From: Thermomicrobiales bacterium | Lineage (GTDB): Bacteria; Chloroflexota; Chloroflexia; Thermomicrobiales; UBA6265 | Assembly: GCA_020432165.1 (NCBI GenBank) | Contig: JAGQGU010000002.1 | Coordinates: 1,266-40,691, forward strand | Reading direction: 5' to 3' | DNA: 39,426 nt | Shown here: positions 1-39,426 of the stretch, in pieces | How the letters are laid out: every line of letters starts with the position of its first letter | Numbering within the stretch: position 1 is the first letter of the stretch | Position numbers and translations under genes: made by a program | The notes under the pieces: generated by a model | Seen by the model: only the letters and a program-made list of their open reading frames with translations | Told to the model about the DNA's origin: nothing | Databases searched by the model: none

Positions 1-719
1 GTCTCCAGCGTTGCCGGGGTACAACTCCCCTGGAACTGTGTGGCCAGGCTGATCATCTCGGTTACGGTCAGATCGGTGCGGAAGTTGCCTTCCACGGTCT
101 TTAGCAATGAAGGCACAGTGGTAAGGACATTCGCCGTTGTTAGTTTTCCGAGTACCGCGCGCATGACCAGCTGCTGTCGGTTGATACGACCGAAATCCCC
201 ATCGGGCCCCGAGCGGTAGCGGGAGAAGCTGAGAGCCTGTTTGCCGTCGAGATCAACTTTACCCTCAGCAAAGCTGTATTTGCCGATCTCGAATGCATAC
301 GGATTCTCCACGGTGATGCCACCGATGGCATCGACCACACCGATAAGGGCATCGTAATCGACCAGGCCATAGTGATCGATGCTGATCCCAAGGAAGTTCT
401 CGACCACACTCTCTTCCAGCTGTACGCCTCCGAGAGCGAGTGCATGATTCACTTTTGTCAGTCCCACATCGGGGATTTCCACGCGGGAATCACGAGGGAT
501 ACCGAGGAGACGGCAACTGCCGGTGTCCGGATCGAGATGCAAGACCGAGAGGGAATCGGGGCGGACGCCCTCATCCCAGGCATCATCTCCCTGCGCCTCG
601 TCTACACCCATCAACAGGATGTTGATGCCGTTGCCCTGGTTAGCATCCTGGGCGATTGCTGATATGGGTGTGCTGAGCAGGAGCAGAAGAACGAAGATTC
701 GGATGAGGTGACTGGTCAT
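1..719 (-). CDS. LytR-CpsA-Psr (LCP) family protein, C-terminus cut by window edge
   Basis: Reading the minus strand from ATG at 717-719 gives an open frame to the window edge (about 239 residues). It begins with a hydrophobic signal segment (IRIFVLLLLLSTPISAIA) and continues into a LytR_cpsA_psr domain. Family landmarks visible are NILLMGVDE, RPDSLSVLHLDP, GIPRDSRVEIP, the KVNHAL segment and the RYRSGPDGDFGR region, whose arginines and aspartates bind the polyprenyl pyrophosphate substrate in characterised members. LCP enzymes move an undecaprenyl-linked polymer onto peptidoglycan outside the membrane. The gene follows the tyrosine autokinase on the same strand with a 109-base gap, a frequent pairing in capsule or exopolysaccharide loci. 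The polymer is unknown. The call is secure at family level; the 3' end is not in the window. Confidence 0.9.
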   Translation of the reverse strand, partial: MTSHLIRIFVLLLLLSTPISAIAQDANQGNGINILLMGVDEAQGDDAWDEGVRPDSLSVLHLDPDTGSCRLLGIPRDSRVEIPDVGLTKVNHALALGGVQLEESVVENFLGISIDHYGLVDYDALIGVVDAIGGITVENPYAFEIGKYSFAEGKVDLDGKQALSFSRYRSGPDGDFGRINRQQLVMRAVLGKLTTANVLTTVPSLLKTVEGNFRTDLTVTEMISLATQFQGSCTPATLE

Positions 720-735
720 GGCGACGAACCTGTAC

Positions 736-800
736 GGTAGCAGGGCAGCTCGTCTGCCCTCGGAAGAGCCTGAGTAGGGGAGACAAGCTCCCCTGCTACC
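736..800. repeat. Bipartite foldback (REP-like) element, copy 1
   Basis: The outer arms GGTAGCAGGG and CCCCTGCTACC are inverted. Between them lie two separate hairpins, GGGCAG-CTCGT-CTGCCC and GGGGAG-ACAAG-CTCCCC. A related element lies at 11358-11410 in the opposite orientation. It fills the gap between the autokinase stop and the LCP start, so it could also affect read-through. No coding potential. Confidence 0.7.
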
Positions 801-828
801 AGAGATTGGGTTTGTGGTGATAGGTGCG

Positions 829-2373
829 CTACTCGTGCGAGCCGTAATACTTCCCATAATACCCGCCACCATAGTAGCTGCCACCCGACTTATCCACCCT
901 ATTCACCACCACACCAACCAGGCGGGTGCCGGATTGATGGATCATGCCAGCGGCATTGCGAAGGGCATCAATGCGGGTGGAACCGTGACGGGTTACCAGC
1001 AGGACACCATCGGTAATGTCTCCCACGATGAGAGCATCGCTGGCCTGCAGCACGGGGGGGGTATCGATGATGACCAGATCGAACTCAGACTCCAGCTTCT
1101 CGATCAACTGTTTGAATCGTGGGGAAACCAGCATTTCGGATGGGTTCGGCGGAACCGGGCCACTTGGCATCACGGTTAGGCCCGGAAGAGCTACTCTGCT
1201 CGAGATTGCCTCCCACGTCTCACCCTGGTTCGCGATAAAGGTGGAAACTCCGCGACTGTTATCGATACCAAAGATGCGATGGAGTGTGGGTTTGCGGAGA
1301 TCAGCATCGATCAACGCAACTGCGAGTCCACTGCTCGCTGCGGCTACGGCCAGATTGGAGGAGATAGTTGATTTACCTTCGCTCGCCAACGAGCTGGTGA
1401 TAGCCAGGGAATCGATCGGGTGATCAACACCGGCAAATGTGAGATTGGTCCGGAGCAAGCGCACAGCCTCCGCCGGAGCAGCCTTTGGATCTGTAATCGT
1501 ATAGACCTGCCGGGAACCAGCTTCGATACCGGTACTCACTGGGATCGAAGTGAGCAGCGGTGCGTGTGTGATCTCCTGCACGTTCGTGTAGCTCTTGACG
1601 GTATTGTCCAGGAACTCGAGCAATGCGACGACACCGACGGCCAGCAAGATACCTACAAACGCACCCAGCATGGTGGATTGCCGCACATTGGGCGAATAAG
1701 GGAACGATGGTACGTATGCTGAATCAACGCCCTGCACAAACGCACTGGCGGACGAGGCCTGCATCTCTGACTGGGCGGCGTTGCTCTGCAATTGTGAGAT
1801 CTGGCTAATGAGCGATTGACGCTGTTGCTGCAGACTGGAGCGCTCCGTATCGGATGCTGTAGGGAGTTTGGTATCAATATCATCGACCTGGGACTGCAAG
1901 TAGGCGATCTGGGCATCGACCGCCGAGCGGGAGTTTGCGATTCTTTCCGCATTCTGATCGGCAATATACTCCTGGAATGCCTGAACATACGCATTGGCGG
2001 TATCCGCCGCCACCTGAGGATCGTCACTGTAGGCAGTGACATAGATCAGCAGTGAGCCACTGGATGATGCTGAGACTCCAGCCATGGGGTGATCCTCTCC
2101 CAGGATCGCCTGAGCCCGTTCTGTAACTGGCTGTGTGTTGATGAGTTGAACGTACGTATCGATCAAATTCATACTGTCGTATAGGGAAGTGGTATTGCCC
2201 CCCGAGCCAGTAATGGCCCCGGGGTTCACCACCATGGTTGCCGAGGTCTGATACATGGGGATCTCGCGCGAGACGTTGTAGTAGGACAAGCTGCCAGTCA
2301 CGAGCGTAAGTAGTACAACAATCCACCAGCGTCGACGCGCTATGCGGATAAGCTGGTGAAGATCAAGCTCCAA
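829..2373 (-). CDS. Wzz-domain tyrosine-protein kinase (BY-kinase) for exopolysaccharide chain control
   Basis: A 514-residue protein joining both halves of a bacterial tyrosine kinase. It has an N-terminal Wzz chain-length domain with a membrane segment at about residues 16-34, a periplasmic coiled-coil-rich stretch (about 130-200), a second membrane segment near 235-255, then a CpsD/CapB ATPase. The Walker A region is SSLASEGKS with Lys334, Walker A' is LIDADLRKP and Walker B is DLVIIDTPP. The tail GGSYYGGGYYGKYYGSHE is the tyrosine cluster that is autophosphorylated in this family. Translation appears to start at TTG 2371-2373, six bases after GGGGAG. Single-chain fusion is the usual form outside Firmicutes. 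It is followed by an LCP protein, consistent with an exopolysaccharide locus continuing beyond the window. Confidence 0.93.
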   Translation of the reverse strand: MELDLHQLIRIARRRWWIVVLLTLVTGSLSYYNVSREIPMYQTSATMVVNPGAITGSGGNTTSLYDSMNLIDTYVQLINTQPVTERAQAILGEDHPMAGVSASSSGSLLIYVTAYSDDPQVAADTANAYVQAFQEYIADQNAERIANSRSAVDAQIAYLQSQVDDIDTKLPTASDTERSSLQQQRQSLISQISQLQSNAAQSEMQASSASAFVQGVDSAYVPSFPYSPNVRQSTMLGAFVGILLAVGVVALLEFLDNTVKSYTNVQEITHAPLLTSIPVSTGIEAGSRQVYTITDPKAAPAEAVRLLRTNLTFAGVDHPIDSLAITSSLASEGKSTISSNLAVAAASSGLAVALIDADLRKPTLHRIFGIDNSRGVSTFIANQGETWEAISSRVALPGLTVMPSGPVPPNPSEMLVSPRFKQLIEKLESEFDLVIIDTPPVLQASDALIVGDITDGVLLVTRHGSTRIDALRNAAGMIHQSGTRLVGVVVNRVDKSGGSYYGGGYYGKYYGSHE

Positions 2374-2755
2374 TGTTTACTCCCCTGTGTATGACATGCG
2401 GGCACCACTTCCAATGGTTGAGTATAAACGCAAGGATATGGTGGGACAATAAGTGGGCCTAGTCCCGTACCTATGGTTGACCATTCAGGGCTCTATTTCA
2501 CACTGCTCAATTCATGACTCTCTTTCAGAAGCCACCGGATATGTTCGTTCAGACCGAATGCGTGAGCGATCTGACACTATGCCACGGTATGCTTGCTTAT
2601 TGATCATTAAGAATAATTAAGAATACATGAACGTTCTGTCAATACACCAGATTTTGGCATTACGGACGTTCAGGTTTCGTCTATACATGGACGTGGTGCT
2701 CATTTATGAATATCATTTGTGTAGACAGCGTATACAAATTGGTTGGGAGGTTGAG
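2374..2755. other. Divergent intergenic region of 382 bases
   Basis: No convincing gene. It separates the minus-strand kinase from the plus-strand PqqD array, so it should hold promoters in both directions. An AT-rich stretch at about 2597-2630 carries a tandem duplication of ATTAAGAATA. TTGATC at 2600 could serve as a -35 box, but I cannot pick a -10 confidently. The 3' end holds an inverted repeat described separately. Confidence 0.5.
2715..2739. promoter_or_regulatory. Inverted repeat, candidate operator before PqqD-array copy 1
   Basis: ATTTGTGTA (2715-2723) and TATACAAAT (2731-2739) are inverted with one mismatch and a 7-base spacer. It lies just upstream of the GGGAGG ribosome binding site of the first array gene, where a repressor would block elongation or initiation. 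No matching site was seen before copies 2 and 3. Function inferred only. Confidence 0.35.
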
Positions 2756-3251
2756 ATGTTTGACAGAAGCCGCAAGAATCCGCAGTCAGATCAGAACCCT
2801 GTCGCCCGTCGTGAAAATATGAGCGTGACGATCTCTGGAAACGAAACGTTGGTCTATGATCGTGAGAAGTATGTAATTCATAGGCTTTCGGCCGTGCAAG
2901 CTGGGGTTTGGAATTTGGCCGATGGTTCACGGACGCTCGCGAATCTGACTCACGATCTTTGCGAGGAATCCGGGGGGGGGGGAATTCTATCAGAAGTCTG
3001 TTGCCCGTGCCCTTTCTGATCTCGAGGCAATGGGATTGCTGGAGACGCAAACTGACCATACATCCCGCTGGTCGCGGAGATGGATTGTTGGTGGTGCGGT
3101 AGGAGCTGCTGCATCTGGTACCTTTATTTCGGCTTATGCAGGAGTTAGCCACAAGCATGGAGATCCTTGCTCATCAAGCGAGCTTGGTAACCGGGAGGGT
3201 GGCTGCACGTGCTATGAGATTTCGGGCGGTACCTATCTATGGATTTGCTAG
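2756..3251 (+). pseudogene. PqqD-domain / Tat-signal / Cys-tail protein, copy 1, frame broken at a G11 tract
   Basis: ATG 2756 follows GGGAGG. The first frame gives a PqqD-like domain (ETLVYDREKYVIHRL, VWNLADGSRTLANL) and then meets 11 consecutive G at 2972-2982, after which it ends at a TGA at 3017-3019. Removing one G (or adding two) joins it to the frame ending at TAG 3249-3251. That frame supplies the rest of the domain (ALSDLEAMGLLE), a twin-arginine segment SRRW (about residue 106) with a hydrophobic run ending AYAGVS, and a tail with four cysteines spaced C-x11-C-x-C-x11-C. The restored protein would be 164 residues, matching copies 2 and 3 in order and length. The break may be a true mutation, a phase-variable OFF state or a sequencing error in the homopolymer. 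Function unknown; see the cluster finding. Confidence 0.8.
2972..2982 (+). repeat. Homopolymeric G11 tract inside copy 1
   Basis: Eleven G follow TCC and precede AATTCTATC. Ten or thirteen G would keep the gene in frame; eleven puts it out of frame. It lies in the part of the PqqD-like domain where copies 2 and 3 have an ordinary short loop sequence, so the tract is not needed for the fold. Confidence 0.85.
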
Positions 3252-3396
3252 CATCATTGGTTCGGACGCAGGCAGCGGAGGATTCCTTTGAAGCCGAGGT
3301 ACCCGTGACTGCTTTTTTTCAGGGCTGGTGACGTCTCCGGGAAAACTTGTAGGCGTCTATCTGGACTAATCGACCTCCCATCAGGATGCGACCATC

Positions 3397-4233
3397 GTGA
3401 CTATACACTCCGCAGATGGGGCTGTGGATGATCTTCGCAGGCTCGGGGTAACCACCGAGAATGGAGATTTTCTGTTCGGCATACGGGCATTTGGTGTGAA
3501 TCTCACCATACTGTTGCCCGACTCAGGATACCTGGATGATTTGCTCCGTCTTCTTCCGCCGACGTGGATGGCGGCGGCTCCGCTGATGGAGATTGATTTC
3601 CGCTGTGAAGGAATCGTCGCAGGATCAGACTCTGGCGATTCCGACCGGGTAGCCTCGCTTCTCAAACTTGCGAGCTCCATGGAATATGCGATTGCCGAGC
3701 GATCCCCCGACCATGTTTTTGTTCATGCCGGGGTGGTGATGATTGATGGCCGCGTGTTGATCCTGCCAGGGGAATCGCATGCCGGCAAATCGACACTTGT
3801 AGCCGCACTCGTCCAGAAAGGTGCAACCTATTTCTCCGACGAATATGCGGTAATCACCGCGGATGGATTGGTACTGCCCTACCTCCGTCAGATTGCACTC
3901 CGCAACAGCCTCTTCTTTCCCGAGGGACGCACGGATCTGACGGCTCATGCTCCCGATGCTGATCAGTTATCTGGCGGAGCAGTACCGAGTACGGTCCTGG
4001 TCTCCACCTATCAGGCGGGGGCAAAATGGAGCAGCACCCCCCTTGATCGCACTTCCGCACTGATTGAACTATGCAAGAACACTGTTGGCTTTCGGAACCG
4101 ACCAGACATGTCATTCGCCCACCTGAACCGTTTGCTTGAATATGCCAACGGATATACCTGCGTGCGCGGCGAAGCAACCGATACTATTCCTCATATCATG
4201 GCCCTGTTGGAGCCACAGAACAAACCCTTGTAG
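3397..4233 (+). CDS. HPr-kinase-like P-loop protein (HprK-related, RiPP-cluster type)
   Basis: A 278-residue protein starting at GTG 3397; an in-frame TAA at 3367 leaves no other good start, and AGGA lies 10 bases upstream. The C-terminal half resembles the catalytic domain of HPr kinase/phosphorylase: HAGVVMIDGRVLILPG leads into a P-loop GESHAGKST (residues 125-133), followed by the acidic motif SDEYAVI (Asp148, Glu149). The N-terminal 110 residues do not look like the HprK N-domain. Short HprK-like kinases of this kind occur with PqqD-domain genes and nucleotidyltransferases in lasso-peptide and other peptide-modification clusters, where one group phosphorylates a peptide serine. Here it sits between copies 1 and 2 of the PqqD-Cys proteins, which are its most likely partners. 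Kinase activity and substrate are inferred. Confidence 0.8.
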   Translation: MTIHSADGAVDDLRRLGVTTENGDFLFGIRAFGVNLTILLPDSGYLDDLLRLLPPTWMAAAPLMEIDFRCEGIVAGSDSGDSDRVASLLKLASSMEYAIAERSPDHVFVHAGVVMIDGRVLILPGESHAGKSTLVAALVQKGATYFSDEYAVITADGLVLPYLRQIALRNSLFFPEGRTDLTAHAPDADQLSGGAVPSTVLVSTYQAGAKWSSTPLDRTSALIELCKNTVGFRNRPDMSFAHLNRLLEYANGYTCVRGEATDTIPHIMALLEPQNKPL

Positions 4234-4293
4234 TGATTATGTCTCCCACGTATGATTCATGCGTAAACGTTTGTAGTTAGCTGGGGGCCAACT

Positions 4294-4797
4294 ATGTTCA
4301 GGAAATCCGGCCGTGCTGAGGCCTTGCGTCCACTTGCGCATACAGAAGGATTGAGTGTCACAACATCAGGTAATGAGACACTCGTGTACGATAAGGAAAA
4401 TTTCGTTATCCATCGTCTTGACGCTGATATGGCCGCGGTTTGGCGACTAGCCGACGGCACGCGTGATATCGCGACGCTGGCGGGAGAGTCTGGTGTGAGC
4501 GATGTCAATGATTCACTCCAAAGACTCGCCAACTCGGGTCTGGTTAAGGCAGAGACGCTAGGCAAATCCAACTTCAGTCGTCGTCGCCTCATTGGTGGAG
4601 CCGCTGGTGCGGCGGCGGCAGTGGCATTTATTGCTCCTGCTGCTGCATCTCCTCAAAAAGGCGCATACTGTGGGCCGAACTACATTTATAGCGGTATCGC
4701 ATGTAAGGATGGCAGTCACACTGGAGTTTGGCAGTGCGATTCCTGTGTGGGTGACAATAATGGCGGACCAAACAAATGCTATTGGAATTGCAGATAG
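4294..4797 (+). CDS. PqqD-domain / Tat-signal / Cys-rich tail protein, copy 2
   Basis: A 167-residue intact member of the array, ATG 4294 preceded by CTGGGGG. Residues 10-88 match the PqqD / RiPP-recognition winged-helix fold (NETLVYDKENFVIHRLD, VWRLADGTRDIATLAG, LQRLANSGLVKAE). A twin-arginine motif SRRRLIGG (Arg96-98) follows, then an alanine-rich hydrophobic run ending APAAAS, a plausible signal-peptidase site near 118. The remaining 48 residues hold six cysteines at 126, 137, 148, 151, 162 and 166 and are rich in Gly, Asn and aromatics. The core C-x10-C-x2-C-x10-C has counterparts in copies 1 and 3. The order implies a cytosolic recognition domain and an exported disulfide or modified tail. 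It follows the kinase gene by 60 bases and may be co-transcribed. No function is known to me. Confidence 0.85.
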   Translation: MFRKSGRAEALRPLAHTEGLSVTTSGNETLVYDKENFVIHRLDADMAAVWRLADGTRDIATLAGESGVSDVNDSLQRLANSGLVKAETLGKSNFSRRRLIGGAAGAAAAVAFIAPAAASPQKGAYCGPNYIYSGIACKDGSHTGVWQCDSCVGDNNGGPNKCYWNCR

Positions 4798-4984
4798 TTC
4801 CTCGCTGAAGGGCGCTCTCATCATGACAATCGGTTTCTCTTTCTTGTTGAAATGATGCCCACCATCCTTGGCAGGCGCCAGAGAAGCATGATGATGCGCT
4901 GCTACCTGAGAGTCGGGCAGGCGTTATTTTCTCACCGAGCATCTCATTCCGAAAAGAACTAGACCGCTCGATAGTACTTTGCTA

Positions 4985-5013
4985 TTGCATTGCATAAAAC
5001 CATGCCTTACACT
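4985..5013 (+). promoter_or_regulatory. Candidate sigma-70-type promoter for copy 3
   Basis: TTGCAT at 4985-4990 and TACACT at 5008-5013 are separated by 17 bases, in the 273-base gap between copies 2 and 3. The -10 box lies about 57 bases before the ATG of copy 3. The match is moderate, so copy 3 may be transcribed separately from copy 2. Confidence 0.4.
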
Positions 5014-5070
5014 GTACGTATCTAGGGGGATCATGGAGTCAGGAAAATCAGTAAACAAGGGAGAGATCGC

Positions 5071-5547
5071 ATGTTCAAGAAAGCAAGCGCAACCAGCTAC
5101 ACGCCACTTGCCCGTACCGAAGGATTCAGTGTCACTGTTTCTGGTGATGAGACACTTGTTTACGATCGCGAGCAGTTTGTGATCCATCGTCTTAGCCCGG
5201 AAATGGCCGCTGGATGGCAGATAGCGGATGGCTCACGCGACCTTGCTGCGATCTCGGTGGAGACAGGTGTTCGTAACGTTGAGGAGACGGTACAGAATCT
5301 TGTCACTCTTGGCCTTGTCCAGGGTGAGCCGATTCACAAGTCGCTTCTCTCTCGCCGTCGCATCATGGCTGGTGCTGCTGGTGCAGCCGCAGCTGGAACC
5401 TTTATTAGTGCCTCTGCGGCGGTTAGTTGCGCTCAGACTCCACCAGCATGCCCAGGAGCACCATTTAATAAACCAGCTGTCTGCAAGGGCGGTATCTGGC
5501 AGTGCTGCACAGGGAACAATGGTAACGGCACTTGCCAGGACGCATAG
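5071..5547 (+). CDS. PqqD-domain / Tat-signal / Cys-rich tail protein, copy 3
   Basis: A 158-residue protein, ATG 5071 after GGGAGAG. The N-terminal domain is closely similar to copy 2 (GDETLVYDREQFVIHRLS, IADGSRDLAAIS, VQNLVTLGLVQGE). The twin-arginine motif is SRRRIMAG (Arg95-97), followed by a small-residue hydrophobic stretch ending SASAAVS. The tail has six cysteines at 120, 127, 138, 145, 146 and 155. CKGGIWQCC aligns with the CK...VWQC..C part of copy 2, and GNNGNGTC aligns with its GDNNGG...KC. The four-cysteine core is therefore conserved while flanking residues and outer cysteines vary, as expected for effector or substrate peptides. The recognition domain is the better conserved half. 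Downstream lies the nucleotidyltransferase after 170 bases. Confidence 0.85.
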   Translation: MFKKASATSYTPLARTEGFSVTVSGDETLVYDREQFVIHRLSPEMAAGWQIADGSRDLAAISVETGVRNVEETVQNLVTLGLVQGEPIHKSLLSRRRIMAGAAGAAAAGTFISASAAVSCAQTPPACPGAPFNKPAVCKGGIWQCCTGNNGNGTCQDA

Positions 5548-5717
5548 GCTGTCACATTGAAGAGATTTGTATCCCTTGAGATAGCATTGCTTTCGAGTTG
5601 CCACGTTTGTCGTTTGTGAAGAGCGTTATACATGTATCGCCTATCCGTCATATGAGGGGTGGGCGATGCTAATTGTGGCGCTAGCATGAACAGATGCAGT
5701 CATTGCGAGACTGACGG

Positions 5718-6791
5718 TTGGCGGTATTGGATGAACCGGTGATCTTTGTACCTGACACAATACAGCTGGCGAAGCTTTACTCACACACATGGCGAACCTA
5801 TTCCCAACTTGCTGACGTTCCCCTAGAGCGTATCGTTGTGCGTCTCGAAAGCATCCTCCGCGATGGTGGTGTAGGTCTCGTTTGGCCAAGCATTCGTCAT
5901 CGCGCGGAGGATTACGGCGCTGTCGGGGAAATGCTGGAGCATACCTACCAGCAATATCTCGCCGCTCTGGAGCAAATCGAAAAGGATATCGCCTTGGTGG
6001 TCTCAATGCTGGTCGATGCTGGTATTGAGGCGGTACTGGTGAAGGGATGGGCACTGTGTCGGCTTTATGAACTGCCACAGGTACGCCGACCGGGTGACAT
6101 CGATCTCATCGTTCCCACCGGTACGATGCCTGCAGCGCAGAAGATCATTGCTGAAGCGTACAACCATGACTTCAGGAATGGTGTGGATCTTTATGATGAT
6201 TCCACCTGGAAGTCGAAGCCATCATCAGATTACCGAGAACGCCTGGTTTATCGCGAGTGTAATGGTGTGCCGGTGGCAACGCTGGGATCGACCGATGCAT
6301 TGCGACACGTCTGCCTTCATTTTATGAAGCATCTGGGTAATCGCGTACCCAACACCACACCGTATTGGCTCTGCGATATCGGAGCATTGGTCGAGAACTC
6401 GGAAGATATCGATTGGGATCGTCTTTTCTCCGGCGATCCTGCTCTAGCCGATCGCATCAGGCTTGCGCTGGTGCTCAGTCGGGATATCGTCGGGACCGAT
6501 CCCTCCAGGCTACCGGCCGCAATTGCGGAAATCCGCTTGCCAGATTGGGCTATTCAGTCGGTCACGGATCTCTGGATGAATCCCCATCAGCAATTGGGTC
6601 GATCAGCGGCGCAGGCTGGTGTTCCCCGAGCGCTGGTGAAGCGTCTTTGGCCGAGCCCGCTCAATGCTGCCCTCCGTTGTGATGTCCCGCTACACACGGG
6701 CTCACCGCTGCGCTATCAGGTTGAGGTGAGTGCGCGGTTGATTGGTCTCTACGCCACTCGGGTGATCACATTGGGGAAGCTCGGCCAATAG
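5718..6791 (+). CDS. Nucleotidyltransferase family protein (NTP_transf_5 type)
   Basis: About 357 residues. The fingerprint is VLVKGWALCRLYELP followed by RRPGDIDLIV with Gly126, Asp127 and Asp129, the GDxDL metal-binding motif of the PF14907 nucleotidyltransferase superfamily. A conserved histidine-rich helix (LRHVCLHFMKHLG) and DIGALVENSEDIDW further down also fit the family. The start is uncertain: TTG 5718, TTG 5727 and GTG 5739 all follow an in-frame TGA at 5712, and GGA before 5739 could be the binding site. Such enzymes appear beside HprK-like and PqqD genes in peptide-modification clusters, where their exact reaction is mostly unproven. Here it closes the array and probably acts on or with the PqqD-Cys proteins. 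Transfer of a nucleotide to a peptide or to a small molecule are both possible. Confidence 0.8.
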   Translation: MAVLDEPVIFVPDTIQLAKLYSHTWRTYSQLADVPLERIVVRLESILRDGGVGLVWPSIRHRAEDYGAVGEMLEHTYQQYLAALEQIEKDIALVVSMLVDAGIEAVLVKGWALCRLYELPQVRRPGDIDLIVPTGTMPAAQKIIAEAYNHDFRNGVDLYDDSTWKSKPSSDYRERLVYRECNGVPVATLGSTDALRHVCLHFMKHLGNRVPNTTPYWLCDIGALVENSEDIDWDRLFSGDPALADRIRLALVLSRDIVGTDPSRLPAAIAEIRLPDWAIQSVTDLWMNPHQQLGRSAAQAGVPRALVKRLWPSPLNAALRCDVPLHTGSPLRYQVEVSARLIGLYATRVITLGKLGQ

Positions 6792-6838
6792 GGTAGAGTT
6801 ACGGCGTGAGTTGCCGTGATTGCTGCGGATTGACGATC

Positions 6839-7528
6839 CTACCTGCGTTCACCAAACAGGGCGCGGCCGAGGCGGACGTGGGTTGCGCCTTCGGCAATCG
6901 CGATTTCGAAGTCGCTGCTCATCCCCATGCTGAGTGCGGGTAGTACGTGCCCGGTACGTTCCTGTAGTTCATCACGAAGGATCCGCAAGCCGCCAAAGAC
7001 CGAACGGAGCATGGATTCGTCAGCATCGAGTGGTGCCATGGTCATGAGGCCAACAGGCGCGATGTGCGGAGCGGCTAATGCATCCTCCAGAAGAGACATC
7101 GCAGCATCCGGGGCGACACCGGACTTCTGCACCTCACCGGAGATATTGATCTGAAGCATGACCGGCAGAACTCGATCATGCTTTTCCAGCTGGCGTTGCA
7201 GTGCCCTCACCAGCTCGGGGCGATCTACTGTCTCGATCACCTGCACATATGGCAGCACCTGCGTGATTTTGTTCGTTTGCAATGAGCCTATGAAGTGAAC
7301 CTGGGCGTCGGCGGGGCAGGGGAACGCGTATTTCTCTCGAATCTCCTGCACCCGATTTTCGCCAAAGACGCGGAATCCAGCCTCGTAGGCGGCATCGACA
7401 GCTGCCCGTGGGAAACCCTTGCTCACGGCCACGATGGTGACGGAGTCCGGGTCGCGGTGAGCGCGTTCCGCCGCCTTGGTAACGCGTGCGCGCAAGGCGA
7501 GGGCGTTGTCCTGCAACGAGCCGATCAT
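6839..7528 (-). CDS. YggS/PROSC family pyridoxal 5'-phosphate-binding protein
   Basis: A 229-residue alanine-racemase-fold protein. TIVAVSKGFP holds the PLP-binding lysine (strand beta-1), and FGENRVQEI, HFIGSLQTNK, VMLQINISGEVQKSG, GLMTMAPLDAD and LSMGMSSDFEIAIAEGATHVRLG are all classic YggS motifs. Members carry PLP without enzymatic activity and balance vitamin B6 and amino-acid pools. The ATG at 7526-7528 overlaps the stop of pgeF in an ATGA, so the two are translationally coupled; reading further upstream would enter pgeF. The same pairing is common in bacterial genomes, often near division genes, although those are not present here. It is the last gene of a three-gene operon and converges with the nucleotidyltransferase gene. 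Confidence 0.95.
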   Translation of the reverse strand: MIGSLQDNALALRARVTKAAERAHRDPDSVTIVAVSKGFPRAAVDAAYEAGFRVFGENRVQEIREKYAFPCPADAQVHFIGSLQTNKITQVLPYVQVIETVDRPELVRALQRQLEKHDRVLPVMLQINISGEVQKSGVAPDAAMSLLEDALAAPHIAPVGLMTMAPLDADESMLRSVFGGLRILRDELQERTGHVLPALSMGMSSDFEIAIAEGATHVRLGRALFGERR

Positions 7529-8337
7529 GACACGATATCCGTCAGCATAATCACGCCAGCGTGCCGACCGGTGGCCGCGCCCTGGCCGCGGTGGCTGAAC
7601 CAGTGTTCGCCATTGCATTTGGTGCAAATGCCGCTGATCTCGATATTCTCTGGTCTGACCCCTGCCCATTCAAGCATGAGTGCGTTGGCCCGAGGGACAT
7701 CGAAGTGTTCTTTCACACGAGGTCTGGTTACCGCCTCTTCTTTGCGTTCTCCCAGATCGATGGCGATCTCACGCCAGGCAGCCGTCACCTCGGGGCCAAC
7801 CTCGTTGCAGCATCCACCAATGGATGGACCCAGATAGGCGATGATATCCGCTGGATCGGTGCCAAATTCGCGTTGCATTGCCCGTACGGATTCGCCCGCG
7901 ATATCCATAACGGTGCCGCGCCAGCCAGCGTGCACTGCGGCTATTCCTCGCTGCACGGGATCGTACATGAGCAAGGGCAAGCAGTCCGCAGCGAGCGTCA
8001 TGAGTGGCACATTGACTGCCTGCGTGATTGTGGCGTCTGCCGTTGCTGGTGTCGGGGTGTCGCGTCGGCGTCCCATGCCGGCGTGCTCGGCGAGGACGAC
8101 AAAAACCTCATTCTCGTGTACCTGGCCGGTGCGGACGATGCGTTCGGGGTCGACACCAATGGCCTGGCACCAGGCGATGCGCATCTGCCAGGCATCCTCG
8201 GGATCACGTGGGGTGGTATCGCCGACATTGCCATCGGCCCTGCCCATGCCCTGTACACGGCTTGTCACACCGTGGATCACACCATCCATCGAGGAGAGCA
8301 GCTTGCTGTGCAAAGGATTGAGCAGGGTATCAGTCAT
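7525..8337 (-). CDS. pgeF: PgeF / YfiH (LACC1-like) multicopper-fold purine nucleoside enzyme
   Basis: A 270-residue protein of the DUF152 / YfiH family. The diagnostic segments are GQVHENEVFVV, LAADCLPLLMYDP with its cysteine, IAAVHAGWRGTV, and YLGPSIGGCCNEVG. The C-terminal ISGICTKCNGEHWFSHR carries further conserved Cys and His. The His and Cys residues form the Zn site used in adenosine and inosine phosphorolysis/deamination in studied homologues; in E. coli the protein is called peptidoglycan editing factor. Both ends overlap neighbours by four bases (ATGA at 8334-8337 and 7525-7528), which places it in the middle of a coupled operon between a spermidine-synthase-like membrane protein and YggS. 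All key residues appear present. The true physiological substrate in this organism is not known. Confidence 0.93.
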   Translation of the reverse strand: MTDTLLNPLHSKLLSSMDGVIHGVTSRVQGMGRADGNVGDTTPRDPEDAWQMRIAWCQAIGVDPERIVRTGQVHENEVFVVLAEHAGMGRRRDTPTPATADATITQAVNVPLMTLAADCLPLLMYDPVQRGIAAVHAGWRGTVMDIAGESVRAMQREFGTDPADIIAYLGPSIGGCCNEVGPEVTAAWREIAIDLGERKEEAVTRPRVKEHFDVPRANALMLEWAGVRPENIEISGICTKCNGEHWFSHRGQGAATGRHAGVIMLTDIVS

Positions 8338-9917
8338 GGGTTATCTTCACTCTCGCTCTTGGTTGCAGGCAGGGCTGCATTGATGATCATCATATCGACC
8401 ACGTGTTGCACCGGTGCATGATCATCGGTGAATACCTGATGGACGTCGGTGACTTCGCGGATATTGCCGGTGGCCAGCGCGGTTTCGCCTACTGTCCTGA
8501 GTGGGCCATCTGCTGCTGAGGCCACATTCTCCGTGAATGCCGCAATTCCGCCGGGTGCATTGGTGCCGATCACCATACTGTTCGTATAGCGATCAGTATC
8601 CACCACATAGACATAGCGGAAGACACTCTTCATGGTACTGCTCATGGCGTCGACCAGTCGATAGTCGGTGCTGGTGCGGCCGACATTCATCACCGCGGTG
8701 CCGGTTGGTGTGAGGGCGTTGCTCACCTCTGTGAAGAACTCCTGTGTCGTCAACTGAAACGGGATATAGGGTTGCTCGTAGGCATCCACAGCGATGAGAT
8801 CGTAGCGTGTCTCCGTTGTGCGCAATACGTAGCGACCGTCCTGCACGATCACGTGCAGGTTCGGTTCGTTCATATCGAAGTACTCGCGCCCAACTCGCAC
8901 GATTTCGGCATCGATCTCTACACCATCAATGGGTATCGGGCCGTAACCAACCGTGAGTTGTTTGGCGGTCGTGCCGCCGCCCAGTCCAATGATAAGGGCG
9001 TTTTCGATGGAGACAGGCTGGGGTTGCTCGACGAAGAATGGACCGATCATGAAGTAGTCCCACGGTCCGCCCGTCAGCAGGCTGGTGGGATCGTAGATCG
9101 AATGGATAGCGTGGCCGTCGTTCAACCAGAGCAGTGTCTGTGTGCCATCTTGCGTTACCTGAATGTAGTTGTCCGACGATTCGGTTTCGTAGATGATCTC
9201 ACCGCGCTGGGAAGCGCGGATGGGTTGGCTGCTGATATGGACGTTGGCGACGATCATTCCCATCGCGAGCACAGATGCTGCGAGTGCTGATCGCCAGGAG
9301 CGTTTGCTGATCAATCCCAGCAACGATGGCACCAATAGCAGCAGGCTCAACACCAGAAAGGTGCGTCGCGTGCCGATCCACGGTACGAGCAGGAGTACCG
9401 GCAGAAAGCTGCCCGCGATCGATCCGATTGTTCCGAGCGCGTAGATCGAGCCGGCGGTGCCTCCGGAGTTGTCGACGGCATCAATCGTCAGCCGCACGGC
9501 GAAGGGTGAGACGAATCCCAGCAATGTGATGGGGATGGCGAGCAGTAGCAGAATACCGATCAATGCGCCATAGAAGGCACCGACATCGTAATCAGCAAAC
9601 GCTGTGAGGGAGCGGCTGAGAATTGGCTGGGCAACATAGGGGAGGAGTCCAATGGCGATAGCAGCGATGGCGCCTGTGAGATAGAGCAGCGCCAGCTGCG
9701 GGTAACGATCGGCGAGTTTGCCGCCGAAGTGATAGCCGATAGCCAGAAATGTGAGGGTGAGTCCGATGACCGTCGCCCAAATAAAGGTGCTTTCACCGAA
9801 ATAGGGTGCGATCAGATTTGTGGCGCAGATCTCCGCGCCAATACTCACCAGTCCGCCGACGAAGACCATCGTGCGGATACCGAGAAAATCCAGGCGGTGG
9901 AGATTCGATGCAAGCAT
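8334..9917 (-). CDS. Membrane-fused spermidine-synthase-like protein
   Basis: About 527 residues from ATG 9915-9917; a longer TTG start at 9998 is possible but has no binding site. The N-terminal half has roughly seven to eight membrane helices and opens with the family signature VGGLVSIGAEICATNLIAPYFG, GGKLADR. The C-terminal half is a Rossmann methyltransferase-like domain: NALIIGLGGGTTAK (SAM-site loop), GVEIDAEIV, VQDGRYVLR and LIAVDAYEQP. It resembles the aminopropyltransferase fold of SpeE, but the fused membrane forms are not proven polyamine synthases and the acidic substrate residues differ. It is first in an operon with pgeF and yggS and is divergent from the amine oxidoreductase gene at 10070. 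Product and substrate should be treated as unknown. Confidence 0.85.
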   Translation of the reverse strand: MLASNLHRLDFLGIRTMVFVGGLVSIGAEICATNLIAPYFGESTFIWATVIGLTLTFLAIGYHFGGKLADRYPQLALLYLTGAIAAIAIGLLPYVAQPILSRSLTAFADYDVGAFYGALIGILLLLAIPITLLGFVSPFAVRLTIDAVDNSGGTAGSIYALGTIGSIAGSFLPVLLLVPWIGTRRTFLVLSLLLLVPSLLGLISKRSWRSALAASVLAMGMIVANVHISSQPIRASQRGEIIYETESSDNYIQVTQDGTQTLLWLNDGHAIHSIYDPTSLLTGGPWDYFMIGPFFVEQPQPVSIENALIIGLGGGTTAKQLTVGYGPIPIDGVEIDAEIVRVGREYFDMNEPNLHVIVQDGRYVLRTTETRYDLIAVDAYEQPYIPFQLTTQEFFTEVSNALTPTGTAVMNVGRTSTDYRLVDAMSSTMKSVFRYVYVVDTDRYTNSMVIGTNAPGGIAAFTENVASAADGPLRTVGETALATGNIREVTDVHQVFTDDHAPVQHVVDMMIINAALPATKSESEDNP

Positions 9918-10069
9918 GACTGTAATTGTACTGGCTATGGTCAGTTTGTGGGCATCCGTCCCGAAAATGCTTGCGAACTTGCGGATTCTGGCAGACAATC
10001 ACCGGAGATGCGAATAGTGCAATCTGCACAAATAGTGCGGATGAGTTGCTTTTCTTGAGGTGGATCGAG

Positions 10070-11323
10070 ATGGGTAAGGTCGTCGTTGTCGGTGGCGGTG
10101 TTATTGGTCTTTCGACAGCATGGGAACTGCGTCGCCGGGGTGCTGATGTGCTCGTGTTGGATGCGCGTACGGCCGGGTTCGCGGCTTCGGCGGTCAATGC
10201 CGGCTGGGTATCACCAGCCATGGCAGGGCCGGTTCCGGCACCGGGATTGGTCAAAACCTCCATGAAGTGGATGCTCAATCCGGAGAGTCCGCTCTATATC
10301 AAACCACGCCTGAATCCAGGCTTTCTCTCCTGGCTATACAGATTCTGGCGATCGTGCAATGAGAAGGCGTACGAGGCAGGCCTCGAGGCGACGACGATTC
10401 TTGGTAAGGAGACCATGGAAATCATGGATCGCTGGCAAACCGAAGGTGTGGAGTTCGAGATGCACGATTTCGGGTTGCTCTATGCTTACCGTGATATTGT
10501 GGCTATGGAGGCTGACCTGCACGCATTCCAGAAGGTGACGCCCTATGGTTATGCGCAACCGACGCCGCTGTACGGTGCTGATCTCCAGGCGTTTGAGCCC
10601 GTGCTTTCAGCGTCGTTGGCGGGTGGCTATCACGTCAAGGAAGAGCGGACCGTGCAGCCGGTGACCCTGGTACAGGGCCTCATCGCGGCGCTCGAACACG
10701 CTGGTGTTGAGATCCGCAATGGCGCTCCGGTTGTCGATATCGAGGTCAGCAATGGTCGTGCCATCGCTGTGCGGACGCCGGCGGCGCGGATTGAGGCGGA
10801 TCACGTGCTCATAGCCGCCGGAGCCTGGACAGCGCATTTCGGGAAGATGGTTGGTGCCAAATTGCCCATCGAAGCTGGCAAGGGGTATGGGCTCGATTTC
10901 AAGCCAGCTCCAGTCAAACCACAACGAAGCATCTATCTGCACGATGAGCGTATCGCGATCACACCGTTCAATGATGGTTTGCGATTGGCAGGCACGATGG
11001 AACTCAGCGGCATCAGTGATGCGATCATGCCTCGGCGCGTTGCTGCTATCGAAAAGGGTGGCAAGAAGTACCTGAACGGTTTCGCTCAGGATGCCAGGCC
11101 GCAGCAGACATGGGTCGGTATGCGTCCGATGGCTCCTGATGGATTGCCAGTGCTGGGAATGGTGCCAGGCGTCAGTAATGTTAGTGTCGCCAGCGGCCAC
11201 GCGATGCTGGGTGTCACGCTGGCTGCGGTAACCAGTGTACAGATGGCAGAGCTTATCACTACCGGTGCGACGCCCGATGTACTGAAGCCGTTCTCACCGG
11301 CGCGTTTCCGGGGATTTTTCTAG
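10070..11323 (+). CDS. FAD-dependent oxidoreductase, DAO / DadA family
   Basis: A 417-residue flavoprotein. The dinucleotide-binding motif GKVVVVGGGVIGLSTAWEL is at the very N-terminus, followed by LVLDAR and the FAASAVNAGWVSPAMAG segment found in D-amino-acid dehydrogenase relatives. The C-terminus carries WVGMRPMAPDGLPVLG and VASGHAMLGVTLA, which close the FAD site. ATG 10070 has GAGG about 10 bases upstream; the open frame extends further upstream but without family sequence. The likely reaction is oxidation of a D-amino acid or a secondary amine such as glycine derivatives, with electrons passed to an acceptor or oxygen. No companion subunit is adjacent. It is transcribed alone, divergent from the spermidine-synthase-like operon. 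Confidence 0.9.
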   Translation: MGKVVVVGGGVIGLSTAWELRRRGADVLVLDARTAGFAASAVNAGWVSPAMAGPVPAPGLVKTSMKWMLNPESPLYIKPRLNPGFLSWLYRFWRSCNEKAYEAGLEATTILGKETMEIMDRWQTEGVEFEMHDFGLLYAYRDIVAMEADLHAFQKVTPYGYAQPTPLYGADLQAFEPVLSASLAGGYHVKEERTVQPVTLVQGLIAALEHAGVEIRNGAPVVDIEVSNGRAIAVRTPAARIEADHVLIAAGAWTAHFGKMVGAKLPIEAGKGYGLDFKPAPVKPQRSIYLHDERIAITPFNDGLRLAGTMELSGISDAIMPRRVAAIEKGGKKYLNGFAQDARPQQTWVGMRPMAPDGLPVLGMVPGVSNVSVASGHAMLGVTLAAVTSVQMAELITTGATPDVLKPFSPARFRGFF

Positions 11324-11357
11324 GGCGGATTCCTGATGTGTCCTCACAGGTTGGACA

Positions 11358-11410
11358 GGTAGCAGAGGAGCTTGTCTCCTCTCTGGGGGCAGACTAGCTG
11401 CCCCTCTACC
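11358..11410. repeat. Bipartite foldback (REP-like) element, copy 2 (inverted relative to copy 1)
   Basis: GGTAG at one end and CTACC at the other are inverted. The inner hairpins are GAGGAG-CTTGT-CTCCTC and GGGGCAG-ACTA-CTGCCCC (one extra base). Their order and sequence correspond to the reverse complement of 736-800. It lies in the gap between convergent genes and may also help end transcription. Confidence 0.7.
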
Positions 11411-11531
11411 GGTTCCTCGCATGACAACTTCTAGCAATCCCTCCTTGCGCACAAGAAAGGTTATCCGCAAAAGATTTGCCTCCCTCCGCCACTCGATGCG
11501 CACGGGAGTCCCTCTTTCTTATGAGTAAACG

Positions 11532-12929
11532 CTAGGGTTCGTCATCGTGACTGGTGTCCACAAGCTCATCCAGGGCTTCACGCATCGTGATCTGGTCCTG
11601 GCCAGAAACGCGATAGCTGTAGACGATCAACCAGCACATCATCGCGAACGCAAACATCGGCGACACGATGAAAACGATCTTGGGTCCGACGATGCCGGAT
11701 GCCGCGCCGAGTGTCATCACTAACACCAGCGTTGCGACATTCTCCTGAACTTCCTGGAGTCCAAAAGTTGCACCCTGCTGTGCCAGCGGCACTTTCTGGT
11801 TGATATAGGCAACGATGGCCGAGCCTGCTGCTGTCGAGCCAAAGTTCGCCGGCAACGCGATCGCGCTGGCGGCCAGCACGACCTTGGGAATGTGGACATC
11901 GAACATCCAGCCGAGGACGCGCAACGGACTAAACGGCGCTACAAACGGGGCGATCACCTCGATCAGGCCGAAGAGCACCATCGAGACGGACATAATGAAT
12001 ACCGAGCCAACCGCAAGTTTGCGCGCACCAATCGTATCGATCAGCGTGGGTGTAAAATACATCCCCACCAGGAAACCGATGCCAGCCGGTGCAAAGATAT
12101 AGACCGCGTTTGTGGGATCGCTCTTCAGCACATCGCGCACATAGACAGGAATGAGCGTTGTGAATGCTTCGTACATGGAAACAGCGATGGCGCCAACGAG
12201 AATCAGTGCGCCAGTGCGCCGATTGTGATTGAACCATCCCGCCGTTCGTCGGAGGGAGAACATATGTTCGCGAAATCCGATCTGCTTGACGGCGACGCTG
12301 AACTTCTCTCCTATCTCGGTCTTGGGTAGCCGCAAGGTGGCCCAGGCACCATACATCATGATGACGGCGGCAAGGTACATGAGTGGATCCAGGCCAACGG
12401 TCTTGATGAGGATTGGCGCCAGAAACGACGATCCTGCTGCGGCAGCGATCGATGACGCGATCGTCACCGATGTTGCTACTACGGCGACATCCTTGGGTTT
12501 AGAAACGAGCGCGACTGCGGATTTGAGCGACGGCGAGACCACCTGCATCACAGCTGACGAAAGAAACATCACCACGAGCAAACTGGAAATCGATTGGCCA
12601 GCAAAGAACGGCAGGAGCAGATACATGAGAGCAATGGCGACATAGCCACCGAAGATGGCCATTCGCTTGGAAATAGAGTCTGCCAGCATGCCGCCCTGAA
12701 TACCGAAGAGGACGGCAGAAAGATAGGTGGCGGCAGAGACAAGCGAAATCTGAAACTGGGTTCCGCCCTGGGTAGCCAGGTACACCATGGTACCGTATGA
12801 GACCGTGGACATAGCCAGGCGCGATGCGCCACGCGAAACCGCCAAGGCACGGATTTCTCGCACCTTGAACGCTTCTACAAACCCAATGCGTTCCTGACTT
12901 TCTTCGGCTTTCTCAGCGTTTGCCGCCAT
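11532..12929 (-). CDS. Major facilitator superfamily transporter
   Basis: About 465 residues with a hydrophilic N-terminal 40 residues followed by about 12 membrane helices. The family loop GIQGGMLADSISKR after helix 2 is the MFS motif A equivalent, and the central cytoplasmic loop (MFSLRRTAGWFNHNRRTG) divides two six-helix halves. The profile resembles MFS_3 / enterobactin-exporter-type efflux proteins, but no substrate can be named. The start is taken at ATG 12927-12929, with GTGGGGG upstream; a TTG at 12947 would add six residues. The gene is alone: a hairpin at 12997-13015 and pepE lie upstream, and the foldback repeat lies downstream. Drug or metabolite export is a guess. Confidence 0.87.
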   Translation of the reverse strand: MAANAEKAEESQERIGFVEAFKVREIRALAVSRGASRLAMSTVSYGTMVYLATQGGTQFQISLVSAATYLSAVLFGIQGGMLADSISKRMAIFGGYVAIALMYLLLPFFAGQSISSLLVVMFLSSAVMQVVSPSLKSAVALVSKPKDVAVVATSVTIASSIAAAAGSSFLAPILIKTVGLDPLMYLAAVIMMYGAWATLRLPKTEIGEKFSVAVKQIGFREHMFSLRRTAGWFNHNRRTGALILVGAIAVSMYEAFTTLIPVYVRDVLKSDPTNAVYIFAPAGIGFLVGMYFTPTLIDTIGARKLAVGSVFIMSVSMVLFGLIEVIAPFVAPFSPLRVLGWMFDVHIPKVVLAASAIALPANFGSTAAGSAIVAYINQKVPLAQQGATFGLQEVQENVATLVLVMTLGAASGIVGPKIVFIVSPMFAFAMMCWLIVYSYRVSGQDQITMREALDELVDTSHDDEP

Positions 12930-12996
12930 TTCCCCAATCCCCCACAAAATCCATGCCGCAACTGTACATATGATGACCTAATTCTCGCTGCGATGC

Positions 12997-13015
12997 TGCT
13001 ACCTATCTGGTAGCA
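12997..13015. terminator. Short hairpin between pepE and the MFS gene
   Basis: TGCTACC and GGTAGCA form a perfect 7-base stem with a TATCT loop, downstream of pepE on the minus strand. There is no T-run, so intrinsic termination is doubtful. The arm GGTAGCA is the same as the outer arm of the two foldback elements, so it may be a reduced relative of that family. Confidence 0.4.
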
Positions 13016-13033
13016 ATTCGCCGTAGTCATCAT

Positions 13034-13786
13034 TCATAGGGGCTGGCCGCCGGCACGGGAATCGAACCTGGGTTCGAGCTTCAGCAGGAAGGAGAGATCG
13101 GCACCCTCGGTATACTCCACTGCTTCGCTGTCTCTCTGAAAGAGTCGCGCACCAACGGAGCCGCCCAGCGTCAGCGAATCACCGATGCGTCGCAACCACG
13201 CTCCCTCGCGCAGCCCGACGACGGCGACATCGTTCTCCTCCAGGAACTGCGCGATTCGTTGCTCGCGTGTTTCCCCCATGTGCGTGGAGGTGGGATCAGG
13301 ATCCTGGTAATGCGGATTGATCTGGAACGGTATCAGGTTGAATGCATCGAACGAAGGCGGCTGCACAATCGGCATATCGTTGGTGGTGCGTAGTGATGGG
13401 CATGACATATTCGTACCTGCACTCGAGCCCATGTAAGCCAGCTTGCCGGAGGTGACTCGTGCTCTCACCTCATCGATCAGGTCGTGCTCATAAAGCGCCT
13501 TCAGTAGTCGAAAACTGTTGCCTCCACCAACGAAGATGGCGTCGACCCCATCCAGCAGCTCCTGCGGTGATGCCACCGTATGGATACCTGTCACAGATAT
13601 CCCCAGTGCCTGCATGGCGGTGGCAGTTGTGTCCGTGTAGCGATCGTAATCCTCAAGGGCCCAGGGAACAAATGCCACCCGGGATCCCGCAGGCAGGAAC
13701 TCCACGACGGTATCGCGCACGTGTTCGAGATATGAATGACCGTAAATCATCGAACTACTAAGCAAGAGCATGTTTGCATTGGACAC
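13034..13786 (-). CDS. pepE: Dipeptidase E (peptidase S51), aspartyl dipeptidase
   Basis: A 250-residue S51 serine peptidase. MLLLSSSMIYGHSYLEH opens the Rossmann-like fold; AIFVGGGNSFRLL is the conserved glycine-rich turn. GSSAGTN carries the nucleophile Ser122, and FNLIPFQINPHY the catalytic histidine. VVGLREGAWLRR follows in the C-terminal part. The family hydrolyses dipeptides with N-terminal aspartate in the cytoplasm. GTG 13784-13786 is chosen because GGGGAG lies 10 bases upstream; an ATG five codons later is the alternative. It is followed in the same direction by the MFS gene after about 100 bases and preceded by fmt, whose stop is 33 bases upstream, so a fmt-pepE transcript is possible. 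Confidence 0.93.
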   Translation of the reverse strand: MSNANMLLLSSSMIYGHSYLEHVRDTVVEFLPAGSRVAFVPWALEDYDRYTDTTATAMQALGISVTGIHTVASPQELLDGVDAIFVGGGNSFRLLKALYEHDLIDEVRARVTSGKLAYMGSSAGTNMSCPSLRTTNDMPIVQPPSFDAFNLIPFQINPHYQDPDPTSTHMGETREQRIAQFLEENDVAVVGLREGAWLRRIGDSLTLGGSVGARLFQRDSEAVEYTEGADLSFLLKLEPRFDSRAGGQPL

Positions 13787-13819
13787 GGTATCTGTTCTCC
13801 CCTTCTGGTAATGGTGCGT

Positions 13820-14755
13820 CTATGGAATATGTGTGACCTCAAGCGACTGTAATTTCTGAATCATGGCCTGACCCTCAACCGGTTTTCCACCAGGAAGTTG
13901 CACCCGCTTAAGTAGCAGACTTCCCTGCCCGGTGCCGATCCTGACGCCGGTACTGGTTATCTGGATCTCTCCGGAGGACACGATATCATCGTCATCAACG
14001 CTGGCGGCATGAATCTGCATGCGTTCACCATGTGGTAGCTCGGTCCAGGCACGTGGCCAATCCCACATCGCTCGCACTTGCCGCTCTATCTCGGTGGCGC
14101 TCCGGTTCCAGTCGATGCGACCATCTTCCTTTATCAACTGGCGAGTTTCGGTAGCACCTTCGGGCTGAGGAATTGCCTCCACCGTATCATTCAGCAGATC
14201 AGAGAGTCGCGAATCCAGCAACTCAGCGGCAGCTATGGCCAGACGAGGTGTGAGGGAGCTCGTGGTGTCGTCGGATGAAATCGGCACGGTGATGTTGTCC
14301 AGCATCGGCCCCGTATCGAGTCCGCGTTCCATGCGCATCAGGGTGACCCCGGTCTCTTCGTCGCCTGCAAGAATGGCGGCGGAGATGGGGCTGGCACCAC
14401 GATATTTCGGCAGTAAGGACGCGTGGAGATTCACGCAGCCGAGGGATGGCAACTCGAGGATCCATTTGCCCAGGATCATACCGAACGCGGCCACCACGAT
14501 CAGATCGGGAGCGATGCTGGTGATTCGTTCTCTGACATCGGGATCACGGAGTGTCGCTGTCTGGAGAAGTGGCAAGTTGAGCGCCATCGCCGTCTCTTTC
14601 ACGGGTGGCGGTGTCAGTTTCTTCCCCCGACCTGCTGGCCGATCCGGCTGCGTTACAACCAGTGCAATATCGATATCTTCACGACCAGAGAGCATTTCCA
14701 GCGTCGGCACCGCGAATGCTGGTGTTCCCATATAGATAATGCGTTTGCGGGTCAC
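13820..14755 (-). CDS. fmt: Methionyl-tRNA formyltransferase
   Basis: A 311-residue enzyme that formylates the initiator Met-tRNA using 10-formyltetrahydrofolate. KRIIYMGTPAFAVPTL and VVTQPDRPAGRGKKLTPPPV are the N-terminal signature. CVNLHASLLPKYRGASPI carries the catalytic Asn-His with the SLLP loop, and GLDTGPML supplies the Asp. The C-terminal OB-fold domain begins near residue 205. The start is GTG at 14753-14755 with AAAGGAG seven bases upstream; an in-frame ATG nine codons further upstream lacks a site. No def or rsm gene accompanies it here. Its 5' side is divergent from the large YYY membrane protein. Confidence 0.95.
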   Translation of the reverse strand: MTRKRIIYMGTPAFAVPTLEMLSGREDIDIALVVTQPDRPAGRGKKLTPPPVKETAMALNLPLLQTATLRDPDVRERITSIAPDLIVVAAFGMILGKWILELPSLGCVNLHASLLPKYRGASPISAAILAGDEETGVTLMRMERGLDTGPMLDNITVPISSDDTTSSLTPRLAIAAAELLDSRLSDLLNDTVEAIPQPEGATETRQLIKEDGRIDWNRSATEIERQVRAMWDWPRAWTELPHGERMQIHAASVDDDDIVSSGEIQITSTGVRIGTGQGSLLLKRVQLPGGKPVEGQAMIQKLQSLEVTHIP

Positions 14756-14846
14756 GTGCTGGCTCCTTTGGTGTGCGTGGCTGCGGTACACTGCGCACAG
14801 GTATTCGTGCTCCTATTGTGCGCGATCCGAGTGCGCGGAGTCATTC

Positions 14847-17516
14847 ATGTTGCTTTCCAATTCACTTCCGCCGAGCGCATTGGCCACAGCCGCGGAGCAT
14901 TCCAGCACCATCCTTCCTTCCCTTGGTTACCGTTGGAGCGAGTCTTTTACCAACCACTCCTGGGGTGCAGTATTCGTCTGGGTCATCCTGCTCGTCGTGC
15001 TTCAGGTCATTAGTTGGCCACTGGTACGGCGCATGTTCAGTCGATTACCTGATCGAGGCTGGGCCTTTGCCCGTCCTGTGAGTATTTTGCTGGCGGGTCT
15101 CCTCGTTTGGTATCCGGCATCGTTTGGCCTGATCCCGTTTACACCGATCTGGTCAATCGCGGCAATGGCACTTCTGGCGATATTGTGCTGGCTGGTTGTG
15201 CGCCGCATCTCCGTTTCGCCAGGCGAGCGACTCTGGAGAGATATTCCCATGGCCGTCATGGCGGAATGGGTTTTCTGGGGAACCTTTGTCCTCTTCCTCC
15301 TCTATCGCGCCATCAATCCTGATAGCTACCATCCCTACTGGGGTGGCGAGAAGGCGATGGAGCTTGCACACCTGAATGCGATTCTCCGTAGCGATTCCTT
15401 TCCGCCCTACGATCCCTGGTATGCCGGGGGCATTCTCAACTACTACTACTTCGGCATCTTCCTCGTCGCGAATCTGATCAAGATCACCGGGATCCCGGCC
15501 GAGATCGCCTTCAATCTGGCCACTCCCCTCTTCCCGGCCATGCTTGCCAGTGCTGCGTTCAGCCTTGGTGCGGTCTTTGGCAAGCGACTGACTGCCTCGA
15601 ATCTTGGTGCCGGTCTTTCCGGTCTCGCCAGCGTCTTCTTCGTACAGTTTGCAGGCAACCTGATTGTGGCTTCCCGCCTCTGGGACCGTGCCTTCAACGA
15701 TGTGACCTCTGCGCAGCCGTTTGTCTACTGGGTATGGGAACCCACCCGTGCTATTCCCGTGCCAGCATTGCAGGTCAATATCACCGAGTTCCCCTATTTC
15801 GGTGCTCTTTGGGCAGACTTGCATCCCCACGTTCTCGCCATGCCCTACACCTTGATGGGAATCGCCCTGGCGTGGCAGATCGCGGCCAGCTGGCGAACGG
15901 TGCCTCTAATGTTCGTGCGCAAGCGACTGAGTCGCACGCATCAACTGGAGATTGTGGCGCCATTCATCCTGATGGGTGTGGTGATTGGGACACTCTGGAT
16001 GACCAATGCCTGGGATATGCCGATGACGGCGGCGATTGGTGTGCTTGGTCTTACGATGATGACGATTCGGGTGCCGAGTCTGATTGAGCGACTGGCGATT
16101 ATCGTCGGTGGTTCAGCATTGATGGGATTGATCGCCGTCATGGTTGCATATCCTTTCAATCGCGATTTCCAGGCTCTCTTTAGCGAGATTAACTTTACGC
16201 GCGATACTACTCCCCTCCTCGCTCTGGAATCACATGTAGGGGCGCAACTGGTTATCTGCACGCTGGGTGCGCTTGTGTTGCTTGGCTATGTGCGCGGTGG
16301 CACGATCGATAACGCCAATTTGCTCTACGTCCTTGGGGGCTGCGTGGTCGCGGGCCTGCTCCAGCAATGGATTCTGCGTGGCGATGATGATGTGTTCATC
16401 TATCGCATTGCCGAGATTCTGGTGGTGCTTGGTCTGGTGGGTATCTGGACAAACGTCGCCTGGCAGTCAGCGGACGAACCGAATGACTTTGGTATTCCGG
16501 CGAGTCGGCTACAATCGCTTGCCGTCGCTGCAATGACTGCATCCGCGTTCCTGCTGGTCTTTGATCGAGCCACACTGGCGCTCTATCTCGGCATCGGTAT
16601 CAGCGCTGGTATTGTCTGGATGGGACTGGAGCGGCAATCGGCACGCTTCGTGGCAGCCCTCATCGCCGCGGCAACGCTACTCGGAGCCGCGCTGGAAGTG
16701 GTCTACCTGGTCGATGATCTGAGCGGTGGTGTCAATTACCGCATGAACACCATCTTCAAGTTCTATAACCAGATCTGGAACCTCCTTGGCATCGCCAGTG
16801 GCGTCATCGTCGGTATCGCCGTCTGGCGACTGCTTGTCTGGGAAGAACCTGCTCGCCTCCGTCAAATCCGCCCGGTGGCCAGCCGCATGAGCGCCAATGT
16901 GATCAAGCTTACTGTCGCCATATCGTTGCCGCTGATGGCGTTGATGGGTACCTACATGCTGGTAGCTACGCCGATCCGGCTCGATCAACGCTTCGGCGAT
17001 GATGGTGCTATCACCCTGAACGCCTACAGCTGGATGGAGTATGGCCAGATTGATATGACAAACGGCAGCTCGCTGATGTACGCGGATGATCTGGCCGCGA
17101 TCAACTGGATGAATGAGAACATCGAAGGCAATCCGACCATTGTCGAGGCATCGTTCGGGGCATATCGTTGCAACGGTTCACGCTTTAGCATTAGCACGGG
17201 ATTACCGGATGTTATCGGTTGGGTGCGTCATGAAATGCAGCAGCGCGATGTCGATGACCTCGGTGTGCGTCAGGACCAGGTGCGCGATTTCTACACCGGC
17301 ACCGATATAGCCACCAAACGGGCGTTCCTGGAGGAATATGGGGTCGAGTACGTCATCGTGGGCCAGACCGAGCGTCATTACCCGAGTATCACTTCTGGTT
17401 GTGAAGATACGGGCAATCCGGAGGCCATCGCCCAGATTGAGTCCATGGTGGGCACCGATCTCGAAATTGTCTTCCAGCAAGGAACAACCACGATCTATCG
17501 TGTAATCCGGGAATAG
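14847..17516 (+). CDS. DUF2298 / 'Chlor_Arch_YYY' polytopic membrane protein, putative GT-C glycosyltransferase
   Basis: About 889 residues with a dozen or more membrane helices. The family hallmark LNYYYFGIFLVA is at about residue 195, and the acidic/aromatic loops around it (YHPYWGGEKAMELAHLN, FPPYDPWYAGG) resemble the outward catalytic loop of GT-C glycosyltransferases. A soluble C-terminal part from about 715 contains FYTGTDIATKRAFLEEYGVEYVIVGQTER. ATG 14847 has CGGAG six bases upstream; the upstream open frame overlaps fmt's promoter region and is ignored. Known members are nearly confined to Chloroflexota and archaea and are thought to act in envelope glycan assembly, but none is well characterised. 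It likely works in the same process as the Agl23-like and PMT-NHL genes 6 kb downstream. Confidence 0.87.
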   Translation: MLLSNSLPPSALATAAEHSSTILPSLGYRWSESFTNHSWGAVFVWVILLVVLQVISWPLVRRMFSRLPDRGWAFARPVSILLAGLLVWYPASFGLIPFTPIWSIAAMALLAILCWLVVRRISVSPGERLWRDIPMAVMAEWVFWGTFVLFLLYRAINPDSYHPYWGGEKAMELAHLNAILRSDSFPPYDPWYAGGILNYYYFGIFLVANLIKITGIPAEIAFNLATPLFPAMLASAAFSLGAVFGKRLTASNLGAGLSGLASVFFVQFAGNLIVASRLWDRAFNDVTSAQPFVYWVWEPTRAIPVPALQVNITEFPYFGALWADLHPHVLAMPYTLMGIALAWQIAASWRTVPLMFVRKRLSRTHQLEIVAPFILMGVVIGTLWMTNAWDMPMTAAIGVLGLTMMTIRVPSLIERLAIIVGGSALMGLIAVMVAYPFNRDFQALFSEINFTRDTTPLLALESHVGAQLVICTLGALVLLGYVRGGTIDNANLLYVLGGCVVAGLLQQWILRGDDDVFIYRIAEILVVLGLVGIWTNVAWQSADEPNDFGIPASRLQSLAVAAMTASAFLLVFDRATLALYLGIGISAGIVWMGLERQSARFVAALIAAATLLGAALEVVYLVDDLSGGVNYRMNTIFKFYNQIWNLLGIASGVIVGIAVWRLLVWEEPARLRQIRPVASRMSANVIKLTVAISLPLMALMGTYMLVATPIRLDQRFGDDGAITLNAYSWMEYGQIDMTNGSSLMYADDLAAINWMNENIEGNPTIVEASFGAYRCNGSRFSISTGLPDVIGWVRHEMQQRDVDDLGVRQDQVRDFYTGTDIATKRAFLEEYGVEYVIVGQTERHYPSITSGCEDTGNPEAIAQIESMVGTDLEIVFQQGTTTIYRVIRE

Positions 17517-17571
17517 CGGGAGCAAATAGGGTATACTCCCTTCCGCTGATGTGCGTGAGAGTGTGCATCAA

Positions 17572-17649
<78 letters not shown>

Positions 17650-17652
17650 TGG

Positions 17653-17684
17653 AGGACCCGGATCGACTACCGATTCGGGTCCTT
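17653..17684 (+). terminator. Hairpin after tRNA-Pro
   Basis: AGGACCCGGAT and ATTCGGGTCCTT form a strong stem directly after the tRNA, followed by TTCTGCAATTATT. The T-run is weak, but position and stability fit a tRNA terminator. The rest of 17649-17979 (331 bases) holds only the T-arm-like fragment and no gene I can support. Confidence 0.55.
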
Positions 17685-17757
17685 CTGCAATTATTGGGGG
17701 AAAGTATCAACATACGACAAAGGGACCGCCATGTGGCAATCCCTCTTCCGAAACTAT

Positions 17758-17785
17758 TGGGCGCACCGGCAGGGTTTGAACCTGC
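17758..17785 (-). other. tRNA 3'-end-like fragment (T-arm, acceptor strand, CCA)
   Basis: On the minus strand GCAGG-TTCAAAC-CCTGC is a canonical T-arm, followed by CGGTGCG, one base (C) and CCA, exactly the layout of a tRNA 3' end. No complementary 5' acceptor (CGCACCG), D-arm or normal anticodon arm is found upstream within 120 bases; what lies there is two unrelated hairpins. It may be a decayed tRNA or an attachment-site remnant. Confidence 0.45.
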
Positions 17786-17979
17786 ACCGCGGGATTATTC
17801 TAGAACTCCCCGCAATCTTCCGAAAAGTGACAGTGCAACAGGCGCTTCTCAACGCCTGTGAACTATACCACATCGTTGAATCGCTGATCGTTTTCCGCTC
17901 AAGCCGTTCATCGGGGACACATTCAAAGATAATGATGAGAATCGGTGGCGATATACCGATTTGACGAAGACATTCCCGC

Positions 17980-18351
17980 TTAACCACCAAGTTGCAGCGC
18001 GGCACAGGCAATCATGATCGTCAGGAGCAGTAGTGAAACCTGCGCATAGCGGCGATCACCCTGCAGCCAGAATGATCGCAATAACGCGATGACCCCAGCC
18101 ATCGGCGAGAGCACAATCACCAACAAACCTACGCTGATGATTCCGTTCGCATTGCCACTGCGTATCGATTTCAGAAGTTGCGATGGCGAGCCAATGCTCT
18201 CCGCCAGTTCACGATGTTGGATAACCGCCAAGACGATGCCAAGCCCGATCACCGTGGCGCCAATGCGGAATCCCCAGGTGAGCACATTCGCCAGAAGTCT
18301 GGATAGTTCTCGCGTGTTCTCGACTTTGGCATCGAGTTGGGTGCTGCTCAT
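17980..18351 (-). CDS. DUF1634 domain membrane protein
   Basis: A 123-residue protein with three membrane segments (about 25-44, 72-92 and 101-119). The sequence VLTWGFRIGATVIGLGIVL and ISVGLLVIVLSPMAGVIALL match the DUF1634 pattern. DUF1634 genes commonly sit directly next to TauE/SafE exporters, as here: the ATG at 18349-18351 begins three bases after the exporter's stop. It may be a small accessory subunit or regulator of that exporter, but no function has been shown to my knowledge. The pairing makes the family call stronger than sequence alone would. Confidence 0.8.
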   Translation of the reverse strand: MSSTQLDAKVENTRELSRLLANVLTWGFRIGATVIGLGIVLAVIQHRELAESIGSPSQLLKSIRSGNANGIISVGLLVIVLSPMAGVIALLRSFWLQGDRRYAQVSLLLLTIMIACAALQLGG

Positions 18352-18354
18352 GAT

Positions 18355-19185
18355 TCAGGCTCCAATTCCACTCCAGATCATCGAGATCCCGAGGAAGGTC
18401 AGAATAGCGAAGAAGAGTACTACGAGTTTGGAAGCGTTGATGCGGCTGGTGAGGTGTGCTCCCAGACTTGATCCGAGGAAGACCCCCAAGACAGCAGGTA
18501 CAGCTACCTGGAGATCAATATTGCCGGAGCGATAGAAGACGAGCGCCGTCGCGACACCAGTGATACCCACCATCATGGTGGCGGTGCCTGCCGAGGCCTT
18601 GAGTGGCATCTTCATTACCACGTCCATGGTGGGACCCTTCACGATGCCACCGCCAATCCCGAGGAGACCTGAGAGGAGACCCGCAAACGTACCCACCGCC
18701 ATTCCCAAAGGAACTTTCTCGGGCATGTAGGTGATGATCTGGTTGCTAGCCGGATCGGTATATCGCGCCATCAGATCCCAGGGATCCGGAGTGGAATCAT
18801 CCACCTGGCGATGCTGATCGCGACGATTCATGAACATACTCACCGCGGCATAGATCAATACAATACCCAGCAGGATCTTCAGGTAATCTGCCCGAATGCG
18901 CGTGGCGATCACGGCACCGGTCACCGCGCCGATAATTGCAGTGATTTCCAGCAGCAATGCCAGGCGAACATTCACAAAGCCATTACCCAGATGCTTGCGT
19001 GAGCCGACCACTGAGTTCGCAACCACCGCTACCGCAGTGGCACCGACTGCGAGGGCAGGCTCCACACCGAGATAGAGGGTGAAGAGCGGTACCATGAATA
19101 CCCCACCGCCAAGCCCCAGCATGCTCCCCAATGTGGCAGCTACGGCCGCTGCCAGTCCCACCATAAGCGTTTGCTCAGTTCCCAC
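18355..19185 (-). CDS. TauE/SafE (TSUP) family anion exporter
   Basis: A 276-residue membrane protein with about eight helices in two repeats. The repeated motif is visible in both halves: GSMLGLGGGVFMVPLF near the start and SGLLGIGGGIVKGPTM after residue 170. These glycine-rich turns before half-helices are typical of the family. TSUP proteins move sulfite, sulfoacetate, thiosulfate or related anions. GTG 19183-19185 has GAGGTG about five bases upstream; ATG 19162-19164 is an alternative. It is coupled to the DUF1634 gene. No sulfur-metabolism gene is nearby, so the substrate is open. Confidence 0.9.
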   Translation of the reverse strand: MGTEQTLMVGLAAAVAATLGSMLGLGGGVFMVPLFTLYLGVEPALAVGATAVAVVANSVVGSRKHLGNGFVNVRLALLLEITAIIGAVTGAVIATRIRADYLKILLGIVLIYAAVSMFMNRRDQHRQVDDSTPDPWDLMARYTDPASNQIITYMPEKVPLGMAVGTFAGLLSGLLGIGGGIVKGPTMDVVMKMPLKASAGTATMMVGITGVATALVFYRSGNIDLQVAVPAVLGVFLGSSLGAHLTSRINASKLVVLFFAILTFLGISMIWSGIGA

Positions 19186-19280
19186 CGTGTCACCTCGTGT
19201 ATGGAGCCAACGGATATCCGGCCAGTTGGCACCGGTTACTGTAGTACTGGTTTCGGTTCGACGCTACCCCGAAAAACACA

Positions 19281-19315
19281 AAAAGCTGGTGGAAGCAATG
19301 CTCCCACCAGCTTTT
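19281..19315. terminator. Rho-independent terminator for rpsD (bidirectional stem)
   Basis: AAAAGCTGGTGG and CCCACCAGCTTTT form a long GC-rich stem closed by an additional AGC/GCT. On the minus strand it ends in TTTTTGTGTTTTTC, a typical intrinsic terminator 13 bases after the rpsD stop. Confidence 0.88.
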
Positions 19316-19327
19316 CATCACTACCGA

Positions 19328-19936
19328 CTAGCGGCTGTAGAACTCAACCACGAGGTGCTCGGCGCAGATCACAGGGATCTCTTCGCGCGAGGGGATGCCC
19401 TCGAAACGAGCGCTCAGCTTGTTCACGTCGAAGGTCATGTACTTGGCAACTTCGCCGCGTGGCAGAATCTGCGCGTCGAAGAGCGGGCTCTTCTTGCTGC
19501 GCTCGCGCACGCTGATCACATCGCCCGGCTTGAGGCGCATGCTGGGAATAGTGGCCTTCTTGCCATTAACCAGGAAGTGGCCATGAGTCACCATCTGGCG
19601 AGCAGCATAGATGGTCGGCGCGAAACCTGCGCGCAGCACGAGAGCATCCATACGGGTCTCCAATACCTGCAAGAGGTTGTCACCCGTGGAGCCCGGCATG
19701 CGGGTCGCGGTCTTGTAGGCGCGCACCAACTGCTTCTCGCTGATGTTGTACTGGAAACGCAAACGCTGCTTCTCCAGCAACTGCACACCATACTCCGATG
19801 GACGACGACGACGGCCGCGTGCAGCGCCATGCTGACCCGGAGGGGTCGGGCGCTTGCGCATACCGGCGGCGGCCTTCGGGGTCAGGGCGACACCGAGAGC
19901 ACGGCTCTTCTTAACCTTTGGTCCTGTAAAGTTCAC
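19328..19936 (-). CDS. rpsD: 30S ribosomal protein S4
   Basis: A 202-residue primary 16S-binding ribosomal protein. MNFTGPKVKKSRALG opens the protein, RKRPTPPGQHGAARGRRRRPSEYGVQLLEKQRLR is the classic S4 stretch (split here by family positions 27-61), and ARQMVTHGHFLVNGKK with IPSMRLKPGDVISV is the S4 RNA-binding domain. There is no N-terminal CxxC zinc site, so this is the Zn-independent type. The start is GTG at 19934-19936 with AAGGAG nine bases upstream; an out-of-frame ATG lies between them. It stands alone rather than in the alpha operon with rpsM/rpsK/rpoA and has its own terminator. Confidence 0.98.
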   Translation of the reverse strand: MNFTGPKVKKSRALGVALTPKAAAGMRKRPTPPGQHGAARGRRRRPSEYGVQLLEKQRLRFQYNISEKQLVRAYKTATRMPGSTGDNLLQVLETRMDALVLRAGFAPTIYAARQMVTHGHFLVNGKKATIPSMRLKPGDVISVRERSKKSPLFDAQILPRGEVAKYMTFDVNKLSARFEGIPSREEIPVICAEHLVVEFYSR

Positions 19937-20121
19937 GAAACATTACTCCTTGTGCGCATCAATCTGCTGCAGACCATTCCTGCAGGCAGGTGTCATGCAT
20001 CCCGGCACACCACGTGGGCGATCGCTTCTGGCGCAAATACAGACCGCGATCTTTTGGCCAGGGCATGGCAAAGCGAGTGGTTAAGTACACACCCGACGGC
20101 AAAGTATACGGGTTTTGCTTG

Positions 20122-20772
20122 CTACGGTGCCAGTCGGGAGGTGGTCCACTCCCCTGTTTCGTCGCGTGTGTAGAGGATGCGATCATGGAGTCGATTCTCG
20201 CGACCCTGCCAGAACTCTATGCGGGTTGGTTTGATGCGGAATCCGCCCCAGTTCTCCGGACGAGGAATCGGTTGCCCATCGGGGTACTCATGCTCGATCT
20301 CGTCGAACCGTTGCCGCAGTACATCTGCACTGGCGATGGGCTGACTCTGATCGCTGGCGATCGCGCCCAACTGGCTACCGCGTGGTCGCACCGCAAAGTA
20401 AGCATCGGACTCTTCGGCGCTGACCCTGCTGGCTACACCGGTCCACCGTACCTGCCGTTGCAGCGTCGGCCAGTAAAAGAGCCCGCAGACATTGGGATTG
20501 GCTGCGATCTGCTGTCCCTTGGCGCTGTCGTAATTGGTGTAGATGACGATGCCATCCTCGTCGAAACTCTTCATGAGGACGGTACGAGCCTGAGGAACGT
20601 TGTTGACATCCACGGTGGCCAGAACAACAGCATTCGCCTCAATCACACTGGTGGCGGCTACCTCCTCGAACCAATGGGAGAAGAGCGCGATAGGATCCGG
20701 CGAGATATCGTTATCCCCGAGCGTAGCGAGATCGTACGATATGCGCATATCGGCGAGTGATTTGGCGTTCAT
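20122..20772 (-). CDS. pdxH: Pyridoxamine 5'-phosphate oxidase
   Basis: A 216-residue FMN enzyme that oxidises pyridoxamine or pyridoxine 5'-phosphate to PLP. Diagnostic stretches are AVVLATVDVNNVPQARTVLMKSFDEDGIVIYTN (in two adjoining motifs: VPQARTVLMK and IYTNYDSAKGQQI), FYWPTLQRQVRWTG, SYFAVRPRGSQLGA-like VRPRGSQLGAIASDQSQ, and the C-terminal WGGFRIKPTRIEFWQGRENRLHDR. The ATG at 20770-20772 gives the normal length; upstream extension is not homologous. The YggS-type PLP protein is 13 kb away and not linked. It is divergent from the small secreted protein at 20849. The 185 bases between its stop and rpsD hold no gene I can support. Confidence 0.97.
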   Translation of the reverse strand: MNAKSLADMRISYDLATLGDNDISPDPIALFSHWFEEVAATSVIEANAVVLATVDVNNVPQARTVLMKSFDEDGIVIYTNYDSAKGQQIAANPNVCGLFYWPTLQRQVRWTGVASRVSAEESDAYFAVRPRGSQLGAIASDQSQPIASADVLRQRFDEIEHEYPDGQPIPRPENWGGFRIKPTRIEFWQGRENRLHDRILYTRDETGEWTTSRLAP

Positions 20773-20848
20773 GCAGTACCCTGTTGTCACACATCCCCAT
20801 TGATGGGGCCACATGTGGGAATTGTACGACGCTTTGGGAGGTTTGCGG

Positions 20849-21364
20849 ATGCGTTCGCTGCTAATCGGTTTGATTGCTCTGGTTCTGCTCGCTCCATCGG
20901 CTTCGGCTGAGGCAACCTGTACGCTTACACCTCTCTCCCTTCCTCTTTTTGATGCCACGCCGCTGGCAGAGTTGGCCAGTCCTGTAGCCACACAAGCGGG
21001 AGGACTCATCTCAGAGGATGAGGCGCACACAGTGCTTGAGATGTATGTGGCCTGCACCAACACGGGTGATCCCACGCTGGTCTGGGCAATGTTCACTCCG
21101 CGATGGTTCAGTACTACTTTCGCCGAGACCGGAGCACACTACCTACCGGCTTTCGAGTATGAGATTGCCAATAGTGGGTATGTTGTGGAGGATCCACTGG
21201 AGTTCATCTCTATTGACGGGATTGAGATGACCGACGATGGACGAGCGGCGGTTACTGCCACATTCGCCAGTGCCGATTTGACGTGGACCGACACATTGAT
21301 TTTGATGCAGATTGACGGTCAGTGGCTCATCGATGACGTTGTGCTGGTGAGTCCAGCGAGCTAA
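20849..21364 (+). CDS. Secreted protein with NTF2-like fold (putative)
   Basis: A 171-residue protein beginning with a clear signal peptide (MRSLLIGLIALVLLAPSASA, cut likely after residue 20). The mature part, after a low-complexity linker, has the alternating helix and strand pattern of NTF2-like/SnoaL proteins: DEAHTVLEMYVACTNTGDP, then VWAMFTPRWFSTTF, later strands ending MQIDGQWLIDDVVLV. Such domains often bind small ligands or serve as secreted scaffolds. ATG 20849 follows GGGAGG. Its TAA overlaps the stop of the convergent minus-strand gene by two bases. No specific function is assignable. Confidence 0.75.
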   Translation: MRSLLIGLIALVLLAPSASAEATCTLTPLSLPLFDATPLAELASPVATQAGGLISEDEAHTVLEMYVACTNTGDPTLVWAMFTPRWFSTTFAETGAHYLPAFEYEIANSGYVVEDPLEFISIDGIEMTDDGRAAVTATFASADLTWTDTLILMQIDGQWLIDDVVLVSPAS

Positions 21365-21867
21365 GTCTGGACCAATTCGGCACGATCGGTCGATTTTCCT
21401 TTGTAGGAATTACGAATCAGCGTCCGCAATGTGCGTACGAACTCGTCATCCTCTCTGTTCCCACTGAGGAATATCGGGTAGCTGGAAGCACGTGGACCAC
21501 CCTGCAGCACCGCTCCGGCTCCGGAACGAGCGACACCAGAGAACTCTGTCCAGCGCCGGAATCGTCCCCTCCCCAACCGAATACCGAGTGTGGTGAGCTG
21601 ATAGCTTTGGGGCCAGCAGAGCACGACTACACAACCAGCCAGTCCCAGCCACACGGAGAGCCCATTTGCCTTGTTGAACGCAAGCAGTGTCATCCAGACG
21701 ATGATCATCGACATTGCTGGCATCGAGAGCATCTTGAGCCGAGCCAATAGCGGCACAGGAAATCGCAGCAGCGTTTCCCCCTCCGTGTGGCTGAATGAAA
21801 ACAGAAAAAGACCGCACCAGAGCACGAGTGGCAGTATTGGAAGCATGGTGCAGATAAATGTCGTCAT
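21361..21867 (-). CDS. Small membrane protein of unknown function
   Basis: A 168-residue protein with three hydrophobic segments at about residues 4-26, 44-63 and 70-86. A soluble C-terminal part (QLTTLGIRLGRGRFRRWTEFSGV) has the strand pattern seen in bacterial PH-like domains of small membrane proteins, but the match is only suggestive. The ATG at 21865-21867 has no strong ribosome binding site. It lies 40 bases downstream of nothing coding on its own strand apart from the 21908-22738 gene, so the three minus-strand genes from 22999 to 21361 probably form one transcript. No known family recognised. Confidence 0.65.
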   Translation of the reverse strand: MTTFICTMLPILPLVLWCGLFLFSFSHTEGETLLRFPVPLLARLKMLSMPAMSMIIVWMTLLAFNKANGLSVWLGLAGCVVVLCWPQSYQLTTLGIRLGRGRFRRWTEFSGVARSGAGAVLQGGPRASSYPIFLSGNREDDEFVRTLRTLIRNSYKGKSTDRAELVQT

Positions 21868-21907
21868 TTAGTACCCAATGCAGGTGGAGTGTGTCAGGAT
21901 GCGCTTG

Positions 21908-22738
21908 CTATGTAGCCGGAGTTGCGATGACAACTGGTGTAGCAGGCACGTACTCGGTGGCAGTTGTTTTGGCGAGTATCTTTTCTGGCACGTCAATCCG
22001 CCATATGCCGTGTTCATTCTGCAGATACAGGATGGAATCGTCCTGAGCGAATCCGACCCATGGCAGAAATCCGAGTCCACGCATGATCGGGAATTGCTGC
22101 TCATAGTCGCCCCATACCAGTAAATCCAGTTGCCAATCGCCAGCGAGATAGCTTGCGGTACCCGCACGATCAAAGCAACCCACGAGTCGCTTGTTTGGCG
22201 AAGGACGGTTGCACATCCCCTTGGTCTTTTCCCAGGTGGGGGTTGTCCAATCTCCTGCCACCTCGGGAACGGCATCTGCCGACGCCATTTGGGTCAATTC
22301 CATACTTACGGGCGAGATGGTGAATGCAGCATCGCCGCTACCATCGGCCATCGGCCCCCGCAGCAGAATGAGCGATCCGTCACCGTTGGCGGCGATGAAG
22401 GTGATCTCCGTCAATGGAATCTGTAGCTCGGCCCCTGTCTCCAGATTCTCAAGCCTGTTACCGTCCTGATTTGGCCAGGCGATGAATTGTGCCCGATAGA
22501 GCCAGGGCGTCGGACTACTCACGGCATCGTTATCGAGCGGAATCACGATTAGCAACGTTCCATCGTCTCCGTCCGCTATCTTCTCTGCGTCCTTGCCAGG
22601 TGCGATCCCCAGTTGGATAGCGACGCGGAGCCGGAGCTCGTTGTTCATTGTCAGTGGTACCGCGATGAGCGCAAATACGGAGAGCAAACCGAGCAGAGTC
22701 CAGAGGACCTTTCGCTGCAGACTGCCATGTTCAGGCAT
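21908..22738 (-). CDS. Membrane-anchored extracytoplasmic protein of unknown function
   Basis: A 276-residue protein with one N-terminal membrane anchor (about 10-30, KVLWTLLGLLSVFALIAVPL) and an otherwise soluble exterior. The body alternates strands with Asp/Asn-Gly turns (AANGDGSLILLRGP, FAQDDSILYLQNEHGIWRID), suggesting a beta-propeller-like or beta-rich fold of WD40/TolB type, though repeats are few. Two cysteines (MCNRPSP, GCFDRAG) could form a disulfide. The C-terminus ends in a Thr/Ala/Pro-rich tail typical of secreted proteins. It starts nine bases after the stop of the His-rich gene, whose stop overlaps its binding site. Function unknown. Confidence 0.7.
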   Translation of the reverse strand: MPEHGSLQRKVLWTLLGLLSVFALIAVPLTMNNELRLRVAIQLGIAPGKDAEKIADGDDGTLLIVIPLDNDAVSSPTPWLYRAQFIAWPNQDGNRLENLETGAELQIPLTEITFIAANGDGSLILLRGPMADGSGDAAFTISPVSMELTQMASADAVPEVAGDWTTPTWEKTKGMCNRPSPNKRLVGCFDRAGTASYLAGDWQLDLLVWGDYEQQFPIMRGLGFLPWVGFAQDDSILYLQNEHGIWRIDVPEKILAKTTATEYVPATPVVIATPAT

Positions 22739-22747
22739 GGATGTGAC

Positions 22748-22999
22748 CTACTCTTCGTCCTCGTCGACGGGTTCGAGTTCGTATTCTCCACTGGCCACAA
22801 CGGAAAGATCGCTCAGCGCTTCGAAGACGCCGAATGTCAGATCCTCGAAATCAATCTGGCCCAGAACGTAGCCGACAAATGCTTCGGTCAGTTCGCCACC
22901 GATTTCGCGGGCGATACCTTCTTGCTCCGCGGCAAGCTCTTCCGGTGTGAGGTCACGAGTAGCGACATCATGGTCGTGTTCGTGGTGATGATGGCTCAT
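22748..22999 (-). CDS. Small acidic protein with histidine-rich N-terminus
   Basis: An 83-residue protein, ATG 22997-22999 with AAGGAC nine bases upstream. The N-terminus SHHHHEHDHD is strongly metal-binding in character. The middle is helical (EELAAEQEGIAREIGGELTEAFVGYVLGQIDF) and the C-terminus is acidic (EPVDEDEE). There is no signal peptide. It could be a cytosolic metal sink or chaperone, or a regulator of the linked membrane proteins. It heads a three-gene minus-strand group and is divergent from the Agl23-like gene with a shared 181-base control region. I do not recognise the family. Confidence 0.65.
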   Translation of the reverse strand: MSHHHHEHDHDVATRDLTPEELAAEQEGIAREIGGELTEAFVGYVLGQIDFEDLTFGVFEALSDLSVVASGEYELEPVDEDEE

Positions 23000-23180
23000 G
23001 TGAATATGTCCTTCCTTGAGACACACTGTGTGAATGCCTCAGCGCATTCCGCAATGATTGTAGCCGGAACCGTCAACTCCATTGTGTCGTCTCAAACGTA
23101 TCGTTTTCGCAGGAATTACGTCTCCTCAAGTATGCTTTGCACGATTGGCGTCTCGCCTCAACCAGTGTTGGAGATCACTC

Positions 23181-25775
23181 TTGACTGACATTGCCATTCC
23201 AACCTCTGCCAACAAATCATCAACATGGACACAACGCCTGGCCGACACGCTCACCCTGGAAAAGGTGTTGTGGGGGGTGCTCCTCCTGTTCGCTGTCTGG
23301 ACGCGGTTCTGGCAGCTCGGTGCCCGCGCCCAGCATCACGATGAATCGTTGCACTCCTATTACAGCTGGATCTTTTCGACTGGCGAGCGGCTCTATGTCC
23401 ACAATCCGCTTATGCACGGTCCGTTTCTCTTTCATGCCACAGCCCTGGTCTACAAGCTTTTTGGTGCAACCGATACCACCAGCCGGTTACTGCCAGCAGC
23501 GTTTGGCGTCGCTATCGTCTGGATGCCGTGGTTACTGCGTTCACCGCGAATGCTGGGACGCTGGGGAGCACTCTTCGCGGGCTGGATGCTATTGATCTCG
23601 CCCAGCATGCTCTACTACACCCGCTACATTCGCCATGATCCTTTCATGGTTGCGGGTTGCCTGTTGCTTGCTATTGCGATCTTCCGCTATATGGAGGTTC
23701 CGCAGCGACGCTGGCTCATTACTGCTTTTGTCACTGGATCATTCCTGCTAACCAATCACGAGTTGGTGTTGGCTACCTTCCTGATCATGACGGTGGTGCT
23801 GTGGGGATCGCTGCTTCTCACCTATCTCAAGCAATTGATTCCGATTCACCTGATCACGTTCGTCTTGCTCGGAGTGGCAGCTTTCCTGTGGATGGACCAG
23901 GCCTTCCCACCTATCCCCTGGCAGCGTCCGGCCTCGAGTGCTCTGACAAGTAGCCAGTTCATGGAGTTTGTTGCCTATCTCGGACCGGTCTTCCTCGCTG
24001 TCACGCTTGTGCTGATCGTCATTGCGGTCGTGAAAAGCGATTTCCTCGCTGCCGTGATGAGTGCGGCATTGGTGCTCTTCGGCGTTGTATGGCTCTATCT
24101 GGCCAGTGGTATGGTTCCGCAGATACCGGCGTGGCAATCGGTACCGGAAACAGAGACCAGTACCTACCTAACCACCTCCCAGTTCTATTGGGCGCTTTTC
24201 TCGCACCCGTTCGTGCAAGCCTTTCTCGCGATTGCGGTCATCTTCCTTATTGGATGCTTTGTGACAGTCCGCTGGATGCTGCAGCACAAGCCGGACGACG
24301 AGAATGGTATCGACTACGTATTTGGAGATGCGCAGCCGAATAGTGTGGCGTATGGTGTGCGACATGCACTCCACGATCCTATGGGTCTCTCTATTGGCTT
24401 CTTCGTCGCAGTCTTTATCTGGATCGCACTCTTCACCACGATCTTCACGAATCCCAATGGCGTCGGTACTGGTACGTACGAAACCAACAGCACCCTCCTT
24501 TACTGGTTGGGTCAGCACGATGTTCGCCGTGGGAATCAACCGTGGTTCTACTTCATCACCCTTGGTTGGCAGTATGAATGGCTCGCGTATGTGCTGGGTG
24601 CGGCGGGAACACTGCTGATCGGGTGGCGACTTCTCCGCTGGATTGCAGGTGGAGAGATCGGCAAGAACGCGTTGTGGAACTGCTTTATCGTCGCCTGGTT
24701 CGTTGGTACTTTCCTTGTCCTTAGCTGGGCTGGAGAGAAGATGCCGTGGCTGGTCATGCACATCGTATTGCCGGCAGCGCTTATCGGCGGCTGGTTAGTG
24801 AATAGTGTCATTGAAGGTGGGATGCGCTGGTATCGTGATCCGGAGCGAGAGCATACATCCATCAATCGTTATGGCACATTGGCGGTTTTTGCTCTGCTCG
24901 TACTGTTGGCTGGTAGTTGGTTCTATATGACCGCTGGTCTCAGCTATCCGGTCTGGGAAATGAACGATATCGGTCAGTGGGTCCGCACGATACCGGGAAA
25001 TGCGCTTTCCGACTGGTGGCATATCGCGATTGCACCGCTGCTTGCGCTCTTTGTGATCGCTGCTGCGGTCTGGTTGATCGGACCGATGCGCGTAATGTAT
25101 GCCACTCTGGCAGCTGCAATTGCATTGATGAGCCTCTTTCAGGTACACGCCGGCTTCCGCATGAGTTATCTCGATGGGGATGTTGCGGTGGACACACTGA
25201 TCTACAACACGATCAGCGGTGATATGACCCAGTTCGTCGGCGATATGAATGAACTGAGCGAAATGGTCTATGGCGATAACACCATCGTCATCGCATATGA
25301 CCAATGCAAGATGCAATGGCCGACAAATTGGTATCTCAAGAGCAGCGACTTCCCTAACGCCTATTTCACAACCTATGAAGGTATCGACAATCCGGATGTG
25401 ATTCTGATTGCGAACGATAGCGAAGGCTGTGGTTGGCCAGATTCCATACCCGGCTATACGAAGCAGGTCTACAACTTGCGGGTACACGAGAACGAGTTCC
25501 ATACCTATCGCAATTTTGCGATAGCGCCCGAGCTATCTCCTTCGTACTCAGCCTGGGGAGATGCCGAGAATCCGCATGATCTTGCGGCGATTGCACGTTC
25601 CATCGGCGATAGCATCGGGTTTGCATTGACGCCAGAAGGGCAACAGCGTCTCTTCCGTCTGGTCATGTATCGCGATCAGTCCTTTAGCCAGCAGACCTAC
25701 ACGATGTACGTTTTTGTCCGCGACGATCTGATGCCGCAGTACAACGAGATTCGCTACGGGAGTGAGCAGCCATGA
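23181..25775 (+). CDS. Agl23-like (TIGR03663-type) membrane protein, putative GT-C glycosyltransferase
   Basis: About 864 residues from TTG 23181, seven bases after GGAG at 23170; the longer open frame upstream has no site. Many membrane helices are visible. The signature HHDESLHSYYSW near residue 52 has the DE pair of GT-C enzymes and is characteristic of this group, followed by YNPLMHGP-like YVHNPLMHGPF. The soluble C-terminal region from about 680 (DNTIVIAYDQCKMQWPTNWYL) resembles the periplasmic domain of glycosyltransferases of this class. Archaeal relatives are annotated as flippase-activity-associated proteins of N-glycosylation; in Chloroflexota the role is unproven. The stop overlaps the next gene in an ATGA, implying coupled synthesis with the PMT-NHL protein. 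Confidence 0.87.
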   Translation: MTDIAIPTSANKSSTWTQRLADTLTLEKVLWGVLLLFAVWTRFWQLGARAQHHDESLHSYYSWIFSTGERLYVHNPLMHGPFLFHATALVYKLFGATDTTSRLLPAAFGVAIVWMPWLLRSPRMLGRWGALFAGWMLLISPSMLYYTRYIRHDPFMVAGCLLLAIAIFRYMEVPQRRWLITAFVTGSFLLTNHELVLATFLIMTVVLWGSLLLTYLKQLIPIHLITFVLLGVAAFLWMDQAFPPIPWQRPASSALTSSQFMEFVAYLGPVFLAVTLVLIVIAVVKSDFLAAVMSAALVLFGVVWLYLASGMVPQIPAWQSVPETETSTYLTTSQFYWALFSHPFVQAFLAIAVIFLIGCFVTVRWMLQHKPDDENGIDYVFGDAQPNSVAYGVRHALHDPMGLSIGFFVAVFIWIALFTTIFTNPNGVGTGTYETNSTLLYWLGQHDVRRGNQPWFYFITLGWQYEWLAYVLGAAGTLLIGWRLLRWIAGGEIGKNALWNCFIVAWFVGTFLVLSWAGEKMPWLVMHIVLPAALIGGWLVNSVIEGGMRWYRDPEREHTSINRYGTLAVFALLVLLAGSWFYMTAGLSYPVWEMNDIGQWVRTIPGNALSDWWHIAIAPLLALFVIAAAVWLIGPMRVMYATLAAAIALMSLFQVHAGFRMSYLDGDVAVDTLIYNTISGDMTQFVGDMNELSEMVYGDNTIVIAYDQCKMQWPTNWYLKSSDFPNAYFTTYEGIDNPDVILIANDSEGCGWPDSIPGYTKQVYNLRVHENEFHTYRNFAIAPELSPSYSAWGDAENPHDLAAIARSIGDSIGFALTPEGQQRLFRLVMYRDQSFSQQTYTMYVFVRDDLMPQYNEIRYGSEQP

Positions 25776-28369
25776 GTCAGCAGATGCACGTAGCGCCGCT
25801 GGATAGGCGCATACCTCTCCCCGGTCGCTTTGCGGTGATCTACGGCGTGATTCTGGTCGCTGCCTTTCTCCTCCGCTTTGTGCGACTTGATGGCTATCTC
25901 CTCAACCAGCGTGAGGCCAACTGGGCGTATCAGAGTTGGAGTCTCTTCAATGGACGACCACTGCCTGCGGGACAATCGCTCTCCGATTCCTCTCCGCTCA
26001 TGCTGCTCTGGAACACGCTCGGGTACTTCCTCTTTGGTGTCACCGATGCTACCGCTCGTGTTCCCTCGGCGATTCTGGGCGTTGCTATGGTCGCAAGTGT
26101 GTTGTGGCTACGCCCTTTCCTTGGCCGGGCGCAAGTGCTGTGTGTAGCCGGACTGCTGGCTATTTCGCCAACGGTGGTCTTCGCGAGTCGAACGATCGAA
26201 CCAGGGATTCTGGCGGCGTTCCTTGCGCTCCTTGCCGTGATTACTCTCCTCAATATTGGTGTACGTGAGAACCGGATTGAAGTTTGGACGGTGGCCTTCG
26301 GCTTTGTGTTGGCTACGCTCTATGCGGTCGGTCCCGTGGGGATATCCACCCTCATTGCTGTCATCATCGGTATCCTGGTAGCTCGTGTTGCCGATCAGGG
26401 GCGGAAGAGTCCCCTCGCGACCTCGTTACATACGCTCACCTCGAACCGATCTCTTATGCTCACACTGTTTGTCAGTATCATCGTCACCCTCCTCCTCTGC
26501 TTCTCCCGACTGCTGACCAGCCTCGGTGCGTTGGCTGGTCTTGGAACCGCGTTGAGCGATTGGGTCAGAATGATGGCCGATGGCAGCACGCAGCTGCCGG
26601 TCAACTTCTATTTGTGGAGTCTGATGCTCTACGAAACGGTAGCCGTGATCATCGCAGTTGTGACCTTGTTCATGACCATTCGCGGACGCGAAATCGCTCC
26701 ACTATTCCCGATCGCCCTTTTCGTTGGCTGGTTCCTCTCGGCAACGGTCTTCTTTTCTCTCTCAGCCTCCCGGGATACCGGGAGTGCAGTGATTGTGGCG
26801 TTACCAATCCTGATCATCGCGGGAGCGGGCCTCGGCAGGATTCTTGAAGGGAATTCAGTCAGGCTGATTGGGCCTATTATGGGATATGTCGCATTGATAG
26901 CCGCCCTTACCTACGGTCTCAATAGTGCTATCGGTTTGGCATTCACACGCGGCGAATCTGGTAACGAGCCGCTGGCGTGGGATACGCCGGCAGAAAGCGC
27001 CGGAGAGTTTATCGATCAAGTCATGCGTCTCAGCCATGATCTCTCGATTACGGAAGCAAACTCTGTTGATCCCACTGGTCGGTATGGTCTGAATATCAAG
27101 GTCACACCCGAATACGAATGGCCCTTCACCTGGTACTTCCGCGATTTTGAAGACTTCAGTGTGATCCCTGCCAGCGGATTTGACGCCGAGACGGATGTTG
27201 CCATCGGGGCAGACAATGCCGGCATGGAGAGCGCGAATCTAACACCCGACACACGTATCTGGCTTATCAAGCCAGATGACAATCTCACACGCATGCGCAC
27301 CTCCACAATCATCAAAACAGCGCTCAATCCGGCTAAGGCATGGAACTACATGATTCATCGCGATGCTGGCGCCACCGGTGAACCACGCCAGATTACGGTG
27401 GGTTACAGCGCTCGCATCGTCAACAAGCTGACAACCAATACTGGCCCATTCAACCTCTTCGATGTCACCAACCCGGAACCAGGTAGCGGACTGGGCCAGC
27501 TCAGTTCTCCCACCGGGATCACCGTGGGCAAGGATGGCACGATCTATGTCTTGAATGCCGCCAATGGCCGTGTCGATCGATACGACACCAACGGTGTATT
27601 CCTTGGCATTTGGAGCGGCCGCATGGATTCGGCATTGCAGCTTAGCTGGAATGGCTTCCAGGGAGGTACCGCACTGCAAGTGGGGCCTGATGGGCTCATC
27701 TATATCGCCGATACATGGAACCACGCTGTCATCGTCGTCTCCGCAGATGGTACGGTGGTGCGCGTGCTGGGGAATCGTGGCATCGCCAGCGACATTACAG
27801 ACGAAGGCCTGGTTACCGATCAGCCTGGACTCTTTTTTGGGCCGCGCGATGTCGCGATTAGTGATGAGTACATCTACGTCACCGATACCGGCAATGAACG
27901 TGTACAAGTCTTCACGCATGATGGCACCTTCGTTATGGCTTTCGGTGGGTATGGCTCGGCAGATGGACAGTTCCTGGAGCCAACCGGTATCGCCCTGGCT
28001 CCCGATGGCAACGTATGGGTTGCGGATAGTGGTAACGCCAGGCTGCAGGTTTTCTCCGCCGATGGGACATGGCTAACCAGCTATGCCATACCGGAGTGGC
28101 AGGGACTGCAAGGAACTGACCGTCTGAACATGCTGGCATTCAGTCCAGATGGCGTGCTCTTCTACACTGTGCCGGGCAAGGGGACCTTCGCCTGGCAAGA
28201 TGGTAAGAGCGTGCTGGTGAATGGTGCTGTTACCAGACCTGGTGGTATCGCTTTCGACGCCGATGGCAATCTGTTGATCACGGACAGCACGAATGCAACC
28301 GTGATCCGTTTCCAGCCAATTCTCCCCAGCGATATCGAAGGTACGCCCGAAGCAACACCAGAAGGTTGA
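25772..28369 (+). CDS. PMT-like glycosyltransferase fused to a C-terminal NHL-repeat propeller
   Basis: An 865-residue protein with two parts. Residues about 20-400 are polytopic and PMT_2-like: YLLNQREANWAYQSWSLF replaces the usual DE loop, and SRTIEPGILAAFLALLAV follows. A linker leads to a propeller from about 570 to 855 built of NHL repeats: SPTGITVGKDGTIYVLN, LQVGPDGLIYIADTWNH, GPRDVAISDEYIYVTDTGN, EPTGIALAPDGNVWVADSGN and PGGIAFDADGNLLITDSTN. The propeller should be extracytoplasmic and may bind polymer or protein. The first acidic residue of the usual GT-C pair is replaced (NQREANW), so catalysis is less certain than in the neighbour. It is coupled by ATGA to the Agl23-like gene. Confidence 0.85.
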   Translation: MSQQMHVAPLDRRIPLPGRFAVIYGVILVAAFLLRFVRLDGYLLNQREANWAYQSWSLFNGRPLPAGQSLSDSSPLMLLWNTLGYFLFGVTDATARVPSAILGVAMVASVLWLRPFLGRAQVLCVAGLLAISPTVVFASRTIEPGILAAFLALLAVITLLNIGVRENRIEVWTVAFGFVLATLYAVGPVGISTLIAVIIGILVARVADQGRKSPLATSLHTLTSNRSLMLTLFVSIIVTLLLCFSRLLTSLGALAGLGTALSDWVRMMADGSTQLPVNFYLWSLMLYETVAVIIAVVTLFMTIRGREIAPLFPIALFVGWFLSATVFFSLSASRDTGSAVIVALPILIIAGAGLGRILEGNSVRLIGPIMGYVALIAALTYGLNSAIGLAFTRGESGNEPLAWDTPAESAGEFIDQVMRLSHDLSITEANSVDPTGRYGLNIKVTPEYEWPFTWYFRDFEDFSVIPASGFDAETDVAIGADNAGMESANLTPDTRIWLIKPDDNLTRMRTSTIIKTALNPAKAWNYMIHRDAGATGEPRQITVGYSARIVNKLTTNTGPFNLFDVTNPEPGSGLGQLSSPTGITVGKDGTIYVLNAANGRVDRYDTNGVFLGIWSGRMDSALQLSWNGFQGGTALQVGPDGLIYIADTWNHAVIVVSADGTVVRVLGNRGIASDITDEGLVTDQPGLFFGPRDVAISDEYIYVTDTGNERVQVFTHDGTFVMAFGGYGSADGQFLEPTGIALAPDGNVWVADSGNARLQVFSADGTWLTSYAIPEWQGLQGTDRLNMLAFSPDGVLFYTVPGKGTFAWQDGKSVLVNGAVTRPGGIAFDADGNLLITDSTNATVIRFQPILPSDIEGTPEATPEG

Positions 28370-28404
28370 TAGCCGCTGATCGGACGATCGATACTGCGAA
28401 CTCT

Positions 28405-28701
28405 TCAGAACGGATACAACTCGGTGTTCACTTCGCCGAGGGTACTGATTTCCAGGAGATCCTCTATGCGATTGATGATCGTGTTCAGCATCTGACTGGC
28501 GTGGTCGGGTGAAGTACTAAGGACGAGTACACCCAGCGTTGCCACACGCATATCATCCAGATCCTCGATCTCGGCAATGGCGCAGTTGAACTGATTAGGG
28601 ATGCGGGAGGTAATGCGCTTTACCTCGGAGCGTTTGTCCTTGAGCGAGAAGGTACTCTCGAACCAGAGCGTCACTCGCCCCGAACCAATGGTGGCACTCA
28701 T
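28405..28701 (-). CDS. DUF503 / YlxP-like protein
   Basis: A 98-residue ferredoxin-like fold protein. The family landmarks are the SLKDKRSEVKRITSRI segment (the LKDKR motif), FNCAIAEIEDLDD and ATLGVLVLSTSPDHASQML. YlxP proteins are often found in the nusA-infB-rbfA region and have been linked to ribosome assembly, but their biochemical role is unclear. Here the gene is instead coupled to an upstream unknown gene by ATGA (28698-28701), so the genomic setting is unusual. Length matches the family. Confidence 0.85.
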   Translation of the reverse strand: MSATIGSGRVTLWFESTFSLKDKRSEVKRITSRIPNQFNCAIAEIEDLDDMRVATLGVLVLSTSPDHASQMLNTIINRIEDLLEISTLGEVNTELYPF

Positions 28702-29168
28702 GTGATGATGATATTCACATCGCCGGTGTCAGTATCGCGCTGCCAGCGCATGCGCTTGCCCAGTCGCTGCACGATCTCCTCGCCGACGCGAAAGAGTACA
28801 TCGGCCTCCCGATCGGTCGCCCCAAGCGTCTCTGCCAGCGTGAGATCCGGGATATCTGCGACGATGGCAGCGGCGTGATCGTCATGCAAATCAGCCTCGA
28901 TCACCCAGCCGCCGTAGGTCCGGTAATTGGTGAGCAGTGCATCCATGATCTCGGCAGCCGACCACGCGCGGGTGGTGTCCCATCCCCGGGTCATCACCTC
29001 AGCCACACCTTCTGCCCAGGTCTGTAGCATGGCATCATCGTCACCCAAGGCAAGCACGCCTGCCATCAGCAACGCCTGGGCATTCATTTGGCTGAGTTCC
29101 AGAAGTTCCTCATCGGTAAATTCCGTGAGTACCTCCAATACATCGCGATGTTCCCGTGGGTCAGTCAT
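28698..29168 (-). CDS. Helical protein of unknown function, coupled to DUF503 gene
   Basis: A 156-residue acidic, mostly helical protein. ATG 29166-29168 has GGAG five bases upstream. Repeating helices such as DEELLELSQMNAQALLMAGVLALG and LQTWAEGVAEVMTRGW suggest a compact helical bundle. A later stretch DREADVLFRVGEEIVQRLGKRMRW ends in a basic region, followed by a short hydrophobic strand (DVNIIIT). No signal peptide or membrane segment. Its stop overlaps the DUF503 start, so the two are probably functional partners. No family recognised. Upstream lies the repeat-rich gap before the M24 peptidase gene. Confidence 0.65.
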   Translation of the reverse strand: MTDPREHRDVLEVLTEFTDEELLELSQMNAQALLMAGVLALGDDDAMLQTWAEGVAEVMTRGWDTTRAWSAAEIMDALLTNYRTYGGWVIEADLHDDHAAAIVADIPDLTLAETLGATDREADVLFRVGEEIVQRLGKRMRWQRDTDTGDVNIIIT

Positions 29169-29194
29169 ATTTTCTCCAAATGCGGCTATTCCCA

Positions 29195-29220
29195 CGTAGC
29201 CCCGCGTTTTATACCCGGGT
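29195..29220. repeat. Degenerate unit of the CGTAGCCCCGGG repeat
   Basis: CGTAGCCCCGCGTTTTATAC then CCGGGT matches the left half of the element at 29308-29374 with few changes. It lacks the matching right half. Confidence 0.55.
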
Positions 29221-29265
29221 ATGGGCAGGCATCCCGCCATGCTCCAGGCCGCCAATCGTTCGGGT

Positions 29266-29290
29266 GATTCCTCGACAAGCTCGGAATGAC
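29266..29290. repeat. Short palindromic repeat-like sequence
   Basis: GATTCCTCGACAAGCTCGGA followed by ATGAC has inverted ends ATTCC/GGAAT and resembles a widely dispersed intergenic palindrome type. It sits between two copies of the other repeat family. Seen once in this window, so membership is inferred. Confidence 0.4.
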
Positions 29291-29307
29291 GAGTGCCTGT
29301 CTCTCAA

Positions 29308-29374
29308 CGTAGCCCCGGGTTTTATACCCGGGGTTTGTGCTCCCGATACCCCGGGCCTAAAGCCCGGGGCTACG
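29308..29374. repeat. Foldback element CGTAGCCCCGGG ... CCCGGGGCTACG
   Basis: The outer 12 bases at each end are perfect inverted repeats. Each half is itself a hairpin: CCCCGGG-TTTTATA-CCCGGGG and CCCCGGG-CCTAAAG-CCCGGGG. It lies 10 bases from the stop of the M24 peptidase gene. Confidence 0.75.
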
Positions 29375-29383
29375 CAGCAATCT

Positions 29384-30481
29384 CTACGCCAGGATAAACA
29401 ACTCATGGGTCGAGGTATTCAACCGGCGGCCGCCCGCCGCCTCGCAAACGACCGCATCCTCGATGCGGACACCGAACTTGCCACTCATATAGATACCCGG
29501 CTCGTCGCTGAAGACCATTCCCTCCTGCAACGGCATGGTATTGCCTTCCACCAGGAATGGTTCCTCATGAACTTCCAACCCAAGTCCGTGACCAACGCGG
29601 TGCACGAAGTATTCGCCATAACCGGCTTCGGTGATGAGATTGCGGGCGGCGCGATCAAGTTCCTGCAGCGGCACACCTGGCTTTACTGCCTCGAATGTCG
29701 CCTGATTGGCTGCATTCACGATGTCATAGACCTTGCGATACTCCTCGCTGGGTGCGCCGAGATGGGCACTACGCGTGACATCGCTAAAGTAGCCATCAAT
29801 CATGCCGCCCCAGTCGAAGACGAGCGCATCGCCTTCTCCGATTACACGATCGTTACCACTGTGATGCGGGGAGGCAGAGTTCGGACCGGTACCAATGATG
29901 CCCTTGGGATTATCCAAACCAACGTCACCAGAGATATTCTTCAGCTTCTCCAGAGCCTGCAGCTCTGTGAGGCCAGCGATAGCACCGCCCTGGGTAACAA
30001 AGAGCATCCACGCCTCGTCTGTAAGGCGGCCGGCCTCATCCAGCGCGGCGATCTCTTCAGCATCCTTGCACATGCGCAAATCGCGCAGAATCGGATCACC
30101 TTCCTGCCAATTCACACCTGCAAGACGGTCCTGCAGACGAATCAGGAAGGAGCTCCAGAGCTTGTTGCCGACGGCCACCTTCTTCGCACCGGAAAGGATA
30201 CCGGCCGCAAGATCTGCTGGAACATCAGCATCGCCCCAGGTTTTGAGGCTGATCCGGCCACTGCCATCCTTGATGAGTGGTGCTTCCAGACCGGGCACGA
30301 TCATGTCCGGCTCCCCTTCCGCGGGAAGGATGAGCAGATTCAGCCGCTCGCTGACGTGTGCATCGATTCCGGTGAGGTAGTAGAGATCGGCACTCGGGCC
30401 AAGCAGCAATGTATCGATCCCGCGATCGCGCATCACTTCCTGCGCGCGATCCAGTCGTTTCCCGTATGTCTCTGCGTTCAT
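29384..30481 (-). CDS. M24 family aminopeptidase (Xaa-Pro type)
   Basis: A 365-residue pita-bread metallopeptidase. An N-terminal creatinase-like domain (about 1-130; MRDRGIDTLLLGPSADLYYLTG) precedes the catalytic domain. The metal ligands are in place: two aspartates in FDWGGMIDGYFSDVTRS, the histidine in HRVGHGLGLEVHEEPF, and glutamates in FSDEPGIYM and GVRIEDAVV. The start is ATG 30479-30481, six bases after GGAG; an ATG four codons upstream and a longer frame exist but lack a site. Likely substrates are peptides with proline in the second position. The gene is divergent from the MarR-ABC operon and its 3' end abuts the foldback repeat. Confidence 0.93.
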   Translation of the reverse strand: MNAETYGKRLDRAQEVMRDRGIDTLLLGPSADLYYLTGIDAHVSERLNLLILPAEGEPDMIVPGLEAPLIKDGSGRISLKTWGDADVPADLAAGILSGAKKVAVGNKLWSSFLIRLQDRLAGVNWQEGDPILRDLRMCKDAEEIAALDEAGRLTDEAWMLFVTQGGAIAGLTELQALEKLKNISGDVGLDNPKGIIGTGPNSASPHHSGNDRVIGEGDALVFDWGGMIDGYFSDVTRSAHLGAPSEEYRKVYDIVNAANQATFEAVKPGVPLQELDRAARNLITEAGYGEYFVHRVGHGLGLEVHEEPFLVEGNTMPLQEGMVFSDEPGIYMSGKFGVRIEDAVVCEAAGGRRLNTSTHELFILA

Positions 30482-30626
30482 GTGGTTCTCCATACAAAGG
30501 TGATCGGGAACGTCGCCCGCAAAAGTGCCGCCTCGTGTCGGCGACGGACATTTACCACCGTTATCGCAGAGGAAACGCGTTGTGTCGAGGGGATACCTGG
30601 GCATCTGCACGAATATCTCGATCCTC

Positions 30627-30676
30627 TTGCAGAATCAAACGGTACCTGTTATTAATTCTCCTGACGGTACCGTTAG
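30627..30676 (+). promoter_or_regulatory. Promoter with two candidate MarR operators
   Basis: TTGCAG (30627-30632), a 17-base spacer and TATTAA (30650-30655) form a plausible sigma-70-type promoter about 50 bases before the MarR start. AACGGTACCTGTT (30638-30650) lies in the spacer, and TGACGGTACCGTTAG (30662-30676), containing the perfect palindrome ACGGTACCGT, lies just after the -10. Their centres are 25 bases apart. The layout is that of an autorepressed promoter. Confidence 0.6.
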
Positions 30677-30704
30677 AACTTTCGCGATCGTTTAGGACAC
30701 CCAA

Positions 30705-31337
30705 ATGAACACAGATCTGTACGGAAAAATGATGAGGCTGCAATGGCTGCTTCATCGACACCATATGCGTAGGGCATTCCAGGGAGACCACCTCGCGGAC
30801 GCCACCCGCGGGCAAGGTCGGATTCTGGCGGCGCTGCAGCTGAAGGATGGCATCAGCACCAAGGATCTCTCCTATCTCCTGGGACTGGCTGTCTCATCCC
30901 TCAATGAATTTCTGGCCAAGCTCGAAAGAGGAGGCTATATCCGACGTGAAGCATCTCCACAAGACCGACGGGTAATGCTTGTCTACCTCACCGATAAGGG
31001 ACGCAAGCAACACCAGACCGAAACCTTCGATCCCGACGATATCTTTGCCTGCCTCACTTCTGACGAGCAGGAAAACCTCGGTCGCTATCTCGACAAAATC
31101 ATTGATGCGATCGAGATCGACGAGGACGATGACTTTGGCGGTAACGAATGGACCCGCACTGCCAGGGCCGTGCGCGAGCGTATGTCCGGTGAAATGTTGG
31201 CGCAGTTCGGTCGTGATAACAGAATCGATAACCGCAGTATGCGTCGCGACTTCCGCGAGGAGTTGCGACGCGAATTCAACAAGGCCCGCGGCCGCGATGG
31301 TCGCGAGGATGACAACACCAAAGGAAACAATCGATGA
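30705..31337 (+). CDS. MarR family transcriptional regulator with charged C-terminal extension
   Basis: A 210-residue winged-helix regulator. RGQGRILAALQLKDGISTKDLSYLLGLAVSSLNEFLAKLERGGYIRREASPQDRRVMLVYLT (in consecutive motifs, helix-turn-helix around KDLSYLLGLAVSSL and the wing at SPQDRRVM) is typical MarR. Beyond about residue 130 is an unusual tail, first acidic (IDEDDDF) then rich in Arg/Asp/Asn, absent from classic members. AGGA precedes ATG 30705. The stop overlaps the ABC ATPase start in ATGA, so it is expected to regulate the exporter from the operators at 30638-30676. The inducer is unknown. Confidence 0.88.
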   Translation: MNTDLYGKMMRLQWLLHRHHMRRAFQGDHLADATRGQGRILAALQLKDGISTKDLSYLLGLAVSSLNEFLAKLERGGYIRREASPQDRRVMLVYLTDKGRKQHQTETFDPDDIFACLTSDEQENLGRYLDKIIDAIEIDEDDDFGGNEWTRTARAVRERMSGEMLAQFGRDNRIDNRSMRRDFREELRREFNKARGRDGREDDNTKGNNR

Positions 31338-32290
31338 ACTCACATCTGGCAGTCGAGGCCAATAATCTCGTCAAAATCTTTGGCAGCAATCGCGCTGTCG
31401 ATGGCGTTAGCCTGGAGGTTCCGGCTGGCCGTATCTGTGGCGTCCTTGGCCCCAATGGTGCCGGCAAAACCACCACCATCAATATGCTCGCAACCTTGCT
31501 TACCCCTGATGGTGGCAGTGCACGCATCTTCGGCCACGACATCGTGACCGATACCCAACACGTGCGGCAGTTGATCGGACTCACCGGCCAGTTCGCCACG
31601 ATCGACGAAAACCTGACGGCAATGGAGAATCTGCGCATCTTCGCGATGTTACTTGGATATTCCTGGAAAGATGCGAAGACGAAAGCGGAAGAACTTCTGG
31701 AGGAGTTCGGACTCACCGAGGCAGCGAACCGCACACTCGCGAAGTTCTCCGGTGGTATGCGTCGTCGACTCGATCTCGCCGCCAGCCTACTCTCCCAACC
31801 TCCCCTCCTCTTCCTTGATGAGCCGACTACGGGTCTCGATCCACGTACCCGTTCACAGATGTGGGGCACCATTCGCCGCCTCGTACAGAGCGGATCGACT
31901 GTGTTGCTGACAACGCAATACCTCGATGAGGCAGACCAATTGGCAGACGACATTTACGTGATTGATCGTGGCAAAGTTGTTGGCCACGATACGCCGAGCG
32001 GGCTCAAACAGTCGGTCGATCTCTCATCTCTGCACCTGCAGATCGAGGACGCTGATCGTCTGAGCGAAGCTACCAACATCGCCGAACGCATCCTGGGCGA
32101 ATCCGCCCAGATCTCCGAGGCGGCCGAGATCTCGATACCACTCAAGCGGAGCGATCAACTTACTGATGTACTCATCGCCCTGCAACACGAGGACATCCAT
32201 CTCACCGCAATCAATGTCCAGCAACCGTCGCTGGATGATGTCTTCTTCGCCCTGACCGGCGAGGTCACGACCTATGAGGCTGCAGACTAA
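31334..32290 (+). CDS. ABC transporter ATP-binding protein, DrrA-type exporter
   Basis: A 318-residue ATPase. Walker A is GPNGAGKTT (residues 39-47), the signature is FSGGMRRRLDLA, Walker B with the catalytic glutamate is LLFLDEPTTGLD, and the switch histidine-type region is LLTTQYLDEADQLAD. The C-terminal extension (about 220-318) is the DrrA/daunorubicin-resistance type. It pairs with the following ABC-2 permease. Likely role is efflux of a hydrophobic compound or antibiotic, under control of the coupled MarR protein. Substrate unknown. Confidence 0.93.
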   Translation: MNSHLAVEANNLVKIFGSNRAVDGVSLEVPAGRICGVLGPNGAGKTTTINMLATLLTPDGGSARIFGHDIVTDTQHVRQLIGLTGQFATIDENLTAMENLRIFAMLLGYSWKDAKTKAEELLEEFGLTEAANRTLAKFSGGMRRRLDLAASLLSQPPLLFLDEPTTGLDPRTRSQMWGTIRRLVQSGSTVLLTTQYLDEADQLADDIYVIDRGKVVGHDTPSGLKQSVDLSSLHLQIEDADRLSEATNIAERILGESAQISEAAEISIPLKRSDQLTDVLIALQHEDIHLTAINVQQPSLDDVFFALTGEVTTYEAAD

Positions 32291-32291
32291 C

Positions 32292-33110
32292 ATGATCAAA
32301 GAAATCACCTTGCCTACCACAGGCGCCACATCGGCACGCGAGAGTTCGCTCGTGACGTCGATTCGCGAGACATTGATCTTCGCCTACCGCTCTACCATCA
32401 AGTCACTTCGCACACCAGAGAGTTTCCTGGACATCACGCTGATGCCGGTGATGTTCACCCTCATGTTTACTTTTCTCTTCGGAGGTGCCGTCGCCGGCAG
32501 CATCAAGGACTATCTGCCGATCATTATTCCAGGCATTCTGATTCAAACCGGCGTCACCTCCAGCAGCACAGCGGGCACGCAACTAAGGGAGGATGCAGAT
32601 AAAGCTGTAGCCAACCGGTTCAAGGCGATGCCGATCACCCGGATCTCGCCCCTGGCAGGCACACTCACCGCAGATATCCTTCGTTATACGATCGCTGGTA
32701 GCATCGTCTTCATCATGGGTTACATCCTGGGATTCCGACCCGATGCAGGGTTCTGGACCGTGCCGGTGAGCATTCTCTTCATGACCGCTATTGGGTGGTG
32801 CCTCAGCTGGATGTTCAGCTTCTTTGCACTCAGCGCCAGCTCCACAGCCACGGCCGCCAGCTATGGCATGATCATCATGTTTCCGCTCACCTTCCTCTCC
32901 AACGCCTTCGTAGATACAAGCACGATGCCACATGCACTAGGCTATTTCGCCGAGCACATCAATCCCATCTCTCACACGATAGCGGCGGTGCGGGAACTTC
33001 TGATGCAAGGCACAATCGGTAGCAACTTCTGGTCCGCCATTGCGGGTGTGCTGGTGATTCTGGCGATCTTCGTGCCGCTGACACTGCGCAAATACACACG
33101 CCGTGGGTAG
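32292..33110 (+). CDS. ABC-2 type permease, DrrB-like
   Basis: About 272 residues from ATG 32292, which lies one base after the ATPase stop; an alternative ATG at 32274 would overlap that gene. Six membrane segments are visible with the ABC2_membrane pattern: an N-terminal amphipathic helix (REtLIFAYRSTIKSL), PESFLDITLMPVMFTLMFTFLFGG, YLPIIIPGILIQTGVTSSS and the conserved FPLTFLSNAFVDTSTMP loop before the last helices. It forms the membrane half of the exporter. The set MarR-ATPase-permease is complete for a two-component half-transporter exporter. Confidence 0.9.
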   Translation: MIKEITLPTTGATSARESSLVTSIRETLIFAYRSTIKSLRTPESFLDITLMPVMFTLMFTFLFGGAVAGSIKDYLPIIIPGILIQTGVTSSSTAGTQLREDADKAVANRFKAMPITRISPLAGTLTADILRYTIAGSIVFIMGYILGFRPDAGFWTVPVSILFMTAIGWCLSWMFSFFALSASSTATAASYGMIIMFPLTFLSNAFVDTSTMPHALGYFAEHINPISHTIAAVRELLMQGTIGSNFWSAIAGVLVILAIFVPLTLRKYTRRG

Positions 33111-33234
33111 GCTTATTCATATACGGCTACGGCATCTGTGAATCCATGCACAATCGTGACCAAAACCGCTACACTTGCAGCGTTCGGCGCAGATGCCGCA
33201 TACCCACCGCCATCTCCAATTTTCAGGACAGTAC

Positions 33235-35508
33235 ATGACCACACAATCCGCTCATCCTGCGTTCCGTATTGCCATCGATATGGATGGCGTTCTTACCGAG
33301 AGCCCGGTGCCGCTGGCTCGCGCCGCCAATGCCGAGTTCGGTCTTGATCTGCCCGATCTTGCCTTTGTCGATTCCAGCGGATTGAACGTACCGCTTGCGG
33401 TGCGGGAATGGGTCTATCGCGGTGATGGTCCGGCCAGCAAGCTGCATCCCGCACATGGTGCGCAGCAGTTCATCAACGATCTCATTGGTCTCGTTGGTCA
33501 GGAGAATGTGCTCATCGTCACTGCTCGCCCCGAGAACTCGGCCGAGATGACGATCCGCTGGTTCCACGAGCATGGCTTTGCTTCGGTGCAGATCATCTTT
33601 GCCGATGACAAAACCGCCATTGCCTCGCGCCAGGGCTGCAAGTTCGCGGTGGAAGATAGCCTCCGCCACGCCCGCAATTACTCGGCTGGCGATGTTACCT
33701 GCTATCTCATTAACAATGTCGAGCAGCTACCTGCCGATGCCAATCCACTCATGGTCACGGTGAACAGTTTCGACGAAATCGTGCGCCGACTCTCCATCGC
33801 CACCCAGCCGGTCTCGCCGAGTGCTGTTATCGATGCCCTGCCGCCAATGGAAACCACCTCGCCGAGCGAACGTTGGCGCATCGTGGTTGCTGATCAGATT
33901 CACAAGGTCGCACGCGAGCAACTGGAAGCAGTGGCCACGATTGTCGATGTCGATGGCACTGATGTGAATGCATTGCTCGGTGTGCTTCACGATGCCGATG
34001 CTCTTGTGGTCCGGAGCGAAACACAGGTGACCCAGCAAGTACTGGATGCAGCTCCCCGCCTGAAGGTCATCGCCCGCGCCGGTGTGGGTGTCGACAACAT
34101 CGACGTTGCCGCCAGTACACGGGCCGGTGTGATTGTGTTGAATGCGCCGGGGGCCAATGCCACCAGTGCCGGCGAGCATACGATCGCCTTGCTGCTGGCA
34201 GTCACGCGCCAGATTCCCTTTGCCAATGCCACCACTCACGCTGGTGAGTGGAAGCGCAAGCAGATCAAACCCATCGACCTTCGTGGCCGCACACTCGGTA
34301 TGATCGGTATCGGTCGTGTCGGCAGCGTCGTGGCGAAGCGCCTCAAGGCCTTCGAGATGCAGGTAATCGCTTACGATCCCTATCTTCCGCGGCAACGATT
34401 CGCTGATATGGGTGTGGAGCAGGTCGAACTGGAGGATATCTGGACCCGATCCGATATCGTCACCTTCCATAGTCCCAGCACAACTGAAACCCACCACATC
34501 CTCAATGCTGAGACATTGGCGAAGATGAAACCGGGTGCGATTGTGATTAACGCCGGTCGGGGCGAACTTGTCGATGAGTTCGCACTCGCCGATGCACTTA
34601 AGAGTGGGCATATCAGCGGCGCCGGTGTGGATGTTTTCCCTTTCGAGCCCTGCACCGAAAGTCCCCTTTTCGGTCTACCAAACGTTGTGCTGACTCCGCA
34701 TACCGGTGGCTCCTCGGCTGAAGCGCTGGAGGCCGTGGGACGAGTTATTGGCGCGACGACTATCGCTGCGCTCAACGGCGAAGCTGTGCCGAATGCCGTC
34801 AATCTCCCCGCAGCATCGCTGGAGAGTCGGGCCCTGAAGCTGCTGACGCAGGTCAGCTCCGCCGCCGGTCACCTTTGCGCGGTGATCATGCCAGAGCACC
34901 CGCGTTCGTTCAGCGTGCAGGCCACCGGTATGGTCAGCAACGATCTCACCGAGCATGTCTGCAATAGCGCACTGGCGGCGGCCCTCCAGACCTGGCTGGG
35001 TCGACGGGTCACGCCGGTCAACGCGCGCCTCATCGCCCAGGAGATGGGCATGAGTATCCAGACAAGCGCCGACGATGGCGACGAGACGATCATTCCCCGC
35101 TTCCGCTTCGAGATCGAGGGTGTGAGTAAGCATAGCGTCGTCGTCAGTTGGGATCGCGATATCGCTGGCATCGTCGAAGTCGATCGCTTCGGTTTGCAGC
35201 AACCGCTGAGCGGGTATGTGCTTATCACGCACCACACCGACAAGCCGGGCATTATCGGTGCGCTTAGCACCACGCTCGCGAGCTACAACATCAATATCGC
35301 CGGTATGCAGGTGAGCCGCACCGCGCCGCGCGGTGAAGCGATGATGGTGACGAATGTCGACGAGGAGATTCCGGAGGACGCGCTGAATGTCATCCGTCGC
35401 ATTGATGGTATGGAGAACGCGGTGATCGTCAGCCTGCCAAACATGCTCGAGGATGAGGATCCGGTGCATGTCGCCAACATGATCACTAACGGTATTCGGG
35501 GGCGATAG
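33235..35508 (+). CDS. HAD-phosphatase / D-3-phosphoglycerate dehydrogenase fusion
   Basis: A 757-residue fusion. Residues about 10-190 form a HAD-like phosphatase resembling 5'(3')-deoxyribonucleotidases, with all motifs intact: IDMDGV (Asp15, Asp17), VTARPE (Thr96), DDKTA (Lys126) and VEDSLRH (Glu140, Asp141). From about 213 a full SerA follows: NAD motif GMIGIGRVGS, catalytic Arg442 (NAGRGE), Glu471 (VFPFEP) and His489 (TPHTGGS), then the ASB domain and a C-terminal ACT domain (ITHHTDKPGIIGALS). SerA makes 3-phosphohydroxypyruvate for serine synthesis; ACT usually senses serine. ATG 33235 follows AGGA. The extra phosphatase domain is uncommon and its substrate is unknown. No serC or serB is in the window. 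Confidence 0.88.
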   Translation: MTTQSAHPAFRIAIDMDGVLTESPVPLARAANAEFGLDLPDLAFVDSSGLNVPLAVREWVYRGDGPASKLHPAHGAQQFINDLIGLVGQENVLIVTARPENSAEMTIRWFHEHGFASVQIIFADDKTAIASRQGCKFAVEDSLRHARNYSAGDVTCYLINNVEQLPADANPLMVTVNSFDEIVRRLSIATQPVSPSAVIDALPPMETTSPSERWRIVVADQIHKVAREQLEAVATIVDVDGTDVNALLGVLHDADALVVRSETQVTQQVLDAAPRLKVIARAGVGVDNIDVAASTRAGVIVLNAPGANATSAGEHTIALLLAVTRQIPFANATTHAGEWKRKQIKPIDLRGRTLGMIGIGRVGSVVAKRLKAFEMQVIAYDPYLPRQRFADMGVEQVELEDIWTRSDIVTFHSPSTTETHHILNAETLAKMKPGAIVINAGRGELVDEFALADALKSGHISGAGVDVFPFEPCTESPLFGLPNVVLTPHTGGSSAEALEAVGRVIGATTIAALNGEAVPNAVNLPAASLESRALKLLTQVSSAAGHLCAVIMPEHPRSFSVQATGMVSNDLTEHVCNSALAAALQTWLGRRVTPVNARLIAQEMGMSIQTSADDGDETIIPRFRFEIEGVSKHSVVVSWDRDIAGIVEVDRFGLQQPLSGYVLITHHTDKPGIIGALSTTLASYNINIAGMQVSRTAPRGEAMMVTNVDEEIPEDALNVIRRIDGMENAVIVSLPNMLEDEDPVHVANMITNGIRGR

Positions 35509-35546
35509 AGACCGAGAGCGGTGCGTAAGTCCACTCTTCCTTCGAT

Positions 35547-35596
35547 GCGGGCGAATACTCTTCGAGATTCGCCCCTACGTGGGCGACATCGCCCGC
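35547..35596. repeat. Foldback element overlapping the end of rarD
   Basis: GCGGGCGA (35547-35554) and TCGCCCGC (35589-35596) are perfect inverted ends. Two internal hairpins compete: GGGCGAAT...ATTCGCCC and GGGCGA-CA-TCGCCC. The last six codons of rarD, including its TAG, lie inside the right half. Confidence 0.7.
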
Positions 35597-36483
35597 CTCC
35601 TGCCTCGCAGGGAATCGACGGTCAGCAGCACCAGCGCGCACCAGACGATACCGAATCCGATCCAGCGACCGCGGCTCATATGCTCGCCAAACACCAACAC
35701 GCCTACCAGAAACTGGCCGATGGGTGTGATGTACTGCAACAAGCCCGTGATGACCAGTGGTAGCCTGCGGGCGGCAGCGCCAAAGAGCGTCAACGGCAGA
35801 ATCGTGATCAACCCGAGAAACGTCAGCAAAAGTGTGTGGCGGAGTCCATGATGGAGATAGGTGAGATTGTTGGCGTGAGCTGATATCCACCACAGCGCAC
35901 CAAGCGAAAATGGCACCAGTAACACGCTCTCGGCAGTCATCGTTTCCACCGCACCCATACTCACGCCAAGCATTTTCTTGATATAGCCATAGATACTGAA
36001 GCTGACCGCGAGTAGCAGCGCAAGCCAGGGTGGCTGTCCGTAATCGATCGTTATCACGATCACCGCCAACACGCCAAGTCCGATAGCGGTCCACTGGGTG
36101 GCGTTCATGCGCTCCTTCAGCACCAGAACACCGATGAGTACAAGAATGATGGGGTTAATGAAATACCCGAGCGAGCTCTCCAGCACATTATCCTGACTGA
36201 CAGCATAGATATAGATGCCCCAGTTCACCGCCAGGACATAGGCAGCGATGGTGACGACTCCTAACCGGCGTGGATGCTGCCAGAGCGATTTCATCCAGCC
36301 GAGATCACCCCGGATCGCCCAGAAAATCATGCAGAAAATGGCGCTCCAGAGGATGCGATGCGCGAGTATCTCCAGAGGACCAGCTGGCTCCAGTGCATGG
36401 AAGTAAATGGGCAGGACGCCCCAGGAACCATATGCAAGTGCACCAAACAACACACCCCGACGGGTCTCATCATGTTGCCTCAT
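35575..36483 (-). CDS. rarD: EamA/DMT superfamily permease, RarD type
   Basis: A 302-residue protein with ten membrane helices in two EamA repeats. RarD signatures are present: RGVLFGALAYGSWGVLPIYFHAL, EILAHRILWS, NWGIYIYAVSQDNVLESSLGYFINPII and QYITPIGQFLVGVLVFGEHMS. RarD members are putative metabolite or chloramphenicol-related permeases without a proven common substrate. ATG 36481-36483 is preceded by GGAG about 11 bases upstream. The C-terminus (AMSPT) and stop are encoded inside the foldback repeat. The gene is divergent from lysA. Confidence 0.92.
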   Translation of the reverse strand: MRQHDETRRGVLFGALAYGSWGVLPIYFHALEPAGPLEILAHRILWSAIFCMIFWAIRGDLGWMKSLWQHPRRLGVVTIAAYVLAVNWGIYIYAVSQDNVLESSLGYFINPIILVLIGVLVLKERMNATQWTAIGLGVLAVIVITIDYGQPPWLALLLAVSFSIYGYIKKMLGVSMGAVETMTAESVLLVPFSLGALWWISAHANNLTYLHHGLRHTLLLTFLGLITILPLTLFGAAARRLPLVITGLLQYITPIGQFLVGVLVFGEHMSRGRWIGFGIVWCALVLLTVDSLRGRRRAMSPT

Positions 36484-36608
36484 CGAATGGTGCGCTCCTC
36501 ACAAATCGTATCGATTCAGATTGGTATTCTGCGGGCATGGTGCCACATATGCAATCCGTGCGACACTTGATGCATATCAGGGGTCACGAATACGCAGGGG
36601 GAGCGAAC

Positions 36609-37916
36609 GTGGGTGAGGTCTGGCCGGTAACAACATGCCGGAATGATGCTGGCGAACTAACTGTGGGCGGAGTGAGCCTGGTCAGTTTGGCCAACGAATT
36701 TGGTACGCCGCTCTATATCTATGACGAAGAAACGCTGCGCACATCCATGCGAGCATGGAAGCACGCCCTCACCTCTCGCCTGCCCGGTTCACGCGTTGTA
36801 TATGCAGGCAAGGCCTTTCTCTGCACAGCAATGGCGCAGATTATCGCCGAAGAAGGGCTCGGACTCGATTGCGTCTCAGATGGTGAGCTTTTTGTCGGAC
36901 TGAATGGCGGGGTCGCCTCGGCGATGCTCAGCCTCCACGGCAACAACAAGGGCCGCAACGAGATCGAGATGGCGCTCGAAGCCAATATCGGCAAGATCAT
37001 TGTCGATAACTTCGATGAGATCGAGATGTTGGCGGAGCTCACCGCCGATCGTGACGAACCCATAACGGTGCTCATCCGCCTGAACCCGGGTGTGGATGTG
37101 CATACGCACAAAAAGATCAGCACGGGTATGGCGGATTCCAAATTCGGCCTACCCATTGCCGATGGCCAGGCGGAAGAAGCCGTCATTCAACTGCAGCAAT
37201 TGCCAGGTGTTCACCTGGCTGGTTACCACGCCCATGTTGGCAGCCAACTCTTCGATACCGATGCACACACCGCGGCCATCGCCGATATGATCGCCTTCGC
37301 AGCTGATATGCGGGCAAAACACAGTGTGGAGTTGGAGATATTCTCGCCTGGTGGTGGCTTCGGTATCAGTTATCTGGATGGTGATGCACCGCTGACCCCC
37401 GACTACTGGGTCGAAATACTTGCCACGGCCATCGAATCGGCCTGCACCGCTCACGAGTTGCCGTTACCAATGGTCATTATCGAACCTGGCCGCGCGATTG
37501 CAGGCCCGGCGGGTCTCACCGTATACACCGTGGGGACACGTAAGGAGCTGGAAGGTATCCGCACCTATGTGAGTGTGGATGGGGGTATGGCTGATAATAT
37601 CCGTCCGTCGTTGTATGATGCTCGCTACACAGCAGTTATCGCGAACCGCGAGCCGCAGGAAGACGTGATAGAGAACGTCACGATAGCCGGCAAGTATTGC
37701 GAGAGTGGTGATCTGCTGATTGAGGATATATCGCTACCACCCGCTCACGAAGGAGATCTGCTGGCCGTTCCTGCCACCGGCGCGTATTGCCTGGCAATGG
37801 GCAGCAACTACAATATGTCACTGAAACCGGCGGTGGTGCTCGTGAACCAGAGTGCCGCCCGCCTGATTCGTCGCCGGGAATCCTTCGCCGATCTGATTCG
37901 GCTGGATCTTCCTTAG
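36609..37916 (+). CDS. lysA: Diaminopimelate decarboxylase
   Basis: A 435-residue PLP enzyme that converts meso-diaminopimelate to lysine. [10 protein letters not shown] carries the PLP lysine, [10 protein letters not shown] and [11 protein letters not shown] follow, [10 protein letters not shown] has the conserved His, and [10 protein letters not shown] the glycine loop. [14 protein letters not shown], the cysteine in AGKYCESGD and [12 protein letters not shown] complete the active site. The start is GTG 36609, five bases after GGGGGAG; a much longer open frame upstream overlaps the rarD promoter and lacks homology. The gene is followed by the sigma factor with 19 bases between, so co-transcription is possible. 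Confidence 0.96.
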
Positions 37917-37935
37917 GCCCGTCTGGAGGCATTTT

Positions 37936-39405
37936 GTGCCAAACAAACGTCGGTCTGACCACGATGATGCAGCCGATGAGCGCGGGCTGAGCCTGCGTGA
38001 TGATGAGGCGCGCATTCATGAACTCGATGAGATAGTAGACAGCGACGCCGAAGCGATTGAGATCGATGATGACGAAGATGATCGGCATCCGCTCAACTAC
38101 CGCAGCGAACTCGCTGACAATGTCGATCTCGATACCGATCTTGTCGGTGTCTCGCTCGATGATCCCGTGCGCATGTATCTGCGCGAGATCGGTCGCGTAG
38201 CGCTGATCTCTGCCGAACGCGAAATCGAACTCAGCATGGCCATGGATTTGGCTGCCTACGTTACGGAAACACGCACACTGCTAGGCGCCGAAGGTACCCA
38301 TGAACCAACTGCGACCGAAATCGGGATGCACATCTGGATGACCTTTCGCGTCGGGTGGCCGATTGCGCTCGATCTCTATCGTCTGATTGAGAGTGAAGAA
38401 CCGGAGACGATTCCTCAGGTACTGGATCGGGTGTTGCCGGTAACCGGTGTGGATAATGCCGCCTTTGGCACGATTGCCGAACGCTACAACCTCTCCCCCG
38501 CCGACCTTGAAGAGCAGCTGCGGCAACGCCGGGTTGAATGGGCGTTGCTCCCGGAATCGATTCAGAAAACACTCTCGATCGCCGATGCCTGGCCAAACGA
38601 TGCCTCGATTCAGGAAGTTTGGGAGAAACGCGAGGTTCGCCAAAAACGCACCTGGGAACAGATCGAAGTTGAAGGGGCTCAGGCAAAGGTCGCCTTAACC
38701 GAGGCCAATCTAAGACTGGTTGTCTCGGTGGCCAAGAAATACGTCAATCGCGGCATGAGCATGTTGGATCTGATCCAGGAAGGCAACCTGGGACTCATCC
38801 GTGCCGTTGAGAAATTCCAGCATCACAAGGGCTTTAAATTCAGCACGTACGCGATGTGGTGGATTCGGCAGGCGATCAGCCGTGCCATTGCGGATCAGGC
38901 ACGAACCATTCGCATCCCCGTCCACATGATTGAGACCATCAACAAAATTCAGCGGACCAAGCGTGAACTGCAACTGGAGCTCGGTAAGGAGCCGACGAAC
39001 GAAGAAATCGGCGCAGTCCTGGAGATGACACCAGAGCGTGTGGCCGAGATCCTCAAGCTGAACCAGGATCCGATCAGCCTCGAAATGCCCGTAGGTGAGG
39101 AGGACGATAGCTCGCTGGGCGACTTCATTGAGGATGAGTCCGCGATGGCACCGCCGGACGAGGCGAGTCTGCAGCTCCTGCGCGAACAGGTCGGCGATGT
39201 GTTGGATACGCTCACTCCGCGCGAACGCGATGTGATTCTGATGCGCTATGGACTGGGCGACGGTCGCAATCGCACGTTGGAAGATGTCGGCAAATATGTC
39301 GGCGTCACCCGCGAGCGTATTCGCCAGATTGAGGCCAAGGCGCTGCGCAAGCTCCGACATCCCAGTCGCGCACAGAAATTGCGCGACTTTCTGGATGACA
39401 ACTAA
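37936..39405 (+). CDS. Principal RNA polymerase sigma factor (SigA/RpoD type)
   Basis: A 489-residue sigma-70 factor. An acidic N-terminus precedes region 1.2 ([18 protein letters not shown], around residue 75). Region 2 has [38 protein letters not shown] and [17 protein letters not shown], the -10 recognition helix. Region 3 is [14 protein letters not shown]; region 4 is [18 protein letters not shown] and [23 protein letters not shown] 37936 has GGAGG six bases upstream. A non-conserved insertion of roughly 130 residues separates 1.2 from 2. It is probably the housekeeping factor or a close paralogue. Confidence 0.94.
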
Positions 39406-39426
39406 GCGCATAGTCAAAAGTTTTGA

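Follow-up and report, generated by a model that had tools for sequence, protein, structure and literature searches.

A HAD phosphatase domain fused to phosphoglycerate dehydrogenase in Thermomicrobiales, a candidate for the missing phosphoserine phosphatase

The stretch of DNA that we analysed (hereafter, the window) comprises 39,426 nucleotides from a Thermomicrobiales bacterium. On its forward strand, a single open frame (33235..35508 including the stop; ATG at 33235, TAG ending at 35508) encodes a 757-residue protein in which a HAD phosphatase domain precedes a phosphoglycerate dehydrogenase (SerA), and relatives carry the same fusion. The HAD domain occupies residues 1–190 (33235..33804), with the fold itself starting at about residue 9, and its motifs are Asp15/Asp17 (33277–33285), Thr96 (33520–33522), Lys126 (33610–33612) and Glu140/Asp141 (33652–33657). 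A cap insert (residues 22–85; 33298..33489) bears the motif DSxG...VRxWVY...GPA, which is conserved among the fusions; this insert is likely the part that recognises the substrate. The interdomain linker (residues 191–213; 33805..33873) varies in length and sequence, and evolves much faster than the HAD domain. There follow the catalytic and NAD-binding domains of SerA (residues 214–523; 33874..34803), the intervening domain PGDH_inter (residues 542–616; 34858..35082), and an ACT domain (residues 661–724; 35215..35406), all on the same strand. The neighbours of the fusion gene (window 29384–39405) are an M24 peptidase, a MarR regulator, an ABC-2 exporter pair, an EamA transporter, a gene of the Orn/DAP/Arg-decarboxylase family that is likely lysA, and a sigma-70 factor; none of them is a serine-pathway gene. 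Nor did we recognise a recurrent serC, or any other serine gene, when the neighbourhoods of ten fusions were inspected by eye.

The C-terminal part is, to judge from its sequence, a complete ACT-containing phosphoglycerate dehydrogenase. Model TIGR01327 matches residues 215–734 over its whole length (positions 1–525 of 525; 5.7e-154; 513.7 bits against a cut-off of 454), and the Pfam models for 2-Hacid_dh and 2-Hacid_dh_C (PF00389, PF02826) and for ACT (PF01842, 2.8e-12) all score above their cut-offs. The intervening domain falls just below its own (PF19304; 22.7 bits against 27), and lies inside the full-length TIGR01327 match. The catalytic residues Arg442, Glu471 and His489 are invariant in the five fusions that we aligned. 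A full SerA with an ACT domain points to serine as the product of the pathway served here, and serine is probably also the ligand of the ACT domain.

The HAD part is also well preserved: Asp15, Asp17, Thr96, Lys126, Glu140 and Asp141 are invariant in 34 of 34 aligned domains, some rows of this alignment being near-duplicates of one genome. The earlier note, made from the window sequence, had described full catalytic sets in both halves of the protein, and the alignments bear this out. In the cap, Glu22, Asp46, Ser47, Gly49, Trp59, Val60, Tyr61, Gly65, Pro66 and Ala67 are also invariant, and Arg57 is present in 33 of the 34; Glu22, Asp46 and Arg57 could bind the amino and carboxylate groups of a substrate. 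It is conceivable that a domain tethered to an allosteric enzyme acts as a non-enzymatic, regulatory or structural appendage of SerA, but we consider this very improbable, as the invariant catalytic residues would be needless in a non-catalytic domain.

Assignment of the HAD domain to a subfamily drew upon profiles and a structural model. No Pfam or NCBIfam HAD model scores above its cut-off on the window protein, and a search of PDB sequences with the HAD part gave no significant match. An AlphaFold2 model of residues 1–191 (pLDDT 85.1; pTM 0.82) matches HAD structures over nearly its full length, and Foldseek agrees on the HAD fold; the full-length model (pLDDT 53.5) was left out of this reading. 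The best structural matches are 5'(3')-deoxyribonucleotidases (3bwv, Z 14.6; 1z4i, Z 14.1), although a number of other HAD phosphatases score within roughly one Z unit of these, so that the fold alone cannot fix the subfamily. The NT5C profile (PF06941; cut-off 24.8 bits) gives 16.7 bits on the window domain and 29.7 bits on one other fusion member, whereas the SerB model TIGR00338 matches neither the fusion nor any of 19 HAD domains at E values up to 1. Profile and modelled fold therefore agree in placing the domain closer to the 5'(3')-deoxyribonucleotidases (NT5C) than to SerB, as the earlier note had suspected.

This affinity lends some substance to another proposal, namely that the HAD domain is a housekeeping or repair phosphatase (for deoxynucleotides, phosphoglycolate, 2-phospholactate or similar compounds) that became tied to SerA by chance, while an unrecognised phosphoserine phosphatase makes serine. 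The nearest folds, and the one fusion member that exceeds the NT5C cut-off, are compatible with such a role. On the other hand, the cap motif of the fusions is unlike that of stand-alone NT5C-like relatives (RxWVY...GPA was not seen in the distant stand-alone HAD sequences that we compared), and a tie to SerA that is conserved throughout an order would be left without a reason. We regard this proposal as improbable, and return to it below.

The fusion is no artefact. Counting the window's own genome together with its relatives, 48 of 61 carry the HAD domain. Apart from fragments, the domain lies in frames as long as such a fusion, and the fragments that we inspected all end at contig edges. 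The fused assemblies include some of only 2 (G045), 4 (G049), 8 (G033) and 10 (G037) contigs. An assembly join or a frameshift near codon 200, which the earlier note had raised as a threat to its claim, is excluded by the recurrence of the same single-frame fusion in many independent genomes. Three apparently unfused SerA copies (G022, G025 and G028) were set aside: their frames begin at contig edges, and are thus truncated.

A class-wide search placed the HAD domain in 29 of 115 genomes, all of them from three families of the order Thermomicrobiales. Plain SerA is found in two genomes of a fourth family of this order (G034 and G038), and in the six genomes of other orders that were searched. 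Among 400 genomes sampled from the phylum, matches outside the three families were weak (E of 4e-11 at best) and included no fusions of this kind. The earlier note had looked to Chloroflexota at large, which proved too wide: among the genomes searched, the fusion is confined to one order. Within it the HAD domain is under purifying selection, with dN of 0.05 and 0.13 against dS of 0.92 and 1.35 in comparisons with the two nearest relatives. A phage origin for the domain was considered and rejected; the viral matches amount to one weak phage record and four viral contigs at 27–31% identity. Two viral contigs (L152 and L155) encode proteins of 311–319 residues in which a distant HAD relative is C-terminal, with a part of about 125 residues ahead of it.

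We also asked which phosphoserine phosphatases are encoded in fused and unfused genomes. In the window genome, the sole weak match to TIGR00338 is a P-type ATPase. SerB is above cut-off in just 6 of the 115 class genomes, so its absence alone is a weak argument, and a survey of the other well-known phosphoserine phosphatase, the metal-independent PspA type, was needed. For this we used the sequence of PDB entry 4ij5, taken from an alignment, as the query against the 100 class genomes that are at least 90% complete; a PspA-type call was set at E≤1e-30, a line picked after the scores had been seen, and the genomes' best scores show a gap from 2.6e-32 to 4.9e-29. In 58 of the 60 genomes of four unfused families (f6–f9) there is a full-length PspA relative (best E values of 1e-32 to 1e-46; 33–42% identity), and the histidine at PspA position 85 is kept in all 29 distinct top PspA-type sequences aligned from unfused families. 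The five genomes of family f10 have SerB in place of the PspA-type enzyme.

The fused genomes present a different picture. SerB above cut-off is missing from all 27 that reach 90% completeness, and so is a PspA-type enzyme at E≤1e-30 (the best match is 1e-26; about 8–9 of the 27 lack any PspA match at E≤1e-3). The earlier note had named a separate functional serB among the things that would count against its reading; neither a SerB nor a PspA-type enzyme was found in any fused genome tested. One or other enzyme is present in 0 of 27 fused against 63 of 73 unfused genomes (Fisher 1.8e-16, a value that exaggerates the support, given that the genomes share ancestry and that the events were few and affected whole clades). 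The better-scoring histidine phosphatases of the window genome have Tyr, Asn or Phe at position 85, and one low-scoring protein has His. This genome also contains two tandem histidine phosphatase pairs, L086/L088 (G000:C19:19193-20484) and L087/L090 (G000:C82:78154-79274), without the PspA-type His85.

Both known phosphatases are also absent from ten unfused genomes (G024, G034, G035, G119, G125 and five of family f12), so that a genome may lack them without having the fusion. No SerA close to that of the fusion was found in G024 or G035, and the gene may therefore be missing from those assemblies. Two others, G141 (family f12) and G034 (family f4), have a full plain SerA without SerB above cut-off, a PspA-type enzyme or the fusion. 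Other unrecognised phosphoserine phosphatases must exist in the class, and G034 and the f12 genomes likely have one. These genomes give the repair proposal a further point in its favour; against it, the serine step would be left unfilled in all 27 fused genomes, and the earlier note's alternative of a phosphatase for damaged or side products is to that extent the less supported. With the known serine phosphatases missing from the fused genomes, the last step of the pathway has no better candidate there than the HAD domain joined to SerA.

The aminotransferase step bears upon which substrate this candidate might use. Canonical SerC (TIGR01364 above cut-off) is present in none of ten fused genomes tested, against four of six unfused ones, and TIGR01366 passes its cut-off in none of the genomes tested. 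Of the same ten, nine encode a strong aminotransferase of the serine/alanine-glyoxylate type (39–50% identity to the query); in the tenth, G039, no close homologue was found. In the window genome, a candidate aminotransferase lies at G000:C76:156559-157608. Solved relatives of this enzyme are named serine-pyruvate or serine-glyoxylate aminotransferases. This pattern is what might be expected if the HAD domain acted on SerA's own product, converting 3-phosphohydroxypyruvate to hydroxypyruvate, from which an aminotransferase of the serine-pyruvate/glyoxylate type would make serine. The HAD domain would then be fused to the very enzyme that makes its substrate, the two steps would be consecutive, and release of phosphate would pull the unfavourable SerA step. 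This is the chief rival of the reading that we favour, and it accounts more directly for a fusion to SerA; we nevertheless hold it to be rather unlikely. In unfused genome G106 the query aminotransferase gene adjoins serA (L098 / L172; G106:C1:494086-496846), and this genome encodes a PspA-type phosphatase and lacks a canonical SerC; the aminotransferase therefore probably acts on a phosphorylated substrate there, which suggests that enzymes of this type can serve as phosphoserine aminotransferases. Furthermore, just one paper in the open-access literature searched names a phosphohydroxypyruvate phosphatase activity. It is accordingly doubtful that these bacteria follow a serine route with neither SerC nor a phosphoserine phosphatase, in which phosphohydroxypyruvate is dephosphorylated on the SerA polypeptide, a route undescribed in the open-access papers that we found.

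On balance, it seems rather probable to us that the HAD domain is an independently recruited phosphoserine phosphatase, and the fusion a bifunctional SerA; this reading is based on the fusion itself and on the phylogenetic profile. The C-terminal SerA would oxidise 3-phosphoglycerate to 3-phosphohydroxypyruvate, with the ACT domain probably sensing serine; phosphoserine would come from an aminotransferase whose gene lies elsewhere, probably one of the serine/alanine-glyoxylate type; and the N-terminal HAD domain would release serine from phosphoserine by the usual HAD mechanism. Asp15 would form the aspartyl-phosphate and Asp17 serve as acid/base, Thr96 and Lys126 would bind the phosphate, and Glu140/Asp141 would help to bind Mg2+. 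The domain would have arisen in a deoxyribonucleotidase-like branch, apart from both SerB and the PspA-type enzyme. In this scheme, we infer the substrate of the HAD domain, the ligand of the ACT domain and the choice of aminotransferase.

Besides the ten unfused genomes without either known phosphatase, other considerations weigh against the bifunctional reading: by profile and fold the HAD domain is nearest to 5'(3')-deoxyribonucleotidases; the fusion and the phosphatase losses may each be a single event in one clade, and so represent few independent events; and the steps of SerA and phosphoserine phosphatase are not consecutive. The bifunctional serine enzyme that the earlier note had proposed gains strong circumstantial support from the lack of SerB and PspA-type enzymes in the fused genomes tested, phosphoserine being a more probable substrate than phosphohydroxypyruvate.

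An independent origin of a phosphoserine phosphatase within the HAD superfamily would have a precedent: Thermus reportedly has a HAD phosphoserine phosphatase whose evolution was independent of SerB. In the biosynthesis of amino acids by bacteria, the lack of a known phosphoserine phosphatase is a recognised gap; one such gap was left unfilled in Desulfovibrio (PMC5764234), and several are listed elsewhere (PMC7311316). Should the bifunctional reading be correct, that gap would be filled for most of an order, and one bacterial class would hold three solutions of independent origin: the PspA-type enzyme, SerB and the fused HAD domain. The first step of the pathway would be physically tied to its phosphatase, and hence testable in one protein, and annotation pipelines would be helped where serine synthesis would otherwise show a gap.

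SerA, HAD phosphatases and serine-pathway fusions are all of kinds already known; in the open-access literature (most subscription journals lie outside it) we found no report of a SerA–phosphatase fusion or of serine synthesis in Thermomicrobia. With the NT5C enzymes (PF06941; 3bwv, 1z4i, 2i7d) the window HAD domain shares its fold and motif layout (Z of 13–15, about 20% identity), but it falls under the Pfam cut-off, has a cap motif of its own, and is fused to SerA. SerB (TIGR00338) belongs to the same superfamily and catalyses the reaction that we propose here, yet its cap is unlike that of the window domain, on which the SerB model has no match. The same reaction is also that of PspA (4ij5), which is found in sister families without the fusion; its histidine-phosphatase fold, in contrast, is unrelated to HAD. 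The known SerA with intervening and ACT domains (TIGR01327) is matched at full length and above cut-off, with the same Arg/Glu/His residues and an ACT domain, the difference being that the window protein begins with a HAD domain of about 190 residues. Finally, the PGDH–PSAT fusions of oomycetes and brown algae (PMC5715807) also join enzymes of the serine pathway; in those eukaryotes, however, the partner is the aminotransferase rather than a phosphatase.
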